From contig NZ_FOSQ01000021.1 of assembly GCF_900114315.1 (NCBI RefSeq), forward strand, positions 1 to 64,000: a DNA stretch of 64,000 nucleotides, written 5' to 3'. The stretch comes from Falsiroseomonas stagni DSM 19981 (GTDB lineage Bacteria > Pseudomonadota > Alphaproteobacteria > Acetobacterales > Acetobacteraceae). A program made the position numbers and the translations under genes. The notes beneath the pieces were generated by a model. It saw only the letters and a list, made by a program, of their open reading frames with translations. It did not search any database and had not been told where the DNA came from. The first letter of the stretch is position 1, and every line of letters starts with the position of its first letter. Below, piece after piece: positions 1 through 64,000 of this stretch.

Positions 1-249
1 CACCAGACCGGCGGCAAGCTCCAGGTCCCGGAGAACATCAGCCTGCTACCATTGCCGCCCTACTCGCCCGAGTTGAACCCGGTCGAGAACGTCTGGCAGT
101 TCCTGCGCCAGAACCAGCTCAGCAACCGGGTCTACGAAACCTACGACGCTATCGTCGATGCGTGCTGCGATGCCTGGAACGCCCTCATCAACGATCCAAG
201 CCGCATCACCTCCATCGCCACCCGCGACTACGCACAGGTCAACCGTTGA
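1..249 (+). CDS. IS630-family transposase, C-terminal part (5' end outside window)
   Basis: The reading frame is open from base 1, so the gene starts before the window. The residues PPYSPELNPVE at about 55-87 are the hallmark of the third acidic residue (E) of the DDE catalytic domain in IS630/Tc1-mariner transposases, followed by the usual short C-terminal tail. It would cut and join the ends of its own element in the cytoplasm. Only the last ~82 residues are visible, so activity cannot be judged. A TA dinucleotide, the usual IS630 target, lies at 259-262 just after the stop and may mark the element's right end. I did not see a convincing terminal repeat, because the left end is missing. Confidence 0.85.
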   Translation, partial: HQTGGKLQVPENISLLPLPPYSPELNPVENVWQFLRQNQLSNRVYETYDAIVDACCDAWNALINDPSRITSIATRDYAQVNR

Positions 250-262
250 GGGCGTTGGTATA

Positions 263-460
263 AGGTACTTCAGCCGGCAGGATCTGGAAAACGCTGCGGC
301 GTCGGGGGAACGGCTGCAGATCCGTGTCCTGGGCCTCGCCAGCATAGCGTCTGACGTAACGGCAGATCTCGCGAGAGCGGCGATTGATTCCGTCACGGTG
401 TTCGGCGCGCTGCAGGCCAGCGCCGAGGTCAAGGCTGCACTGGCTGATCGGATGATCTGA
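263..460 (+). pseudogene. Possible 3' remnant of a gene interrupted by the IS630 element
   Basis: An open frame of about 65 codons runs from the presumed IS edge to a TGA ending at 460. It begins RYFSRQDLENAA and ends with an Ala-rich helix-like stretch. It has no credible start codon of its own outside the transposon, and its composition resembles a real protein C-terminus. My reading is that the IS inserted into a gene whose 5' part lies beyond the window. I do not recognise the family. It could also be a chance open frame in GC-rich DNA. The stretch from 461 to about 675 shows no gene I can support. Confidence 0.3.
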
Positions 461-675
461 ATGGGTCGCCAGACATAGCCCGCGGCCCATTCACCTGGCG
501 AGGTAAGCGGTTCCCCAACCGCGCCGATGGTTTCCACAGCAGTCCGCGAAGCACCCCGGGGAAGCGTCCCAGCGCTTCCGCCTGCGATCGTTATGCCCAA
601 ACGCATTTGAGCCTCTTGATGATTCCCTCTTCATACCGGGGCCGGACTACACGCCGGCCGGTGAAAGCAGTTTTG

Positions 676-1746
676 ATGAAGATCCCTTCGGCGACGCGCC
701 TGATGGAAGCTACACGCCTCACCCGGGCGGGGAGGCTGATGGAGGCAACTGCCCTGCTGCGCAGCCATCTGCACCAAGAGGCGCCGCCATCTGTTCCAAG
801 GCATAAAGGCGCGCGAAGCCAGCATCCGACTGGGCAGATCGTCGACATCGATCCTGAAAGCGGTGCGGCCGTTGGCGGTGCCGGGCAGTCGGGGCAATTC
901 CTGTCAGGCACGCACCGCAGCGATCAGGGCAGCATCACCTTCAAGCTCTACGTGCCGCCCAAGATGCTGGGGGCCCGGCCGCCGCTGATTGTCATGCTGC
1001 ACGGCTGCACAGAATCGCCCGATGATTTCGCAGCCGGCACACGCATGAACGCCCAGGGGGAAAAGGAGGGCTGCCTGGTCGTCTATCCCTGCCAATCCTC
1101 CGCGGCGAACGCGCAGCGGTGTTGGAACTGGTTCAATCCGGCTGATCAGACACGAGGTCAGGGCGAGCCCGCACTCATCGCTGGGATCACCCGGCAGGTG
1201 ATGCGGGATCACGCGGTTGACCCGACACGGGTGTATGCGGCTGGACTTTCAGCGGGCGGTGCGGCGGCGGCCATCATGGGGGCCGTCTATCCGGAGGTTT
1301 ATGCGGCGATCGGCGTCCATTCCGGCCTTGCTTGTGGCGCTGCGCGGGATCTGCCGTCTGCCTTCGCTGCCATGCGCGGCGGGATTGCCGCGCCGCCGCC
1401 ACGCACGGAATCACGCGTTGTGCCGACGATCGTCTTTCATGCTGATCGGGACGGCACAGTTCATCCGCGAAACGGCGATCACGTAGTGGCGCAGGCCGGT
1501 GGTGATGGCAGTGCATACCGCGTGACCGTCGAACAGGGCCGTGTGCCTGGCGGCCATCGCTACAGCCGACACTGCCACGTCGATCGCGACGGCATGATTG
1601 CTCTGGAGCAGTGGACCATCCATGGCGGTGGTCACGCTTGGTCCGGAGGAAGCGAACGCGGTTCTTATACAGACCCCAAGGGGCCCGACGCCTCGCGCGA
1701 GATGCTAAGGTTCTTCCTCGCCCATCAGCATCCCGCGCCATGGTGA
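676..1746 (+). CDS. PHB-depolymerase-family esterase (alpha/beta hydrolase)
   Basis: This looks like a polyhydroxybutyrate-depolymerase/LpqC-type serine esterase. The core has the oxyanion-side motif MLHGCTESPDDF, the conserved YPCQSS and CWNWF blocks, and the nucleophile elbow GLSAGGAAA. A GGGHAWSGG block near the C-terminus carries the catalytic His. Substrates in this family are short polyesters or aryl esters. I start at ATG 676 because family members typically begin MKI followed by an amphipathic EATRLTRAGRLMEA helix, which is exactly what follows. In-frame TTG 607 and ATG 619 would add an unlikely Arg-rich extension. There is no clear signal peptide, so it may act inside the cell. The gene stands alone between the IS remnant and ctrA. 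Confidence 0.85.
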   Translation: MKIPSATRLMEATRLTRAGRLMEATALLRSHLHQEAPPSVPRHKGARSQHPTGQIVDIDPESGAAVGGAGQSGQFLSGTHRSDQGSITFKLYVPPKMLGARPPLIVMLHGCTESPDDFAAGTRMNAQGEKEGCLVVYPCQSSAANAQRCWNWFNPADQTRGQGEPALIAGITRQVMRDHAVDPTRVYAAGLSAGGAAAAIMGAVYPEVYAAIGVHSGLACGAARDLPSAFAAMRGGIAAPPPRTESRVVPTIVFHADRDGTVHPRNGDHVVAQAGGDGSAYRVTVEQGRVPGGHRYSRHCHVDRDGMIALEQWTIHGGGHAWSGGSERGSYTDPKGPDASREMLRFFLAHQHPAPW

Positions 1747-1825
1747 TGATACGCGAGACATCGGAAAGAGGCGTTGCACCAACGGGGAACCCGCGAGCGC
1801 ATGGCCGGCGCAATTCCCGGCGAGG

Positions 1826-2560
1826 TCAAGCTGCGGCCGAAGCCGGCCCATCGCGGTGATCCGGCGGGCCGGACAGCCTGATCGCACCATTGGGCTCACG
1901 CAGGACATAGCCGCGACCCCAGACGGTGCCGATCAGTTCGGCCGCACCAGCATTGGCAAGCTTCTTGCGGAGCTTGCAGATGAACACGTCGATGATCTTG
2001 ACCTCCGGCTCGTCCATCCCGCCGTAGAGGTGGTTCAGGAAGGCTTCCTTGGTCAGCACCACCCCCTTGCGCAGGGTAAGCAATTCAAGCACGGCGTATT
2101 CCTTGCCGGTGAGATGCACCGCGCGCCCATCAACCAGGACCTCACGTGAGCCGAGATTCAGAGTCAGGGGCCCGACCGACAGCGTCGGCTGGCTGAAGCC
2201 CTTGGCGCGGCGGACAATGGCCTGAATACGGGCGACGAGTTCCTGCTGGTCGAATGGCTTGGTGATATAGTCGTCAGCACCCATGCCGAAGCCGCGAACC
2301 TTGGCCTGCGGCCGGGTGAGGCCCGACAAAATCAGAACCGGTGTTTCCACCCGGGCCGCGCGGAGGCGGCGAACCACCTCATAGCCCTCCATGTCGGGCA
2401 GCATGAGGTCCAGGACCACGATATCGTAGTCATAGAGGCGCGCGAGCTCCAGCGCCTCCTCCCCCGTATCGGCCGTGTCGATGATCATGGCCGCCGCCTT
2501 GAGTGCCAAGGCAACTCCACGCGCTACGATTGTATCGTCTTCAACCAGAAGGACACGCAT
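1826..2560 (-). CDS. ctrA: CtrA-type response regulator
   Basis: OmpR-class regulator of 244 residues. The receiver has the acidic pair E7/D8/D9 and the phospho-acceptor D51 (VVLDLMLPD), the same number as in Caulobacter CtrA. The winged-helix half contains [26 protein letters not shown] and [19 protein letters not shown], which is almost the CtrA consensus. CtrA controls cell-cycle and flagellar genes, and here it is divergent from fliI/fliJ, which fits. ATG 2560 is preceded by TGGAG eight bases upstream. A longer frame to 2629 adds residues with no counterpart in the family. The protein ends in Ala-Ala-Ala, compatible with the C-terminal ClpXP degradation signal known for CtrA. It could be a second, flagellum-linked CtrA paralogue. 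Confidence 0.85.
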
Positions 2561-2687
2561 GCGCCGGCTCCACACACCTGATGCGTGTAGAGATACCACC
2601 TTTACGCGACATGTGAAGAGCTGATTCATCCGAAAAATGGATCATGTTGAAAGATGGTATAAAAAACGAGAGAAAGATTGACTATTT

Positions 2688-4031
2688 ATGACACATTCCC
2701 TGGCCCAGCGATTGGCGTGCGCTGAAGCGTTAATGAGCCCAGCACCCTTAACCCAACAGCAAGGCCAGATCGTCGCGGTCGACCAGAGTGGCGTCATGCT
2801 TGGCGGGTTCAGGCCTCCGCTCGCCCTTCGGGACCGCGTGGTCGTCATGGACCGCAGCAATGATCCTGTTGTGGCGGAGATTGTCGGGACACGCGACGGT
2901 CAGGCCAGGGCGGCGATACTGGGCGATGGCGACGGCCTGGCCGAAGGCGCCGCGGCACGCACCAAGCCCTCGGACGGCCTGACAATTGGCCATGCGTGGC
3001 TGGGGCGAGTTCTTGATCCAACCGGCAAACCTCTGGACGGACGTTCCGATCCGCCGCCCTCCCTCTACCGATGCACAACCAGGCGCCAGCCACCACAGCC
3101 AGGCACGCGGCAGCGTCTTGGGTCTGCGGTGTCGCTCGGCGTGCGGGCCCTGGACTGCTTCTGCACCACCCGCGAAGGACAACGGCTTGGTCTGTTCGCT
3201 GCATCAGGTGTCGGCAAATCGACACTCCTTGCGACGCTGGCCCGGTCCGACGACTTCGACGTGACGGTTGTCGGCCTGATCGGGGAGCGGGGCCGCGAAC
3301 TCCGGGAATTTGTCGAGGACGATCTGGGACCCGCGGGGCTCGCCCGCAGCGTTGTCATCTGCGCCACCTCCGATGCCGCCGCTGCGGTCCGACGGGAGGC
3401 GGCCTACGCTGCCATGGCGGCCGCGGAACACTTCCGCGACCGTGGTCAGCGCGTGCTGCTCCTGCTCGACTCAGTCACACGATTTGCGCATGCATGCCGC
3501 GAGATCGGGCTCGCAGCGGGCGAACCGCCAGCGACGCGCGGATATCCCCCCAGCGTCTTCCGGGAGCTGCCTGCACTGCTGGAGCGCGCAGGCCCGGGCG
3601 GTCCTGAGGCTGGAAGCATCACGGCGCTGATCACCGTGCTGGTTGAGGGCGACGATCACGATGAACCCATCGCTGATTCCGTCCGCGGTATCCTCGACGG
3701 CCATGTGGTGCTGGACCGGCGTATCGCGGAAGGAGGCCGCTATCCGGCCATCGATGTCCTGCGGAGCCTGTCGCGATCAGTGCCCGGCAGCCAGACCGCC
3801 GAGCAGGCGGCTCTTGTCGTGCGAGCTCGGCGCCTTCTGTCGCTGCATGATGGTGTTGCCGATCTCGTCCGACTGGGGGCGTACCGGGCCGGAGCCGATG
3901 TGGAGACCGATCTTGCGCTGCGCGCCGCACCACGGATCAACGCCGTGCTGAGTCAGAAAAAAGGCGAGATCAGCACACTGGAAGAAGCATTTGCCGCACT
4001 AGCCCGGGCCTTGAACGATGAGCCGTCCTGA
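2688..4031 (+). CDS. fliI: Flagellar export ATPase FliI
   Basis: Cytoplasmic ATPase of the flagellar type III export apparatus, 447 residues, normal length. The Walker A loop is at about residues 170-178 (AASGVGKST, K177). Other family blocks follow: GLIGERGRELREF, the Walker B LLLLDSVTRFA, the AGEPPATRGYPPSVF segment, and ADSVRGILDGHVVLDR. FliI energises unfolding and delivery of rod, hook and filament proteins with FliH and FliJ. It overlaps the next gene by 14 bases, so the two are probably translationally coupled. The 127 bp between it and ctrA are AT-rich compared with the rest of the window and should hold both promoters. I saw no exact TTAA-N7-TTAA CtrA box there. Confidence 0.93.
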   Translation: MTHSLAQRLACAEALMSPAPLTQQQGQIVAVDQSGVMLGGFRPPLALRDRVVVMDRSNDPVVAEIVGTRDGQARAAILGDGDGLAEGAAARTKPSDGLTIGHAWLGRVLDPTGKPLDGRSDPPPSLYRCTTRRQPPQPGTRQRLGSAVSLGVRALDCFCTTREGQRLGLFAASGVGKSTLLATLARSDDFDVTVVGLIGERGRELREFVEDDLGPAGLARSVVICATSDAAAAVRREAAYAAMAAAEHFRDRGQRVLLLLDSVTRFAHACREIGLAAGEPPATRGYPPSVFRELPALLERAGPGGPEAGSITALITVLVEGDDHDEPIADSVRGILDGHVVLDRRIAEGGRYPAIDVLRSLSRSVPGSQTAEQAALVVRARRLLSLHDGVADLVRLGAYRAGADVETDLALRAAPRINAVLSQKKGEISTLEEAFAALARALNDEPS

Positions 4032-4398
4032 TCCCCTGGCGATCCTTCGCCTGGTGCGCCGTACCGAACTGGAGGCGGCAAGGCTGCAGGTCGCCGAGGC
4101 ATTCGATCGGCGGCAGAAGGCGGAACACGCCATGGCTGCAATGGCCAGCAACCTGGCGCGGGAGCGCCAATGCGCAGAGCCAAGCAGCTATGCTTCCTGG
4201 GCACCGGCCGCCCAGGCCAGGCTCGCGACCCTGACAACACATCTCAAGCGGGAAGAAACCGCCGAAGTCGCAGCGCAGCACCGCCTGGCCACGACCAAGC
4301 TTGCCGAGCAGCTGATCATGGATGAGCAGGAACGGCGCAGGAAGGCTGCGCGCCGCCAGCGACTCGCCCGAGAACAGAGGCGGCTGGACGATCGCTGA
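4018..4398 (+). CDS. fliJ: FliJ-like flagellar export chaperone/stalk protein
   Basis: This 126-residue protein is almost entirely predicted coiled coil, rich in Arg, Gln, Glu and Ala, with a basic C-terminus (RRKAARRQRLAREQRRL). FliJ proteins are poorly conserved in sequence. They are recognised by size, coiled-coil character and position after fliI, all of which hold here. FliJ sits in the FliI hexamer and links the ATPase to FlhA. The start ATG overlaps the 3' end of fliI by 14 bases. The assignment rests on context more than on sequence motifs. Confidence 0.65.
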   Translation: MSRPDPLAILRLVRRTELEAARLQVAEAFDRRQKAEHAMAAMASNLARERQCAEPSSYASWAPAAQARLATLTTHLKREETAEVAAQHRLATTKLAEQLIMDEQERRRKAARRQRLAREQRRLDDR

Positions 4399-4473
4399 CA
4401 TACTCACCACGCTGACAGGAACCCGGATCCCGTCAACGCCGGACCGGTAGCGGCCCGGCCGAGACGATGACCG

Positions 4474-4725
4474 TCAATGCACCCCGGGCTGGCGCAAGCC
4501 GATGCCGCCCGCTGGAGGCATGTGCCCTGATGGAACGATGGTTGCCTGAGAAAGCGCGATCGCCAGATCGCACAACGCCTCCAGGATGCGCACGGCGGCC
4601 CGGTACTGAGCGCTGCCGATCGGTGCCTCCGCACATACCCTCGCGGCGGCCCGGCGGGCAGCGTCCGCGGCCTGCATCGCGGCCAGCCGGGTTTCGGGGG
4701 TCATAAGGCGAGGGGTGCGAGCCAT
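4474..4725 (-). CDS. Small Ala-rich hypothetical protein
   Basis: Open frame of 83 codons starting at ATG 4725 (or TTG 4731). The product has a helical Ala/Arg-rich middle (AAMQAADAARRAAARV) followed by a hydrophobic helix (ILEALCDLAIAL). It is convergent with fliJ. I recognise no family and see no strong ribosome-binding site. It is listed because the frame has a plausible start and helix-like amino-acid usage, but it could be spurious. Confidence 0.35.
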   Translation of the reverse strand: MARTPRLMTPETRLAAMQAADAARRAAARVCAEAPIGSAQYRAAVRILEALCDLAIALSQATIVPSGHMPPAGGIGLRQPGVH

Positions 4726-5218
4726 GTCCAACGCGATAGCAGCCGTCCCGCATCAATGTGTGAACGGCGCCTATGCTGGGCGATTGACCGCCATCAGGCA
4801 GCAGGCAGGCCCCCGGCGACTGCGTCCGGTTGCGTCGCGCCGTTGGTCAACAGCCTGCCGGCAGCGTCCGCTGCGAGGCCGACACGCTGCGCATGGGACG
4901 ATTTCACTGGCACGCTGAGGGGTTCTGCACTGCAAAGCCCATCATCCGGAACGCATCCCATCCGAAATCCGGATGGCATCCACGGAGTTTAAAGGGAGGA
5001 AGCTCGTGCGACGGATGGAGGCGGTGCGCCGGGACCGAGCGCCTGTCTCCTCCTTGGCGATGCAAAGCGCCTCGTCAATATCAGGCGCAATCACGCAGTC
5101 CGACGCCCGCCCTGTGCAATCGATCCACCAAGCAAACACGCCGCGCGCGCCGCTCACCGTCAAGCAAACTGGGCATATCTTACCCGAGACAGCGAGCAGC
5201 ATTGGCGGCCTTGGAAAA
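4726..5218. other. Intergenic region with no supported gene
   Basis: About 490 bp between the small ORF and the M20 peptidase gene. Short frames on both strands (for example a minus-strand frame at 4942-5202) have no recognisable motif. A purine-rich AGGGAGGAAG at about 4994-5003 precedes a GTG on the plus strand and looks like a ribosome-binding site. The frame it opens runs antisense through the M20 gene and is probably not coding. The decayed, lower-GC texture suggests an old gene remnant or a boundary between gene blocks. Confidence 0.4.
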
Positions 5219-6391
5219 TCAGAGCCGTCCCAGCCTCAGGATCGCCCGGGCCATTGTCTGAGCGCGTGGCACCAGGCTCGCGATTTCAAGGTATTCCTCA
5301 GGCGTATGCGCCCGCCCGCCCACGGGACCGACGGCACAGAGTGTCGGTGCGCCCATGGCCGCGGTGAAGCCGCTATCGGCGCAGCCTCCGCTGAACTCAC
5401 CCTCTGGCTCGAAGCCGGTCTCCCGCGCCGCATCGCGATACAGGTCGAACAGGCGCTTCGCGTCCGGCGACTGCGTCAGGGGCAGGAACTCCCCCTTGAT
5501 GGTGAGCGTCGCGCGCGTGCCAGGGACGAAGCTTTTCGCGATGATGGCCTCGATCCTTGCCATCACCTCGTCTCGATCCGCGGGCTCCACATAGCGCAGG
5601 TCGATCTGCCCCTGCGCCCAGGGCGCCACGGTATTCACGGACTGGCCGCCGCTGACGAGGCCGACATTCAGCGTGATGCCGCGCTTGAGGTCCGTCAGCG
5701 CATGGATGGCCGTGATCTTCGCTGCCAGTTCGCCGATGGCGCTGATGCCAGCTTCGAAGTTACCCCCGGAATGCGCAGCCTTGCCCTCGATGTCGAACAC
5801 CGAAAAGACGCCGCCCTTGCGGCCCGTGACGATGCCGCCGGTGGGCCGGCCCGGTTCGGAATTGAAGACCACGCGCGCGGCCCGGGCCTCGGCCTCGATC
5901 ACCGGGCGGCCCTCCGGGCTGCCGATTTCCTCATCCCCGGTGAACAGCGCCACCAGCGGGCCCGGCGCGCCGCCGAACTTCCGGAAGGCGGCCAGGACGA
6001 ACATGTTCATCACCAACCCTGCCTTCATGTCGGCGACGCCGGGGCCATAGGCGAGGCCGCCCTCGACCCTGAAGGGCCGCCGCTCCGGCTCCCCCTTCGG
6101 AAAGACGGTGTCACGATGGCCCATCAGCACGATGTTTTGCCTGCTGTTCCCCCCGCTCAGGCCGTCGCCGCCCTCGACCGTCGCGCGGATGCAATCGCCA
6201 TGCTTCTGCTGGTGCAGCACCTCGGTCGGGATGCCCTGCGCATCCATGAAGCGCCGCACCTGCGCGCCCACGCGGTCCACGCCTTCCTTGTCGTAGCTGC
6301 CGCCATCGGTATCAACCATTTCCCGTAGTGTCGCAATCATCGCCTCCTGCTGCTGTGACAGCCAGGCGAGGATCTCGGTCTCGGACGACAT
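5219..6391 (-). CDS. M20-family metallopeptidase (glutamate-carboxypeptidase-like)
   Basis: Zinc hydrolase of the M20/ArgE/CPG2 class, 390 residues from ATG 6391. The metal and catalytic residues are visible: H92-x-D94 in MGHRDTVFP, bridging D121 in GVADMKAG, catalytic E154 and ligand E155 in TGDEEIGS, and a late His in GGRAHTPEEYLE. A dimerisation domain lies between about 190 and 300 (KAAHSGGNFEAGISA). Such enzymes split N-acyl or peptide bonds of small substrates. There is no signal peptide, so it acts in the cytoplasm. It is the last gene of a minus-strand run with a Bug receptor, an FAH-family enzyme and an amidase, which suggests a shared amide substrate. Confidence 0.88.
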   Translation of the reverse strand: MSSETEILAWLSQQQEAMIATLREMVDTDGGSYDKEGVDRVGAQVRRFMDAQGIPTEVLHQQKHGDCIRATVEGGDGLSGGNSRQNIVLMGHRDTVFPKGEPERRPFRVEGGLAYGPGVADMKAGLVMNMFVLAAFRKFGGAPGPLVALFTGDEEIGSPEGRPVIEAEARAARVVFNSEPGRPTGGIVTGRKGGVFSVFDIEGKAAHSGGNFEAGISAIGELAAKITAIHALTDLKRGITLNVGLVSGGQSVNTVAPWAQGQIDLRYVEPADRDEVMARIEAIIAKSFVPGTRATLTIKGEFLPLTQSPDAKRLFDLYRDAARETGFEPEGEFSGGCADSGFTAAMGAPTLCAVGPVGGRAHTPEEYLEIASLVPRAQTMARAILRLGRL

Positions 6392-6449
6392 GGGGGCATT
6401 CTCCGTCAGCGGGGGGCGCATTCAAGCGCCTCCCGCCGCGGAGCGGAAG

Positions 6450-7436
6450 CTACTCGACCCTGCCGATACGCTGCACGGCGCGCACCAGCCGCGCGCTGTC
6501 CTCCGCGAAGAACGCGGCGAATTCAGGCGCGTCCATGTAGCGCACCGGGGCGCCGGCGGCGGTGAAGGCCTGCACCAGTTGCGGGTCCTGCACCGCGTCC
6601 CGCATCGCCTCCCGCAGCCGCTGCATCACCGGCGCCGGTGTCGCGGCAGGCGCGAACATGCCGGCCCAGATATAGAACTCGACATCCGCGAAACCCTTCT
6701 CGATGAAGGTCGGCACCTCTGGGAAGGCGGCCACGCGCTCCCTCCCCCAGCAGCCCAGCACGCGGATGCGGCCATCCCGGGCATGCTGCGTCAGAGTCCC
6801 CGGCGCGGAGGCGAGCGCCTGGATCTGTCCGCCCAGCAACGCCGTGATCGCCGGCCCCGCCCCGGTGAAGGGCACGTGCAGCAGGCGGATATTGGCCGAG
6901 GCCGCCAGCATCTCCATCGCCACGTGGAGCGTGCCGTAGGTGCCGGAAGATCCATATGGGATGTTCCCAGGATTGGCCCGCGCCGCGGCGATGAACTCCT
7001 CCATCGTGCGCCAGGGGGCGGAAGCCGGGACCGCGAGCATGGTCGGGTCCGCGTTGACCAGCGCGACCGGCGCGAACTGGTCGGCGGTGTAGGGCGGCGC
7101 GCGGTTGAACAGGCGCTCCGCCTCCGGGATTACGGCCAGGGAGGACAGCGCCATCACCAACGTATAGCCATCCGGCGCGCTGCGGGCGACGAAGCCGTTG
7201 CCGATGGCCCCCGCCGCGCCGCCGCGGTTCTGCACCACCACGGGCTGCCGGAGGATCCTCTCCAGCGCCCCAGCCACGGGGCGGGCGGCGAGGTCGGCCT
7301 GGCCGCCCGGCGGGAAGGGCACGACCAAGTTGATGGGGCGACTTGGGTAGTCGGTGCCCTGCGCCTTCGCCAGCCCTGGGGCGGCGAAGGGGACAAGCGC
7401 GGAAGCGGCCAGCAGGCTGCGGCGATTGATCGTCAT
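6450..7436 (-). CDS. Bug/TctC-type tripartite tricarboxylate transporter receptor
   Basis: Periplasmic solute receptor of 328 residues. A Tat-like leader (NRRSLLAASALVPFAAPGLAKAQ) is followed by the family blocks YPSRPINLVVPFPPGG, NRGGAAGAIG, APDGYTL, GNIPYGSSG, LLHVPFTGAGPA, and GRIRVLGCW with FPEVPT. The Bug fold captures carboxylates and amides and can hand them to TctAB. No tctA or tctB lies nearby, so this is an orphan receptor. Its place between M20 peptidase and FAH-family genes, with 58- and 63-base gaps, suggests it binds the substrate they process. Confidence 0.92.
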   Translation of the reverse strand: MTINRRSLLAASALVPFAAPGLAKAQGTDYPSRPINLVVPFPPGGQADLAARPVAGALERILRQPVVVQNRGGAAGAIGNGFVARSAPDGYTLVMALSSLAVIPEAERLFNRAPPYTADQFAPVALVNADPTMLAVPASAPWRTMEEFIAAARANPGNIPYGSSGTYGTLHVAMEMLAASANIRLLHVPFTGAGPAITALLGGQIQALASAPGTLTQHARDGRIRVLGCWGRERVAAFPEVPTFIEKGFADVEFYIWAGMFAPAATPAPVMQRLREAMRDAVQDPQLVQAFTAAGAPVRYMDAPEFAAFFAEDSARLVRAVQRIGRVE

Positions 7437-7499
7437 TCTTGTTCCTCCCGTTGGTCAGGCGTCCCCTCCCCCGCCGATACGAGGGAGGGAGATATCCGT

Positions 7500-8369
7500 T
7501 CAGGCGACGGGGTTCTCCAGGATACCGATGCCCGGCACCTCGATCCGCACCACATCGCCGGCCTTCATGAACCTCGGTGGGTTGAAGCCGATGCCGACGC
7601 CAGCCGGCGTGCCCGTCGCGATCACGTCGCCCGGCTCCAGCGTGATGGCGGCGCTGATCGCCTCCACCAGGGTCGGGATGTCGAAGATGAGGTCGGAGAC
7701 AGGGGCGTGCTGCCGCTGGTCCCCATTCAGCCAGGTCGTGAGGACCAGCTTCGTCGGGTCCGGGCACTCATCCGCCGTCAGGATGGCCGGGCCCATGGGC
7801 GCGAAAGTGTCGAGGCCCTTGCCCAGGATCCACTGGCTGTGGCGCCTCTGCAGGTGCCGTGCCGTCACGTCATTGACGATGGTGTAGCCGAAGACGTGCT
7901 TCAGCGCGTCCGCCTTGCTGATACCGCGCCCGCCCGTGCCGATGACGACGCCGAGTTCGCCCTCGTAGTCGAGCCCCCCCGTCGGGTCCATCGCGCTGAG
8001 GATCGGCTCCCCATTCGCGATGATGCTGGTGTGCGGCTTGCTGAAGACGACGGGGAACGGGGGCACCACATCCTTGGCGCCGCCATCGAAGCCCGATCCA
8101 GCAAACTCCTTCGCGTGCTCGTGATAGTTCTTGCCCACGCAGAAGATGTTCTTGGGCGTCCGCGGGATCGGCGCCAGCAGCGTCGCGCCCGCTACGACCG
8201 GCGCCTTGGCCGCCGCGGCCTGCGCCGCCGCCACGGCCCCCGCCGCGATCAGCCCGACCATATCCGTGGGCAGACCCGCATCGACGGCAGTGATGTCGAG
8301 CACCTGGCCCGCCGCATCCAGCGCGCCCACGCGCGTGCCCCTGCCATCCTTGAACGTCACCAGCCGCAT
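7500..8369 (-). CDS. Fumarylacetoacetate hydrolase (FAH) family protein
   Basis: This 289-residue protein has the FAH C-terminal domain: the NIFCVGKNYHEHAKEF block, the metal-ligand segment GLDYEGELGVVIG, the catalytic-lid sequence GYTIVNDVTARHLQ and the closing GDVIATGTPAGVG. Members hydrolyse or decarboxylate beta-diketo acids, or act on oxaloacetate, acylpyruvates or ureidoacrylate-like substrates, using Mg2+ in the cytoplasm. ATG 8369 is chosen because family members begin MRLVTF; the long upstream extension of the frame lies outside the family fold. It sits 16 bases after the amidase stop and is likely co-transcribed with it. Confidence 0.9.
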   Translation of the reverse strand: MRLVTFKDGRGTRVGALDAAGQVLDITAVDAGLPTDMVGLIAAGAVAAAQAAAAKAPVVAGATLLAPIPRTPKNIFCVGKNYHEHAKEFAGSGFDGGAKDVVPPFPVVFSKPHTSIIANGEPILSAMDPTGGLDYEGELGVVIGTGGRGISKADALKHVFGYTIVNDVTARHLQRRHSQWILGKGLDTFAPMGPAILTADECPDPTKLVLTTWLNGDQRQHAPVSDLIFDIPTLVEAISAAITLEPGDVIATGTPAGVGIGFNPPRFMKAGDVVRIEVPGIGILENPVA

Positions 8370-8385
8370 CGCGCGGGTCTCCCGG

Positions 8386-9813
8386 TCAGTTGAGCTTGGC
8401 GCGCATCTGCCCGGATTCGGCGGGGTTGGCCAGGGGGAGAGAGGCCGCCGTCTCCAGGGCGCGGGCCGCGCGGAAGGCGAGGTCGTCCCGGTAGAGCGCC
8501 GCCGCCACCTGCACGCCGCGCGGCATGCCGGCCTCATCAAGGCCGATCGGCACGGCAATGGCGGGCTGGCGGGTCAGGTTGAAGGCGAAAGTCCAGGGTG
8601 CCCAGTCCCGCCACAGCGCCTCTACCGGGCGGATGGTCGGCGCATCGGCGTCCAGCGCCGCGGTCGGCGTCGCCGCCGTCAGGATCAGGTCATAACGCTG
8701 GTGGAAGCGCGCCATGGCATGCCCGCATTCCACGCGCAGCATGTCGGCGCCAAGGAAATCGGCCGCCCCCATGTCGCCCATCTTCCGGGCGACTTCCTCG
8801 ATCCCCGCATCCAACTGGCCACGCTTCTCCTCGGCCGTGCCGGTCCAGATGCGGGCGATGGCCACGCCCCAGACGCGGGAGAAGATGGCGCGCGTATCGG
8901 GCAGCTGGGGGTCCGCCTCCTCCACGATCGCGCCCTGCTCCGCCAGCAGCTTGGCCGCTACCTGCAGAGCGGCCTCCCCTTCCTCGTCCAGCGGCGGCTC
9001 GAAGCCCAGGCGCCGCACCACGGCCACGCGGAGGCCCGCCACGCCCTGGTCCATGCCAGCGCGCCAGTCACGTGGGTCATCCGGCAGGCAGACGGGGTCG
9101 CGCAGGTCGTGCCGCGCCATGGCGGACATCATCAGAGCGGCGTCGCCCACGCTGCGCGTCATCGGCCCCGCGCAGGCGACGGCGGAGAAGGCGCCATGCG
9201 GCCATTGCGGGATGCGCCCGTAGCTCGGCTTCACGCCGACAAGACCGCAATAGGCGGCGGGAATGCGGATCGATCCGCCGGCATCGGTGCCGATATGCAG
9301 CGGCCCGAAGCAGGCCGCCCCGGCCGCGCCGGCGCCCGACGAACTACCCCCGGGCGTGCGTTGCGGGTTCCAGGGGTTACGGGTGATGCCGTGCAGCGGG
9401 CAGTCGCCCGGCGTCTTCCAGCCGAATTCCGTCGTCGTCGTCTTGCCGATGATGACAGCCCCCGCCGCCTTCAGCCCCACTACCGCCGGCGCATCCTCCG
9501 TCGCCGGAGTCGGATCCGTCACCAGGCTGCCGCGTCGCGTCGGGAAGCCCGCGATGTTCAGCAGGTCCTTCACCGTGCAGGGCACGCCGTCCAGGATGCC
9601 CACCGGCCGCCCGACGGCCCAGCGCGCCTCGCTCTCCCCCGCCTCCCGCAGGGCGCGGGGATTCATGGTGGCGAAGGCGTTGACCCAGGGGTTGTAGCGG
9701 GCGATCCGCTCCGTCACCGCCTTCAGCGCCTCGACCGGGGAGAGCGCGCGGCGCGCATAGAGCGAGAGAAGCTGTTCCGCGGTCATCAGCGCGGGATCGG
9801 TCGGTGTCGTCAT
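8386..9813 (-). CDS. Amidase-signature-family amidohydrolase
   Basis: 475 residues from ATG 9813. The Lys-cisSer-Ser triad is intact: K82 (CTVKDLL), S157 (PGGSSSGAG) and S181 (GTDAGGSIRIP), the last two spaced 24 residues apart as in well-studied amidases. The amidase signature covers roughly residues 75-200. The family includes GatA, AtzE, AtzF/allophanate hydrolase and many carboxamide hydrolases, and the exact substrate cannot be read from the sequence. It is the first gene of a minus-strand run with FAH, Bug and M20 genes, 65 bp divergent from the deacetylase-fold gene at 9879, so the two sets may share a control region. Confidence 0.92.
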   Translation of the reverse strand: MTTPTDPALMTAEQLLSLYARRALSPVEALKAVTERIARYNPWVNAFATMNPRALREAGESEARWAVGRPVGILDGVPCTVKDLLNIAGFPTRRGSLVTDPTPATEDAPAVVGLKAAGAVIIGKTTTTEFGWKTPGDCPLHGITRNPWNPQRTPGGSSSGAGAAGAACFGPLHIGTDAGGSIRIPAAYCGLVGVKPSYGRIPQWPHGAFSAVACAGPMTRSVGDAALMMSAMARHDLRDPVCLPDDPRDWRAGMDQGVAGLRVAVVRRLGFEPPLDEEGEAALQVAAKLLAEQGAIVEEADPQLPDTRAIFSRVWGVAIARIWTGTAEEKRGQLDAGIEEVARKMGDMGAADFLGADMLRVECGHAMARFHQRYDLILTAATPTAALDADAPTIRPVEALWRDWAPWTFAFNLTRQPAIAVPIGLDEAGMPRGVQVAAALYRDDLAFRAARALETAASLPLANPAESGQMRAKLN

Positions 9814-9878
9814 GCGGGGCTTCCAGGGGGGCTCTGTGGCGGGCAGCATGGCGCCGCACCGCCTCCGAGGAAACCCCG

Positions 9879-10778
9879 ATGCCAGAACCGACGCCCCCCT
9901 GGGAACTGACCGAGCCCGAGTGGCGGAAGATCGTCGGCCGCGCCCGCGCCGGCCGCAGCCTGCGCCCCGCATCCTGGCCCGGCGGCGCCCGCTGCTGCGT
10001 GACCCTGTCCTTCGACGCGGACCATGAGACGGGGCCGCTGCGCGACTCCGACGACAGCCCCATGCGCATCAGCCAGGGCCAGTACGGGTCCCGCCAGGGC
10101 ATCCCGCGCATCCGCGCCCTGATGGCGAAGCACGGCATCCCCGCGACCTTCTTCTACCCCGCCGTCAGCGCCATGCTGCACCCCGAGGAGATTCGCGCGG
10201 TCGCCGACGAGGGCCATGAGATCGGCATCCATTCCTGGATTCATGAGGCCAACACCAAGCTGCCCCAGGGCGTGGAGCGCGACCTGACCCTGCGATCGGC
10301 CGATATGCTGGAGAAGCTGTCCGGCCAGCGCCCCGTCGGCATCCGCACGGCGTCCTGGGACTTCTCGATCGACACGCTGTCGATCATCAAGGAGATGGGG
10401 CTGCTATACGACAGCTCCCTCATGGCCGATGACGATGCCTATGAGCTGCTGGACCAGGGCGAGCCCACCGGCATCGTGGAACTGCCGCCGGAATGGATCC
10501 GTGACGACGCGGTCTATTTCAACATGCTCCGCTTCAGCGGGCTGCGGCCCTACACGCCGCCCTCCGCGGTGGAGGAGATCTTCACGGCGGAGTTCGACGG
10601 CGCCTATGCGGAAGGCGGCATGTTTCTGCTGACCATGCACCCGCACATCATCGGCCACCGGTCCCGCCTGCCCCTCCTCGACCGCCTCATCACCCGCATG
10701 AAGAAGCATGAGGGCGTGTGGTTCGCGACCCACGCCCAGGCCGCGCAATGGTGCAAGGACCATGGCGGCACAGGCTGA
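9879..10778 (+). CDS. Polysaccharide-deacetylase-fold (CE4-like) hydrolase
   Basis: 299 residues. The NodB-type core starts CVTLSFDADHETGP, where the usual DD metal site reads D-A-D-H-E. It continues with YGSRQGIPRIRALMAKHGIPATFF, GHEIGIHSWIHE (the HxxxH-type metal His residues) and a late MTMHPHIIGH block. The pattern is that of the HpPgdA/PuuE branch, which includes peptidoglycan deacetylase-like proteins, allantoinase PuuE and bacterial cyclic-imide hydrolases. There is no signal peptide and the neighbours are amidases, so I favour a cytoplasmic imide or ureide hydrolase over a cell-wall enzyme. The start at ATG 9879 follows family length; the frame is open upstream to 9804. Confidence 0.85.
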   Translation: MPEPTPPWELTEPEWRKIVGRARAGRSLRPASWPGGARCCVTLSFDADHETGPLRDSDDSPMRISQGQYGSRQGIPRIRALMAKHGIPATFFYPAVSAMLHPEEIRAVADEGHEIGIHSWIHEANTKLPQGVERDLTLRSADMLEKLSGQRPVGIRTASWDFSIDTLSIIKEMGLLYDSSLMADDDAYELLDQGEPTGIVELPPEWIRDDAVYFNMLRFSGLRPYTPPSAVEEIFTAEFDGAYAEGGMFLLTMHPHIIGHRSRLPLLDRLITRMKKHEGVWFATHAQAAQWCKDHGGTG

Positions 10779-10832
10779 TCAAGGCTGGCTGAGCGCTTGT
10801 GCATCGAGGCCCGGAAGTGGTGCGCTGCGGGA

Positions 10833-12383
10833 ATGAGTCGATCGATACGAGCGGGCGGTGATGCTCAGGCGCGGCGCCGTTTCGGACCCTGGCGGCTGCT
10901 GCTGGCGGCGCTGATCGCGCTGCTGGCGCCCCCCCCGGCCCTGGCGCAGGACCGCGTGCTGCAGGCCGGCTGGTACGCCAGCGAACCGCAGCAATACCTG
11001 CGCCAGGGGGAGCTTACCGGCCTCGACATCGAGATGGTGCGCGCCATCGCCCGCAAGGTGGGTGAGGATGTCCGCTTCGTCCCCATGGGCTACCTGCCGC
11101 TGCTGGAAGCCGTTGCGGCGGGCCGGATGGATCTGGCGACCGGCATCCCGCAGACGGAGGAGCGCGCCCGGCGTTACGCCTTCTCCCTGCCTTACAGGCA
11201 CGACGTCAACGTGCTGGTGGTCCGGCGTGGGGAGGGCGCGCGGCTGCGCTTCACCGATGCCGAGGGGCTCGCCGCCTTCCTGGCCCAGGACCGGCAGTTC
11301 CGCCTTGGCGTCCGTGCCGGCTTCTCCTACTTCAACGCGGCGCTCGACGCCTTCATCGCCTCACCCTCCATTTCCGGGCGCGTGCGCCCTGCCAATGACG
11401 ATGCGACCAACATCCGGCGCCTGCTGGCCGGGGAGATCGATGGCTTCCTGGCGGAACGCCTGTCCGTCGCCCTGACCATCACCAGCCTCGGCGCCGCGAC
11501 GTGGGTGGAGGAGGCGCCGATGCGCATCATGATCCCGCTCCACCTGGCCTTCAGCCCGGGCACGGTGACGCCCGCCATGCTCGGCCGCTTCGACGCGGCG
11601 ATCGAGATGCTGACGGAGGACGGAACGCTGGACCGCATCGCGGCGCGCTTCCGCTTCCCCATCCTGCTGTCCCTATCCATCGAGGGGCGGTGGTTCCTGG
11701 TGCTGCAGATCACCGGCGCCGTCGCCAGCGCGCTGGCCGGCGCGCTGGCGGCGCGGCACAGCGGCTGGTCGCTGTTCGGCGCCTTCGTGCTGGCGGCCAT
11801 CACCGCCGCGGCCGGCGGCGTGCTGCGGGACCTGCTGGTAGGGCGCTATCCCCTTGGGATCCTGCGCAATCCCCTGTTCCTGCAGCTCATCCTCGGCACC
11901 GTTCTGGTGGTCTGGGCGGTGATGCATGGCTGGGCGCTGCTGCGGGGGCGTGCCATCCTGGCCTTCTGGATCGCGCAGGTTGCGGTGGCGATGCGCCAGC
12001 GCCGCGCGGATCGCTGGCTGTTCGACTTCGCCGATGCGCTCGGCCTCGGCGCCTCCACCGTGCTCGGCGTCACCATCGCCTTCGGCATGGGGGCGGACCC
12101 GCTCTGGCTCTGGGGACCGCTGCTCGGCACCATCACCGGCGCGGGGGGCGGCATCATCCGCGACGTGCTGCGCGGCGGCGGCAGCATCCCCAACCTGACC
12201 ACGGGCTTCTATGGGGAGGTCGCGCTCATCTGGTCGCTGGCGCTGACCGCCTATCTGATGGTGCGCGGCCCGGGCATCGAGATCGATGAGGTGGCGCCCG
12301 CAGTGATCGTCGCCGTCATCGGCTGCGTGATCACGCGAATGACCGCGCTGGCCTTCCGGTGGAAGCCGCCCCGCATGCCCTGA
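10833..12383 (+). CDS. Fusion of a periplasmic solute-binding domain (SBP_bac_3) and a TRIC/UPF0126 membrane channel
   Basis: 516 residues. A signal anchor (residues 20-39, ending ALAQD) is followed by a family-3 solute-binding domain at about 41-275: GLDIEMVRAIARKVGEDV, LEAVAAGRMDLATG, YAFSLPYRHDVNVLVV, and TLDRIAARF at its end. From about 286 to 505 come two tandem UPF0126/TRIC repeats, each with a Gly-rich kink and a GG-x-x-RD motif (GGVLRDLLVGRYP at 328-340, GGGIIRDVLRGGG at 438-450) and about seven hydrophobic segments. TRIC proteins are trimeric monovalent-cation channels with the N-terminus outside, so the binding domain would sit in the periplasm. The design recalls glutamate-receptor channels. 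The start is ATG 10833; GTG 10797 is possible. Confidence 0.88.
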   Translation: MSRSIRAGGDAQARRRFGPWRLLLAALIALLAPPPALAQDRVLQAGWYASEPQQYLRQGELTGLDIEMVRAIARKVGEDVRFVPMGYLPLLEAVAAGRMDLATGIPQTEERARRYAFSLPYRHDVNVLVVRRGEGARLRFTDAEGLAAFLAQDRQFRLGVRAGFSYFNAALDAFIASPSISGRVRPANDDATNIRRLLAGEIDGFLAERLSVALTITSLGAATWVEEAPMRIMIPLHLAFSPGTVTPAMLGRFDAAIEMLTEDGTLDRIAARFRFPILLSLSIEGRWFLVLQITGAVASALAGALAARHSGWSLFGAFVLAAITAAAGGVLRDLLVGRYPLGILRNPLFLQLILGTVLVVWAVMHGWALLRGRAILAFWIAQVAVAMRQRRADRWLFDFADALGLGASTVLGVTIAFGMGADPLWLWGPLLGTITGAGGGIIRDVLRGGGSIPNLTTGFYGEVALIWSLALTAYLMVRGPGIEIDEVAPAVIVAVIGCVITRMTALAFRWKPPRMP

Positions 12384-12433
12384 TGGCGCGCTTCCTGCAT
12401 CGAATTGAGCAGTCCCGGTTTCCAGGAGCATCC

Positions 12434-13597
12434 ATGTCCTCCCCCTTCGTCCCCGGCACGGCGGTCCGTCTTCCCGGCACGCCGGGCGGTCCGCTCACAG
12501 GCCTGACCTTCGCCGCCAAGGACCTGTTCGATGTCGCCGGCCACCCGACAGGCGGCGGCAACCCGGACTGGGCGCGCCAGAATCCCATCCCGACGCGCCA
12601 TGCCTGGGCGGTGCAGGCGATGCTGGATGCCGGCGCCACGCTGGTCGGCAAGACCATCACGGATGAGGTCTCGCTCGGCATCCTCGGCGAGAATGCCTTC
12701 GAGGGCACGCCACTGAACCCCGCGGCGCCGGGCCATGTGCCGGGCGGTTCCTCCTCCGGTTCCGCCAGCGCCGTCGCGCAGGGGATCTGCGACACGGCGC
12801 TGGGCACGGATACCGGTGGCTCCGTCCGCGTGCCCGCCAGCTTCTGCGGGCTCTACGGCATCCGCCCGACGCATGGGCGACTGGACCTGACGGGGATGCT
12901 GCCGCAGGCGCCGTCCTCTGACACTACCGGCTGGTTCGCCCGCGATGCCGCCACCTTCGCCCGCGTCTCGGCCGTGCTGCTGGAAGAGGCGATCGAGGGG
13001 CCACTGCCGGCGCGGCTGGTGATCGCCATCGACGCATTCGGCTTCGCCGACCTCGCGGCGGCGGAAGCCATTACCCCGATCCTCAACCGCCTGAAGCGCC
13101 TGGTGCCGGATTGGCAGGAGGAGGTGATGGCGCCGCAGGGCCTCACCACCTGGTCCCGCGCCCAGCGCACCCTGCAACCCGTGGAGGCGTGGGAGACCTT
13201 TCGCACCTGGGTGGAGCGCGACAACCCACGCTTCGCCTTCAGCGTCGCCCGCGGCCTGGTCATGGCGGCGATGACGCCGGAGGCCGATCGCGGCTGGGCG
13301 GCGCTGGTGCGGCGGGAGGCCCGCGGCCGGCTCCGCCACCTGCTGCCGCCGGGCACCATCCTGGCCATGCCCACCGCGCCCTTCGCGGCGCCGAAGACGG
13401 CGCTTCCGCTGCCGGAAATCGATGGCATCCGCGCCGCCATCAACGTGCTCTGCGCCCATGGCGGCCTGGCCGGCCACCCACAAATCAGCATCCCCGGCGC
13501 CACGCTCGATGGCCGCCCCATCGGCCTCAGCCTGCTTGCCGCGCGCGGCGCCGATGCCATGCTGGTGCGCACCGCCCTGGCCCTGGAGAGCATCTGA
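12434..13597 (+). CDS. Amidase-signature-family amidohydrolase (AtzE/HpxY-like by context)
   Basis: 387 residues, on the short side for the family. The triad is K29 (FAAKDLFDV), S106 (PGGSSSGSA) and S130 (GTDTGGSVRVP), with the normal 24-residue spacing. The gene's TGA overlaps the next gene's ATG (ATGA), which couples it to an HpxZ/AtzH-type protein. In purine-derived oxalurate use and in cyanuric-acid degradation, an AtzE-type amidase is encoded beside such a protein, so a role on a ureido or biuret-like amide is plausible. The small AtzG/HpxX partner that AtzE needs was not found here. The start ATG 12434 follows a GGAGC stretch. Confidence 0.88.
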   Translation: MSSPFVPGTAVRLPGTPGGPLTGLTFAAKDLFDVAGHPTGGGNPDWARQNPIPTRHAWAVQAMLDAGATLVGKTITDEVSLGILGENAFEGTPLNPAAPGHVPGGSSSGSASAVAQGICDTALGTDTGGSVRVPASFCGLYGIRPTHGRLDLTGMLPQAPSSDTTGWFARDAATFARVSAVLLEEAIEGPLPARLVIAIDAFGFADLAAAEAITPILNRLKRLVPDWQEEVMAPQGLTTWSRAQRTLQPVEAWETFRTWVERDNPRFAFSVARGLVMAAMTPEADRGWAALVRREARGRLRHLLPPGTILAMPTAPFAAPKTALPLPEIDGIRAAINVLCAHGGLAGHPQISIPGATLDGRPIGLSLLAARGADAMLVRTALALESI

Positions 13598-13992
13598 TGG
13601 ACGTGAACATCCCGGAGGTCGTGGAGGAGATCCGCACCCTCTTCGAACGCTACGAGCAGGCGTTGGTCGACAAGGATGTCGAGGTCCTGGACGCCACCTT
13701 CTGGAACAGTCCCCACACCATCCGCTACGCCATCCATGAGAACGGCTATGGCTTCCAGGAAATCCACGCCCACCGCGTACGCCGCCCGCCCGGCCCCGGC
13801 ATCAAGCTGGCGCACCGCCGCCTGGTGATCACCACGCTGGGGCGCGACTTCGCCACGGTGAACCTGGAATTCGACATGCGCGGCCGCACTACGACCGGAC
13901 GACAGAGCCAGACCTGGGTTCGCTTTCCACAAACCGGCTGGAAGGTCGTGTCAGCGCATGTGTCGGTGACGGAGGCATCACCCGCCTACTGA
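13597..13992 (+). CDS. hpxZ: HpxZ/AtzH-family protein (DUF3225, NTF2-like fold)
   Basis: 131 residues matching the small DUF3225 family: EVVEEIRTLFERYEQALVDKDV, then DATFWNSPHTIRYAIHENGYG, IHAHRVRRPPG and TWVRFPQTGWKVVSAHVS. The family is NTF2-like. Members are AtzH of the cyanuric-acid pathway, reported to act on a dicarboxyurea intermediate, and HpxZ of oxalurate catabolism. The start codon overlaps the stop of the amidase gene by one base, so the two proteins are made together and probably act on consecutive intermediates. The GGT-fold gene at 16542 may be related, because hpxW encodes such an enzyme in Klebsiella. Confidence 0.85.
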   Translation: MDVNIPEVVEEIRTLFERYEQALVDKDVEVLDATFWNSPHTIRYAIHENGYGFQEIHAHRVRRPPGPGIKLAHRRLVITTLGRDFATVNLEFDMRGRTTTGRQSQTWVRFPQTGWKVVSAHVSVTEASPAY

Positions 13993-13993
13993 C

Positions 13994-14665
13994 TCAGTGG
14001 ATCGCCCCCTGCCTCATCAGTGCGGCGTAGATGTCACGCGTCGCCGCACCAAGGGACCGCGATAGTTCCTCAAGCGCTACGATCCGCTCCACCCGGGGCG
14101 CGACGCGCGCGGCTTCCTCCGCCGAGAGCAGCAGCGGCACCAACCCTGTGGCGCGGGCCAACCCGATCAGCAGCGCGTCGCGCGGCTCCGGGATGCTATC
14201 GTCCAGCAGCACATGGCGGAGCCGCGCCCGAACCTCCTCGACCTCCGCCCGTCCCTCTGCCTTCGGATAACGGCGCTCCGGGAAGACCCAGAGGAAACGG
14301 TCCTCCACCCGCCGCAAAACGCCGCCCTGCACCAGGCGCTCCAGCAATTGCGTGCGCATCGGGCCCGCACCTCTGGCGAAGGCCTGGATCCAGCCGCGGC
14401 TGGTGCGCGCGGCGCCCGGCGCTACCAACTGGGCCAGTGCGCCATCCAGCACCGCGTCGCCGACGGGCTTCGGATCCACGACCGTCAGGCAGTCGAGGTC
14501 CGTGTCAATGCGCCCGGCCAACGCCAGTTCCATGAGGATGGCGCCAACCAACGCCAAGTCGCCCGCCGGCCCCTTCAGACCGACGGGTTGGCCCGTCTCG
14601 TCATCGAGGAGGAGCAGCAGAATCTCCTCCGCCATCGTCAGCGCCATCGCATCCATCCCAGGCAT
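13994..14665 (-). CDS. GPP34 (GOLPH3-like) family protein, copy A
   Basis: About 223 residues with the GPP34 pattern: a starting hydrophobic-acidic AEEILLLLLDDETG, then the repeat LVGAILMELALAGRIDTD, GVLRRVEDRFLWVFPERRYP, and a C-terminal ARATGLVPLLLSAEE segment. Eukaryotic GOLPH3 binds PI4P at the Golgi; the bacterial members have no established role, though a membrane-surface or phosphate-binding function is often inferred. Several in-frame ATGs (14665, 14656, 14647) are possible starts. The gene follows a strong terminator (14684-14711), so it is probably transcribed separately from the Bug receptor upstream. A paralogue lies at 15874. Confidence 0.82.
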   Translation of the reverse strand: MPGMDAMALTMAEEILLLLLDDETGQPVGLKGPAGDLALVGAILMELALAGRIDTDLDCLTVVDPKPVGDAVLDGALAQLVAPGAARTSRGWIQAFARGAGPMRTQLLERLVQGGVLRRVEDRFLWVFPERRYPKAEGRAEVEEVRARLRHVLLDDSIPEPRDALLIGLARATGLVPLLLSAEEAARVAPRVERIVALEELSRSLGAATRDIYAALMRQGAIH

Positions 14666-14683
14666 CGCGATGGATTGTGCAAC

Positions 14684-14711
14684 AAAAAAGGGGCGGCCGT
14701 GAGGCCGCCCC
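14684..14711 (-). terminator. Rho-independent terminator after the Bug receptor gene
   Basis: On the minus strand a perfect nine-base stem GGGGCGGCC / GGCCGCCCC with a four-base loop (TCAC) is followed directly by six T. This is a textbook intrinsic terminator placed 25 bases after the stop of the receptor gene ending at 14736. It separates that gene from the GPP34 copy downstream. Confidence 0.88.
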
Positions 14712-14735
14712 CACTTCACCACCGAAGGCTCTTTC

Positions 14736-15725
14736 TCAGCTGACGGTGATGTTGAACTGCCGGGCGACGGCGGTCCATTCCGTGATCTCGCGCCGCATCA
14801 GCGCGATGAAGTCCGCCCCCGCCGGCGGCGGGTTGCGCGGCATGGTCTGGAGTTCGACGAAGCGGCTGGCCAACTCCGGCCGCGCCAGGATCGGCGGGAT
14901 GATGGAAGCGAGCTTCTCCACGATCGGCGCCGGCAGCCCCTTCGGCCCGGACAGGCCGAGCCACTGTGCGGAGGTCAGCTTGGGATAGCCGAGTTCCGCG
15001 AAGGTCGGCACGTTCGGGAACATCGCCAGCCGCTGGGCGGTGGAGACCGCCAGCGCGCGCAGCGACCCGTCGCGCATCTGCTGCGTGTTGGTGGTGATGG
15101 GGTCCACCATGCATTCAATGTTGCCCGCGAGCACGTCCTGCATGGCCGGCGCGCTGCCGGCATAGGGGATGTGGTCGAGGTTCGGCGCCGCCGCTTCCGC
15201 CGACAGCATAGCACCCAGCAGATGCGGCGCGGACCCGATGCCCGAGGAGCCGTAGCGGACCGGGCGCGTCTTCGCCGCCGTCAGCAGCTGTTCCAGCGTC
15301 TGGAACGGGGAGTTGGCGCGCACCAGGATGATGTTCGGCGCCTCCACCAGCTGCATGATGTGGGTGAAGTCGTTGATCGGGTCAAAGGGTAGGGTCGGGC
15401 GCGTCGCCGTGCTGAACACATGCACGGAGGCATGGCTGACCAGCAGCGTGTAGCCATCGGCAGGGGCCTTGGCGACGAGGTCGGTGCCGATGATGCCGCC
15501 GGCGCCCGGACGGTTCTCCACGACGATGTTCTGGCCCAGCGCCTGGGACATGGCCGGCGCCATCAGGCGGGCGACCGTGTCGACCAGCCCTCCCGGGGGG
15601 AACTGGGCGACCAGGCGGATGGTGCCGCGGCTGGGCCAGGCGCCCTGCGCGCGCAGCGCGGCCGGCGCGGCGAGGGTCCCGACGGCGCCGGCGGTCAGGC
15701 CAAGCAGGTGACGACGTTGCAACAT
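14736..15725 (-). CDS. Bug/TctC-type solute receptor
   Basis: Periplasmic receptor, 329 residues from ATG 15725. The leader is Tat-like (QRRHLLGLTAGAVGTLAAPAA). The mature domain shows WPSRGTIRLVAQFPPGG, ENRPGAGGIIG, APADGYTLL, VRYGSSGIGSAPHLLG, LDHIPYAGSAPAM and the FPNVPTFAELG block. No TctA/TctB membrane partners are in the window. The gene lies between two GPP34 genes and ends at a clear intrinsic terminator. Its ligand is unknown; Bug proteins usually bind small carboxylates or their amides. Confidence 0.92.
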   Translation of the reverse strand: MLQRRHLLGLTAGAVGTLAAPAALRAQGAWPSRGTIRLVAQFPPGGLVDTVARLMAPAMSQALGQNIVVENRPGAGGIIGTDLVAKAPADGYTLLVSHASVHVFSTATRPTLPFDPINDFTHIMQLVEAPNIILVRANSPFQTLEQLLTAAKTRPVRYGSSGIGSAPHLLGAMLSAEAAAPNLDHIPYAGSAPAMQDVLAGNIECMVDPITTNTQQMRDGSLRALAVSTAQRLAMFPNVPTFAELGYPKLTSAQWLGLSGPKGLPAPIVEKLASIIPPILARPELASRFVELQTMPRNPPPAGADFIALMRREITEWTAVARQFNITVS

Positions 15726-15873
15726 GAATGCGCTCCCAGCGATCAGAACAGGCCGGGCAACCGCACAATTTCCAGGCACATCGCCCAGCACCGCATGCGG
15801 CAACCCCTACCTGCCCGTGGGATAGGCAAACACCATGCCGCGCGGATGGCCGGGGCGTGTCAGCGCCTCCACC

Positions 15874-16536
15874 TCACGCCTCCCGCTGCGCGGTCCCGAT
15901 CCCGGCGCCGCGGATATCCGCCACCGCCACCGCCAGAGACCGGTTCAGGCTCTCGATCCGGGTGACGACCTCCAGCCAGGGCTGCACCCGCGCGAGTTCC
16001 GCCGCGGAGAAGATCAGCGGCAGCAGCCCCGCCGCCCGTGCCAGCCCGAGCAGCAGCGCATCATGCGGGTCGGGTATCTCCTCCCGCATCAGCAGGGCAC
16101 GGAGCCGTGCCCGCGCTTCCGTCACCTCCGCCCGGCCTGGCGCCTTGGGGTAGCGGCGATCGGGCAGAATCCAGAGCAGGCGTTCATCGACGCGCTTCAG
16201 GATGCCGCGCACCACCAGCCGGTCCAGGATCACCGCCCGCGCCGCCGCCGCATCCCGCGCCAGCAGCGGGATGGCACCGCGCGCATCGATGGGCGCGCCC
16301 GGCGCGGCGAGGCGCGCCAGCGCGCCATCCAGCGCCTCGTCACCGGTCGGCGCGGCATCGACCAGGATCAGCCGATCCCGGTCCGTGTCCACCCGCCCCG
16401 CCAGCGCCAGTTGCATCAGCAGTGCGCCAGCCAGCGCGCGGTCGGGCGCCATGCCTGCGCGGCCGACCGGCCTCCCGGTCTCGTCATCCAGGGAGAGAAG
16501 GGTGATCTCCTCCGCCAGGCTGAGCGCGGCCTCCAT
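15874..16536 (-). CDS. GPP34 (GOLPH3-like) family protein, copy B
   Basis: 220 residues, clearly paralogous to the product of 13994-14665: the same LAEEITLLSLDDETGRPVG opening, ALLMQLALAGRVDTDRD, GILKRVDERLLWILPDRRYPKA, and ARAAGLLPLIFSAAEL near the end. It starts at ATG 16536, five bases after the stop of the gamma-glutamyltransferase-fold gene, so the two are very likely co-transcribed. No signal peptide or membrane helix is seen. The function of bacterial GPP34 proteins is not established. Confidence 0.85.
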   Translation of the reverse strand: MEAALSLAEEITLLSLDDETGRPVGRAGMAPDRALAGALLMQLALAGRVDTDRDRLILVDAAPTGDEALDGALARLAAPGAPIDARGAIPLLARDAAAARAVILDRLVVRGILKRVDERLLWILPDRRYPKAPGRAEVTEARARLRALLMREEIPDPHDALLLGLARAAGLLPLIFSAAELARVQPWLEVVTRIESLNRSLAVAVADIRGAGIGTAQREA

Positions 16537-16541
16537 CGGCC

Positions 16542-18125
16542 TCAGCCCTGCGCGAGCGCGGCGGACCAGGGCGACATCACGTCGGTGATGCCCTGGCGCG
16601 TGCCGTCGGCCGAGATACGGATCAGGTTCGGGCAGGCGAAGTTCACCGGCAGCACGGCGTGCTCCACGATCTCCAGCGGCCCCATCGCGGCCAGGGCATC
16701 GAGCGTCGCCTGGGGCAGGCGGCGGTCGGCGGTGGCGCCCTCCGGCCCGCTGACATCGATGCGCGGGAAGTGCGCCGCAGCCTCCGGATCCATCCCGAAG
16801 CCGGCCACAAGCGCCAGGGTCTGGTACACGGCGGCCAGGATCCGCCGCCCGCCGGAGGCGCCAAGTGCCATCTCCGGCACCCCCGCGGGGTCGGAGACCA
16901 GCACGGGCGACATATTGGTCAGCGGCCGCTTGCTCGGCCCGATCTGGTTGGGGGAACCCGGCCGCGGGTCGAACCACATGACGCCGTTGTTCATCAGCAC
17001 ACCAGACCCCGGCAGCACCACCCGGCTGCCCATGGAGGACAGCAGCGTGGTGGTCATCGCCACCATCATCCCGTCCTCGTCGCAGACGGTCAGGTGGGTG
17101 GTGCAGCTGTCGGCGCCCTTGGGCTCGGCATCGCCGAGGCCCTCCAGCCGCTCCGCATAGGCGGCCTGCATGGCCTTGGCGAAGGCGATGTGCCAGGCGG
17201 TTCCGGGCTCCGCGCCCGACCAATCCGCGCCTTCCATCAGTTCCATGACGCGGCGGAAGGTCGGCGTGGCGGTGAGGCCGTTGGAGAGGTGGAGCGTCCG
17301 CCCCCGCCACGGCACGGACACAGCCGGCAGCACCCGCGCCCGGCAGCCCGCGAGGTCGGCGGCGGAGAGCACGCCGCCCATCGCCTTCACATCCGTCGCG
17401 ATGGAGGCCGCGATGTCACCCTCATAGAAGTCGCGGAACCCTGCGGCCTGCAGCCGCTCCAGTGTCGAGGCCAGGTTGCCGAGTGGGAAGAAGCCGGGCG
17501 TGCCCTGGTAGGGCGCGACGGGCGGCAGCCCACCCGGCAGGTAGATGCGCGCGGATTCGGCGTAGAGCTTCAGGGTGGACGCCGCATTCGCGATCTTCAG
17601 GGTCGTGAACCAGTCCTGCGCCAGGCCCCGCTTCGCGAGCGCGATCGCCGGCGCCAGCACGTCCCGCGCCGGCAGCCGCCCGCGCTTCTCATGCAGCAGC
17701 GCATAGCCCGCGACCGAGGACGGGATGACGAAGCTCATCGGGCCGTGGATGTTGCGGTCGCCCACCACCTCCGGCCAGGCGAACAGATCCTGCTTCATCC
17801 GCCCCGTGGTCGGAAAGTCCTTGGCATGGAGGCCCGCGGGCGAGACGGGCCCGAAATCGAAGGTTTCCGCCGCACTGCCTGGTGCCACCACCTGCGCGAA
17901 GCCGATGCCGCCGAGGCCGCTGTTCCAGGGCTCCATGGCCGCGAGCGCGAAGGCCATGCCGACCGCCGCATCCGCCGCATTGCCCCCGGCAGCCAGGATG
18001 GCGATGCCCGCTTCCGCCGCGTCGCGGGACTGGCTGGCGACCATCCCGCGCCGGCCAGTCGCGGCCGGCTTGGAGACCTGCCAGTGCTGGCTGACATGGA
18101 CAGGCGGGGTGTAGATGAGCGGCAT
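16542..18125 (-). CDS. Gamma-glutamyltransferase-fold Ntn hydrolase (HpxW-like candidate)
   Basis: 527 residues. The large-subunit region includes AGGNAADAAVGMAFALAAMEPWNSGLGG. The autocleavage site is D-S-C/T-T-H-L, giving T342 as the new N-terminal nucleophile of the small subunit, followed by TVCDEDGMMVAMTTTLL, the SRVVLPGSGVLMNNGVMWFDP block and GASGGRRI. Relatives include glutamyltransferase, cephalosporin acylases and the oxamate amidohydrolase HpxW. There is no signal peptide, unlike classical periplasmic GGT, so a cytoplasmic amide hydrolase such as HpxW fits better. Nearby hpxZ-like and amidase genes support this, but they are on the other strand, 2.5 kb away. Confidence 0.85.
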   Translation of the reverse strand: MPLIYTPPVHVSQHWQVSKPAATGRRGMVASQSRDAAEAGIAILAAGGNAADAAVGMAFALAAMEPWNSGLGGIGFAQVVAPGSAAETFDFGPVSPAGLHAKDFPTTGRMKQDLFAWPEVVGDRNIHGPMSFVIPSSVAGYALLHEKRGRLPARDVLAPAIALAKRGLAQDWFTTLKIANAASTLKLYAESARIYLPGGLPPVAPYQGTPGFFPLGNLASTLERLQAAGFRDFYEGDIAASIATDVKAMGGVLSAADLAGCRARVLPAVSVPWRGRTLHLSNGLTATPTFRRVMELMEGADWSGAEPGTAWHIAFAKAMQAAYAERLEGLGDAEPKGADSCTTHLTVCDEDGMMVAMTTTLLSSMGSRVVLPGSGVLMNNGVMWFDPRPGSPNQIGPSKRPLTNMSPVLVSDPAGVPEMALGASGGRRILAAVYQTLALVAGFGMDPEAAAHFPRIDVSGPEGATADRRLPQATLDALAAMGPLEIVEHAVLPVNFACPNLIRISADGTRQGITDVMSPWSAALAQG

Positions 18126-18409
18126 CAGGTTGTGTCCTCCGAGGCGTGCAGGATCGACCCGCCGGACGCGATCGACAACCCCGGCGCTAGCTGGCCGCCA
18201 GAATGCCGCTGGCAACCGTCGGGATTGCATTCCTTCCTTGCCTGCCAACGGAAGTTTCCATGCTGCAAACCGCCTTCATGGCATCCGGGGCAATTCCCTC
18301 CTCGCGGAAGACCCCCTAGGGTGATCGCGTGCCGGCCCCGCGCGGCACACCCTGATCTACCCGGCGCCTTTCCTGCGGCAGCGCCTGTTGAAGCAGTCGA
18401 GGCTTTGGA

Positions 18410-19311
18410 ATGTCCGGCGTGATCGCCGGTCGCTACGAGTTGCGCGAGATCATCGGCCGCGGGGCATCCGGCGTGGGGGTGGAGGCTGTGGACCGCCGGC
18501 TGGGCCGCTTGGTCGCCCTCAAGATGATGCGCGGCCGCACCAGCCCGGAGGAACGCCAGCGCATGGAGCGGGAAGTCAGCGTCTCCAACCGCCTGAACCA
18601 CGGCAACCTGGTCACCGTGCATGACGCGGGGATGCATGAGGGCCTGTTCTACATCGTCATGGAACTCGTGATCGGAGAGCCGCTGGGAGCGCCCATGCGG
18701 CGCGGGGAGATCTCGCCCCGGGACGCGGTTTCGATCGTGGCGGCGCTGCTGAATGGCTAGCCCATGCCCGCGGCGTCGTCCACCGCGACGTGAAGCCGGC
18801 CAACATCCTCCTCACGATGAGCGAGAATACCGGTCACGGTACCCCGAAGCTGACGGATTTCGGGATTGCCCGCACGGAGGCGAGCGACCTGACACTGACC
18901 GGCACTCTGGCCGGTACCCCCGCCTACATGGCCCCCGAACAGTTGCGGGGCGAAGCCGCTGATGCGCGCGCGGACCTTTGGGGCCTGGGCGTCGTGCTGT
19001 TCGAGATGCTGGCGGGCCGGCATCCCTTCCGGCCGCCCGCTGATTTCTTCGCTGTGACCCACGCCATCATTCATCGCCCGACCCCGGCGCTCGGCAGCCT
19101 GGTGGCCGGCCTGCCGACGGGGCTGGAGGCCATCGTGGCTCGGGCAACGGCCAAGGTCGCCGCGGACCGGTTCGGGCATGCATCGGACATGGCCGACGCC
19201 CTGCGGGCGGTGCTGGCATCCCCGGGACGCTGGCCGGAACGCAGCGCCTTTCTGGCGCAGGAGGAGCCGGAGGACACGACGAGGCGGGTGGGCGCGGCGG
19301 GCTGCACCTGA
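18410..19311 (+). pseudogene. Ser/Thr protein kinase gene broken by a one-base frameshift
   Basis: The first frame (18410-18760) encodes the N-lobe: glycine loop IGRGASGVGVEAVD, the VALKMM lysine and a helix-C Glu, up to AALLNG and then a TAG at 18758-18760. A second frame (+1 relative to the first) continues immediately with [36 protein letters not shown] and the rest of the C-lobe, to a stop at 19311. Adding one C in GGCTAGCCC near 18757 would restore an uninterrupted [14 protein letters not shown]. So this is a Hanks-type kinase of about 300 residues with a single-base deletion, or a sequencing error. No transmembrane or sensor domain follows the kinase fold. Confidence 0.87.
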
Positions 19312-19321
19312 CCCAGGTGGT

Positions 19322-19789
19322 TCAGCCCTTCTGGCTGTCCGCTAGGCCCTTGCCCATCAGTAGCCCCATCTCCCCGGGGCGGTCGCTATAGCTCCGCATT
19401 GTGCGGTAGGGCACGTCGGTGACCTGAGCAATCAGGTTCAGCTTCTGCGCGACATCGAGCGCGCTGAACTTGCCCGCCCGCGGCCGCCTCTCATACAGCG
19501 CGGCGACGGCCTGCACGGTGCGGGGCGGGATCAGTCCCAGCACTCGCACATGCTCCGGCGTGATGTCGGCCGCGATCAGGGTCCGGTCCACCATGGAATA
19601 GGGCACCGGTGCCGCGGCCCGATGCGCGGGCGTCGCCGCGGCGGGCGCCGTCAGGCTCAACTCGCGGGCCGGAAAATCCAACTCCGCGCCATTCTCCTGC
19701 TCGATGAAAACGCGGTCGCCGTCGCTATCCAGCACCACGCCGCTGCGCTTGCCATCGCGGTGCCAGACCCTCTGCCCAACCTGGAACAT
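19322..19789 (-). CDS. Hypothetical protein with SH3/KOW-like N-terminus
   Basis: 155 residues from ATG 19789. The first ~48 residues (FQVGQRVWHRDGKRSGVVLDSDGDRVFIE) look like a small beta-barrel of the SH3/KOW type. A Pro/Ala linker follows, then a helical C-terminal half (ALYERRPRAGKFSALDVAQKLNLIAQV). I recognise no named family. It lies just upstream of the kinase's 3' end on the opposite strand and 49 bases downstream of the GntR gene in the same orientation, so it may be transcribed with it. Confidence 0.65.
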   Translation of the reverse strand: MFQVGQRVWHRDGKRSGVVLDSDGDRVFIEQENGAELDFPARELSLTAPAAATPAHRAAAPVPYSMVDRTLIAADITPEHVRVLGLIPPRTVQAVAALYERRPRAGKFSALDVAQKLNLIAQVTDVPYRTMRSYSDRPGEMGLLMGKGLADSQKG

Positions 19790-19838
19790 GCGCCGATCCT
19801 CCTCAGCCACGCCGCGGGCGAGGATCGCCGGCGGATCG

Positions 19839-20648
19839 TCAGGCGCGGTTCTTGCCGAGCCGCCGGCGTTCCACCTGGCGTTCGAAGTCCAGGTCCTCAT
19901 GCCAGGCGAGGTGCGCGTCCAGCGCCGCCTGCGCGCCGGCCGCGTCGCCGCGGGACAGGCGTTCCAGGATCTCCCGGTGTTCCTGCGCGATCCGCGGCTT
20001 CGGCCGCACATCATGGCCCAGGCCCCAGACGACCGATAGCTGCCGCGCCACGCTGAGCCAGAGGCCATGCAGCACGCCATTGCCCGACAGTCGGCAGAGT
20101 TCCCCGTGAAAGGCCTCGTCGGCCGCCACGATCGCCGCGGCATCGGGGCCGCTGGACACCGCCTCGTACCGTTCCGCCGCCCGCCAGGCCGGCGCCAGGC
20201 GTTCCGGCGTGGCAGGCCCGCTGCCGGAAATCTCCCGCAGCGCCAGCGTCTCCAGCGCCGTGCGGACGCGCATCAATTCCGCCACGTTGCGGTTGGTGAT
20301 CTGCATCAGCCGCATGCCCTTGTAGGGCGTGCTGACGACGATGCCCTGGGATTCCAGGAGGCGCAGGGCCTCCCGCACGGGGACGCGGCTGATGCCGAGG
20401 TCGCGGGCGATCTCGGCCTCCACCAGCCGGTCGCCCGGCAGGAAGATGCCCCGGGCGGCCGCGGCGACGATCGCTTCCGCGGCCTGCTCGACCATGGTTC
20501 GCGGCTGAACAGGCGCCAGCCGGCGCGAATCCGACGCGGCCTCGACGTTCGGCGCTTCGACGGCGTCGGGGGAAAGGGTGATCACGATGCGGGGGGCCTC
20601 GGTCAATCGTATCCAGTCTAAATTCAATCTATTGGTTCGGTAAGCCAC
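19839..20648 (-). CDS. GntR-family regulator with FCD ligand domain
   Basis: Winged-helix DNA-binding domain (FLPGDRLVEAEIARDLGISRVPVREALRLLESQGIV) followed by an all-helical FCD domain whose metal/ligand residues include the D-x3-H pattern in ADEAFHGELC and late His residues near EHREILERL and LAWHEDL. FCD regulators sense small organic acids and repress catabolic operons. The start is uncertain. GTG 20648 gives 269 residues, but the first ~20 codons lie in an AT-rich stretch that resembles a promoter, so TTG 20606 or GTG 20585 are good alternatives. A target is not obvious; the divergent TerB-like gene is 170 bp away. Confidence 0.85.
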   Translation of the reverse strand: MAYRTNRLNLDWIRLTEAPRIVITLSPDAVEAPNVEAASDSRRLAPVQPRTMVEQAAEAIVAAAARGIFLPGDRLVEAEIARDLGISRVPVREALRLLESQGIVVSTPYKGMRLMQITNRNVAELMRVRTALETLALREISGSGPATPERLAPAWRAAERYEAVSSGPDAAAIVAADEAFHGELCRLSGNGVLHGLWLSVARQLSVVWGLGHDVRPKPRIAQEHREILERLSRGDAAGAQAALDAHLAWHEDLDFERQVERRRLGKNRA

Positions 20649-20818
20649 TTACTCGTGGGACTCGATGCCACCGCCGCAGTAGCACCGCAGTGTCGCATTC
20701 CTGCAACACGTTGCCCCCTTGCCGAATGACCGAATCCCTGGCTGTAGCCGCGTGGCGCGACCGGTACCACCAGAGTGTCCGGCGCGCCTGCCACAACCCT
20801 GCCGGGAGACACCCAACG

Positions 20819-21241
20819 ATGTTCGGAATGTTCAAGAGCCAGGCGCCAGCCTTCGACCTCACGCCACGCAACTGCCTGGTCGCCAGCCTGCTCTACTGCA
20901 TGGCCTCCGATGGCGAGATGGATCAGGAGGAGATCGGCCACCTCCTCTCAGTCATGGGCCCGGGCGCCACGCGCCAGGCCCTCGACAACGCGCTGCGCTA
21001 CTGCCGCGCCACGCCGGCCGAGCAGTTCGCCGCCGCCGCCGCGCCCAAGCTGCGGCACGACCAGAAGCTCTGCATCATCCTGAACATGATCGACAGCGCC
21101 ATGTCCGATGGCCAGGCGGAGCAGGAGGAGCAGCGCCTGGTCATGGGCTTCGTGCAGGCCTTTGGGCTGAGCGAGGCGGAGCTCGAGCCGCATTTCCGCA
21201 GCCTGACCGCCAAGAACGACCGGGCGGTCCTGGACCGCTAG
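20819..21241 (+). CDS. TerB-like (tellurite-resistance fold) protein
   Basis: 140 residues, all helical, with the TerB features: NCLVASLLYCMASDGEMDQEEIGHL and a second acidic helix LCIILNMIDSAMSDGQAEQEEQRLVMGFVQAFGLSEAEL. The two D-G-E/Q-x-D/E clusters are the conserved acidic metal-binding sites of the fold. Family members occur in tellurite- and stress-response systems and as stand-alone cytoplasmic proteins of unknown role. The start ATG at 20819 follows the MFGMFK-type opening. No other ter genes are nearby. Confidence 0.8.
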   Translation: MFGMFKSQAPAFDLTPRNCLVASLLYCMASDGEMDQEEIGHLLSVMGPGATRQALDNALRYCRATPAEQFAAAAAPKLRHDQKLCIILNMIDSAMSDGQAEQEEQRLVMGFVQAFGLSEAELEPHFRSLTAKNDRAVLDR

Positions 21242-21249
21242 GTCAGACC

Positions 21250-21280
21250 GGGGGGATGGCCTGTGCGGGTCATCCCCCTT
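21250..21280 (+). terminator. Likely intrinsic terminator after the TerB-like gene
   Basis: GGGGGATG (21251-21258) pairs with CATCCCCC (21271-21278) around a 12-base loop, nine bases after the stop codon. The T-tract is very short (TT), so termination may be weak or rely on Rho. Confidence 0.55.
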
Positions 21281-21322
21281 GCCACATCAAGCAAATGCCC
21301 GCAGATGGCGCCCGGACGAGCA

Positions 21323-21338
21323 CCCCGGCACGCCGGGG
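21323..21338 (+). promoter_or_regulatory. GC hairpin just upstream of the malate synthase ribosome-binding site
   Basis: CCCCGG and CCGGGG form a compact stem with a CACG loop, ending about 12 bases before the AGGAG of the malate synthase gene. In an mRNA leader it could influence translation. No known riboswitch fold was recognised around it. Confidence 0.35.
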
Positions 21339-21361
21339 CAGGCAGGCGAGGAGATGGTTCG

Positions 21362-23536
21362 GTGCCCCAGACCGTGAAGATCGGCAACCTCGGCATGGAG
21401 GACGCCTTCCGCGCCTTCATCGAGGACGAAGCCCTGCCCGGCACCGGGATCGATCCCGCGCGCTTCTGGTCCTCCTTCGAATCCATCCTGCGCGAATGGG
21501 CGCCCCGCAATGCGGAGCTGCTGGCCAAGCGCGACGAGTTGCAGGCGAAGATCGATGCCTGGCACCGCGCCAACCCCGCCCGCCCCGTGGACCTGCCCGC
21601 CTATACCGCCTTCCTGAAGGAAATCGGCTATCTGGCGCCGGAGCCTGAGCCTTTCTCCGTCGGCACGACCGATGTCGATGCGGAGATCGCAACGATGGCC
21701 GGTCCGCAGCTGGTCGTCCCCGTCTCCAACGCCCGCTACGCGCTGAACGCTGCCAATGCGCGCTGGGGCAGCCTGTATGACGCGCTCTACGGCACGGACG
21801 CGATCCCGGAGGCAGACGGCGCCGAGAAGGGCAAGGGCTACAACCCCAAGCGCGGCGCCAAGGTCATCGCCTTCGCGCGGAAGGTTCTCGACCAGGCCGT
21901 GCCGCTCGCCGGCGGCGCCAGCCATGCCGACAGCGTCAGCTACGCCATCGAGGGTGGCACGCTTGTCGTGACACTCAAGGACGGCTCCAAGGCGCATCTT
22001 GCACGCCCTGGCCAGTGCATGGGCTACCAGGGCGAGACCTGGGCACCGAACGCCATCCTGCTCGGCAACAACGGCCTGCGCATGGAACTGCATATCGACC
22101 GCACCAGCGCCATCGGGCGGGACGATGCGGCAGGCGTCAGCGACCTGGTCGTGGAAGCCGCGCTGACCACGATCATGGATTGCGAGGACAGCGTCGCCGC
22201 GGTGGATGCCGCCGACAAGATCGACGTCTATCGGAACTGGCTCGGCCTGATGAAGGGCGACCTGACGGCTGACCTCGAGAAGGGCGGCAAGACGATCACC
22301 CGCCGGCTGAACGCCGACCGGGTGTGGAAGACCCCCGCCGGTGGCGCCATCACGCTGCATGGCCGCTCGGTCATGCTGGTGCGCAATGTCGGCCACCACA
22401 TGATGACGGATGTCGTCACGCTGGACGGGCAGGAGATTCCGGAAACCGCGCTCGACGCCATGGTGACCGTCACCATCGCGCTGCACGACATCCAGCCGCC
22501 CGGCCGCGGCAAGCGGATGAACAGCCGCACCGGCAGCGTCTATGTCGTGAAGCCCAAGATGCACGGCCCCGATGAGGTCCGAGCGGCAGACCTTCTGTTC
22601 AAGCGGGTCGAGGATGCGCTCGGCCTGCCGCGCTACACCGCCAAGCTCGGCATCATGGACGAGGAACGCCGCACCACGGTGAACCTCGCCGCCTGCATTC
22701 GCGCCGTGAAGGACCGCGTGGTGTTCATCAACACCGGCTTCCTCGACCGCACGGGTGATGAGATCCACACGGCCATGGAGGCCGGCCCCGTCGTCCGCAA
22801 GAACGACATGAAGGGCCTGCCCTGGATCAAGGCCTATGAGGAGTGGAACGTCGATGTCGGCCTGGCGGCTGGCCTTCGCGGCCGCGCCCAGATCGGCAAG
22901 GGCATGTGGGCCATGCCGGACATGATGGCGGCGATGCTGGACCAGAAGGTCGGCCACCCCAAGGCCGGCGCCAACACCGCCTGGGTCCCCTCCCCTACCG
23001 CCGCCACGCTGCACGCGCTTCACTACCACCAGGTGGATGTCCCCGCCCGCCAGGCCGAGATTGCGGCCGGCGGCCCCCGCGGGAAGCTGGAGGACATCCT
23101 GACCGTCCCCGTCGCCACCAACACCAACTGGGCACCACAGGACGTACAGGCGGAGCTCGACAACAACGCGCAGGGCATCCTGGGCTATGTCGTGCGCTGG
23201 GTGGACCAGGGTGTTGGCTGCTCCAAGGTGCCGGACATCAACGATGTCGGCCTGATGGAGGACCGCGCCACGCTTCGCATCAGCAGCCAGCACATCGCCA
23301 ACTGGCTGCGCCACAGCATCGTGACACGCGCCCAGGTGGAGGAGACGCTGAAGCGGATGGCGGCGGTGGTGGACCGCCAGAACGCTGGCGACCCACTCTA
23401 CAAGCCCATGGCGCCGGGCTTCGACGGGCCGGCCTTCAAGGCTGCCTGCGACCTGGTTTTCGACGGCGCAACGCAGCCGAACGGGTATACCGAGTTCATT
23501 CTCACGCGGCGGCGTCGGGAAGCGAAGGCACTCTAG
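21362..23536 (+). CDS. glcB: Malate synthase G
   Basis: Glyoxylate-cycle enzyme joining glyoxylate and acetyl-CoA to malate in the cytoplasm. From GTG 21362 it has 724 residues, the normal length for the monomeric G isoform. The GTG is preceded by AGGAG at eight bases, so the longer frame from 21263 is unlikely. Recognisable blocks include [49 protein letters not shown]-type [30 protein letters not shown], and [15 protein letters not shown] near the C-terminal catalytic region. It allows growth on C2 compounds, which fits the CoA-based catabolic genes in the window. A strong hairpin follows the stop. Confidence 0.96.
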
Positions 23537-23550
23537 CCGCGCCGTACCCA

Positions 23551-23580
23551 ACCCTCTCCCTGCCGGGGAGAGGGTATTTC
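23551..23580 (+). terminator. Hairpin terminator after malate synthase
   Basis: ACCCTCTCC (23551-23559) and GGAGAGGGT (23567-23575) form a perfect nine-base stem with a seven-base loop, 15 bases after the stop and followed by ATTTC. The same type of CCCTCTCC/GGAGAGGG hairpin is common as a dispersed element in alphaproteobacterial genomes, so it may be both a repeat and a terminator. Confidence 0.7.
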
Positions 23581-23666
23581 GAGGCTGCCGCCGCATGATT
23601 CTCCGGCTGGTGGCGCCAGGACGGGTGCCCTAGCCTCGCAGCGCGATCACACTGCGGAGAGCGACA

Positions 23667-24032
23667 CTGGTCCGATACGCCTTCCTGCTACTGCCCCTGC
23701 TGGCCGCCTGCGCCACCCGGTCGGAGGTAGTCGAACTGTCGCCGGAGGTCTTCGGCCTGACGACACACGCCACCACCCCCGCCACGGCGGCGCGGCGGGG
23801 CGTGGAACTGGCGCAGGCTTTCTGCGCGCAGCGTGAGCGCGGCTTCGACATCGTCCGCAGCGAGATCTGGCCGAACGAATACCGGATCGCCTTCCGCTGC
23901 CCGCGGATCATGCCCGACCCGGTCGCGGAAGCGCTGTCGGCGCCGGCCGCCGCTCCGCTACCCGCCCCCGAACCCACCGCCGCAACCCCGCGAAACCGCC
24001 GGGGCGTTCCCACCAGCCCCGGGCTCTTCTAG
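23667..24032 (+). CDS. Small lipoprotein with apparent CTG start
   Basis: The frame that contains the obvious ORF 23802-24032 continues upstream through VRYAFLLLPLLAAC, a complete lipoprotein signal with lipobox L-A-A-C. The nearest in-frame stop is 23631-23633, and no ATG, GTG or TTG lies between that stop and the lipobox. CTG 23667 is preceded by GGAGAG at five bases and is the best start. The mature protein (~105 residues) has a Cys pair (FCAQRERGFD, FRCPRIM) and a Pro/Ala-rich tail. It would be anchored to a membrane facing the periplasm. It lies 27 bases before the trypsin-fold/PDZ gene, so the two may work together. I recognise no family. Confidence 0.6.
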   Translation: MVRYAFLLLPLLAACATRSEVVELSPEVFGLTTHATTPATAARRGVELAQAFCAQRERGFDIVRSEIWPNEYRIAFRCPRIMPDPVAEALSAPAAAPLPAPEPTAATPRNRRGVPTSPGLF

Positions 24033-24059
24033 TATGCCGCCTTGGCAGCGGAAGCAGTG

Positions 24060-25052
24060 ATGGCGGACGAGGACTGGACCATTCCCGCGGAAATGCGGCC
24101 CGACCCGGCCGACTACCGCTTCGACTTGGCGCGCACCCTGGCATCCGTGGTGTCGATCAAGTCGCGGGTGCCGGCCGACGCCTTCTCTGCCCGCACGCTG
24201 GGCACCGAACGCGAAGGCAGCGGCGTGGTGATCGGCGCGAAGGGGCTGGTGCTGACCATCGGCTACCTGATCGGCGAAGCCGACAGCATATGGATCACCA
24301 CCGCCACCGGCCGCGTCGTCCAGGGCCATGGCCTCGCCTATGATTTCGAGACAGGCTTTGGCCTGGTGCAGGCCCTTGGTCGACTGGAGGCTCCGGCCAT
24401 TCCTCTCGGCGCCGCGGCCCTGCCGGAAGCCGGCACGAACACGGTCCTGGCCGCCGCGCCGCATTCCGGCCGCCACGCCGCGGAAGGTGGCGCGCTGGCG
24501 TGCTCCATCGTCGCGAAGGAACCCTTCGCCGGCTATTGGGAATATCTGCTGGAGGAAGCGTTGTTCACCGCCCCAGCCCACCCCTCCTGGGGCGGCGCGG
24601 CGCTGATCGGGGAGGACGGGTCCCTGATCGGCATCGGGTCCCTGGTGCTCCAGCACCGGGATTCGAAGGGCAGGCGGCTCGACCTCAACATGGCGGTGCC
24701 GATCGGGCTGCTGCACCCGATCCTTGACGACATGACCAGTTTCGGGCGCGTCAACAAGCCGGCGCGGCCCTGGCTTGGCCTCTACTGCGCGGACCAGGAG
24801 GAAGGCATCATCGTCGCCTCGGTCGCCAGCAAGGGCCCGGCGGAGAAGGCGGGCATCAGGGCGGGTGACCGGATCGTCGGAATCGGCGGCGAGGATGCCG
24901 CAGACCTCGCCGCGCTGTGGCGGCGCCTCTGGTCGCTCGGCCAGGCCGGGGTGACGGTGCAGGTCGCGGTGGAACGGGATGGCCGCCGCTTCAGCCTGCC
25001 CGTCACCAGCGCTGACCGCACCAGTTTCATGAAGGCGCCACGGCTGCACTGA
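24060..25052 (+). CDS. Trypsin-fold/PDZ protein with degenerate catalytic triad (HtrA-like pseudoprotease)
   Basis: 330 residues with an S1C-type layout: two beta-barrel halves (about 25-220) and a C-terminal PDZ domain (about 235-320: LGLYCADQEEGIIVASVASKGPAEKAGIRAGD). The catalytic sites are missing. The usual LTxxHV reads GLVLTIGYLIGEAD (no His). The Asp site reads FETGFGLVQAL. The GNSGG nucleophile site reads HPSWGGAAL. There is no signal peptide from ATG 24060. It may be a scaffold or sensor rather than a protease. It follows the lipoprotein gene closely, and the IS5 element sits 27 bases after its stop, cutting it off from the downstream genes. Confidence 0.82.
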   Translation: MADEDWTIPAEMRPDPADYRFDLARTLASVVSIKSRVPADAFSARTLGTEREGSGVVIGAKGLVLTIGYLIGEADSIWITTATGRVVQGHGLAYDFETGFGLVQALGRLEAPAIPLGAAALPEAGTNTVLAAAPHSGRHAAEGGALACSIVAKEPFAGYWEYLLEEALFTAPAHPSWGGAALIGEDGSLIGIGSLVLQHRDSKGRRLDLNMAVPIGLLHPILDDMTSFGRVNKPARPWLGLYCADQEEGIIVASVASKGPAEKAGIRAGDRIVGIGGEDAADLAALWRRLWSLGQAGVTVQVAVERDGRRFSLPVTSADRTSFMKAPRLH

Positions 25053-25091
25053 CGGCTTCCGTGACCTTTAGGTCACTAGGGTCTGTTGACA

Positions 25092-25601
25092 TTATCGGGT
25101 AGCGATGATGGCGGCGGCGAGGTTGATGGTGGCACGGAAACTCGTGTCGGTTTTGCAGAAGCGGGTGGCGACGGCTCGGAACTCCTTGAGTTTGGCGAAG
25201 CAGTTTTCGATGAGGTGGCGCCAGCGATAGATGTGTTTGTCGTAGGCGATGGAGGCCCTGCGGTTGCATTTGGGTGGGATGACCGCGGTCGCGCCGCGTG
25301 CGTCGAGGTCGGCCCGCAGCCAATCGACATCGAAGGCGCGGTCACCAAGCAGGGCGCCGAATGCCACGCCGTGAATCAGCGGTGGTACGCCGATGGTGTC
25401 GTGCCGTTGACCGTGCAGCAGCACGAAGCGGACGAGGTTCCCGAGCGCATCGGTAAGCGCCACGATCTTGGTGGTCAGGCCACCGCGGGATCGCCCGATC
25501 GCCTGATGCTGAGTCCCCCTTTTGCGCCACTCGCCTTCTGGTGAGCGGTGACGATGGTGCCGTCGATCAGCACATATTCGAAGTCCGGCTCGGCAGACCA
25601 T
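25092..25601 (-). CDS. IS5-family transposase, downstream frame (OrfB)
   Basis: The meaningful part starts near the A4G5 slip site (about 25523) with GTQHQAIGRSRGGLTTKIVAL. It carries the second catalytic Asp (GDRAFDVDWL) and the Glu region (YRWRHLIENCFAKLKEFRAVATRF), ending AAIIATR. Residues encoded upstream of 25530 in this frame are out of phase and not part of the protein. It is made as an OrfA-OrfB fusion by -1 frameshifting. The TAA stop lies inside the left inverted repeat. Confidence 0.86.
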   Translation of the reverse strand: MVCRAGLRICADRRHHRHRSPEGEWRKRGTQHQAIGRSRGGLTTKIVALTDALGNLVRFVLLHGQRHDTIGVPPLIHGVAFGALLGDRAFDVDWLRADLDARGATAVIPPKCNRRASIAYDKHIYRWRHLIENCFAKLKEFRAVATRFCKTDTSFRATINLAAAIIATR

Positions 25602-25873
25602 CGCTCAAAGATGCGCTCGAACACTCCGGCGCGGACCCAGCGGCGGAACCGCTGGAAGACACTGTTCCAGTTGCCAAATTCCGGCGGCAGGTCGCGCCAC
25701 GGCAGACCGGTTCGCACCCGCCAGAGCACCGCTTCCAGGAACAGCCGATTGTCCTTCGCGGTTACGCCACGATCACCCACTTTGCCTGGCAATAGCGGCG
25801 CTACCTGCGCCCAAGCCGCGTCGCTGATCACAAACCGATCCCGAAGCACCACGCCCGACCTCCGCCGAAGCAA
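25475..25873 (-). CDS. IS5-family transposase, upstream frame (OrfA)
   Basis: 132 residues: the DUF4096-type N-terminal domain (FVISDAAWAQVAPLLPGK, then LFLEAVLWRVRTGLPWRDLPPEFGNWNSVFQRFRRW) and the first catalytic Asp of the DDE triad (VLIDGTIVTAHQ). The start is TTG 25873 or, more like relatives, GTG 25852. Translation reaches A-AAA-GGG-GG (25515-25523 on the plus strand), where a -1 slip would continue into OrfB as GAKGGTQHQAIGRSRGG, the standard IS5 sequence. Without the slip the protein ends 16 codons later. Confidence 0.88.
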   Translation of the reverse strand: MLRRRSGVVLRDRFVISDAAWAQVAPLLPGKVGDRGVTAKDNRLFLEAVLWRVRTGLPWRDLPPEFGNWNSVFQRFRRWVRAGVFERIFERWSAEPDFEYVLIDGTIVTAHQKASGAKGGLSIRRSGDPAVA

Positions 25874-26049
25874 AGGTTGAATCGCATTTCCGCGCTATCG
25901 GGAATCCCCTAATGTCAACAGATCCTAGACCGATTGTGCCATTTATGCCGATTATAAGGGTTTAGCAGCGCTTCCGGCGAGAGCATGGACGCACTTCTGG
26001 CGCGGCGACAGGATCATAACAAGAACGGAACAGCGGTTCCATGGTTGCG

Positions 26050-27756
26050 TCACCGGCGCCGCCAGCCCTGCGTCCGCCGCGCCGTCAGCGCCCCCACCCC
26101 CATCTGCGCCAGCTTGGCCAGGATCGCGACCCCCAGCAGCACACAGGCCATGGCGGCCGCGGCGCTGGCCTGGCCGGCCTCATCCATATGGACGACAGAG
26201 ACCGAGGCCGGCTTGGTGTCAGGCCCGTAGAGGAAGATCACCCCGCTCACCGTCGTCATCGCGGTGACGAAGAGATAGACCCAGATCTCCAGGATCGCCG
26301 GCAGGCAGATCGGCAGCGTCACGCGGCGCAAGGTCTCCCACACCGGGACCTTGAGGCTGGCGCCCACCGCCTCGAACTCCGGGTCCAGCTGGCGGATGGC
26401 GGTTGTCGCCGCCAGGTGGCCCACGGTGTAGAAATGCACCAGCGAGTTCAGCACCAGGATCGCCAGCGTCCCGTAGAGGAAGCCGAGCGGGTTGGCGGGG
26501 TGGTTGAAGAACAGGATGTAGGCGAGGCCCAGTACCAGCCCGGGGATCGCCAGCGGCACGGTCGCCAGCAGTCCCACCGCACCGCGAAGCGCGCCGTCCC
26601 CGCCCGACAGTCGCGGCGCGCGTTCCATGACATACGCGCCGAGGAAGACGATGGCGGTGCCGATGCAGGCGGTGGTCAGCGCCATGCGGATGGAGGTACC
26701 GACCGCGCCCCAGCCGGAGGAGTCGAATCGGCCGAAGTCGTAATTATCCAAGGTCAGCGACAGGTTCCAGGGCCAGAAGCGCACCAGCGACCCCCAGGCG
26801 GCCACGGCGACGATGCCGACCAGCACGCCGGCCATGGCGACGCAGAACAGCGTCAGCGGCAGGTCCCGAGCCAGGCGTCGCTTCGGCACCAGCGGCACGG
26901 CGCGGCCGGTCAGCGTCGCGGCCCGCTTGCCCTCCGCCCAGCGTTGCAGGGCAAAGGCCAGCAGCGCGGGCAGCAGCAGCACCAGGCCCACGACCGCGCC
27001 CATGTTGAAGTCCTGCAGCCCCACGACCTGCTTGTAGACATCGGTCGCCAGCACCGGGAATTGCCCGCCGATCACCTTCGGGATGCCGAAATCCGTGACA
27101 ACGGCCGTGAAGGTGACGACCGCGGCGGAGACGATGCCGAAGCGGGCGCCCGGCAGCGTCACGGTGGCAAAGATACGCGCGCGGCCAGCCTTCAGCGCCT
27201 CCGCCGCCTCGTAGAGTCGCGCATCCGCCGTGGCCAGGGCCACAGAGAGGATGATGGCGGCGGAGGGAAAGGTGCTGAAGACCTGCGCCACGATGATGCC
27301 GGGTGCGCCGTAGATGTTCTCCATCGGCAGCATCCAGCGCAGCATTCCCTGGTTGCCGAAGAGGTAGATGAGCGACAGCGCTGGCAGCAACGACGGCGCA
27401 AGGATCGGCAGTAGCATCACCGCGCGGAAGACGGGCTTGAAGGGCAGGCGCGACCGCGCCAGCGCATAGCCATAGGTGAAGGCCAGCGGCACGACGATCA
27501 CCATGGTCAGCGCCGCCGTCCAGATGCTGTTCCAGGCGGATCGCAGCAATGCCGGCGTGCTGACATAGGTGGCGAAGTTCGCCAGCCCCACGAAGTGGCC
27601 CGACTGATCCTCGAAGGCCCGCGACAGCAGCACCGCCATCGGCAAACCGAGTGCCAACAGAAGAAAGCCGCCGGCGAGCCAGAGGCCAGCGCGCATCAGG
27701 CGCTGGTCGGCGGAGGCCTCGACGCGGACAAGCGGGCCGGCCAGGACGTCACTCAT
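26050..27756 (-). CDS. Two-domain ABC permease for 2-aminoethylphosphonate-type substrate
   Basis: 568 residues from ATG 27756, with about 12 membrane helices in two halves. Each half has a permease EAA-type loop (EAAEALKAGRARIFATVTLPGARFG at about 205-230; EAVGASLKVPVWETLRRVTLPI near 490). It resembles the fused inner-membrane component of the putative AEP importers found with phnX. It overlaps the ATPase gene by eight bases and is the last gene of the minus-strand phosphonate operon. The IS5 element lies 125 bp beyond its stop. Confidence 0.9.
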   Translation of the reverse strand: MSDVLAGPLVRVEASADQRLMRAGLWLAGGFLLLALGLPMAVLLSRAFEDQSGHFVGLANFATYVSTPALLRSAWNSIWTAALTMVIVVPLAFTYGYALARSRLPFKPVFRAVMLLPILAPSLLPALSLIYLFGNQGMLRWMLPMENIYGAPGIIVAQVFSTFPSAAIILSVALATADARLYEAAEALKAGRARIFATVTLPGARFGIVSAAVVTFTAVVTDFGIPKVIGGQFPVLATDVYKQVVGLQDFNMGAVVGLVLLLPALLAFALQRWAEGKRAATLTGRAVPLVPKRRLARDLPLTLFCVAMAGVLVGIVAVAAWGSLVRFWPWNLSLTLDNYDFGRFDSSGWGAVGTSIRMALTTACIGTAIVFLGAYVMERAPRLSGGDGALRGAVGLLATVPLAIPGLVLGLAYILFFNHPANPLGFLYGTLAILVLNSLVHFYTVGHLAATTAIRQLDPEFEAVGASLKVPVWETLRRVTLPICLPAILEIWVYLFVTAMTTVSGVIFLYGPDTKPASVSVVHMDEAGQASAAAAMACVLLGVAILAKLAQMGVGALTARRTQGWRRR

Positions 27757-28870
27757 CCCCGGGGAAGACCATGATCCGGTCAGGCGGGATGGCGGACAGC
27801 ACCTCCGCCCCCGGCAGCGCGCCGACCGCCCGGACCAGGTCGGGGGCGGCATCGGCCTCCAGCCGGAAGGCGCCGCGTTCCAGCGCGATCCGGCAGGTGG
27901 GGCCGAGATACTCCAGATGCGTCACCAGCATCGGCAGGGCGCCAGGCATCCCCTCCGCTGCCGGCCCCAGGCGCACATCCTCCGGCCGCACGAAGGCGCG
28001 GATGGCGGTGCCGTACAGCATGCCCTGCGCCGCCTCCGCGGGCAGGGTGATGCCATGGGTGGAGATCGTGCCCGGCGCCGCCTGCACCACCGCGTCGAAG
28101 GCGGAGGAGCGGCCGACGAAACTGGCCACGAAGGCGGTGGCTGGCGTGCGGTAGACCTCCTCGGGGGTCCCGACCTGCTGCACATGGCCGCGGCTCATGA
28201 CCAATATCCGGTCGGAGACGCCCATCGCCTCCTCCTGGTCATGGGTCACCATGATCGTCGTGACGCCGAGGCGGCGTTGCAGCGCGCGGATTTCCTGCCG
28301 CAGGTGCAGGCGGACGATGGCGTCGAGCGCGGAGAGCGGTTCGTCCAGCAGCAGCAGGCCGGGCTCCGGCGCCAGCGCGCGGGCCAGCGCCACGCGTTGT
28401 TGCTGGCCACCCGAGAGCTGCGCCGGATACCTTTTTGAGTGCTCCGCGAGGCCGACGAGGTCGAGCAACTCGGCCACGCGCGCGGCGACGCGCTTCGCCG
28501 GCCAGGCGGGGCCGCGCAGGCCGTAGGCGATGTTGTCGGCCACGGAGAAATTCGGGAACAGCGCGTAGCTCTGGAAGACGATGCCGAAATCCCGCGCCGC
28601 CGGCGGCAGGCCGGTGATGTCCCTCCCGGCCTGGCGGATCACGCCCGTCGTCGCGGGATCAAGCCCCGCGATGGCACGCAGCAGCGTCGTCTTCCCGCAG
28701 CCGGAGGGGCCGAGGAAGGAGATGAACTCCCCTTCCCGGACCCTGAGGCTGACATCCTTCAGCGCGACGAAGGTGCCGAACTGCTTCCCCAAAGCGACGA
28801 TGTCGAGATACGGTGCCTGGGTCGCCGCACGGCGGATGCCGCCCTGCAGCAGCGTGTCGAGGGCGGTCAT
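27749..28870 (-). CDS. ABC transporter ATPase (2-aminoethylphosphonate type)
   Basis: 373 residues. Walker A is GPSGCGKTT, the Q-loop FQSYALFPN, the signature LSGGQQQR, Walker B LLLLDEPLSALD, and the H-loop MVTHDQEEA. A C-terminal TOBE-like regulatory domain (about 285-370) begins GITLPAEA. The ATPase works on the cytoplasmic side of the permease encoded by the next, overlapping gene. ATG 28870 is ten bases after the binding-protein stop. The 27 residues before the ABC fold are longer than usual, but AEP-type ATPases often carry such an extension. Confidence 0.93.
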   Translation of the reverse strand: MTALDTLLQGGIRRAATQAPYLDIVALGKQFGTFVALKDVSLRVREGEFISFLGPSGCGKTTLLRAIAGLDPATTGVIRQAGRDITGLPPAARDFGIVFQSYALFPNFSVADNIAYGLRGPAWPAKRVAARVAELLDLVGLAEHSKRYPAQLSGGQQQRVALARALAPEPGLLLLDEPLSALDAIVRLHLRQEIRALQRRLGVTTIMVTHDQEEAMGVSDRILVMSRGHVQQVGTPEEVYRTPATAFVASFVGRSSAFDAVVQAAPGTISTHGITLPAEAAQGMLYGTAIRAFVRPEDVRLGPAAEGMPGALPMLVTHLEYLGPTCRIALERGAFRLEADAAPDLVRAVGALPGAEVLSAIPPDRIMVFPGDE

Positions 28871-28880
28871 GCCGGCCCGC

Positions 28881-29900
28881 TCAGCGCGGCGCCGACTTGC
28901 CGTCGAAGCGCTGCGACCATTCGCGCAGGATCCGGTCACGCTGCAGCGCCGTCTCCCGGAAGTTCACATTCACCAGGCGCTGCGCGAATTCCGGCGGGTA
29001 GTTCCGCACGGTGGCGTCCACGCCCGGCATCGCGAGCAGCGCGTAGAAGCGGCCATATTGCTCCATGGCGGGGCGGGAGACCGCGAAATCGGCCAGCCGC
29101 TTCGCCGCATCCAGGTTCCGCGTACCACGCATGATGGCGGTGCCTTCCAGGTCGAAGCCAACCCCATCGGTCGGGATGATGACCTCGATCGGCGCGCCCT
29201 GGTTGCGCAGCGTGACGGCGCGCATGTCGAGCGAGATGCCGACGCCGTACTCGCCGCGGGCGGCATTGTTGCAGGGGGCGCTGCCGGAATGGGTGTAGAC
29301 CTGGATGTTGTCATGCAGGCGGGTCATGTAGGTCCAGGCATTCGCCTCCCCCATCGATCCCATCCAGCCCGCGACGGTCAGGAAGCCGGTGCCGCTGGAT
29401 GACGGGTTGGGCATGGCAACCTGGTTGCGGAAGCGCGGATCCAGCAGATCGGCCCAGCTGGTGGGGCGCGGCAGGTTGCGCTGCGCGGCGACGGCCGTGT
29501 TGAAGCAGATGGTGGAGACGAAGGCATCCATGCCCGTCCAGGTCATCGGGCTGCGGTCGCTGCGCATGTTGGCGCGCAGCGCATCGGCGCCGGCAGGGGT
29601 GTAGCCCTCCAGCATCTCGAGCGCTTCCATCTGCAGCAGCGAATAGACGGAAAGGCCCCAGACGACGTCGGCGCGGGGGTTCTGGCGTTCGGCGATCAGG
29701 CGGGCGGTGATGACGCCGGTGCTGTCGCGCACCCAGACGACCTCGATATCCCGCACCGCGGCCTCGGCAGCGGCCTTGAAGGGGGCGAGCTGCTCGTTCT
29801 CGAGCGCCGTGTAGACCGTGAGGCGGGTCCGGGACTGCGCCTCGGCCTCGGTGAGCGGGAGCACGGCCAGCAGGCCGGCGGCGATAAAGGCGAAACGCAT
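28881..29900 (-). CDS. Periplasmic binding protein of the AEP-type ABC transporter
   Basis: 339 residues with a Sec signal peptide (MRFAFIAAGLLAVLPLTEAEAQS), then an iron/AEP-type class-2 binding fold: LTVYTALENEQLAPFKAAAE, VVWVRDSTGVITARL, DVVWGLSVYSLLQMEA, and FVSTICFNTAV. Relatives with this order of neighbours (permease, ATPase, PhnX) are the putative AEP-binding proteins. A gap of 103 bp separates it from phnX upstream. Within it, CTATCG...CGATAG could form a hairpin, so transport genes may be expressed at a different level from the enzymes. Confidence 0.9.
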   Translation of the reverse strand: MRFAFIAAGLLAVLPLTEAEAQSRTRLTVYTALENEQLAPFKAAAEAAVRDIEVVWVRDSTGVITARLIAERQNPRADVVWGLSVYSLLQMEALEMLEGYTPAGADALRANMRSDRSPMTWTGMDAFVSTICFNTAVAAQRNLPRPTSWADLLDPRFRNQVAMPNPSSSGTGFLTVAGWMGSMGEANAWTYMTRLHDNIQVYTHSGSAPCNNAARGEYGVGISLDMRAVTLRNQGAPIEVIIPTDGVGFDLEGTAIMRGTRNLDAAKRLADFAVSRPAMEQYGRFYALLAMPGVDATVRNYPPEFAQRLVNVNFRETALQRDRILREWSQRFDGKSAPR

Positions 29901-30003
29901 GCGAATGGGGTCCTTCCCTGGCGCGCGTTTCCTGCCCTATCGCGATCTGGCGTCGCGGTAATGACGATAGTGTTTCAGTTCGGCGTCACGCGTCAATCCG
30001 GGG

Positions 30004-30795
30004 TCAAGGCGCTTCTCCCGCCGCCATCCGCTCCTCGATCGCAGTGATGGCCCAGGGCAGGTCGGCGATGCTGTCGATCACCAGATGGGCGCCCGATCCC
30101 ACCAGTTCCGCCGTCGCGCGGTCACGGATGGCGTCGCGTTCGGCGTCGTCCAGCGCGGCGAGTTCCCCGGCGGAGAGGCCGGCGATGTTGCCGGACAGCG
30201 CGAGCCCCACGGTCCAGGTGCCGGCCTGCCGACCCTCCCCGATTCCCGGCGGCGTGTCGTCCACCTTCACCACGGCAGCGGCCGGCCAGATGCCCATCTC
30301 CGCCATCACCTTCCACATCTGGAGCGGTGCCGGGCGGCCGGCGGCAAGGTCGCCCGCGCAGACCATGATCTCCGGGGTGAAGCCCTGCGCGGCGGCCAGT
30401 GGCGCCAGGCGCTGCATGATCGGCCGGGTGTAGCCGGTGGTGGAACCAACCCGGATGCCGCGTTCCGCCAGCGCCGCCAGCGTCTCGCTCGCGCCAGGGA
30501 TCAGGGCGCTATGGGCCTCGACGGCCGCGATGTTCAGGGGCTCGAAGACCTCGAAGATCGCCTGCACATCGGCCTCGTTGAAGTCCCGACCGTGCTTCGC
30601 GCGCCAGGATTCGTTCACCGCCGCGCCGACCATCCGGATGTGGTCCGCCTTGGCCATGCCCATCGGCCCGCGCGCATCGGCGATGGAGATGGCGACGCCG
30701 AATTGCGCGAAGGCGTCGACGAAGGCGCCCATGGGCGCGCGGCTGCCATGGTCCAGCACCGTGCCGGCCCAGTCGAGAACTACAGCCTTGATCAT
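30004..30795 (-). CDS. phnX: Phosphonoacetaldehyde hydrolase (phosphonatase)
   Basis: HAD-superfamily enzyme, 263 residues, that cleaves the C-P bond of phosphonoacetaldehyde to acetaldehyde and phosphate. The nucleophile is D8 (VVLDWAGTVLD, the phosphonatase DWAGT variant). The Schiff-base Lys is K49 (MGMAKADHIR), and the late HAD motif is VVKVDDTPPGIGEGRQAGTW. Its ATG overlaps the TGA of the FAD oxidoreductase gene upstream, so they are coupled. The usual partner PhnW (AEP transaminase) is not in the window; the adjacent oxidase is the likely source of the aldehyde. Confidence 0.95.
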   Translation of the reverse strand: MIKAVVLDWAGTVLDHGSRAPMGAFVDAFAQFGVAISIADARGPMGMAKADHIRMVGAAVNESWRAKHGRDFNEADVQAIFEVFEPLNIAAVEAHSALIPGASETLAALAERGIRVGSTTGYTRPIMQRLAPLAAAQGFTPEIMVCAGDLAAGRPAPLQMWKVMAEMGIWPAAAVVKVDDTPPGIGEGRQAGTWTVGLALSGNIAGLSAGELAALDDAERDAIRDRATAELVGSGAHLVIDSIADLPWAITAIEERMAAGEAP

Positions 30796-31910
30796 GCGGG
30801 CAGACCCCAGGTGGTGAAGACATCGGCGGCCAGGCCGAAGGCGGTGGAGGCACCAGTGCCGGAGGTGACGGAGACGAGCATGACGCCCGGCGCCACCTCC
30901 TCGAAGAACGCATCCTCGGGGCCGGAGGGATAGACCCCGATCCAGCGGTCGATGACCGGCGGCGGCGCACCCAGCACCTTCGCGTATTCGTCGAGGATCA
31001 GCGCATCCACCGCCTCCGGCTGGAAGGGATCGGGGGTGGGGTCGTAGTGGTGGCTGTCGCCGACCACCAGCGACCCGTCCGCGGATTGCACGACGATGAG
31101 GTGCACCCCGTTGTCGAGATGCAACTGCTGGTCCCGCGCGAGCTCGGCGCGCAGCGCGGGCAGCGAGGGGCAGCCATGGTAGCCGCGGTAGCGATGCAGG
31201 CCGAGGTCGCTCATCACCGCCGCCGGCAGCCGCCAGCCAGGGTCGGCAAGGCGCAGCATGTGCAGCTTGCAGAGCGTCACCTGCCGCTTCGCGAAAGCAT
31301 CGGGGAACAGGGAGACAAGATCCGTGCCAGGACAGACCGCGATCCGGTCGGCGTGGAGCGTCCCCTGCGGCGTCTCCACCCGGCCAGTGGAGACAGAGAG
31401 CGCGACGCGCTGGGGCATGAAGGTCACGCCGAGGGCGGCCGCCATCCAGGCGCGCAGCTTCGGGATGGCGTCGCGGCTTTCCACCCGCAGTTCATGCGGC
31501 GAATGCAGCGCGGCCCGCACGGCGCCGTCCTGACGCAGAGGGTCCGGCAGCGCGCCGGGGCGCAGCACCGTGCAGCCTTCCCCCATCGGGCCGGCGGCGA
31601 ATTCCTCGATGACGGCGACGGCCTCGGGCCGGCGGGCGGCCATCAGGGTGCCGCGATGAATCACGGGAATGCCCGCCTTGGGCGCGACATCGGCCCAGAC
31701 ATCGCGGGCGTGGCGGGCGCGGCGCCAGGTATCCGGCGCGCCCTGGCCGGTGACGGTCACGAAGCCGAAATTGCGGATGGAGGCGCCGTTGGCCCGCACA
31801 TCCCGATCCAGGACCCCCACCCTCAGCCCCGCCTGCGCCCCCTTCAGCGCATGGGCGAGCCCCACGATGCCGTGGCCGATGACGAGGAGGTCGAAGCGCG
31901 TGTCTTGCAT
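30792..31910 (-). CDS. FAD-dependent amine oxidase-type protein of phosphonate clusters (TIGR03364-like)
   Basis: 372 residues of the DAO fold. The FAD-binding N-terminus is DLLVIGHGIVGLAHALKGAQAG, and the substrate region contains GYHGCPSLPALRAEL. The C-terminal FAD site ends MLVSVTSGTGASTAFGLA. Oxidoreductases of this type recur beside AEP transport and phnX genes. Related enzymes (PbfD-type) have been reported to oxidise AEP or N-methyl-AEP to phosphonoacetaldehyde. Start ATG 31910 or 31922. Stop and phnX start overlap (ATGA). The 44-base gap upstream to the 955-residue flavoenzyme suggests one transcript. Confidence 0.85.
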   Translation of the reverse strand: MQDTRFDLLVIGHGIVGLAHALKGAQAGLRVGVLDRDVRANGASIRNFGFVTVTGQGAPDTWRRARHARDVWADVAPKAGIPVIHRGTLMAARRPEAVAVIEEFAAGPMGEGCTVLRPGALPDPLRQDGAVRAALHSPHELRVESRDAIPKLRAWMAAALGVTFMPQRVALSVSTGRVETPQGTLHADRIAVCPGTDLVSLFPDAFAKRQVTLCKLHMLRLADPGWRLPAAVMSDLGLHRYRGYHGCPSLPALRAELARDQQLHLDNGVHLIVVQSADGSLVVGDSHHYDPTPDPFQPEAVDALILDEYAKVLGAPPPVIDRWIGVYPSGPEDAFFEEVAPGVMLVSVTSGTGASTAFGLAADVFTTWGLPA

Positions 31911-31954
31911 GCGGTGCAGCATCGGCACGGTGCCGCAACCGCACAAGGGACAAT

Positions 31955-34822
31955 TCAGAAGCGATTGGGGGAGAAGACGCGCGGCGCCCCCATCCGCCCC
32001 CTGATGCCATCTGCCACCAGCTGCCCGGCGATGGGGCCGAGGGTCCAGCCATTGAAGGTGACGGCGTGGTGCAGGCCGGGCACGCGGGAATCGGCGCCGA
32101 TGATCGGCCCCGGCACCTGAACATTCACCCCCGTCCAGACGCGGATGACATGGAGCCCGGCCATGGCGGGCAGCACGGTGCGGGCGACGTAGAGGTTGCC
32201 CTCGATCGAGGCGCGGAGGTTGCGCGGTCGGCCGGCCGCATCCGTCACGCCGGGCCAGGCGCCGCCGATCACCAGATGCCCCGCATCGCCCTGCTTGACG
32301 GAAAGGTGCCGCCCGGAATGGAGGATGAGGTGGCGCATGATCTCGGTGCCCGACGCCTCCGTCGCCATGACCTGCTGCACGGCCGCGCGCACGGGGATCG
32401 GTGCGCCCAGCATGGCGCCGAGTTGCCCGGCCCAGGGCCCGGTCGCGTTCACCACCTGGCCGGCGCGGATGCGCAGGCCGTCGGCCGTTTCCGCGACGAA
32501 GCCGCTCCCCTCCCGCGCGATGGCGGCGATGGCTGTGCCGGGGCGGATGCGCACGCCGGCGCGGGTGGCGGCGCGCAGCAGCACGGTGAGGCCGCGCAGA
32601 GGGTCCATCTGGCCCTCATCCGGGCAGAAGGCGGCGCCGGCAAAGCCCGGGGCCAAATAGGGCGCCAAGGCGTAAAGCTCATTGGGGCCAAGCACGTCAT
32701 TGGCCAGGCCGAACTGCCGCTCCATCGCGACCTTGTCGGTCAGCGCCCGCATCTGCGCCGCCGTCTCCGCCAGCATGATCCCGCCCTCGGTGCGGATGCC
32801 GAGCGCCTCGCCCTCCTGCGCCGCAATCGCACGCCACAGGCGGATGCTTTCGGGGCCGATGGCGAGCACCTGGGCGGCAGCGCTGTCCGGCCCCTCCGCC
32901 GCGCCGGCGCTGTCATAGGCGTGGAGCTGGACATGGAGGCTGCCGGCATTGGCGGTGGTGGCGCCCTGGCCGGGCTCCGCGCGTTCCACCACCAGCACGT
33001 CCATGCCTTCGCGGGCGCAGGCGAGCGCGGTGGAAAGGCCGAGGGCGCCGCCGCCGATGACAAGGACCTCGCAATCCCGCGTCTCACCGGTCAGCGGCGC
33101 GCGCTGCGCGGGGGCGGTCGGGCCGGGATCGGCGGAGGGGCCTTCCTCCCATTCCGGCTTCTCCATGGCCAGCGCGATGGCGGGCACGGGCTTGAGAGGC
33201 GCGCGGGGGGCGGCGAAGCCGGCTTCCTCCGAGGCGCCGACCAGGCGGGCGACGGTGGCGCCGCACATCCGGCCCTGGCAGCGGCCCATGCCGGCGCGCG
33301 TCGCCTTCTTCACGGCACCCAGCGAACAGGCGCCCTCGGCCCTGGCGGCGCGCAGCGTGCCAGCAGTGACTTCCTCACACCGGCACACCAGGGTGGTGTC
33401 GGCGATGGCCGTCACGTCGAAGGGCGGCACGGCGAAGAAGCGCCACAGCGCATCCTGGAAGTCGATGGCGCGGGCCAGGGCGCGGCGGGAGGCGGCGTCC
33501 TCCGGCACATCCGGCAGCAGATCCCGCGCGGCGGCGAGCCCCGCGAGACGGCCGCGCGCGAGCGCGATGCGCGATCCGCCGACCTGCGCGCCATCGCCGA
33601 CCGCGAAGATGGCGGGCAGGCTGGTGCGGCCGTCATCGTCGGTGACGGTCTCCAGCCTTCCGAGACCCGAATCCTGGAAGCGATGCGCGCAGCCCAGTGC
33701 GCGGGCGAGCCCCGTCTCCGGCTGGAAGCCGAGGTTGAGCGCCAAGGCATCGGCCTCGATCGTGATCTCGCCGCTGGGGGTCGCGGCGCGGAGGCGGGCG
33801 AAGCGGCCCTCCCCTTCGGCGGCGACGGGCGTGGCACCCCAGATCAGGGGGACGCCGGCGCGCTTCAGCGTGGCGAGGTAGCGGGCTCCGTCCCAGGCAA
33901 GGTCCGGCGCCTTCGCGGCAAGGCGGAGCGCCTGGCGCCATTCGAGGAAACCAGGCTTCGGCGCGGCTTCCAGCACGGCGGCAACCTGCACGCCGCCCTC
34001 CACCAATTCGCAGGCCAATTGCAGGTTGAGCGGGCCGTTGCCCGCGATCACCACGCGTTCGCCGGGGGAGACGCGGTTGGCGCGGGCGAGGGTCTGAAGA
34101 CAGCCCGTGGTCATCACGCCCGGCAGGGTCCAGCCAGGGATGGGCACGGGCCGCTCATGCGCACCGGCGGCGATCACCAGTCGGCGGGGGCGGAACAGCA
34201 CGTTGCGGCCCTCGACCAGGGCAGCGATCTCGTGCTCCGAGAATCCGCCCCAGACGGTGGCGCCGAAGTGGAACGTCACGCCGGCGGCCTTCGCGCGGTC
34301 GCGCAGCGCGTCGCCCTGGCGGAACTGGCGGTCCGGCGCGGCGTGGCGGTGGCTTTTCGACAGCGGCTTCAGGTACTGCCCGCCCGGAGCGTCACGCTCA
34401 TCCAGCGCGATCACGCTTGCACCCGCTTCCGCCGCGGCGATGGCGGCGGAGAGGCCGGCGGGACCCGCGCCCACCACCAGCACGTCGCAGCCCCGCTGCT
34501 CCGCCTGGTGCTCGGCGAGGGGCGCGAGCGGCGCGGGGCGTTCCGGGGCCGCGCGCTCCACGCGCATGCCGGGCTCCACCTTCGCCAGGCAGGCGCGCTG
34601 GTTGGCGCGGCCGTCGATCGTCACCAGGCAATCGAAGCAGGCACCCATGCCGCAATGCAGGCCGCGCGGCGCGCTGGATGCCGTATACCGCAACACCATC
34701 TCGCCAGCCGCCGAGAGCGCGGCTGCCACCGTCTCCCCGGGCAGCGCGGGAATCGGGCGGCCATCGAAGGTGATGCCCACGGCTTCGGCAGCGGGATGGA
34801 TGTCCGGATGGGTCAGGCGCAT
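31955..34822 (-). CDS. Three-domain fused flavin dehydrogenase (HcnA-HcnB-HcnC / opine-oxidase type)
   Basis: 955 residues combining what are normally three subunits. Residues 1-100 are a ferredoxin-like HcnA domain with a [2Fe-2S] set C57, C62, C65, C78. Residues ~110-540 are an HcnB-like FAD/NAD(P)-fold subunit (DVLVVGAGPAGLSAA) ending in a BFD-like [2Fe-2S] cluster (LVCRCEEVT ... GRCQGRMCG). A Pro/Glu-rich linker (~545-588) leads to an HcnC/DAO-type catalytic domain (EVLVIGGGALGLSTALA ... FNGWTLGPIAGQLVADGI). Such enzymes oxidise C-N bonds of glycine, opines or D-hydroxyproline and pass electrons to the membrane. It heads the minus-strand phosphonate operon and is divergent (68 bp) from the DapA-family gene. 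Confidence 0.9.
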   Translation of the reverse strand: MRLTHPDIHPAAEAVGITFDGRPIPALPGETVAAALSAAGEMVLRYTASSAPRGLHCGMGACFDCLVTIDGRANQRACLAKVEPGMRVERAAPERPAPLAPLAEHQAEQRGCDVLVVGAGPAGLSAAIAAAEAGASVIALDERDAPGGQYLKPLSKSHRHAAPDRQFRQGDALRDRAKAAGVTFHFGATVWGGFSEHEIAALVEGRNVLFRPRRLVIAAGAHERPVPIPGWTLPGVMTTGCLQTLARANRVSPGERVVIAGNGPLNLQLACELVEGGVQVAAVLEAAPKPGFLEWRQALRLAAKAPDLAWDGARYLATLKRAGVPLIWGATPVAAEGEGRFARLRAATPSGEITIEADALALNLGFQPETGLARALGCAHRFQDSGLGRLETVTDDDGRTSLPAIFAVGDGAQVGGSRIALARGRLAGLAAARDLLPDVPEDAASRRALARAIDFQDALWRFFAVPPFDVTAIADTTLVCRCEEVTAGTLRAARAEGACSLGAVKKATRAGMGRCQGRMCGATVARLVGASEEAGFAAPRAPLKPVPAIALAMEKPEWEEGPSADPGPTAPAQRAPLTGETRDCEVLVIGGGALGLSTALACAREGMDVLVVERAEPGQGATTANAGSLHVQLHAYDSAGAAEGPDSAAAQVLAIGPESIRLWRAIAAQEGEALGIRTEGGIMLAETAAQMRALTDKVAMERQFGLANDVLGPNELYALAPYLAPGFAGAAFCPDEGQMDPLRGLTVLLRAATRAGVRIRPGTAIAAIAREGSGFVAETADGLRIRAGQVVNATGPWAGQLGAMLGAPIPVRAAVQQVMATEASGTEIMRHLILHSGRHLSVKQGDAGHLVIGGAWPGVTDAAGRPRNLRASIEGNLYVARTVLPAMAGLHVIRVWTGVNVQVPGPIIGADSRVPGLHHAVTFNGWTLGPIAGQLVADGIRGRMGAPRVFSPNRF

Positions 34823-34890
34823 GGAGTGGGCTTGATGCTTTCGCGGAAACTGGGCTGGATGCTGCCCACTTGAGACATGGGAGCCAATCG

Positions 34891-35802
34891 ATGGCCGGCG
34901 AGCCTTTTCGCGGCTGCTACACCGTTCTGATCACGCCCTTCACGGAAGATGGCAGCGCCGTCGATGTCAAGGCGCTGGAGCGGCTGGTGGAATTCCAGAT
35001 CCGCGAAGGTATACGCGGCCTGATCCCGCTCGGCTCCACCGGCGAATTCCTGTCCGTCTCCCCCGACGAACGCACGCAGATCGTGGAGACGGTCGTGCGT
35101 ACCGCCGCGGGCCGCGTGCCCGTGTTGATCGGCACAGGCGCCGAGGATACGCGGGAAGTGGTGCGCACCTCGAAGGAAGCGGAAGCGCTCGGTGCCGATG
35201 GCGTGATGATCATCCCGCCCTTCTATTCCGTGCCGACACTGCCGGAGTTGATGCACCACTACGACACGGTGGCGCAGGCGATCGGCATTCCCATCATGGT
35301 CTACAACAACCCGGCGACGGCGAATGTGGACATGACGGCAGCGATGCTGGCCGAGATATCCCGCATCCCGAACTGCAGATACGTCAAGGAAAGCACGCTG
35401 GAAGTCACGCGCGTGCGTGACATCGTGGATCTCTGCGGCCATCGCATGGAGGTCTTCGCCGGCGTGCTGGGCTATGAAAGCGCTTGGCTCGGCGCCATCG
35501 GCTGGGTCGCGGTGTGCAGCAACCTCGCGCCGAAGCTTTCCACGGAGATGTTCCACGCCGCGGCCTTCGACAAGGACATGGACAAGGCGCTGCCGCTATA
35601 CCGCAAGCTGATGCCGCTGCTGCCCTTCGTCGGCGGCCCCCGCTACGTCAGTGGCACCAAGATGGGCTTCCGGCTGATGGGCATGAGCATGGGTGATCCG
35701 CGGCCGCCGCGGCTGCCGCTGCCGGGCGCCGATACCGCCGCGCTGTCCGCCGTTCTGCAGAAGCTCGGCCTGCTTTCCGAAGGGGCCCGACAGGCCGCCT
35801 GA
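34891..35802 (+). CDS. Dihydrodipicolinate-synthase (DapA/NAL)-family lyase or deaminase
   Basis: 303 residues, a TIM-barrel aldolase. The oxoacid-binding loop is GSTGEFLS, the catalytic Tyr is in IMVYNNPA and the Schiff-base Lys is in CRYVKESTLEV. The family forms or breaks C-C or C-N bonds beside a keto-acid carbonyl; examples are DapA, KDG aldolase and the hydroxyproline-pathway deaminase. True DapA is less likely because the neighbours are an ABC transporter and a dihydropyrimidinase. ATG 34891 has GGGAG eight bases upstream. It starts a four-gene plus-strand run. Confidence 0.88.
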   Translation: MAGEPFRGCYTVLITPFTEDGSAVDVKALERLVEFQIREGIRGLIPLGSTGEFLSVSPDERTQIVETVVRTAAGRVPVLIGTGAEDTREVVRTSKEAEALGADGVMIIPPFYSVPTLPELMHHYDTVAQAIGIPIMVYNNPATANVDMTAAMLAEISRIPNCRYVKESTLEVTRVRDIVDLCGHRMEVFAGVLGYESAWLGAIGWVAVCSNLAPKLSTEMFHAAAFDKDMDKALPLYRKLMPLLPFVGGPRYVSGTKMGFRLMGMSMGDPRPPRLPLPGADTAALSAVLQKLGLLSEGARQAA

Positions 35803-35831
35803 CGTCAACCGCTCAACAGGGAGTTCCCACC

Positions 35832-36653
35832 ATGCGTCGCCTTCTGCTTGCCGCGGCCCTCGCCGCCTTCGCCACGCCCGCCTTCGCCCAGACGCCGGCC
35901 TGCACGCCGCGCGTCGCCGACAGCGAACTCATCAAGCCGCGCACGCTGGTGATGTCGATCAACCCGACTCTGCGCCCGCTGCAATACGTGGATGCGCAGG
36001 GCCAGCTCCAGGGCCTTCGCTTCGAACTCGGCGTGGAGATCGCGCGCCGGCTCTGCCTGACGCCGGAATGGGTGCGGATCGAGTTCAGCGCGATGATCCC
36101 GGGCCTGGCCGCCCGGCGCTGGGACATGATCAACACCGGCACCTTCTACACGGAGGAGCGGGCGCGCATCATGCAGATGCTGCGCTACGAGAACCAGGCC
36201 ATCGCCATCTCCGCCGCGCGTGGCAACCCGCTCAACATCCGCAGTGTGGATGACCTGGCCGGCCGCACGATCGGCGTGGAGCTTGGCGGCTTCGAGGAAG
36301 CGCGCACGCGCCAGATCAGCACGGAGCTCCAGGCCAAGGGCCTGCGGCCGCTGAACATCCGTACCTTCGACAATTTCGCCATCGCCTTCCAGGCGCTGCG
36401 CGCGGGCCAGGTTGAAGCGGTGACGAATGTCGATGCCGTGGCAGCGGAATACGATCAGCGCGGCGAATTTTCCCGCGTGCTGTTCGGCCTTTACCCCAGC
36501 CCTGCCAGCCTGAACTTCCGCAGCCGCACGCTGGCGAATGCCGTCGCCACGGTGATGACGGAAATGCGCGCGGATGGCTGGTATGATCGGCTGTTCGACC
36601 GCTACGGGGCCAGCAAGTGGACCGGCACCTTCGAGATCGTGGGGCCGCAATAA
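35832..36653 (+). CDS. Periplasmic amino-acid-type binding protein (SBP_bac_3)
   Basis: 273 residues with a Sec signal (RRLLLAAALAAFATPAFAQ) and the family-3 binding fold: LVMSINPTLRPLQYVDAQGQLQGLRFELGVEIARRL, the FSAMIPGLAARRWDMINTGTFYTEER block and DDLAGRTIGVELGG. It supplies a polar amino-acid-like substrate to the permease encoded next. An AGGGAG ribosome-binding site lies upstream of the start. Two strong hairpins after its stop probably raise its expression relative to the permease, as in many binding-protein operons. Confidence 0.9.
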   Translation: MRRLLLAAALAAFATPAFAQTPACTPRVADSELIKPRTLVMSINPTLRPLQYVDAQGQLQGLRFELGVEIARRLCLTPEWVRIEFSAMIPGLAARRWDMINTGTFYTEERARIMQMLRYENQAIAISAARGNPLNIRSVDDLAGRTIGVELGGFEEARTRQISTELQAKGLRPLNIRTFDNFAIAFQALRAGQVEAVTNVDAVAAEYDQRGEFSRVLFGLYPSPASLNFRSRTLANAVATVMTEMRADGWYDRLFDRYGASKWTGTFEIVGPQ

Positions 36654-36663
36654 GGCCCAGCCG

Positions 36664-36723
36664 GCCCCGCCTCGGCGGGGCTGGCACCCATGAGGACACC
36701 CGGCCCCGCGCAGGCGGGGCCGG
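36664..36723 (+). repeat. Tandem GC hairpins between binding-protein and permease genes
   Basis: Hairpin 1 is GCCCCGC-CTCG-GCGGGGC (36664-36681). Hairpin 2 is a ten-base stem CCGGCCCCGC / GCGGGGCCGG with loop GCAG (36700-36723). The two share the GCCCCGC / GCGGGGC core, so they look like copies of one REP-like unit. No T-tract follows, so they may protect the upstream mRNA or attenuate transcription rather than stop it. Confidence 0.7.
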
Positions 36724-36750
36724 CATCATCGAACAAGCAGGAGCCTACCC

Positions 36751-37440
36751 ATCCATATCTGGTCCTGGTCGGGGTTCCTCGACTACCTCTTCAATGCCTA
36801 TCTCCTGGAAGGCGCTCTCACCACGCTGTGGTTGACGGCCGCCTCCCTCCTCTGCGGCCTCGTGCTAGGCGTGCTGATCGCGCTGATGCGGCTGTCGGGC
36901 AACAAGCCGCTGGCGGCAGTAGCTGGCTTCTACTGCTGGATCTTCCGCGGCACGCCGCTGCTGGTTCAGCTGCTGATCATCTATACCGGCCTGCCGCTCT
37001 TCGGCATCCGCTTCAGCGTCACCACCGCCGCCCTGCTCGGCCTCGCGCTGAACGAAGCCGCCTATCTCAGCGAGATCGTGCGGTCCGGCATCTCGGCCGT
37101 CGGCAGCGGCCAGCGGGAAGCGGGCCTGGCGCTCGGCCTATCCCGCACGCAGGTTTTCCGCACCATCACCTGGCCGCAGGCCTTCCGCATCATCATCCCG
37201 CCGTTGGGCAACAGCGTGAACGGGCTGCTGAAGACCACCTCCGTCGCCAGCGTGATCTCCATGGAGGAATTGCTGCGCCGGACGCAGATCCTGATCCAGG
37301 AGAAGTTCCTGGTGCTGGAACTCTTCATCGCCGCGGCCTGCTGGTATCTGGTGATGACCACCGCCTGGGAACTGGTGCAGCGGCAGCTCGAGAAACGCTA
37401 TGGCCGCGCCTATGCCGGCCATGCAGCAGACCGACGATAG
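36751..37440 (+). CDS. Polar amino-acid ABC transporter permease, apparent ATC start
   Basis: HisM/GlnP-type inner-membrane protein. From ATC 36751 it has 229 residues: HIWSWSGFLDYLFNAYLLEGALTT, then the helices of a five-to-six-span permease and the EAA loop EAGLALGLSRTQVFRTITWPQAFR. The only standard start in frame is TTG 36832, which would delete the conserved first segment. Upstream, AGGAG at 36739-36743 is seven bases before ATC 36751, and no ATG, GTG or TTG occurs between the in-frame stop at 36691 and 36832. So either an ATC start is used or an ATG has mutated or been misread. No ATPase gene is adjacent. Confidence 0.85.
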   Translation: MHIWSWSGFLDYLFNAYLLEGALTTLWLTAASLLCGLVLGVLIALMRLSGNKPLAAVAGFYCWIFRGTPLLVQLLIIYTGLPLFGIRFSVTTAALLGLALNEAAYLSEIVRSGISAVGSGQREAGLALGLSRTQVFRTITWPQAFRIIIPPLGNSVNGLLKTTSVASVISMEELLRRTQILIQEKFLVLELFIAAACWYLVMTTAWELVQRQLEKRYGRAYAGHAADRR

Positions 37441-37453
37441 AGGAGCCAACGAT

Positions 37454-38920
37454 ATGAGCACCTACGACATCGCCATCCGCGGCGGGCAGGTCGCCACCAG
37501 CTTCGGCGTGACGCGCTGCGACATCGGCATCAAGGATGGTCGCATTGCCGCGATCGCGGAAAGCATCACGGATGCCGCCCAGGTCATCGATGCGGGCGGG
37601 CTGCTGGTGCTGCCCGGCGGCGTGGACAGCCACTGCCACATCGAGGAGACGTCGCGCGGCGGCTACACGATGAGCGACGGCGAGCCGCAGATCACGGTCA
37701 ACGAGGAAAGCTTCGTCACCGCCTCCACCAGCGCCTTCGCCGGTGGCACCACCAGCGTGGTCTGCTTCATCCCGCAGTGGAAGGGCTTCGGTGTCTGGGA
37801 ACGCTATGTCGATGCCCGCAAGCGCGGCGAGACGGGCATGCTGGACTTCGCCTTCCACCAGATCATCAGCGACCCGACCGACGTCGTGATGAAGCAGGAA
37901 GTGCCGAAGCTGGTCGCGGAAGGCGTGCGCAGCCTCAAGGTCTTCCTGACCTATGAACCGCTGCATCTCGGCGATGCCGAATACATCAAGGTGCTGCTGG
38001 CGGCGCGGGAGCATGGCTGCCTCGTCACCGTGCATTGCGAGAATTTCGACGCCATCGGCTGGCGCACGCGCGCGCTGCTGGATGCCGGGATGACCGCCCC
38101 GAAATACCACGCCTGGTCTCGCCCCCGCGTCGTCGAGCGCGAAGCGACCCACCGCGCCATCGCGCTGGCGGAGTTGGTCGATCAGCCGATCCAGGTTTTC
38201 CACGTCTCCTGCGAAGATGCGGCGGAGGAGATTGCCCGCGCCCAGGCACGCGGCGTGAAGGTGTGGGGTGAGACCTGCCCGCAATACGTCACGCTGACGG
38301 CGGCCGATATGGACCGCGCGGGCTTCGAGGGCGCGAAGTTCATGTGCAGCCCGGCGCCACGCGATACGGCGGAGCATGCGCGGATATGGGAGATGATCCG
38401 GCGCGGGACACTCGATATCGTCTCCTCCGACCATTGCGGCTTCAGCTATGAAGGCGACAAGGGGAAGGGCTCGGCGGGGCGCGATGCGAGCTTCGAGAAG
38501 ATCCCGAACGGCATCCCGGGCCTCGCCGCCCGCCTGCCCATCATCTTCAGCGAGGGCGTCTCCAAGGGCCGCATCTCCATCGAGAAATTCGTGGAGTTGA
38601 CCAGCACCAATCCGGCGCGGCTGATGGGGCTCTATCCGAAGAAGGGAGCCATCCAGCCCGGCGCCGATGCCGACCTCGTGCTATGGGACCCCGCGAAGAA
38701 GGTGACCATCACCAACGCGCTGATGCAGCACGCCATCGACTACACGCCCTATGAAGGGCTGGAGGTCACGGGCTGGCCCATCAGCACGATCCGCCGGGGC
38801 GAAGTCGTGATGCGCGATGGCAAGGTGCAGGCGGAACCCGGCACGGGCCGGTTCCTGCCGCGCGGGCCCTACGACATGGTGAAGCCGCGCGGCATCACGC
38901 CGGACGGTTTCGGGGCATAG
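37454..38920 (+). CDS. Dihydropyrimidinase/hydantoinase-family cyclic amidohydrolase
   Basis: 488 residues. The metal site begins GGVDSHCHIEE (where many relatives read HTH), with the carboxylated-Lys position near VRSLKVFLTYEP, then VTVHCENFD, FHVSCEDAAEEIA and SSDHCGFSYEGDKGKG. The family opens cyclic diamides such as dihydropyrimidines and 5-substituted hydantoins, giving N-carbamoyl amino acids. AGGAG lies eight bases before ATG 37454. It ends the run of lyase, binding protein and permease, so imported substrate may be a cyclic ureide or an amino acid derived from one. Confidence 0.92.
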   Translation: MSTYDIAIRGGQVATSFGVTRCDIGIKDGRIAAIAESITDAAQVIDAGGLLVLPGGVDSHCHIEETSRGGYTMSDGEPQITVNEESFVTASTSAFAGGTTSVVCFIPQWKGFGVWERYVDARKRGETGMLDFAFHQIISDPTDVVMKQEVPKLVAEGVRSLKVFLTYEPLHLGDAEYIKVLLAAREHGCLVTVHCENFDAIGWRTRALLDAGMTAPKYHAWSRPRVVEREATHRAIALAELVDQPIQVFHVSCEDAAEEIARAQARGVKVWGETCPQYVTLTAADMDRAGFEGAKFMCSPAPRDTAEHARIWEMIRRGTLDIVSSDHCGFSYEGDKGKGSAGRDASFEKIPNGIPGLAARLPIIFSEGVSKGRISIEKFVELTSTNPARLMGLYPKKGAIQPGADADLVLWDPAKKVTITNALMQHAIDYTPYEGLEVTGWPISTIRRGEVVMRDGKVQAEPGTGRFLPRGPYDMVKPRGITPDGFGA

Positions 38921-38926
38921 GGCGGG

Positions 38927-39376
38927 TCAGCCGGTCGCCAGGCTGCGCAGCAGCCTGGCGAGGTCGGGTTCCAACACCAGCGCGGCCGCGGCTTCCGGCC
39001 GGAACAGGCGCCGTTCGCGCTGGTGGCGTTCCGGCCATTCGGACAGAAGGCGGTTCACGCGGTAGCGGAAGACCAGCACCTCGCAGGGCAGCAGCACGCC
39101 ATTCGCCTTGCGCTTGTCATAGGCATAGATACCCAGCGGATCGGCCTCGGCCTCCCCCTCCAGTCCCGCTTCCTCGAAGGCCTCCCGCGCCGCGCTGACA
39201 TGGGGCGCCTCGCCCGGCTCCACCCAGCCCTTTGGCACCACCCAGCGCCGAGTCTCCCGGCTTGTCACCAGCACCACCCGCAGGTCGCCGGCGGCGCCCA
39301 GCAGAGGCACCGCGGCGCATTGGCGGCGCAGTTCGCCGGCGGGCGTTCCGCCGCCCAGCATCATTCCATCAGGCAT
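38927..39376 (-). CDS. NUDIX hydrolase (DIPP-like)
   Basis: 149 residues from ATG 39376 (ATG 39418 also in frame). The Nudix box is complete: GWVEPGEAPHVSAAREAFEEAGL, matching G-x5-E-x7-R-E-U-x-E-E-x-G-U. VVLVTSRETRRWVVPKGW before it is typical of the diphosphoinositol polyphosphate/Ap5A branch. It would hydrolyse a nucleoside- or inositol-linked diphosphate in the cytoplasm. It is convergent with the dihydropyrimidinase gene, six bases apart. The start at 39418 lies inside a 20-base GC palindrome, which favours 39376. Confidence 0.88.
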   Translation of the reverse strand: MPDGMMLGGGTPAGELRRQCAAVPLLGAAGDLRVVLVTSRETRRWVVPKGWVEPGEAPHVSAAREAFEEAGLEGEAEADPLGIYAYDKRKANGVLLPCEVLVFRYRVNRLLSEWPERHQRERRLFRPEAAAALVLEPDLARLLRSLATG

Positions 39377-39406
39377 TGCCAGCCCCGTTCCCCAACCAGG
39401 CCGGAT

Positions 39407-39426
39407 CCCGGGCCGCATGGCCCGGG
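39407..39426. repeat. GC-rich palindrome upstream of the NUDIX gene
   Basis: CCCGGGCC and GGCCCGGG form perfect eight-base arms around GCAT. It sits in the presumed leader or promoter of the NUDIX gene and could be an operator or mRNA hairpin. The remaining 100 bp up to the acyl-CoA ligase stop hold no gene. Confidence 0.4.
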
Positions 39427-39527
39427 AGACCCCGTTGATTTCACATGGAGAATCGTGGGGCCAATGTGAAGAGGAGATTAAGGGCAGACCGCGATTTCAG
39501 CATACAACACGCAAATTCATGGAGCTG

Positions 39528-41093
39528 TCACGAAGACAGGCCGAGGACCTCCAGGGCATGGATCCGCAGCTTCACCTTCTGCACCTTGCCGCTGGCCGTC
39601 ATGCCGATGGCCTCGAAATCCTTCACGACACGCAGGTGTCGAGGCAGCCTGAAGTTGGCGATCTGCGGCTTGAGCCAGGCCAGCAGATCGGCAGCCTCGA
39701 TGCTGGCGCCAACGCGCAACTGCACGAAGGCGGCGCAGACCTCCCCGAGGCGCGCATCGGGCACGCCAACCACCTGCGCGAGCGCGACCGCGGGGTGGGA
39801 GGACAGCACCTCCTCCACCTCGGCCGGCGCGACATTCTCCCCGCCCACACGGATCACATCCTTGATGCGCCCCACCATGCGCAGGCGCCCGCCGGCGTCC
39901 AACGTGCCGAGGTCCCCGGTGCGCAGGAATCCGTCCGGCGTGAAGGCTTTTGCCGAGTTCTCGGGGTCGTTCAGGTAGCCCTTCATCACCGACCAGCCCC
40001 GCACCTGGATCTCGCCGGCCGCCCCGGACGGCAACGGCACGAAGGTCTCCGGGTGGGCAATGCGGACCTCCAGCCCTTCATGCGGCAAGGCGCCGCCGGC
40101 GATGCGGGCGGCGACGGGTTCGCGGTGGTCGGAGAGGGCGACGTTGGGCGAGGCCTCGCTGAGGCCATAGGCCCAGCAGAGGTCGCGCACGCCCATCTCC
40201 TCCACGATCCGGCGCATCGTCTCCGGCCCCGCCGCCGCCCAACCGCCACGGAGGTGGATGCGCGTGCGATCGAAGGATGGGTGGGAGAGCATGAGTTGGA
40301 AGATCGCGTCATTGCCGGAGGTGACGGTGCAGCGCTCGCGCTCCAGGAGAGCCAGCGCCTCCCCGGCCTCGAAGGTCGGCGGCGTGACAAGCGTGGCACC
40401 GGTGACGAGGCAGACGAGGAGCGAGAGCGTCGATCCCGCGACGTGGAAGAAGGGGCGGCAGTTGAGGTAGCGATCGTCACCGCGGACGCCGAGCTTTGCT
40501 GCGCAGACGGTGGCGTTGCGGAGCATGTTGTGGTGCGTCAGCAGCACCCCCTTGGGGTGGGCGGTGGTGCCGGAGGTGTACTGCACCAGCAGCGGATCAT
40601 CGGCGCCGACCTGCGCGATGGCGGCGTCGAGTGCGGCTTCGGGGGCCTGCGTGGCGCAGAAATGGTCCCAGGAGGGCTCCCCGCTGATGACAATGTGTTG
40701 CAGGTCCGGCAGTTCAGGCGCCACCTGCCGCACCGCCGCGGCGAAGTCGATACCGAGGAAACTGCCTGACAGCAGCACGGCCTTGCACTTGGCACGGGAC
40801 AAGGCGAAGGCGATCTCGGGCGCCTTGAAACGGGTGTTGATGGGCACGGTGACGGCGCCGATCAGGGCGCAGGCGTAGAAGCTGCTGACCCAGCGCGCGT
40901 CGTTGCCCATGAGCAGGCCGACGAAGTCGCCCTTGCCGATGCCGCGCGCCAGCAGGCTGCGCGCGATGGCGTGGGCTTCGTCGCGCAGCGCGGCGTTGGT
41001 CAGGCGGGCGTCACGGGCGACCACCGCTTCGTCACCGCCGCGTTCCTGCGCGTTGGAGTCGAGGAAGTCGGCAAGGCGCCGGGTCCAGCTCAT
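39528..41093 (-). CDS. Acyl-CoA/AMP-binding synthetase
   Basis: 521 residues of the ANL superfamily. P-loop-like motif A3 is VQYTSGTTAHPKGV, A5 is CWAYGLSEASPN, A7 is FLRTGDLGTLD, A8 is RIKDVIRVGGENVAPAEVE, and the catalytic Lys is in TASGKVQKV. It activates a carboxylic acid to its CoA thioester through an acyl-AMP. The start ATG 41093 overlaps the stop of the enoyl-CoA hydratase gene. The operon order suggests the acid is then processed by hydratase and CoA-transferase steps. Confidence 0.93.
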   Translation of the reverse strand: MSWTRRLADFLDSNAQERGGDEAVVARDARLTNAALRDEAHAIARSLLARGIGKGDFVGLLMGNDARWVSSFYACALIGAVTVPINTRFKAPEIAFALSRAKCKAVLLSGSFLGIDFAAAVRQVAPELPDLQHIVISGEPSWDHFCATQAPEAALDAAIAQVGADDPLLVQYTSGTTAHPKGVLLTHHNMLRNATVCAAKLGVRGDDRYLNCRPFFHVAGSTLSLLVCLVTGATLVTPPTFEAGEALALLERERCTVTSGNDAIFQLMLSHPSFDRTRIHLRGGWAAAGPETMRRIVEEMGVRDLCWAYGLSEASPNVALSDHREPVAARIAGGALPHEGLEVRIAHPETFVPLPSGAAGEIQVRGWSVMKGYLNDPENSAKAFTPDGFLRTGDLGTLDAGGRLRMVGRIKDVIRVGGENVAPAEVEEVLSSHPAVALAQVVGVPDARLGEVCAAFVQLRVGASIEAADLLAWLKPQIANFRLPRHLRVVKDFEAIGMTASGKVQKVKLRIHALEVLGLSS

Positions 41094-41830
41094 GATCCGA
41101 AGCCCGACATGGTCTTGCGCCATTCGGCGGCCGCCAGGCTTTCCTCGATGGCCAACAGTTCCGTCGCCAGGGCGCCGCGCGGATCGCGTTCCAGGCCTTC
41201 GTCGATGCTGCGCTTGGCGAGCGCGAGGCCCGTCACCGGCGCCTTGAGGATTGTCGTCGTGATCTCCGCCAGCGCGGCCTCCAGCGCTTCGGGGGCCAGC
41301 AGCCGCGTCACGAAACCAGCGGCCAGCGCTTCCTCCGCCGTCAGGGTACGGCCGGTGAACATCATGTCCTTCGCCAGACGCTTGCCGAGGATGCGGGGCA
41401 GGCGCTGTGTCGCGCCCACCGTGCCCCACAGCGCCTCCGGCGTCCTGAAGCTGGCCTTGGGGGTCGCGATGATGAAGTCGCAGGCGCCGGCGATCTCGAC
41501 GCCCGATCCGATGGCGGGGGCCTCAACCACCGCGACGCTCGGCATGGGCAGACGCTCGATCAGGTCATACGCCAGAAAACCCTTCACGCGGCGGGCGCGG
41601 ACGGCATCATCCGTCATTCCCTGGCGTTCCTTGAGGTCCGCGCCGGCGCAGAAGACGGGGCCGTTGGCGCGGATGACGACCATCTTCGCGGCCTGCGCGG
41701 TGGCGCGGCGGCAGGCGGCGGCGAGGGCTTCCGCGAGTGCCGTGTTCAATGCGTTGCGCGCTGCGGGGCGGTTCAGCGTCAGCGTCACCAGCCCGTCATT
41801 CGCGTCGTAGATCAGGACGTCGTCGGTCAT
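41090..41830 (-). CDS. Enoyl-CoA hydratase/isomerase family protein
   Basis: 246 residues of the crotonase fold. The oxyanion-hole segments are FCAGADLKERQG and GSGVEIAGACDFIIA, and the catalytic region reads FRTPEALWGTVGATQRLPR. One Glu is in the GSGVE segment and the other in TPE, so hydratase chemistry is possible. The gene overlaps its neighbours by four bases on each side, indicating tight coupling with the CoA-ligase and CaiB-type genes. Confidence 0.92.
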   Translation of the reverse strand: MTDDVLIYDANDGLVTLTLNRPAARNALNTALAEALAAACRRATAQAAKMVVIRANGPVFCAGADLKERQGMTDDAVRARRVKGFLAYDLIERLPMPSVAVVEAPAIGSGVEIAGACDFIIATPKASFRTPEALWGTVGATQRLPRILGKRLAKDMMFTGRTLTAEEALAAGFVTRLLAPEALEAALAEITTTILKAPVTGLALAKRSIDEGLERDPRGALATELLAIEESLAAAEWRKTMSGFGS

Positions 41831-43008
41831 ATCGCGGATTCCTCGCGCAGCGCGGCGATGCGCGCGGTGTCGTAGCCGAGTTCGGAGAGGATGCCATCCG
41901 TATCCGCGCCAAGCGGTGGCGCAGGTCGCGGCACGGGGTCGTCGAAGCCGTCGAAGCGGAAGGGCAGGCGCAGCGCGGGGTACCGCGCTTCGCCATGCGG
42001 CACCTCCGTGATGCAGCCGCGCGCCTGGACATGCGGGTCGGCCACGACCTCATCCAGCGCCAGCACGGGGCCGTTGGGGACATCGACGACATCCAGCGCG
42101 GCCACTGCCTCCGCCCGCGTCAGCGCCGCCATGGCCGCCGTCATCGCCGCCATCACGCGGTCCCGCTGCGCCAGGCGGCCGGCATTGGTCGAAAGCGCGG
42201 CATCCTCCAGCAGATCATGCAGGCCGAGCGCGGTGCAAAGCGGGGCCCAGTGCTGGTCGCTTGCGGTGATGTGCAGGAAGCGGCCGTCGCGGCACTGGAA
42301 GCTGGCGGTCGGCACGCGGCCGGGATGTTCCGTACCGAGCCGTGGCGGCACTTCCCCCAGCGCGAACAGGCGCGCGGCCGCTATGGTCAGCAGCGCAACC
42401 TGGCCGTCCAGCATGCTGAAATCGACATGTGCCCCCTGCCCTGTCGCGTCCCTCCCGCGCAGCGCCGCCAGCAGCCCGATGGCGACCCACAGGCCGGAGG
42501 TGAGATCCGCCACCGGCAGTCCCGGCTTCACCGGCCCGCCGCCACGCTCCCCCGTCAACCCCATCAACCCGCCCATGGCCTGGAAGACGGTGTCGTAGCC
42601 CTTGCGCTTCGCATAAGGGCCGGTCTGGCCGAAGCCGGTACAGGACAGATAGACAAGCCGCGGATTGACCGCCTTCAGCGACGCGTAGTCGAGCCCCCGC
42701 CGCTTCAGCGCGCCGGTCGGGAAATTCTCCACCACCACATCAGCACGCGCGGCCAGGTCCCGGATCACCTGGCGCCCGCCTTCCTTGCGCATGTCGACGG
42801 TAATGCTGCGCTTGGCGCGATTGCAGGCGAGGTAGTAGCCGCTGACGCCGAAATCGAAGAAAGGCTCGAAGCTCCGCGTTTCGTCGCCCGTGCCCGGCTG
42901 CTCCACCTTGATGACATCAGCGCCCATCTCCGCCAGCAGCATGGTGGCGAAAGGGCAGGCGAGCACGCGGGACAGGTCGAGGATCCGCACCCCCTCCAAT
43001 GGCTTCAT
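41827..43008 (-). CDS. CaiB/BaiF-family CoA-transferase
   Basis: 393 residues, type III CoA-transferase. The N-terminus is PLEGVRILDLSRVLACPFATMLLAEMGADVIKVEQPGTGDETR, the nucleophile-Asp region is HVDFSMLDGQVALL, and YLACNRAKRSITVDMR is the CoA site. It moves CoA between small acids or onto an incoming substrate without ATP. The start overlaps the nitronate-monooxygenase-family stop by four bases. Having both a CoA ligase and a CoA-transferase in one operon suggests two acids or a regulated choice of activation route. Confidence 0.93.
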   Translation of the reverse strand: MKPLEGVRILDLSRVLACPFATMLLAEMGADVIKVEQPGTGDETRSFEPFFDFGVSGYYLACNRAKRSITVDMRKEGGRQVIRDLAARADVVVENFPTGALKRRGLDYASLKAVNPRLVYLSCTGFGQTGPYAKRKGYDTVFQAMGGLMGLTGERGGGPVKPGLPVADLTSGLWVAIGLLAALRGRDATGQGAHVDFSMLDGQVALLTIAAARLFALGEVPPRLGTEHPGRVPTASFQCRDGRFLHITASDQHWAPLCTALGLHDLLEDAALSTNAGRLAQRDRVMAAMTAAMAALTRAEAVAALDVVDVPNGPVLALDEVVADPHVQARGCITEVPHGEARYPALRLPFRFDGFDDPVPRPAPPLGADTDGILSELGYDTARIAALREESAI

Positions 43009-43970
43009 GCGGGCTCTCCCGCTAGGCGGAGGCGCATCGCCTCGGCCTCCCGCACCAGGCGCGCCACGAGTTCCTCCGCGCCGGGGATATCGTCGATCAG
43101 GCCAGCGGATTGCCCGGCCTCCGTCTTGCCATGCGTCACGTCACCATCCAGCGCCGCATCCTTCAGGCTGCGCGACTTGAACAGGGCGTCGAGCGCTTCC
43201 TTCGTGGCGCCCTCACGCTCCGCGGCTTCCATCTGCGCGGAGAAGGCGTTCTTCAGTTGCCGGATCGGCAGCCCCTGTCGCCCGACCAGCGTCGTATCCG
43301 CGATGCCGGCCTTCAGCACGGTATCCTTGTAGGCATCATGCACCGTCGCCTCCCGCGTCATCAGGAAGCGCGTACCGAGCTGCGCACCTTCCGCCCCCAG
43401 CGCAAAGGCGGCGCAGATGCCCGCGCCATCGGCGATGCCGCCGGCGGCGATGACGGGAATGGTCACTGCCTTCACGACGGCGCGCACCAGCACCAGGGTC
43501 GAAACCTCATTCGGCGGCGGATGCCCACCGGCCTCCCCTCCCACGACGATCAGCGCATCCACGCCCGCGGCCTCCGCCTTCACCGCATGTTCGGGCGCCG
43601 CCACCACATGCAGCCACTTCGCACCAAGGCGCTGGAAGCGCTCGACATGCCCGCGCGGCCCGCCCTGGCTGCCGATCATCACCGGCACCCGTTCCGCCGC
43701 CGCGATGTCCAGGAACTCCGCCGACCGCTTGTTGTAGAGGGGCACGTTGACCGCGAAGGGCGCATCGGTACCGGCGCGGACGGCACGGATGGCCGTCAAC
43801 AGATCGTCGGGCCGCATCGGCCCCGCCGCGATCACCCCGAGCCCGCCCGCCCGGCTCACCGCCAGCGCCAGGGCGGGGCTCGACGAGGCCCAGCTCATGC
43901 CGCCCTGGATGATCGGGTGGCGAATGCCGAGGAGCCGCGGCAGGCGCGATCGGAATCCCATGCTGTCCAT
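43005..43970 (-). CDS. Nitronate monooxygenase/2-nitropropane dioxygenase family
   Basis: 321 residues, FMN TIM-barrel. Blocks are GIRHPIIQGGMSWASSPALALAV-like, LGVIAAGPM, PFAVNVPLYN, VVGGEAGGHPPPNEVSTLVL, and IPVIAAGGIADGAGICAAFALGAEGAQLGTRFL. The family oxidises nitronates, and some members reduce enoyl- or keto-type substrates. In CoA operons like this one the true substrate is often unknown. ATG 43970 is the first gene of the minus-strand run. Between it and the divergent Bug receptor gene lies a 19-base palindrome (44012-44030). Confidence 0.9.
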   Translation of the reverse strand: MDSMGFRSRLPRLLGIRHPIIQGGMSWASSSPALALAVSRAGGLGVIAAGPMRPDDLLTAIRAVRAGTDAPFAVNVPLYNKRSAEFLDIAAAERVPVMIGSQGGPRGHVERFQRLGAKWLHVVAAPEHAVKAEAAGVDALIVVGGEAGGHPPPNEVSTLVLVRAVVKAVTIPVIAAGGIADGAGICAAFALGAEGAQLGTRFLMTREATVHDAYKDTVLKAGIADTTLVGRQGLPIRQLKNAFSAQMEAAEREGATKEALDALFKSRSLKDAALDGDVTHGKTEAGQSAGLIDDIPGAEELVARLVREAEAMRLRLAGEPA

Positions 43971-44011
43971 CTGGCGGTCCCCCGGTAGGCTCTTGTCGGT
44001 GTCGACGATAT

Positions 44012-44030
44012 TGGTTGATATTGTCAACCA
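44012..44030. promoter_or_regulatory. Palindromic operator candidate in a divergent promoter
   Basis: TGGTTGA-TATTG-TCAACCA: perfect seven-base arms with a five-base spacer, in the only AT-rich patch of the 76 bp between the nitronate-monooxygenase-family and Bug receptor genes. The symmetry and half-site length suit a dimeric GntR, TetR or MarR-type repressor controlling both directions. A regulator gene is not adjacent; the closest GntR gene is 23 kb away. Confidence 0.6.
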
Positions 44031-44046
44031 CCAGGGAGGAACGCCA

Positions 44047-45009
44047 ATGATGCGCATGACCCGCCGTGCCTTGATGGGGGCCGCCTTTGCCCTGCCCCTG
44101 CCCGCCCTGGCACAGACCCCATGGCCCAGCCGCACCATCCGATTCATCGTCCCCTTCGCCCCCGGCGGCCCGGTGGAGGTGCCGGCACGCTTCCTCGCGG
44201 ACCATCTCGGCCGCGCCCTCGGCCAGACTGTCCTGGTGGAAACGCGCCCCGGCGCAGGTGGGTCCATCGGCGCGCGGGAAGTCGTGGCGACCAATGACCC
44301 CCACACGCTGCTGGTCTCGACCTCCGGCGTCGCCATCGCGCCGGCGCTGATGCGCAACCCCGGCTATGACCCGATCCATGACCTGGTGCCCATCACCGTC
44401 ATCAGCGATGCACCCATGGTGATCATGACCCGGCCGGACCACCCGATCCGGGACCTCGCGGACCTGGTCGCGCGGGCCAAGGCGAGGCCGGACGCGATCA
44501 CCTATGGCACGTCGGGCGTCGGATCGACCACGCATATGGGCGGCGCGCTCTTCGCCACGCGGGCGGGGATCGAGTTGCTGCACGTGCCCTATCGCGGCGC
44601 CGCCCAGGCGACGACCGCGCTGCTGTCCGGCGACACGGATCTGGTCGTAGCCGGCACCATCGATGCGCTGCCCCATCTGCGCGACGGCAGGCTGCGCGGC
44701 ATCGCGATCACCAGTCGTGAGCGAAGCCCCGTGCTGCCGAACGTACCCAGCATGGCGGAGATCGTCCCGGGCTTCGACCTGAACATCTGGTACGCCATGT
44801 TCGGCCCGCGCGGCACGCCGCCCGCCGTGGTGCAGCGCCTGGCGGCGGAGATGGCGCCACTCGCACGCGGCAACGTCCTGGCGACGCGCATGGAGGAAAG
44901 CGGCGCCAAGCTGCTGCTGGACGGCCCCGCGCGGCTGGCGGAGCGCATGCGGGCGGAGGTCCCGCAGTGGCGCGACGTCGCGGCGCGCGCCCGCATCACC
45001 GCGGAATAG
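44047..45009 (+). CDS. Bug/TctC-type solute receptor
   Basis: 320 residues with a Tat-like leader (MTRRALMGAAFALPLPALAQ). The family blocks are WPSRTIRFIVPFAPGGPVEVPARFLA, ETRPGAGGSIG, TYGTSGVGSTTHMGG, LLHVPYRGAAQATTALL and LPNVPSMAEI. GGAGG lies seven bases before ATG 44047. It is divergent from the CoA-ligase/hydratase/CoA-transferase set and likely provides the acid they use. No TctAB partner is present nearby. Confidence 0.93.
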   Translation: MMRMTRRALMGAAFALPLPALAQTPWPSRTIRFIVPFAPGGPVEVPARFLADHLGRALGQTVLVETRPGAGGSIGAREVVATNDPHTLLVSTSGVAIAPALMRNPGYDPIHDLVPITVISDAPMVIMTRPDHPIRDLADLVARAKARPDAITYGTSGVGSTTHMGGALFATRAGIELLHVPYRGAAQATTALLSGDTDLVVAGTIDALPHLRDGRLRGIAITSRERSPVLPNVPSMAEIVPGFDLNIWYAMFGPRGTPPAVVQRLAAEMAPLARGNVLATRMEESGAKLLLDGPARLAERMRAEVPQWRDVAARARITAE

Positions 45010-45014
45010 CGCCG

Positions 45015-45824
45015 CTACCGCGCCATCCGCAGCAGCGCCGCCGCGATCTCCGCCGGGCGTTCCAGCGGCGTCAGGTGCCGCGCGCCCTCCAGCGGTTGAA
45101 GGATCGCGCCCGGAATGCGCCGGGCGATCTCCTCCGCCATCGCGGGCGGCGTCGCGCCATCCTCCGTGCCGACCATCACCAGCGTCGGCATGCGGATGGC
45201 AGTGATGGCCTCCCGCAGGTCCGTCGTGCCCAGCATCCGGCAGGCGGCGCCGTAGGAGGCGACGTCATTCGCCAGGAATACCGCATCGGCGGCGGCCTCG
45301 ACTTCCGGGTGCGATTCGCGGAAGCCAAGGCTCAGCCAACGAGCGTGCTGGAAGGGCAGCAGCGCCGCCATGCCGCCCTCCTCTGCCTTCGCGGCGCGAT
45401 CCTCCCAGGCCTTGGGCGCGTCCGGCCCGTACCAGGCCGTGGTGTCGATCGCGACCAAGCCGTCGCAGCGCGCGGGATGCGCCGTGGCGAAGGCCAGCGC
45501 GATGGTGCCCCCCATGGAACAGCCGCAGACCAGCGCCCGGTCCCAGCCCGCATGGTTCAGCACCACCGCCAGGTCATCCGCCATGCGGCCGACCGGGAAC
45601 GGCCCGGCATCGCGGCCGGAGGTCCCATGGCCGCGGCAATCCATCGCCAGCAGGTCAGCCTGCCCGTCGATGGCCGTGGCAACGCCGTTCCAGAAATGCC
45701 GGTCCAGCGCCAGCGAATGCAGCAGCGCGATGCGCGGCGCCCCCGGCCGGCGCGCCGGCGCAATGCCATAGGCCAGCACCACGCCATCATCGGCCGTTGC
45801 GTGGCGCGTCGCGCCGAAGGGCAT
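45015..45824 (-). CDS. Alpha/beta hydrolase (3-oxoadipate enol-lactonase-like)
   Basis: 269 residues. The fold starts VVLAYGIAPARRPGAPRIALLHSLALDRHFWNGV, with the nucleophile elbow GCSMGGTIAL, the acid in VMVGTEDGATPP and the His in LEGARHLTPLE. LLAMDCRGHGTSG is the typical lactonase/esterase strand 4 motif. Start ATG 45824 shares bases with the stop of the AhpD-fold gene (TGATG), giving coupling. It is the last gene of the eight-gene minus-strand operon and may open a lactone or ester made by the upstream oxygenases. Confidence 0.87.
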   Translation of the reverse strand: MPFGATRHATADDGVVLAYGIAPARRPGAPRIALLHSLALDRHFWNGVATAIDGQADLLAMDCRGHGTSGRDAGPFPVGRMADDLAVVLNHAGWDRALVCGCSMGGTIALAFATAHPARCDGLVAIDTTAWYGPDAPKAWEDRAAKAEEGGMAALLPFQHARWLSLGFRESHPEVEAAADAVFLANDVASYGAACRMLGTTDLREAITAIRMPTLVMVGTEDGATPPAMAEEIARRIPGAILQPLEGARHLTPLERPAEIAAALLRMAR

Positions 45825-46447
45825 CACTGGTGTTCCCAATCGTCGAGGGAATCAGTGTTGGGCGGCGATGTGCCGAGGATATCCCCCTTGGTCGTCACGC
45901 CCAGCCCGTTCAGCAGACGGTTGGAATAGTTGAAATAGGCGCAGACCTGGTTGGCCTCCAGGATCTCCCCGTCATTCGCCCCGGCCTCCCGCAGTGCCGC
46001 GACATCGGCTTCCACCATGCCCTGCGGATCAAGCGTCAGCTTGCGGACATAGCGCAGCAGCGCGAGTTCCTTGCCCTGGAAGACGCGTTCCGGCTGCGCG
46101 GCGGCGAAGGCCTTGTAGATCGCACCCGCCCGGGCTTCATCGGCCAGCAGGCGCGACAGGCCGGCGAAGTGGTGCGCCACGGAATAGTCGCAGCGGTTCG
46201 ACAGGCTCGTGTAGACGGCCAGGCATTCCAGGAACCAGACGGGCGTGGAATTGCCGGTGTGGTGGAGGACGGATTTGTAGAGCGCGCTGTGCCCCTCCAT
46301 CGTGTGCGGCCGCAGGCTGTGCGCGCGCATCACATTGTCGATCTTCCCGCCCGGCCCCTTCACGCGGTCATAGAGCGTACGGAGATAGCCCTCGCTTTCC
46401 CCATAGGGCACCAGGCGGATCCAGGCGGGGTTCGCTTCGTCGGTCAT
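45824..46447 (-). CDS. AhpD/carboxymuconolactone-decarboxylase-fold protein lacking the second redox Cys
   Basis: 207 residues with the AhpD-like helical fold. The redox motif that usually reads C-x-x-C-x-x-x-H is here C-D-Y-S-V-A-H-H, so the resolving Cys is replaced by Ser while the His remains. That argues against classical alkylhydroperoxidase activity and towards a decarboxylase-like or peroxidase-related role. ATG 46447 overlaps the permease stop by four bases. The position between transporter and hydrolase genes ties it to the same substrate. Confidence 0.8.
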   Translation of the reverse strand: MTDEANPAWIRLVPYGESEGYLRTLYDRVKGPGGKIDNVMRAHSLRPHTMEGHSALYKSVLHHTGNSTPVWFLECLAVYTSLSNRCDYSVAHHFAGLSRLLADEARAGAIYKAFAAAQPERVFQGKELALLRYVRKLTLDPQGMVEADVAALREAGANDGEILEANQVCAYFNYSNRLLNGLGVTTKGDILGTSPPNTDSLDDWEHQ

Positions 46448-47346
46448 GCATTCCTCGTGGAGAAACGCCGTTCCAGCCGCGCGGCAGCGGCGGAGAGCAC
46501 GGCGCAGATGATGAAGTAGAAAAGCGCCACCATCAGCCAGGTCTCGAAGACCCGGCCCGTGGTGGCAGCGACTTCGTTGCCCAGGAAGGACAGGTCCTGG
46601 ATGGAAACCAGGGAGATGATGGAACTGTCCTTCACCAGGCTGATCCCCTGCCCCGCCAGCGGCGGCACCACGCGCGCCACGGCCTGCGGCAGGATCACCA
46701 GGCGGAACAGCCTGATGCGCGACAGGCCAAGCGCCTGCCCCGCCTCCCACTGGCCGCGCGGCAGGGACTGGATGCCGCCGCGCACGATCTCCGCGACATA
46801 GGCGCCCTCGAACAGGCCGAGGCAGAGGATGGCGGCGATCACGCCCGCGGCCTGCTGCGGCGGGCCGAAGAACCAGCCGATCACACGCAAGGTGTCGTCA
46901 TCCTGCCGCCGGATCCAGTCCTCGATGCCCAGCGCCGGCACGATCTGCGCGGTGACGAAGAAGTAGAAGACGAAGATGAAGACCAGCGGCGGGATGTTGC
47001 GGATCGTCTCCACATAGGCGCCGGCGACCAGGCGCGGGAGCAGCGCCGTCGCACAGCGCGCGATGCCCATCAGCGTGCCGACCACCGCCGCGACGATCGC
47101 CGCCCAGAAGGATACGCGCAGCGTCGTCATCACGCCCTGCAGCAGCAGATTCGCGACCCAGGCGCCCGACGCATCCTGCCGTGCGACGAAGCCCAGCACG
47201 GGCCAGAAATTCCATCGATAATCCAGCGCCGCGCCGGCGCGCCAGGCCAGGAAGCCCAGCGCGCCGACCACGACGGCCAGCAGAGCCGCGTCCAGCAGGC
47301 CGAAGCGCGGGTTGCCCCGCGCATAAGGTCCACCGGGTCGCTGCAT
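46444..47346 (-). CDS. Polar amino-acid ABC transporter permease
   Basis: 300 residues. An N-terminal helix (LLDAALLAVVVGALGFLAW) and a periplasmic segment precede the permease core (LLLQGVMTTLRVSFWAAIVAAVVGT), with the EAA loop EAGQALGLSRIRLFRLVILPQAVARVVPP. It shares domain layout with the second permease at 48218, and the two would form the inner-membrane pore as a heterodimer. Its ATG overlaps the binding-protein stop. No ABC ATPase gene is found in this operon. Confidence 0.93.
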   Translation of the reverse strand: MQRPGGPYARGNPRFGLLDAALLAVVVGALGFLAWRAGAALDYRWNFWPVLGFVARQDASGAWVANLLLQGVMTTLRVSFWAAIVAAVVGTLMGIARCATALLPRLVAGAYVETIRNIPPLVFIFVFYFFVTAQIVPALGIEDWIRRQDDDTLRVIGWFFGPPQQAAGVIAAILCLGLFEGAYVAEIVRGGIQSLPRGQWEAGQALGLSRIRLFRLVILPQAVARVVPPLAGQGISLVKDSSIISLVSIQDLSFLGNEVAATTGRVFETWLMVALFYFIICAVLSAAAARLERRFSTRNA

Positions 47347-48191
47347 CAGCCCGGGACCTGGTCACGCCATTCGCGGTTCTGGAACCAGTAGGCCTGGCGC
47401 TCCTCCAGGAACCCATCCAACTGCCGCGACGCGATCCAGTTGTTGAGGAAGTTCAGCGCATCCGGATCGCCCTTGCGCAGCGCCATGCTGTCGATCTGGC
47501 GCGCCAGCGGCTGGGCGAAGGGGCTGAACAGCGCGGCCTCATTCTCCAGCACCGCGAAGCGCGGGCGGGGCATGGACCCGACCATGCCATGCGCCCGGCC
47601 ATTCACCACTTCCAGCACCGACTGCGCATCGTCGTCGAACTGCCGGAAGGTCGCGCGCGGGAACAGCCGCTGGGCTGCCGCCAGGGCGGAAGTGCCGCGG
47701 CGGCCGCTGATGGTGACGTTGGGCCGGTTCCAGGCCTCCATCGTCGTCATGCCCTCCGCCAGCCGCCGGCTGGCCGCGAGATCGACGCCGGAGGCCGAGT
47801 AGGAATTGGTGAAGTTGGCGGAGAGGTTGCGCGCCGCCGTCACCGTCATGCCGCCGATGATCATGTCGAAGCGTCCCGCCAGCAGCGCGGGCACGATGCC
47901 GTCCCAGGCGGTGGGCACGAATTCCACGCGCACGCCCATATCCTGCGCCAGCCTGGTCGCGACATCGATCTCGTAGCCGATCAGCTCGCCCGCGCGATTG
48001 CGGAAGGCCCAGGGCACGAAGGTGGACATGCCGACGCGCAGCGAATTGCGGCGCTTGATCTCCTCGATGACGGAGCTCGCGGCCAGCGCAGCCCGCGCAT
48101 CGGCGGTCTGCGCCTGGGCGGTGCCGGTGATGGACACGGCGGCGCCGGCGGCGGCGGCGGGTGCCAGGAAGCGTCTCGTGATCCAGCCCAT
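47346..48191 (-). CDS. Periplasmic amino-acid-type binding protein (SBP_bac_3)
   Basis: 281 residues from ATG 48191 with a signal peptide ending in TGTAQAQ. The binding fold shows LRVGMSTFVPWAFRNRAGELIGYEIDVATRLAQDMGVRVEFV, then WDGIVPALLAGRFDMIIGGMTVTAAR. Located between two permease genes, it would deliver an amino-acid-like solute to them. An SD-like GAGGAGAG stretch lies upstream. Other ABC binding proteins in the window (35832, 53009) are distant paralogues. Confidence 0.92.
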   Translation of the reverse strand: MGWITRRFLAPAAAAGAAVSITGTAQAQTADARAALAASSVIEEIKRRNSLRVGMSTFVPWAFRNRAGELIGYEIDVATRLAQDMGVRVEFVPTAWDGIVPALLAGRFDMIIGGMTVTAARNLSANFTNSYSASGVDLAASRRLAEGMTTMEAWNRPNVTISGRRGTSALAAAQRLFPRATFRQFDDDAQSVLEVVNGRAHGMVGSMPRPRFAVLENEAALFSPFAQPLARQIDSMALRKGDPDALNFLNNWIASRQLDGFLEERQAYWFQNREWRDQVPG

Positions 48192-48217
48192 GGTTCTCTC
48201 TCCTCGTTGTGGTTCGT

Positions 48218-49030
48218 TCAGGCGACGGTGCCGCGCAGCCGGCGTTCCAGCCCCTGCACGGCAAGCGACAGCGTGACCGTCACGCATAGATAGAGCGCCG
48301 CGACGGTCAGCCAGATCTCGAAGGTCATGAAGGTGTCGCTGATGACGTTCCGGCCTTCATTCGTCAGGTCGAAGATGGCGATGACGCTGACGATGGCGGA
48401 ATGCTTGATCAGCGACACGCCGAGCCCCGCCAGCGGCGGCAGGATGACGCGCAGCGCCTGCGGCAGCACGATCAACCGATAGGCCTGCGCGCGCGTGAGG
48501 CCAAGGGTCCAGGCGGCCTCCCATTGGCCCAGGCGCACCGCCTGGATGCCACCCCGGAAGATCTCGGCGGCGAAGGCGCCCTCGAAGATCGCCAGCGCCA
48601 GCACCCCGGCCCAGAAGCGATCCAGGCCCAGGATCGGCGCCAGGATGAAATAGACGATGTAGAGTTGGACCAGCAGCGGCGTGTTGCGGATGGCCTCCAC
48701 ATAGGCCAGCACGATCCACCGCCCGGCGACCGATCCCGACAGCCGCAGGATCGCGGCGCCGAGGCCGATGACGATGGTCAGCACCAGGGCAATGGCGCTG
48801 ATCTCCAGCGTCACCACCAGGCCCTTCAGCAAGGGGCCGGGGAAGAACTCGCCCTCGAAGACCTGGAACAGATGGCGCGGCACGCGATGCCATTGCCAGT
48901 TGTAGCCCATCCCCGCCGCGCCAGAGGCTACCAGCCAGACGAGCCCCGCCGCGAAGACGGCGAATTGCGCGATGTCGAGCAGCGCGCGGCGCCGCTGCCG
49001 CCATCGTGCCGCGGCGGGCGGGGGCCTCAC
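48218..49030 (-). CDS. Polar amino-acid ABC transporter permease
   Basis: 270 residues from GTG 49030, which overlaps the HD-domain gene's TGA (GTGA). After an N-terminal hydrophobic helix and periplasmic loop, the core begins LLKGLVVTLEISAIALVLTIVIGLGAA. The EAA loop is EAAWTLGLTRAQAYRLIVLPQALRVILPP. It pairs with the permease at 46444. The overlap with the HD gene shows that transport and oxygenase functions are co-produced. Confidence 0.93.
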   Translation of the reverse strand: MRPPPAAARWRQRRRALLDIAQFAVFAAGLVWLVASGAAGMGYNWQWHRVPRHLFQVFEGEFFPGPLLKGLVVTLEISAIALVLTIVIGLGAAILRLSGSVAGRWIVLAYVEAIRNTPLLVQLYIVYFILAPILGLDRFWAGVLALAIFEGAFAAEIFRGGIQAVRLGQWEAAWTLGLTRAQAYRLIVLPQALRVILPPLAGLGVSLIKHSAIVSVIAIFDLTNEGRNVISDTFMTFEIWLTVAALYLCVTVTLSLAVQGLERRLRGTVA

Positions 49031-49638
49031 GCCGGGGCGATCAGGCGGGGCGGCCGGGCGAGCACGCGCCTCACCATCGGGGCGAAGACCGCCAGCGGCG
49101 CTTCCGGCAGGCCGGCGGCGATGGTGGTGATGTCGTACCGCTCCACGAATTCCGCGGTCGCAGCGAAATGGGGATGGCCCCGCCAGCGTTCGCGGCCATC
49201 GGGGTCCACCGCCTCATCCGGATGATCGTGGCAGTGGTGGGACTGGAAGATCTGGTGGCGTTCCAGGATCCAGCGGCTGGCATCGCTGACATAGGGGGAC
49301 AGCATCGCGGCGGCGAAGGCGCCGTGGCTGCCGGGGCAGACGGTGAAGCCGACGTCGTGGAACAGCGTGACGACGACATACTCCTCGTCCCGCCCGTCCT
49401 GCATCGCCGCCGTCGCCGCCTGGATGCTGTGGCGGTAGTTGTTCACCTGATAGCCGAAGGCGGGATCGCCGGCCGTCGCTTCCAGCAGGCGCAGCGCATG
49501 CGCCGCCTGGTGTTCTGCATCGAAGATCCGGCGCTGCCGGCCGAGCAACTGCCAGTCCTCCCGGCGGAAGGCGTCCAGGCGCGGGGCCTCGACATAGCGG
49601 AAATCCGGCTTGAGAAGCGGGGTGCGCCCTTCCTCCAC
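49027..49638 (-). CDS. HD-domain protein, candidate PhnZ/TmpB-like diiron oxygenase
   Basis: 203 residues from GTG 49638. The potential metal ligands are H70 (NNYRHS), H94-D95 (LFHDVGF), H105 (GSHGAF) and H128 (ERHQIF), the H...HD...H...H spacing seen in HD-domain mixed-valent diiron oxygenases such as PhnZ and TmpB as well as in HD hydrolases. The residue after HDVG is Phe, not the His found in PhnZ. It lies nine bases from a 2OG-Fe(II) oxygenase gene. PhnY-PhnZ and TmpA-TmpB are comparable pairs of a 2OG oxygenase and an HD oxygenase. Substrate unknown. Confidence 0.75.
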   Translation of the reverse strand: MEEGRTPLLKPDFRYVEAPRLDAFRREDWQLLGRQRRIFDAEHQAAHALRLLEATAGDPAFGYQVNNYRHSIQAATAAMQDGRDEEYVVVTLFHDVGFTVCPGSHGAFAAAMLSPYVSDASRWILERHQIFQSHHCHDHPDEAVDPDGRERWRGHPHFAATAEFVERYDITTIAAGLPEAPLAVFAPMVRRVLARPPRLIAPA

Positions 49639-49646
49639 GGCACGCC

Positions 49647-50630
49647 TCAGGCCGCCGGCGCCCGGTAGCGGAACGCCTTGTCGAAGCGCCCCACCACCCA
49701 TTCCCCGCAGGCCACCGGCGGATGCTTCGCCTGGCCCGGATCATCCAGCAGGTCGCGCGGATCGACCACGGTGTGGAAGCCCGGGTCGTAGAAGACCGCG
49801 ATGCTCTGCCGCGCATGGCCGGAGGTGTTCACCACGCGATGCGGGTTCGAATGGAAGCGGTCATTGGTCCAGCGATGCATGAGGTCCCCGATGTTCACCA
49901 CGAAGGTGCCCTCGATCGGGTGGGCCATCACCCAGTCGCCGCTGGCGCTGCGCACCTGCAGCCCGCCCGTCATGTCCTGGTACAGGAAGGTCAACCCGCC
50001 GTAATCGGTATGCGGCGCCACGCCGAACTGGTCCTGCCCCAGGTCTGGCGGCTGCGGCGGGTACCAGATCAGCGATCCGCGCGCCAAGGGCCGCGCGAAG
50101 CGCTGCGCGAAGAAGCCGGCATCGCGGCCAAGGCTGAGAGCCAGGCCGCGCAGCACGGATTGCCCCAGGCCCAGCACGGCCTCGTAATACGGATAGACCG
50201 TCTCCCGCAGCGCGGGCAGTGCCTCCGGCCACTGGTTCGGCCCCATCAGCGGCGTGCCGGCGGCGACATCGGGGTCTTCTTCCGGCAGTTCGAGGCCGAA
50301 GACGAAGCTCTCCTTCAGATCGACCTTGGCACCCGTATACATCTTGGCGCCGCCGTGGCCGATCCAGCCGCGATGGCGCTTGTTGACCTTGACCGAGGCC
50401 TTGGCGTCCTCCGGCAGCGCGAAGAAGTCGCGCGCGCGGGCGAAGACGCCGTCGATCAGTGCCTGGGGGATGCCGTGGTTGGCGACGTAGAAGAAGCCGA
50501 TCCGCTCGCTCGCCTCCCGCATGGCGCGGCCCGCGGCCTCGCTGCCGGCGGCATCGCCCGCGACCAGCGCGGCGATGTCGATGACGGGGATCTCGCTGAC
50601 GGCGATCTGCTTCGCGGTCGCATAGGCCAT
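49647..50630 (-). CDS. 2-oxoglutarate/Fe(II) oxygenase, isopenicillin-N-synthase-like
   Basis: 327 residues. The DIOX_N region is IPVIDIAALVAG ... ASERIGFFYVANHGIP. The iron ligands are H207, D209 (APHTDYGG) and H264 (NPHRVVN), and the 2OG-binding R274-x-S276 is present (ARQSIAVF). It would hydroxylate or desaturate a small substrate using O2 and 2-oxoglutarate. ATG 50630 is preceded by AGGAGA at nine bases. It lies between the sarcosine-oxidase-type gene and the HD gene in the operon. Plant- and fungus-like IPNS relatives in bacteria are poorly characterised. Confidence 0.9.
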   Translation of the reverse strand: MAYATAKQIAVSEIPVIDIAALVAGDAAGSEAAGRAMREASERIGFFYVANHGIPQALIDGVFARARDFFALPEDAKASVKVNKRHRGWIGHGGAKMYTGAKVDLKESFVFGLELPEEDPDVAAGTPLMGPNQWPEALPALRETVYPYYEAVLGLGQSVLRGLALSLGRDAGFFAQRFARPLARGSLIWYPPQPPDLGQDQFGVAPHTDYGGLTFLYQDMTGGLQVRSASGDWVMAHPIEGTFVVNIGDLMHRWTNDRFHSNPHRVVNTSGHARQSIAVFYDPGFHTVVDPRDLLDDPGQAKHPPVACGEWVVGRFDKAFRYRAPAA

Positions 50631-50656
50631 GGGGTGCTTCTCCTGTCGCCGCATCA

Positions 50657-51838
50657 TCATGCGGATGCGGTTGCAGCGGAAGCCTCGCCCTCCCGCCCGC
50701 TCGCCCAGAAAGCGAGGTGCTCGGCCGTCACCTGCCCCTCCACCCCCGCGGCCAGTCCCAGGGCCATCAACGGCGCCAGCTTGAAGCCATGGCCGGAACA
50801 GGCGCTGGCCAGCGTCACGCCCGCCGCCACCGGCTGCAGCACGAAGCGATCCTCCGGCGCCATGGTGTAGAGGCAGTGCCGCGCGCCCATCACGCGATGG
50901 GCGCCGAACCCCGCAATGGCCCGCGCTCCGGCATGGAGCAGCGCCGCCACCCGGCCGGCACGGGGCGGGTCGCGCGGCGCATCCGGCGACACGGTGGCCG
51001 ATGTGTCGTAATCCCCGATCTTGAGGCGCGTTCCCGCCCGCGGCGGCAGCACATAGACGCCCCCCGTCGGGTGCCCCGGCAACCGGCAGAGCAGCATCGG
51101 CGCATCCTCCCACAGCCCTGGCGGTGGTTCGAGGTAGGCGACCGTCTGCAAGGATGCCCGCAGCCCGAACCGCCGTGCCGCCTCCGGCATCAGGCGCAGC
51201 ACCCCCGCCCCCGCCGCGACCAGCGTGGCATCGGCGGGGATACGCGTGCCATCCGCCAGCACCGGCCCGCCTTCCGGGCAGGCCGCCACGACGCTGCACG
51301 GCCGCAGCACCACGCCGAGGCTCGGCAGCAGCGCGACCAGGTCGGCCAGGATCGGGGCCGCCAGCAGCATGCCCGAACCCGCGACCTCCATGGCGCGGAT
51401 CACGCCATCGGGGTTCAGCACCGGGATCGTCGCGGGGTCCACCGCCGTGAAGCCCAGCCCATGCCGCGCCTGACTCCGCGCCACCGCCCCCTGCCAGGGC
51501 GTCTCCTCCCGCAGCGCATAGATCGCGCGCGCCGGCACCAGGCGGTCGGCCCCAGTCTCCGCGAACAGGGCGCGCCAGGCGGTGAAGGCTGCCGGCATCA
51601 TCGCCGCGTAGCCCTCCATCGTCCCATAGGCGTGGCGGATGATGCGCCCCTCGTCGAAGGAGGATCCCTCCGGATTCGGGATCGGCCCGGCATCCAGCAC
51701 CGTCACCGCATGGCCGCGACGCGCCAGCGCCCAGGCGGTTGTCAGGCCGAGCACCCCGGCGCCGACCACCGCGATGCGCCGCGGCCGGTCCGTGCGACCA
51801 TCAAGCAGGGCGGCGATTCGCGCCGTCAGGGAAGTCAT
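50657..51838 (-). CDS. Monomeric sarcosine-oxidase-type FAD amine oxidase
   Basis: 393 residues. The FAD-binding start is RIAVVGAGVLGLTTAWALARRG. C322 in RHCLYTMAPEDRFVL corresponds to the Cys that holds FAD covalently in MSOX (CMYT there), followed by the SGHGFKLAP FAD-site block. Such enzymes oxidise N-methyl amino acids to the amino acid, formaldehyde and H2O2. Its start codon is only two bases from the ATG of the divergent creatininase-family gene, so each gene's promoter must lie inside the other. It is the first gene of the eight-gene minus-strand operon. Confidence 0.88.
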   Translation of the reverse strand: MTSLTARIAALLDGRTDRPRRIAVVGAGVLGLTTAWALARRGHAVTVLDAGPIPNPEGSSFDEGRIIRHAYGTMEGYAAMMPAAFTAWRALFAETGADRLVPARAIYALREETPWQGAVARSQARHGLGFTAVDPATIPVLNPDGVIRAMEVAGSGMLLAAPILADLVALLPSLGVVLRPCSVVAACPEGGPVLADGTRIPADATLVAAGAGVLRLMPEAARRFGLRASLQTVAYLEPPPGLWEDAPMLLCRLPGHPTGGVYVLPPRAGTRLKIGDYDTSATVSPDAPRDPPRAGRVAALLHAGARAIAGFGAHRVMGARHCLYTMAPEDRFVLQPVAAGVTLASACSGHGFKLAPLMALGLAAGVEGQVTAEHLAFWASGREGEASAATASA

Positions 51839-51840
51839 CG

Positions 51841-52635
51841 ATGCGCCTCGCCGAATTGAGCCTCTCGGCCCTCGAAGCCCGATTCGCCGAGGGCCGGCGC
51901 AGCATCATCCTGCCACTCGGCAGCCTGGAACAGCATGGCGCACCCGGCCTGATCGGCACGGACACGATCTGCGCCGAGGCGGTGGCGGACCGTGCGGCCG
52001 CACGCGCGGGCGGCGTCAGCGCCCCCGTCCTCGCCTATGGCCAGGCGCAGTTCCACCTGGGCCGCCCCGGCACCGCGAGCCTGCGGCCCTCCACCCTCGT
52101 CGCCGTACTGGCGGATATCCTCACCAGCCTCGCGCTTGGCGGCTTCAGTCGCGTGTTGCTGCTGACCGGCCATGGCGGGAACATCGCCCCGGCGCAGACG
52201 GCGGTGCAGGAAGTGATGGCGGAGATCTCGCAAGGCCGCCTCGCGCCGCCGCATCCCCTGACCGTGAAGCTTCGCGCCTGGTGGGACGGGCCGCGCGTCG
52301 CCGCGTTGCGCCGCGACCTCTACGGAGAGCGGGAGGGTTTCCACGCGACCCCGTCCGAGATCGCGCTGACGATGGCGCTGCACCCCCAGCTTGCCGCCCC
52401 GCCCGGCGCCTGGCCCGCCTGGCACCCCCTGGCCGCCGACCCGCTCCATGACCCTGGCGGGGACCGCCACCTGGACGCCGCCCGTCATCGGGCGATGTTC
52501 CCGGACGGCCTCATCGGCAGCGATCCGTCGCTGGCCCGCCCGGAACACGGCCACGCGCTGCTGGAAGCCGCGACGGCCGATGTGGCGGACCTCTTCGCGG
52601 CCTTTGAGGCCGCGCCGGATCACCCGGCGCGGTAG
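51841..52635 (+). CDS. Creatininase-family amidohydrolase
   Basis: 264 residues. The metal-site residues are E30 and H32 (PLGSLEQHG), D41 (IGTDT), H111 (LTGHGGN) and E173 (HATPSEIAL), the full set of the family. Members open creatinine or N-formyl/amide rings such as those in MftE and FAPy deformylases. Being divergent from a sarcosine-oxidase-type gene, a creatinine-related role is attractive, but no creatinase gene is seen. AGGGA lies nine bases before the ATG. Its end overlaps the RidA-fold gene by 16 bases on the opposite strand. Confidence 0.88.
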   Translation: MRLAELSLSALEARFAEGRRSIILPLGSLEQHGAPGLIGTDTICAEAVADRAAARAGGVSAPVLAYGQAQFHLGRPGTASLRPSTLVAVLADILTSLALGGFSRVLLLTGHGGNIAPAQTAVQEVMAEISQGRLAPPHPLTVKLRAWWDGPRVAALRRDLYGEREGFHATPSEIALTMALHPQLAAPPGAWPAWHPLAADPLHDPGGDRHLDAARHRAMFPDGLIGSDPSLARPEHGHALLEAATADVADLFAAFEAAPDHPAR

Positions 52636-53012
52636 GCCGTCGCCTCCACCTCCACGGTGATGCCGGGGGCGAAGAAGCTGCTCATGTAGACCCAGCCGAG
52701 GGCGGGCCGGATATCGGCAAAGACCTCGCCATGCGCGCGGCCTGAATCCTTCCAGTGCTGGGGATCAACGACGTAGATGCGGGTCTTCACCACATCCGCC
52801 ATCGTCATCCCCACCGCCTCCAGGCTCTCCCGGATGATGTCGAGGCACACCAGCGTCTGCCGGTAGACATCACCGGGGTGCAGTACCGTGCCATCCGGCG
52901 CGCAGGGACTGCACAGCGCTGTCTCGGCATAGGGCCCCACGCGCACCGCCCGGCTGTAGCCGCAGGCGACCTCCCATGACCGGTCGGTGCTGTGGCTTTG
53001 CCGAGGGCTCAC
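52620..53012 (-). CDS. RidA-fold (YjgF) protein without the canonical Arg
   Basis: About 130 residues. The RidA signatures VVKTRIYVVD and ITVEVEATAY are present. The segment that holds the catalytic Arg (ARSCVEV in RidA) reads ALGWVYMS, so 2-aminoacrylate deaminase activity is doubtful. Rid subfamilies lacking this Arg are common in catabolic operons, where roles on imines or other intermediates are suspected. GTG 53012 overlaps the binding-protein stop (GTGA); GTG 53030 is an alternative. Confidence 0.85.
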   Translation of the reverse strand: MSPRQSHSTDRSWEVACGYSRAVRVGPYAETALCSPCAPDGTVLHPGDVYRQTLVCLDIIRESLEAVGMTMADVVKTRIYVVDPQHWKDSGRAHGEVFADIRPALGWVYMSSFFAPGITVEVEATAYRAG

Positions 53013-53806
53013 CCCTGCACGATCCCCCACTTCGCGTTGGTCTCCGCGAAGAAGCCATTCGCCGTGCTGATGGTGATCCAGGCGTTCAGGAAGTTGGTGA
53101 AGACCTGATCGTTCAGCGGGCTCAGGAAGGCCATGGGGATCGGGTTGCGCGGGCTGTCCTGGAAGATGGCGACGAGGTCGGGGTATTCCTTGGTCAGGAA
53201 CGCGGCCTCGATCATCGAGGACATGGTCGCATCCACCCGGCCGCCCAGCAGTTCCTGCCAGTCCCGCGCCGGGCTCTCCACGCGCCGCAGCGTCGCGTTG
53301 GGCAGCCCCTGCTGCACGAACTGCTCCATGGTGGTGCCGAGGTTGGTGCCGATCGTCACGCCGCGCTGGTTCATCGCATCCCAGTTGGCGAAGCGGTTGG
53401 CGTTGCGGCGATGCACCAGCGGCACGAAGGCGTTGCGCCCCCAGGGGATGGTGAAGCTGGCCGCCATGGCACGGGCGACGGACATGGAGGTGCCGGTGCA
53501 GACCACGTCATACTGGTCCGCCACCAGCCCGTTGATGAGGGTGCGCCAGTCGGTGGCAATGAATTCCGCCCGCACGCCCATGTCCCGCGCCAGGCGCTGC
53601 CCGCAATCGATCTGGTGGCCGCGGTATTCGCGGCTGGCCGGGTCGCGGAAGCTCATCGGGTTGAAGTCGCCCGTGGTGCCGAAGCGGATGCGGCCGGAGG
53701 ACTGGATGGCCTGGAGGCGGGACGACCCCGCCGCCTGGGCGAGGGCCTGGCCGGGGATGGCCACGGCGGCGGCGGCCGCGGCGGCGGGAAGGAAGCGGCG
53801 TTGCAT
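53009..53806 (-). CDS. Periplasmic amino-acid-type binding protein (SBP_bac_3)
   Basis: 265 residues from ATG 53806, signal peptide RRFLPAAAAAAAVAIPGQALAQ. The fold shows IRFGTTGDFNPMSFRDPASREYRGHQIDCGQRLARDMGVRAEFI, and DWRTLINGLVADQYDVVCTGTSMS. It is translationally coupled to the RidA-fold gene downstream. The matching permease gene is divergent, 92 bp upstream. The ligand is likely a small polar amino acid or keto-acid-like compound. Confidence 0.9.
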   Translation of the reverse strand: MQRRFLPAAAAAAAVAIPGQALAQAAGSSRLQAIQSSGRIRFGTTGDFNPMSFRDPASREYRGHQIDCGQRLARDMGVRAEFIATDWRTLINGLVADQYDVVCTGTSMSVARAMAASFTIPWGRNAFVPLVHRRNANRFANWDAMNQRGVTIGTNLGTTMEQFVQQGLPNATLRRVESPARDWQELLGGRVDATMSSMIEAAFLTKEYPDLVAIFQDSPRNPIPMAFLSPLNDQVFTNFLNAWITISTANGFFAETNAKWGIVQG

Positions 53807-53898
53807 GGGGATCTCCTCAGGCGGGCGGTCGGGACTTGCTTTGACAGGTAAGGGTGCGACAACGGTTGAACAGGTGCAACGGGTGCGCCGGGATTCGG

Positions 53899-54678
53899 AT
53901 GGCAGGGCTTCGCATGACACTCAAGGCGCGCGCCTTCCTGCTGCTGTTCGTGGCACTGCCCCTGCTCTCGGCCTGCGGCGGCAATTGGGGCTGGCACGTC
54001 GTGGACCCCCGCGATGCCCGCGGCCAGGCCAACCTCTCCTTCATGCTGTCGGGCTTCTGGGCCACCATCTCCCTCAGCCTCGCCACCATGCTGTTGTCCG
54101 TCGTACTGGGGCTGGGCGTGGCGATGCTGGGCATGGCGCGATACCGCGTCGCCCGCTGGACCAATCGCATTTATGTGGAGTTGTTCCGCTCCATCCCCAT
54201 CCTGGTGATGATCCTCTGGGTCTTCTACGGGCTGCCGGTGGTGCTCGATATCCGGCTCGATGTCTTCGTCGCCGCCATGCTGGCGATTGCCATCTGCGAC
54301 AGCGCCTTCGAGGCGGAGATCTTCCGCGCCGGCATCCAATCCGTGGAACAGGGACAGCGTGAGGCCGCGATGGCGCTGGGCCTGACGCCCTGGCAGCGCA
54401 TGCGCTTCGTGATCCTGCCCCAGGCCATCCGCCGCGTGCTGCCGCCCATCGCCAACCAGTTCATCTACGTCGTGAAGATGTCCTCGCTCGCCAGCGTCAT
54501 CGGCTACCAGGAGCTGACGCGGAAGACGAATGAGCTGGTGGTGACGGTCTTCCGGCCGCTGGAGCTCTACACCATCCTCATCCTCGAATACCTGGTGCTG
54601 ATCCTGGCGATCTCCTTCGCCGTGCGGTGGCTGGAGAAGAAGATGGGCGCGGACCAGGGCGTGCGACGCGTCGGCTGA
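53899..54678 (+). CDS. Polar amino-acid ABC permease with a lipobox-like N-terminus
   Basis: 259 residues (ATG 53899; ATG 53914 is an alternative). The permease core begins FMLSGFWATISLSLATMLLSVVLG, with the EAA loop EAAMALGLTPWQRMRFVILPQAIRRVLPP. Before it comes FLLLFVALPLLSACGGNWGWHVVDP, which reads like a lipoprotein signal with an L-S-A-C lipobox and a short periplasmic segment. In related permeases this segment is normally just an extra helix. It is divergent from the binding protein at 53009. No ATPase gene is adjacent. Confidence 0.9.
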   Translation: MAGLRMTLKARAFLLLFVALPLLSACGGNWGWHVVDPRDARGQANLSFMLSGFWATISLSLATMLLSVVLGLGVAMLGMARYRVARWTNRIYVELFRSIPILVMILWVFYGLPVVLDIRLDVFVAAMLAIAICDSAFEAEIFRAGIQSVEQGQREAAMALGLTPWQRMRFVILPQAIRRVLPPIANQFIYVVKMSSLASVIGYQELTRKTNELVVTVFRPLELYTILILEYLVLILAISFAVRWLEKKMGADQGVRRVG

Positions 54679-54997
54679 AGCCCGCCCCGCAGCGCGACGG
54701 CCGCCCGGAGCAGCCGGCGGCACTGCCCGTCGGCCCCGCCAGCGGTATGGACCTTGCATGGCCGCCGCACAGCATGTCCGACTTCATCCGCTGCCCAGGC
54801 CAGAAACGAGCCATGCCGCCCCCGCCGATGCCGGCACGGGTTGGCCGCGCGCGTCCCCTGGGCCGGCCGCGGCCGGCGGCCGGGCGAAGCGCCCCCGGCG
54901 ATGCCGTCAGCGACCGCCTCTCTCCCGCGCAGGCTGCCTCCACCCGCGCCATCGCCACGCGCCCGGGCCCGCCGCCCCACATGACGGGAGCCGCCTG
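54679..54997. other. Intergenic region with 16-bp palindrome, no supported gene
   Basis: 319 bp between the permease and NMT1-like genes. The only notable element is GCCGGCCGCGGCCGGC (54862-54877), a perfect palindrome that could form a hairpin or a protein site. Several frames are open, as expected for GC-rich DNA, but none has a good start or motif. A promoter for the NMT1-like gene is likely near its 3' end. GGGAG lies nine bases before that gene's ATG. Confidence 0.45.
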
Positions 54998-55957
54998 ATG
55001 AGACGCCTCCGCATCCGCCTCAATACCGGCTTCTGCGGTCCCCATGCCGGCTTCCTGCTGGCGGAGGCGGACGGGCTGCTGGCGGAAGCCGGGATCGCCG
55101 TGCAGTGGCTGCCCGGCAACGGCGCCGCCGCCGTGGTCGCGGACATGGCGGAGGATGTCTGCGACCTTGCCTATGGCGACCTCTCCGCACTCGTCATGCG
55201 GCTGGGCCACAGCAAACCGGGCAGCGGACCGCAGGCGGTGTTCGTCGGCTTCAACCGCACGCCGCTGGCCATCGCCGTGCCGGTCGCCGGCACCGCGCAG
55301 CATCCCGTGGATCTCGGCGGCCGCATCCTGACGGGCCATGCGCGGGATGCCGCGCTGCTGGCCTTCCCGGCCCTTGCCCGCGCCGTCGGCCTCGATGCCC
55401 GCAGCGTCCGCATCCAGCCGTCGGAGGCGACGCTGGCGGAACAGGTGCGCCAGATGATCGTGGGTGATGCCTCCGATGGCATCTTCGGCTTCGCCAACAC
55501 CATCATCGCCTCGCTGGAAGCGGCGAAGCTGAACCTGGTGGGCTCCCTGCGATTCCTCGACTACGCCGAATGGCTGCCGGACCTCTACGGCAACGCCCTG
55601 ATCGCGTCGCGCCACCTGGTGGAGCGGGAGCCGGAGGTGCTGCGCGCGCTGGTGGATGCGGTGGCCCGCGGCTTCGCCGCGGCGGTGGCGGACCCCGGCC
55701 GCGGCGTCGAAGCCGTTCGCCGCGTGGCGCCGGACATCGACCTGCGGATCGAGTCGAAGCGCTGGCGCGGCACCATCGCAAGGGAGATGGGGCACCCGGA
55801 GGGCGCGGTGCTCGGCATCGGGGACGCGCACCCGGCCCGGCTGGCCCAGGGGATCACGCTGCTGGCGGAGGCGATGGAACTGCCGCGCAGGCCTGGGGCG
55901 GCGGAGGTCTTCACGCCGGACTTCCTGCCGCCGGTGGACCTGCGCCGGGGCCGATAG
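54998..55957 (+). CDS. NMT1/SsuA-like solute-binding-fold protein without a signal peptide
   Basis: 319 residues. The class-2 binding fold opens LRIRLNTGFCGPHAGFLLAEADGLLAEAGIAVQWLPGNGAAAVVADMAEDVCDLAYGDLSAL in pattern, the NMT1/THI5-like layout used for aliphatic sulfonate or pyrimidine-precursor binding proteins. The N-terminus (MRRLRIRL) lacks a hydrophobic signal segment, and no upstream frame supplies one. So the protein may be cytoplasmic, acting as an enzyme or sensor, or may use an unrecognised export route. It follows the permease gene by 319 bp. Confidence 0.78.
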   Translation: MRRLRIRLNTGFCGPHAGFLLAEADGLLAEAGIAVQWLPGNGAAAVVADMAEDVCDLAYGDLSALVMRLGHSKPGSGPQAVFVGFNRTPLAIAVPVAGTAQHPVDLGGRILTGHARDAALLAFPALARAVGLDARSVRIQPSEATLAEQVRQMIVGDASDGIFGFANTIIASLEAAKLNLVGSLRFLDYAEWLPDLYGNALIASRHLVEREPEVLRALVDAVARGFAAAVADPGRGVEAVRRVAPDIDLRIESKRWRGTIAREMGHPEGAVLGIGDAHPARLAQGITLLAEAMELPRRPGAAEVFTPDFLPPVDLRRGR

Positions 55958-55984
55958 AGCGCACCGAAAGGGCCAGATCCGGCA

Positions 55985-56085
55985 TCAGCGGCCATCGTCG
56001 CGGAGAGGGTTCAACACCCTCCCGATCTCTCGTCGATGGGATTGGGGATCAGCGCCCTTCGCTGACCACCCGAATTCCATCCGTG
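55985..56085. terminator. Inverted repeats between convergent genes
   Basis: Between the NMT1-like and RTX genes, GAGGGT-TCAAC-ACCCTC (about 56004-56020) and TCAGCG...CGCTGA (about 56049-56065) can each form a hairpin. Their position between converging genes suggests two-way transcription termination. Neither has a clear T-tract. Confidence 0.4.
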
Positions 56086-56090
56086 CCGTT

Positions 56091-57416
56091 TCAGGCGATG
56101 ATCGAGATATCCGCCAGGGACAGCGCCGGCGCGCCGGCGAACTTCGCGAGGAGCACCGAAGCGCCCAGCCCCGATCCGTCCGCATCGAAGTAGAGCATCC
56201 CGTCATCGGTATCATAGACGACCTGCGCGCGGGCAGCTGTGGCCGTTCCCGCCCGGCTGGCGACGAAGTTCGCGGACTGCAACGCCCCCACGGCAAGGCC
56301 GAAGCCCGCGCTTGACAGCTGGATGTCATCATCGCGGGCGGAGAAATCGAGGATCTGGTCGCTTTCAGCCTCCCGCGCAAGCAGGACGACCACATCGCGC
56401 CCCGCGCCCAGGACGAGTACATCGGCCCCGGCGCCACCGATAAGCACATCGTCGCCGTTGCCACCCTCCAGCCGATCCGCGCCAGACCCGCCGACAAGGA
56501 CATCCTGGCCGGCGCCACCGCCCAGCGTGTCGTTGCCCGCAGCACCTTCCAGGCGATTGTCACGGCCATCGCCCAGGACCTTGTCCGCGTTCCGGGTGCC
56601 GATCACGCTGCTGAAGGACTCGACACGGAAGGTCACGCTGCCAAGGCCCGGAATACCACTGACGGTAAGTCGTGCCGTGGCCAGGTCGACATCGAAGCTC
56701 GTCGTCTGGGTGGCCGGCACGGCCACGGTTCCATCGATCACATTGTTCAGGCCCGCCGCGCCCAGGATCGCTTCGACATTCGAGATGACATCGGTGCCGA
56801 GCGCACCCTTGTCGATGAAGCCCTGCGACGTCAGCGTCACGGCGGTGCCGAGGGTGGTGTAGTCCAGCGTGTCGAAGCCGGCCCCACCGTTATAGACGTC
56901 ATTGCCAGCGCTGCCGAAGAAGCGGTTGTCCAGCGTGCTGCCGGTGATGATGTCGCCATTCGCCGTGCCGCGAACATCGACGAAGTTCGTGACGCCGAAG
57001 CTCACCGACCCCAGATAGGGGATGCCATTGATCGTCAGCGCATTGGCCGCAAGGTCGATGATGAAGCTCGTGGTCTGCGCACCCGCGACATAGCCATCGA
57101 TCAGATTGGCGACGCCGACGGCACCGATGATGCTCTCCACGCCGGCGATCAGATCGGAACCGCCCGCCGCCTTGTCGATGACGCCCTGCGACTTGAGCGT
57201 GATCTGCGTACCGGCGCGTGAGTAGTCGACCGTGTCGAGGCCGGCACCACCGCTGAACGTGTCATTGCCGGTACCACCAAGGAAGACATCGTTGCCAACG
57301 GTGCCAGTAATGCTGTCATTGGTGACCACCGGCGCAGGTGGAAGCTTCGGCGGCTTCGGCGCTTGGTACTCGGGCAAGGGAGTCACTCCGGATCTGGTTC
57401 GCTTCCCTTGTGCCAC
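56091..57416 (-). CDS. RTX calcium-binding protein with duplicated module
   Basis: 441 residues from GTG 57416. RTX nonapeptides of the GGxGxDxUx type appear near the N-terminus (GGTGNDTFSGGAGLDTV), in the middle (GSAGNDVYNGGAGFDTL) and as a block near 290-335 (GGAGQDVLVGGSGADRLEGGNGDDVLIGGAGADVL). Between them an approximately 125-residue unit is repeated (NLIDGYVAGAQTTSFIIDL and NVIDGTVAVPATQTTSFDVDL; GIPYLGSVSF and GIPGLGSVTF). The C-terminus (FDADGSGLGASVLLAKFAGAPALSLADISI) resembles the type I secretion end of such proteins. It would bind Ca2+ outside the cell. No secretion genes are adjacent. Confidence 0.9.
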   Translation of the reverse strand: MAQGKRTRSGVTPLPEYQAPKPPKLPPAPVVTNDSITGTVGNDVFLGGTGNDTFSGGAGLDTVDYSRAGTQITLKSQGVIDKAAGGSDLIAGVESIIGAVGVANLIDGYVAGAQTTSFIIDLAANALTINGIPYLGSVSFGVTNFVDVRGTANGDIITGSTLDNRFFGSAGNDVYNGGAGFDTLDYTTLGTAVTLTSQGFIDKGALGTDVISNVEAILGAAGLNNVIDGTVAVPATQTTSFDVDLATARLTVSGIPGLGSVTFRVESFSSVIGTRNADKVLGDGRDNRLEGAAGNDTLGGGAGQDVLVGGSGADRLEGGNGDDVLIGGAGADVLVLGAGRDVVVLLAREAESDQILDFSARDDDIQLSSAGFGLAVGALQSANFVASRAGTATAARAQVVYDTDDGMLYFDADGSGLGASVLLAKFAGAPALSLADISIIA

Positions 57417-57605
57417 GCGGGCTCCTTGTCCTGCGTCGTCTTTACGAGAGTTTTCTGGATTTTCGCATCAGTTCATGGACGGGAGTGACGCCCCTGTCGA
57501 CGGCGAGCCGCCATGCGAGAGGCGGCGCAGGATGCAGGTACGGAAGAGCCGGCCCGGACCAGGGATGAGTTATCGCCCATCAATCCCCGTTGCGTCATGG
57601 CGCGC

Positions 57606-58358
57606 TCAGGCGTCGCCGAGGGCGGGTGCCAGGCTGGCCGCCAGCGCCATCACCGCCTCCGCCACCGGCCCGGCCAGCAGTTCAGGCGTGACGACCGAAA
57701 CCGCCCCGCCGCAATTCAGCGCCATCACCCGCGATCCATCCGGCGATACCACCGGCACGCCGATGGAATTCACGTCGGGATGGGCGCGCCGAAGGTTGAG
57801 CACGAAGCCGCGTCGCGCATGATGGTCGAGCGCCGCTGCGATCTCCGCCCGCATGCCGCCTTCCAGCCGCGCCAGCACCGCATCGCGCGTCGCCGCATCC
57901 ACACCCGCCAGCCAGGCCCAGCCCAGCGCCGTGGTGGCGATGGGCAGCGTGGCGCCAACGGTGAAGGACAGGCGCAGGATGGTCGGCGCCTCTGCCCGCG
58001 CCACGATCAGCATCACGTCATCCTGCCGCGCGGCCAGTGACAACTGGACCCCGAAGCGGTCCGCGATGCGCTGCATGGCCGGCTGCGCGACTTCCGCGAT
58101 GCCCCCCTTCGCCAGCGCGGCATAGCCGAGGGAAAGCAGCCCGAACCCCGGCCGCAGCCGCCCGGGGTCCCGCCCCGGCACCAGCACGCCCATGCCCTGC
58201 AACGTGTGGCACAGCCGCCAGACCGTGGATTGCGCAAGGCCCGTCATCGCCGCGATTTCCGTGGTGCCGAGTTCCGGTCGCGCCGCCGTGAAGCAGCGCA
58301 GCACCTCCACGCCTCGGGCCAGCGCGGTGACGAATTGCCGGTCCTTCCCGTCCCCCAT
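57606..58358 (-). CDS. IclR-family transcriptional regulator
   Basis: 250 residues from ATG 58358. The winged helix is FVTALARGVEVLRCFTAARPELGTTEIAAMTGLAQSTVWRLCHTL, and the effector domain includes PIATTALGWAWLAG and GVPVVSPDGSRVMALNCGG. IclR proteins sense small acids or aromatics and control adjacent operons. It is divergent from the CoA-synthetase operon, with 81 bp between them, so it probably regulates that operon and itself. The intergenic segment has TTGACG (58402-58407) as a possible -35. Confidence 0.92.
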   Translation of the reverse strand: MGDGKDRQFVTALARGVEVLRCFTAARPELGTTEIAAMTGLAQSTVWRLCHTLQGMGVLVPGRDPGRLRPGFGLLSLGYAALAKGGIAEVAQPAMQRIADRFGVQLSLAARQDDVMLIVARAEAPTILRLSFTVGATLPIATTALGWAWLAGVDAATRDAVLARLEGGMRAEIAAALDHHARRGFVLNLRRAHPDVNSIGVPVVSPDGSRVMALNCGGAVSVVTPELLAGPVAEAVMALAASLAPALGDA

Positions 58359-58439
58359 CACGCCTCCCCATTCCGCGATGCTGCAGCGCATGGGCGGCCT
58401 GTTGACGCCGGCCGGCCGCGGCGCGACGCTTCACCCACT

Positions 58440-60617
58440 ATGCAAATAGCCAATCCGCACACCGAATTCAAACCTGGCCCGCTGACCGGCCACGGCTTCC
58501 CCGATCTGCGGCCCTTCTTCGCCCCGAAAGCGGTAGCGCTGCTGGGGGCGACGGAGGACCTCGGGAAGTTCGGCGGCCGCTGCCTGCGGCAGATGCTGGA
58601 TTTCGGCTTCACGGGTGATGCCTTCCCGGTGAATCCGAACCGGCCGACGGTCTTCGGCCGTCCGTGCTTCCCGAACCTGTCTGCCCTGCCGGCCCGCCCC
58701 GACCATGTCGGCATCGTGCTGCCGGCAAAGGCCTGCATCGATGCCGTGGCCGAATGCGGTCGCCTCGGCATCCCCTACGCCACCGTCTTCTCCTCCGGTT
58801 TCGGTGAACTGGGCACGGAGCAGACCCTGGCGGCGCAGGCGGAACTGGTGCGGGTGGCGCGCGCGGGCGGCGTGCGGATCATGGGCCCCAACTGCAACGG
58901 CATGATCAACTTCGTCGACGGCTTCGCCCTGACCTCCACCGCCACCATCAGCGGTCCCCGTCGCGCCGCCGGCGACATCGGCGTGGTGGGACAGAGCGGT
59001 GGCGCCGCGCAGGTCAATGTCATGTGGCGCGCGCAGGAGATGGGCCTCGGCATCTCCTACCAGGTCAGCAGCGGCAACGACGCGGACATGGACCTGCTGG
59101 ACTACGCCGCCTTCATGCTGGAGGACGCGCACACCAAGGTCGTGCTGATGCTGGCGGAGCGCATCCGCGACGGTGCGCGGCTCCGCCTGCTGGCCGCGCG
59201 GGCCGCGGAACTCGAAAAGCCCATCGCACTGATCAAGTTCGGCCGCACCGAGGCAGGCGCGCGCGCCGCGGCCTCCCACACCGGCGCCATCACCGGATCG
59301 GATGCGGTGTTCGATGCGGCGGCGCGGCAGCTCGGCCTGATCCGCGTGAATGATGCGCGCGAACTCTATGAGGTCGCGATGCTGCTGCGCCGTCGCCAGC
59401 GCCCGGCAGGGCATGGCGCGGCGGCGCTGGCGATCTCCGGCGGCAATCTGGTGGCGCTGACGGACCAGGCCGCGGGCGTCGGCATCGGCTTCCCCGACTA
59501 CGCGGCGGAGACGGCGGCGAAGCTGCGGACGCTGATCCCGGGCTTCGCGGCGGTGAACAACCCGACCGACCTCAGCGCCGGCGCCATCGGCACGAAGGAC
59601 ACCTTCGCCAAGGCGGCAGCCATCATCCTGGACGACCCGGCCGTGGATGCGCTGGTGCCTGTCATCACCATCGCGCCGAATGACGACATCCGCTCCGTCA
59701 CCGCCTTGTCGGAAGCCTCCGACAAGCCTGTCGCGATCCTCTGGACCGGCCGCTCCGCCGCCGATCCCACGCTGACGCCGGAACTCCTGGTGCGAGAGGG
59801 CCATGCCGTCTTCCGCGATGCGCTGCCCTGCGCCCAGGCGCTGGCGCGCAGCATGGACTGGGCCGCCTTCCTCCGCCGCCGCACCGCGCCGCCCACGCGG
59901 CCCGCAGGCCTGGACACGGCCCGCGCGCGGCAGCTTCTTGCGGCCGCGCCGGCCGGTGCGCTGACCGAATCCGCCTCCCGCGCCGTCCTCGCCTGCTACG
60001 GCCTGCATGGCCCGCGGGAGGGCGTGGCGACGACGGCGAAGGATGCGGTGGCGGAGGCCGCGCAGATCGCCGGCCCGGTCGCGCTGAAGATCCTCTCCCC
60101 CGACATCCCCCACAAGACCGAAGCCGGCGGCGTGCGCCTGCACCTCCAGGGGGAGGAGGCCGTGCGCGACGCCTTCGCGGCCGTCATCGCCAATGCCCGC
60201 GCCTACGCGCCCGACGCACGGATCGAGGGCGTTCTGGTGCAGGAAATGGTGTCGGGCGGGCAGGAGATGCTGCTCGGCCTGACACGCGACATCACCTTCG
60301 GCCCCGTGCTCACCATCGGCTTCGGCGGCACGCTGGTGGAGGTCCTGCGCGATGTCACCTTCCGCCTGCCGCCCGTCACGGCGGTGGAGGCGACCGAGGC
60401 GCTGGAATCGCTGCGCCTGGCACCGCTCCTGCACGGCCATCGCGGCGCGCCGCCGTGCGACATCACGGCGCTGGCGGACGCCATCGCGCGCTTCTCCTGG
60501 CTCGCCACCGATCTCGGCGACATGATCGAGGAGATCGACGTGAACCCCATCGCCGTGCTGCCTTCCGGCATCCGGGTGCTGGACGCGCTGGTCGTGACGC
60601 GGGACGCTGCGCCATGA
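58440..60617 (+). CDS. NDP-forming acyl-CoA synthetase (acetate-CoA ligase family)
   Basis: 725 residues, fused alpha-beta type. The CoA-binding domain is at about 25-120 (RPFFAPKAVALLGATED), the succinyl-CoA-ligase-like domain at about 175-310 with the phospho-His H280 (AASHTGAITGSD), and the ATP-grasp domain at about 520-720 (GPVALKILSPDIPHKTEAGGVRL, DMIEEIDVNPIAVLPSG). It makes an acyl-CoA from an acid with ATP, forming ADP. ATG 58440 has no clear ribosome-binding site; with a promoter near 58402 the transcript may be almost leaderless. It overlaps the next gene (ATGA). Confidence 0.93.
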   Translation: MQIANPHTEFKPGPLTGHGFPDLRPFFAPKAVALLGATEDLGKFGGRCLRQMLDFGFTGDAFPVNPNRPTVFGRPCFPNLSALPARPDHVGIVLPAKACIDAVAECGRLGIPYATVFSSGFGELGTEQTLAAQAELVRVARAGGVRIMGPNCNGMINFVDGFALTSTATISGPRRAAGDIGVVGQSGGAAQVNVMWRAQEMGLGISYQVSSGNDADMDLLDYAAFMLEDAHTKVVLMLAERIRDGARLRLLAARAAELEKPIALIKFGRTEAGARAAASHTGAITGSDAVFDAAARQLGLIRVNDARELYEVAMLLRRRQRPAGHGAAALAISGGNLVALTDQAAGVGIGFPDYAAETAAKLRTLIPGFAAVNNPTDLSAGAIGTKDTFAKAAAIILDDPAVDALVPVITIAPNDDIRSVTALSEASDKPVAILWTGRSAADPTLTPELLVREGHAVFRDALPCAQALARSMDWAAFLRRRTAPPTRPAGLDTARARQLLAAAPAGALTESASRAVLACYGLHGPREGVATTAKDAVAEAAQIAGPVALKILSPDIPHKTEAGGVRLHLQGEEAVRDAFAAVIANARAYAPDARIEGVLVQEMVSGGQEMLLGLTRDITFGPVLTIGFGGTLVEVLRDVTFRLPPVTAVEATEALESLRLAPLLHGHRGAPPCDITALADAIARFSWLATDLGDMIEEIDVNPIAVLPSGIRVLDALVVTRDAAP

Positions 60618-61333
60618 CCCTTCTCATCGACCGCACCGATCACGGCGTCCTCCGCCTCACCCTCAACCGGCCCCAGGCCGCCAATGCCCTGTCCCGCGCC
60701 CTGCAGGATGCGCTCGTCACCGCGCTGGCGGACGCGGCGCGGGACAGCACGACGCGCGCGGTGATGCTGGCCGGCGCGGGCGGCCGCGTCTTCAGCGCCG
60801 GGGCCGATCTGCGGGAGGATCTCGGCCTGCCGGTGCCGGAGGCGAAGAAGCTCCGCCGCGCCCTCCTGCTCCGCAGCATCCTCGCCGTCCTGGATTGCCC
60901 GAAGCCCGTGGTCGCCGTGGTGCGCGGCAAATGCGTCGGCGGTGGCGCGATGCTGGCGCTGATGGCGGATGAGGTCATTCTCGAATCCGGCGCCTCCATC
61001 GCCATGCCGGAAATCGCGCTCGCCATGCCCTCGCCGCTCGGCGTCACCATCATCCAGTCACGGGGCGGCCGCCAGGCGGCGCATCGGCTGATGCAGGCGA
61101 ACCAGCCGATGGATGCCGCCACGGCGCTCAGCGCGGGCCTTGCCGATGCGGTGCACGCCGATGCGGCGCTGGATGAGGCCGCGCAGGGGCGCGCAGCCGC
61201 GCTCGGCGCGATGGATCCCACCGCCTATGCCACCAACAAGAGCTGGCTGAACGGCCCGCTGCGCGCGCGCATCATCGCCGCCGCGCAGGCCGCCGAGGCC
61301 GCCCATGCCACAGGTCCCCATGATGCGCACTGA
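60614..61333 (+). CDS. Enoyl-CoA hydratase/isomerase family protein
   Basis: 239 residues, crotonase fold. The oxyanion-hole segments are FSAGADLREDLG and KCVGGGAMLALMADEVIL, and the late Glu is in IAMPEIALAMPSPLG. The first hydratase Glu is absent (GGGAM instead of GGGxE), so it may be an isomerase or hydrolase rather than a hydratase. ATG overlaps the synthetase stop by four bases, and its own 3' end overlaps the acyl-CoA dehydrogenase gene. It is a distant paralogue of the hydratases at 41090 and 62462. Confidence 0.9.
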   Translation: MTLLIDRTDHGVLRLTLNRPQAANALSRALQDALVTALADAARDSTTRAVMLAGAGGRVFSAGADLREDLGLPVPEAKKLRRALLLRSILAVLDCPKPVVAVVRGKCVGGGAMLALMADEVILESGASIAMPEIALAMPSPLGVTIIQSRGGRQAAHRLMQANQPMDAATALSAGLADAVHADAALDEAAQGRAAALGAMDPTAYATNKSWLNGPLRARIIAAAQAAEAAHATGPHDAH

Positions 61334-62465
61334 ACTCTCCCCCGAACTGGCCGAACTCCGCGGCCCGATCCGTCGCTTCGTCACCGACCAGCTCGAACCC
61401 CTCGCCGCCCGCATCGATGCGGAAGGCGAGATCCCCGACGCGGCCTGGGACCTGATGCGTGGCCAGGGCTGGCTCGGCATGCTGCTGGCGGAAGCCGATG
61501 GCGGCGGTGGCGCCGACCTTCCCACCTACTGCCTGGTGATGGAGGAAGTGGCGCGCAGCCATCGCTGCTTCACCCTGCTGCTGGACGCGACCAGCGGCCT
61601 GACGCCCATCGCCATCGCCCGCCACGGCACGGCGGCGCAGAAGGATCGCTGGCTGAAGGGCCTGGCAACCGGCCGCCTCCGCGCCGCCTTCGGCCTGACG
61701 GAGCCCGGCGCCGGATCGGACGCCGCCGCCATCACCACCCGTGCGACGAAGGTCGAAGGCGGCTGGAAGATCGAGGGCCGCAAGCAGTGGATCAGCGGCG
61801 GCCACGCCGCCGATGTGGTGATGGTGATGGCCGTCACCGATCCCGCCCAGCGCGCCCGCGGCGGCATCGGCGCCTTCCTCGTGCCACGCGGCACGCCGGG
61901 CTTCGACGTCACGCGCATCGACACCACCATCGGGTCGGAGGCGATCAAGCTCGGCGAACTCACCTTCACCGATTGCGTGGTGCCGGATGAGGCGCTGCTC
62001 GGCGATCCCGGCCAGGGCTTCGCCATCGCGATGGGGTCGCTGAGCAATGGCCGCCTCGGCGTCTCCGCCGCCTGCATCGGCGCCGCGGATCGGCTGCTGG
62101 AGATGTCGATCGAGCACGCGAAGCAGCGCAGCACCTTCGGCCAGCGCCTGGCGGACCGCCAGGCCATCCAGTGGATGCTGGCCGACAGCCATGCGGAGAT
62201 CGAGGTCTCCCGCGCCTTCCTCTACGAAACGCTCCGCAAGGCGGCGGCCGGCGAGGACCTCGGCAACTTCGCCGCCATCTGCAAGCTCGCCTGCAGCGAG
62301 ATGGTCGGCCGCGTCGCCGATCGCGCGGTGCAGATCCATGGCGGCGCCGGGCTGATGCGCGGCGTGCCGGTGGAGCGCTTCTACCGTGATGTCCGCCACT
62401 ACCGGGTCGGCGAAGGGGCGTCCGAAGTCCTGCGCATGGTGATCGCGCGGGAGCTGGTGAAGTGA
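61320..62465 (+). CDS. Acyl-CoA dehydrogenase
   Basis: 381 residues from ATG 61320 (61305 and 61323 also possible). Family blocks are AAFGLTEPGAGSDAAAITTRA (FAD and substrate), WKIEGRKQWISGGHAAD, LSNGRLGVSAACIGAADRLLE, and RSTFGQRLADRQAIQWMLAD. The C-terminal catalytic region is VGEGASEVLRMVIAREL, with the Glu expected for most members. It introduces a 2,3 double bond into an acyl-CoA and passes electrons to ETF. It is flanked by two crotonase-fold genes, making a short beta-oxidation-like path. Confidence 0.94.
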   Translation: MMRTELSPELAELRGPIRRFVTDQLEPLAARIDAEGEIPDAAWDLMRGQGWLGMLLAEADGGGGADLPTYCLVMEEVARSHRCFTLLLDATSGLTPIAIARHGTAAQKDRWLKGLATGRLRAAFGLTEPGAGSDAAAITTRATKVEGGWKIEGRKQWISGGHAADVVMVMAVTDPAQRARGGIGAFLVPRGTPGFDVTRIDTTIGSEAIKLGELTFTDCVVPDEALLGDPGQGFAIAMGSLSNGRLGVSAACIGAADRLLEMSIEHAKQRSTFGQRLADRQAIQWMLADSHAEIEVSRAFLYETLRKAAAGEDLGNFAAICKLACSEMVGRVADRAVQIHGGAGLMRGVPVERFYRDVRHYRVGEGASEVLRMVIARELVK

Positions 62466-63238
62466 GCACGGTCCTCACCGAGACCCGCGACCACATCGCC
62501 TGGGTCACGCTGAACCGGCCGGAGGCGATGAACGCGCTCTCCATGCAGCTCCGCGCCGACCTCGCCGCCGCGATGCGCGCGGCGGAGGCTGATCCCGATG
62601 TGCGCGTGGTGGTGGTCCGGGGCGCGGGTGACCGTGCCTTCTGCGTCGGCGCGGACATCAAGGAATTCGTGGAGGTCCCCTCCCCGCCCGCCTACCGCCA
62701 GGCGCGGGTGCCGGAAAGCTGGATCAGCCCCTTCGACCACACGAAGAAGCCGATCATCGCCAGCATCCATGGCCACTGCCTTGGCGGCGGCCTCGAAGTC
62801 GCACTCGCCTGCGACATCCGCATCGCGGCGGAGGATGCGAGCTTCGGCCTGCCGGAAACCGGGCTCGGCATCATGACCGGCGTGGGCGGTTCGCAGCGCC
62901 TGCCCCGCATGGTGGGCCTCGCCCAGGCGCTGGACATGATCCTGACGGGCGACCGCATCGACGGGAAGCGCGCGCGGGAGATCGGCCTCGTCACCCGCGT
63001 GGTGCCCCGCGCCGATCTGGCGGCGGAGACGGAGGCGCTGGCCCTCCGCCTCGCCGCCCGCCCGCCCACCGCCATGGCCTTCGCCAAGGAAGCCGTGCGC
63101 GCCGCGCAGGATCTGCCGCTGCGCGACGGCATGCGGCTGGAAGTCGATCTCCTCACGCATCTCCTCAACACCGAGGATCGGCTGGAAGCCGCGCGTGCCT
63201 TCCGGGAAAAACGAAAACCGCAATTCACCGGCCGCTGA
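62462..63238 (+). CDS. Enoyl-CoA hydratase
   Basis: 258 residues from GTG 62462, which overlaps the acyl-CoA dehydrogenase TGA (GTGA). Both catalytic Glu sites are present: GGGLEVALACDIRIA and FGLPETGLGIMTGVGGSQRLPR. FCVGADIKEFVE is the first oxyanion segment. It should hydrate the enoyl-CoA made by the preceding enzyme. It is followed after 31 bases by a Bug receptor gene with its own strong ribosome-binding site. Confidence 0.93.
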   Translation: MSTVLTETRDHIAWVTLNRPEAMNALSMQLRADLAAAMRAAEADPDVRVVVVRGAGDRAFCVGADIKEFVEVPSPPAYRQARVPESWISPFDHTKKPIIASIHGHCLGGGLEVALACDIRIAAEDASFGLPETGLGIMTGVGGSQRLPRMVGLAQALDMILTGDRIDGKRAREIGLVTRVVPRADLAAETEALALRLAARPPTAMAFAKEAVRAAQDLPLRDGMRLEVDLLTHLLNTEDRLEAARAFREKRKPQFTGR

Positions 63239-63269
63239 AGCGACCGGCCACAAGGGGAGGAACAACAAC

Positions 63270-64000
63270 ATGCCAGGACCCACACGCAGGTTCATGCTCG
63301 GCGCGGGCGCCGCGCTCGCCTTGCCCAGCCTCGCCCAAGCGCAAGCACCCTGGCCCGCCCGCCCCATCCGCCTGATCAATCCATGGACGCCGGGCGGCCC
63401 CGCCGATGTGGTCGCGCGCCCCGTGGCGCAGCGGCTGTCGGAATCGCTCGGCCAGCCCGTGGTCATGGAAAACCGCCCCGGCGCCAACGGCACCATCGGC
63501 GCCGCCGCCGTCGCCCGCGCGGCGCCGGATGGCTACACGCTGTTCTTCAGCCATGTCGGGCCCATCGCCATCAGCCCGAATTTTTCCTCGAGTGTCCCCT
63601 TCGACCCGGTGCGCGATTTCGCGCCCATCACGCAGCTCGTCTCCGGCCCGATCGTGCTGGTGGTGCGGCCCGACGTGCCGGCGAACAGCGTGACGGAATT
63701 GCTGGCGCTGGCCCGCGCGCAGCCCGGCGCGTTGTCCTACGGCTCCGTCGGCCCCGCCAGCACCACGCACCTGGCCGGGGAGATGCTGGCCATGATGGGC
63801 GGCGTGCAGTTGCTGCACGTACCCTACCAGGGCGCGGCGCCGGTGGTGACGGACCTGCTCGGCGGGCGGCTGCACTTCGCCTTCATCAACTTCGCCGGTG
63901 CCGTCGCGCAGATGCAGGCCGGCACGCTGCGCGCCATCGCCGTCTCCACCGAACGCCGGTCCAGCGGCCTGCCCAATCTGCCGACGGTGGCGGAAACCCT
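63270..64000 (+). CDS. Bug/TctC-type solute receptor (3' end outside window)
   Basis: The frame is open from ATG 63270 to the window edge (243 codons visible of about 325 expected). The Tat-like leader is RRFMLGAGAALALPSLAQAQ. Family blocks are WPARPIRLINPWTPGGPADVVARPVA, ENRPGANGTIG, APDGYTLF, ALSYGSVGPASTTHLAG, LLHVPYQGAAPVV, and LPNLPTVAETL at the edge. AGGGGAGG lies nine bases upstream. It is the last visible gene of the IclR-linked CoA operon and probably collects the acid activated by the NDP-forming synthetase. Confidence 0.93.
   Translation, partial: MPGPTRRFMLGAGAALALPSLAQAQAPWPARPIRLINPWTPGGPADVVARPVAQRLSESLGQPVVMENRPGANGTIGAAAVARAAPDGYTLFFSHVGPIAISPNFSSSVPFDPVRDFAPITQLVSGPIVLVVRPDVPANSVTELLALARAQPGALSYGSVGPASTTHLAGEMLAMMGGVQLLHVPYQGAAPVVTDLLGGRLHFAFINFAGAVAQMQAGTLRAIAVSTERRSSGLPNLPTVAET

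Follow-up and report, generated by a model that had tools for sequence, protein, structure and literature searches.

What does a periplasmic binding domain do when it is built into the same chain as a TRIC/UPF0126 membrane domain? The question is raised by one gene in the window, that is, the whole 64,000-nucleotide stretch of the Falsiroseomonas stagni DSM 19981 contig NZ_FOSQ01000021.1 that was analysed, for which a ligand-gated cation channel had been proposed from the sequence alone. The activating stimulus of prokaryotic TRICs is described as unclear and their physiological role as almost wholly obscure (PMC5477506). In a natural fusion to a solute-binding protein (SBP), a single soluble and assayable domain offers a candidate for the stimulus and perhaps also for the cargo, and the conserved combination could reveal what opens TRIC pores and what passes through them.

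The gene encodes 516 residues without an internal stop, as the original prediction had read it (Table 1). Pfam places the SBP_bac_3 domain (PF00497), predicted at about residues 41-275, at residues 50-273 (75.9 bits against a cut-off of 26.4, E 3.3e-21), and it finds the two predicted UPF0126 repeats as a PF03458 match in two stretches (76 bits against a cut-off of 23.5, E 2.1e-21); these are the only above-cut-off domains in the chain. The GG-x-x-RD motifs lie inside the ranges first given for them. The predicted single-chain structure combines a two-lobe SBP fold, contiguous at about residues 39-276, with a TRIC fold that makes up the membrane part, the fold assignment covering the families present in the fold lists. 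At the N terminus a signal anchor had been proposed; by eye this reads rather as a cleavable signal peptide, with a putative AxA-like cleavage site between ALA and QD, before residue 39, that is AxA-like also in six orthologues from the genus. The assignment of UPF0126 to the TRIC family stands, but not the cation channel as the sole reading of that family, since Pfam's current name for PF03458 is 'Glycine transporter'.

Table 1. Features of the fusion gene and its flanking genes (window coordinates; residue numbers refer to the 516-residue protein)
Feature	Coordinates	Strand	Basis or occurrence
Divergent amidase (PF01425)	8386..9972	-	8/8 close relatives examined
Polysaccharide-deacetylase-family gene, directly upstream	9804..10778	+	PuuE-like, 91.5 bits, below model cut-off; 8/8 close relatives
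SBP_bac_3-TRIC fusion ORF, 516 aa	10833..12383	+	Translation, Pfam, orthologues
Signal peptide, residues 1-38, AxA-like cleavage site	10833..10946 (next domain from 10947)	+	Inspection; orthologues
SBP_bac_3 domain, residues 39-276	10947..11660	+	Pfam, structure model
R111 codon, predicted ligand carboxylate-binding Arg	11163..11165	+	R in 58/68 fusions
E208 codon, predicted ligand amino-binding acid	11454..11456	+	D or E in 60/68 fusions
Linker, residues 274-286	11652..11690	+	13 residues in 68/68 fusions; structure model
TRIC/UPF0126 domain, residues 287-512	11691..12368	+	Pfam, structure model
First-repeat GGVLRD, residues 328-333, TM2	11814..11831	+	Sequence
Fused-family motif [DE]PLWLWGP, residues 422-429, TM4-TM5 turn	12096..12119	+	Alignment
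Second-repeat GGIIRD, residues 439-444, TM5	12147..12164	+	Sequence
Downstream amidase, start by inspection	12434..13597	+	3/8 close relatives examined
AtzH-like/HpxZ gene, start by inspection	13603..13992	+	Above cut-off; 3/8 close relatives examined

Ordinary TRIC genes stand alone, as on contig C34 of the same genome, and a chain of this make-up might be an artefact of assembly or of a frame join between two separate genes. This explanation is vanishingly improbable and is rejected for the window gene, because an identical frame, order and spacing recur in a conserved family of 68 distinct fusions (68 of 82 full-length frames after removal of duplicates) and because both parts are conserved at the protein level within the genus. 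The 68 come from five named phyla (Pseudomonadota, Verrucomicrobiota, Planctomycetota, Thermodesulfobacteriota and Vulcanimicrobiota) and from three records without a phylum label; many of the sequences stem from metagenome bins and may carry a wrong species label. Orthologues with 68-84% identity are present in six of the 14 other genomes of the genus (7/15 including the window's own), and crude dN/dS is below 1 in all four genus pairs computed, for the SBP domain (0.20-0.37) as for the TRIC domain (0.14-0.50); the equally crude value for the signal peptide in the same comparisons is 0.97-1.49. Among 80 loci listed of 157 confirmed relatives in a species-genome collection, the match reaches both domains in 56 and the TRIC domain only in 24. 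A class sample gave matches in at least 22 of 385 genomes at E <= 1e-25, and in at least 14 of the 385 the match table shows nearly the whole fusion model covered; a phylum sample gave at least four of 398 genomes at E <= 1e-60, the window's own among them. These genome counts are lower bounds, set by search patterns, strict E-values and, in the large samples, the scoring of up to three candidates per genome.

Some copies are unusual. The SBP and TRIC parts lie in different frames in L056, L081, L094 and L147, which are probably interrupted or misassembled and were left outside the 68. Tandem or multiple copies are seen in L057, L067 and L054 and in genomes G145 and G249; in the family of G145 (genomes of 0.9-1.5 Mb) the fusion is present in three of three genomes, with three copies in two of them. 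Two Thermodesulfobacteriota fusions, L071:140-2470 (+) and L075:5758-8172 (+), carry about 230 extra C-terminal residues with no Pfam match.

The membrane domain retains the gate residues of a TRIC pore. The gate network described for SaTRIC, D99, R139, D140 and Y155 (PMC5477506), corresponds to D401, R443, D444 and Y460 in the window protein, and these positions are kept in 72, 71, 68 and 69 of 74 fused domains, respectively. SaTRIC N144, five residues past R139 and near the three-fold axis, is described as highly conserved (PMC5477506). Its place is taken by G448 in the window protein, and N is found there in 2/74 fused and only 9/45 ordinary rows; therefore the residue is not family-defining in this set. 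Besides the N-terminal SBP domain, which sets the fusion apart from prokaryotic TRICs such as SaTRIC, CpTRIC, SsTRIC and RsTRIC, the fused type differs from ordinary prokaryotic TRICs in a WLWGP mouth, in R447 (by residue count one place before the N144 position), E462 and W467, and in a longer TM3-TM4 loop. W427, R447, E462 and W467 are each found in 0/45 ordinary TRIC rows. The mouth motif, which in the window protein reads ADPLWLWGP from residue 421, would be periplasmic in the modelled TM4-TM5 turn if the N terminus lies outside.

A quick tree was built from 117 of the 126 rows, with an exclusion list naming 18 loci and with rows shorter than 150 residues dropped as well; in it, one branch with 99% SH-aLRT sets off 39 ordinary TRICs. 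The remaining large group of 75 rows holds 68 fused and seven fused-type sequences (86%), and between the two groups stand two Thermodesulfobacteriota fusions and an NMT1 fusion, on branches of 86-87%. The label 'fusion' requires at least six changes on this tree, four of them forced by starred branches, compared with a mean of 36.6 for shuffles, and several of the changes fall at pieces and at three nested genes that lack the SBP part. A single old origin of the fusion, with losses afterwards, is plausible from these sequences.

Fused-type TRIC genes without an SBP domain, and with no SBP gene seen alongside, occur in L090:5860-6729 (+), L132 and L133. No separate SBP gene was found next to SBP-less fused-type TRICs in L208 and L209, and L090 has no ORF of at least 150 residues matching the SBP part at E <= 1e-10. 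The 450-residue N terminus of L132 was considered as a real extension and rejected, as by eye it looks like a chance GC-rich frame; the same applies to the 790-residue frame of L148. The NMT1 fusion belongs to genome G233, a single contig, where one 628-codon frame (L135:1444-3327 (-), also L210:3362-5197 (-)) joins an NMT1/THI5-type domain (PF09084, E 4e-25) to a TRIC domain (PF03458, E 5e-31), with WFWIP near the place of WLWGP. It is a single case: no second NMT1-TRIC fusion was seen in 398 genomes of the phylum sample at E <= 1e-20, with at most three candidates scored per genome, nor in the one other genome of the order of G233.

The binding domain looks like an amino-acid receptor. Among solved structures its family profile finds amino-acid SBPs, with the GlnPQ binding-domain tandem as the top PDB match, and R111 and E208 align with the Arg and the acid by which HisJ and GlnBP bind an alpha-amino-acid ligand. 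The two occur together in 56 of the 68 fusions, the window protein included, and conservation is also high at W47 (63/68), S118 (64/68), P120 (64/68) and Y121 (63/68). The absence of the pair in the other 12, which include a paralogue from the window's own genome, suggests that ligand binding may be lost or altered in part of the family; W427 is retained in 12/12 of these. The paralogue (L002:1339-2931 (+)) is 29% identical to the window protein, its SBP part has neither a Pfam hit nor the pocket arginine, and its TRIC part retains WLWGP. It lies on a short contig, C13 (15 kb), so that a foreign origin is possible.

The two domains are joined in a uniform way. The last SBP helix of the predicted structure (265-283) is followed by TM1 (286-309), and 13 residues separate positions 273 and 287 in all 68 aligned fusions. 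An unaligned check with the pattern P-x10-hydrophobic-F agrees in 63/68; with a cruder unaligned pair of anchors, only 36 of 51 rows shared a single spacing, and the rest showed scattered values, probably from wrong anchors. By the same measure the TM3-TM4 loop ranges from 17 to 37 residues. Steps of 14 residues without length change are found at 53 of 207 positions inside the SBP domain and at 98 of 197 inside the TRIC domain. Because roughly a quarter to a half of in-domain steps are equally constant, the linker, judged by its length, appears to behave like a piece of a folded unit and not like a loose tether.

What the computation establishes, a fusion and its family, a predicted fold, conserved pocket residues, a fixed linker length and a family-specific motif, is consistent with a conserved one-chain uptake family in which a periplasmic SBP sits on a TRIC-fold trimer and the ligand itself is imported, a reading to which we give roughly an even chance. 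An amino-acid-type SBP would be mounted rigidly on each protomer of the trimer and would close on binding its ligand; the closed state would be relayed to the pore both through the linker into TM1 and through a contact with the WLWGP mouth, and the gate would then open and let the bound small amino acid or amide pass through the pore of the same protomer. Import is favoured because of the hydrolase genes that adjoin the fusion gene in close relatives, because of a layout like that of GlnPQ, and because in 11 bacteria the use of glycine depends on UPF0126 genes, mutant fitness pointing to glycine transport (PMC12173739).

The gene neighbours and the glycine link also speak against the ligand-gated cation channel of the original prediction, of which the fusion is borne out and the channel is now one of several readings, possible but doubtful. 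SBP closure would here pull TM1 and open a monovalent-cation pore while the ligand stays out; the first steps, SBP closure and pore opening, are common to the uptake reading, and the two differ in what passes. K+ passes through archaeal SaTRIC in bilayers (PMC5477506); this fits a channel and counts against an importer. The fixed linker also counts against the importer, in that it fits gating no worse than delivery. An analogy with GluR0 may be drawn in favour of the channel, but the SBP of GluR0-type receptors is split by a K+-channel-like pore, unlike the contiguous SBP, single linker and unrelated TRIC pore of the fusion protein. Were the channel reading true, this would be a ligand-gated cation channel unrelated to glutamate receptors, in which an amino-acid receptor on a TRIC trimer ties nutrient sensing to membrane potential.

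The fusions without the pocket pair that keep W427, and the SBP-less TRICs with the motif, imply that the motif is independent of a working SBP. The SBP-less genes weaken the proposed SBP-mouth contact, and both groups count against the importer and speak for a third arrangement, in which the TRIC domain moves glycine or an ion alone and the SBP tunes it, its ligand possibly being other than the cargo. Such a sensor-regulated carrier is unlikely, given the pocket pair in most fusions and a conserved mouth motif that the fused-type TRIC domain has of its own.

The uptake reading can be set beside known importers. GlnPQ-type ABC importers likewise join SBP_bac_3-type domains to a membrane domain in one chain (PMC8025302). 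In the fusion, unlike GlnPQ, that membrane domain is a TRIC and not an ABC permease, and an ABC domain is absent from the chain (Pfam) and from ten neighbouring proteins scanned. If uptake is right, the fusion would resemble TRAP and TTT importers in binding-protein-dependent uptake without ATP, with membrane subunits of another kind. The components of TRAP and TTT importers are usually separate genes. With TRIC, periplasmic binding domains would gain a further type of partner beside ABC, TRAP/TTT and glutamate receptor proteins. Both domains are already known; no description of the joined SBP-TRIC/UPF0126 protein was found in the literature searched (judged by title and abstract start, partly among the matches listed, with preprints and most subscription papers outside the scope), and the original prediction likewise knew of no characterised protein with this architecture.

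The gene neighbourhood had been taken to point to an amide ligand, and for the close clade this hint holds. The eight relatives examined for synteny (L038-L043, L053, L088) all have, in addition to the flanking genes of Table 1 found throughout, FAA hydrolase and TctC genes, and three have the pair of downstream amidase and AtzH-like genes; the upstream deacetylase-family gene has a distant likeness to allantoinase PuuE. From these neighbours the ligand of the window protein may be an amide or a ureide, in this clade only. The hint does not extend to 39 other fusion loci, where no recurring partner stands out, among the matches listed, in 76 neighbour proteins hand-picked from 200 given by a simple ORF script; the most frequent neighbour among the matches listed (25 of 89 families) is TctC, with 3/76. 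That survey included L043, a Roseomonas bin, and left out the close relatives L038-L042 and L053. A scan for glycine riboswitches at the gathering threshold was negative over 141,988 bases from 11 fusion loci, and this, like the lack of a recurring partner, counts against the importer. A nearby gamma-glutamyltransferase-family gene was considered as HpxW and the identity rejected, as no NCBIfam model scored above its cut-off. Further downstream lie a GPP34 (Golgi phosphoprotein 3-like) gene at 13994-14722 (-) and a second gene of GPP34 type, by likeness, at about 15874-16560 (-); the two alternate with a TctC receptor gene and the gamma-glutamyltransferase-family gene, an order found in six of the eight close relatives.
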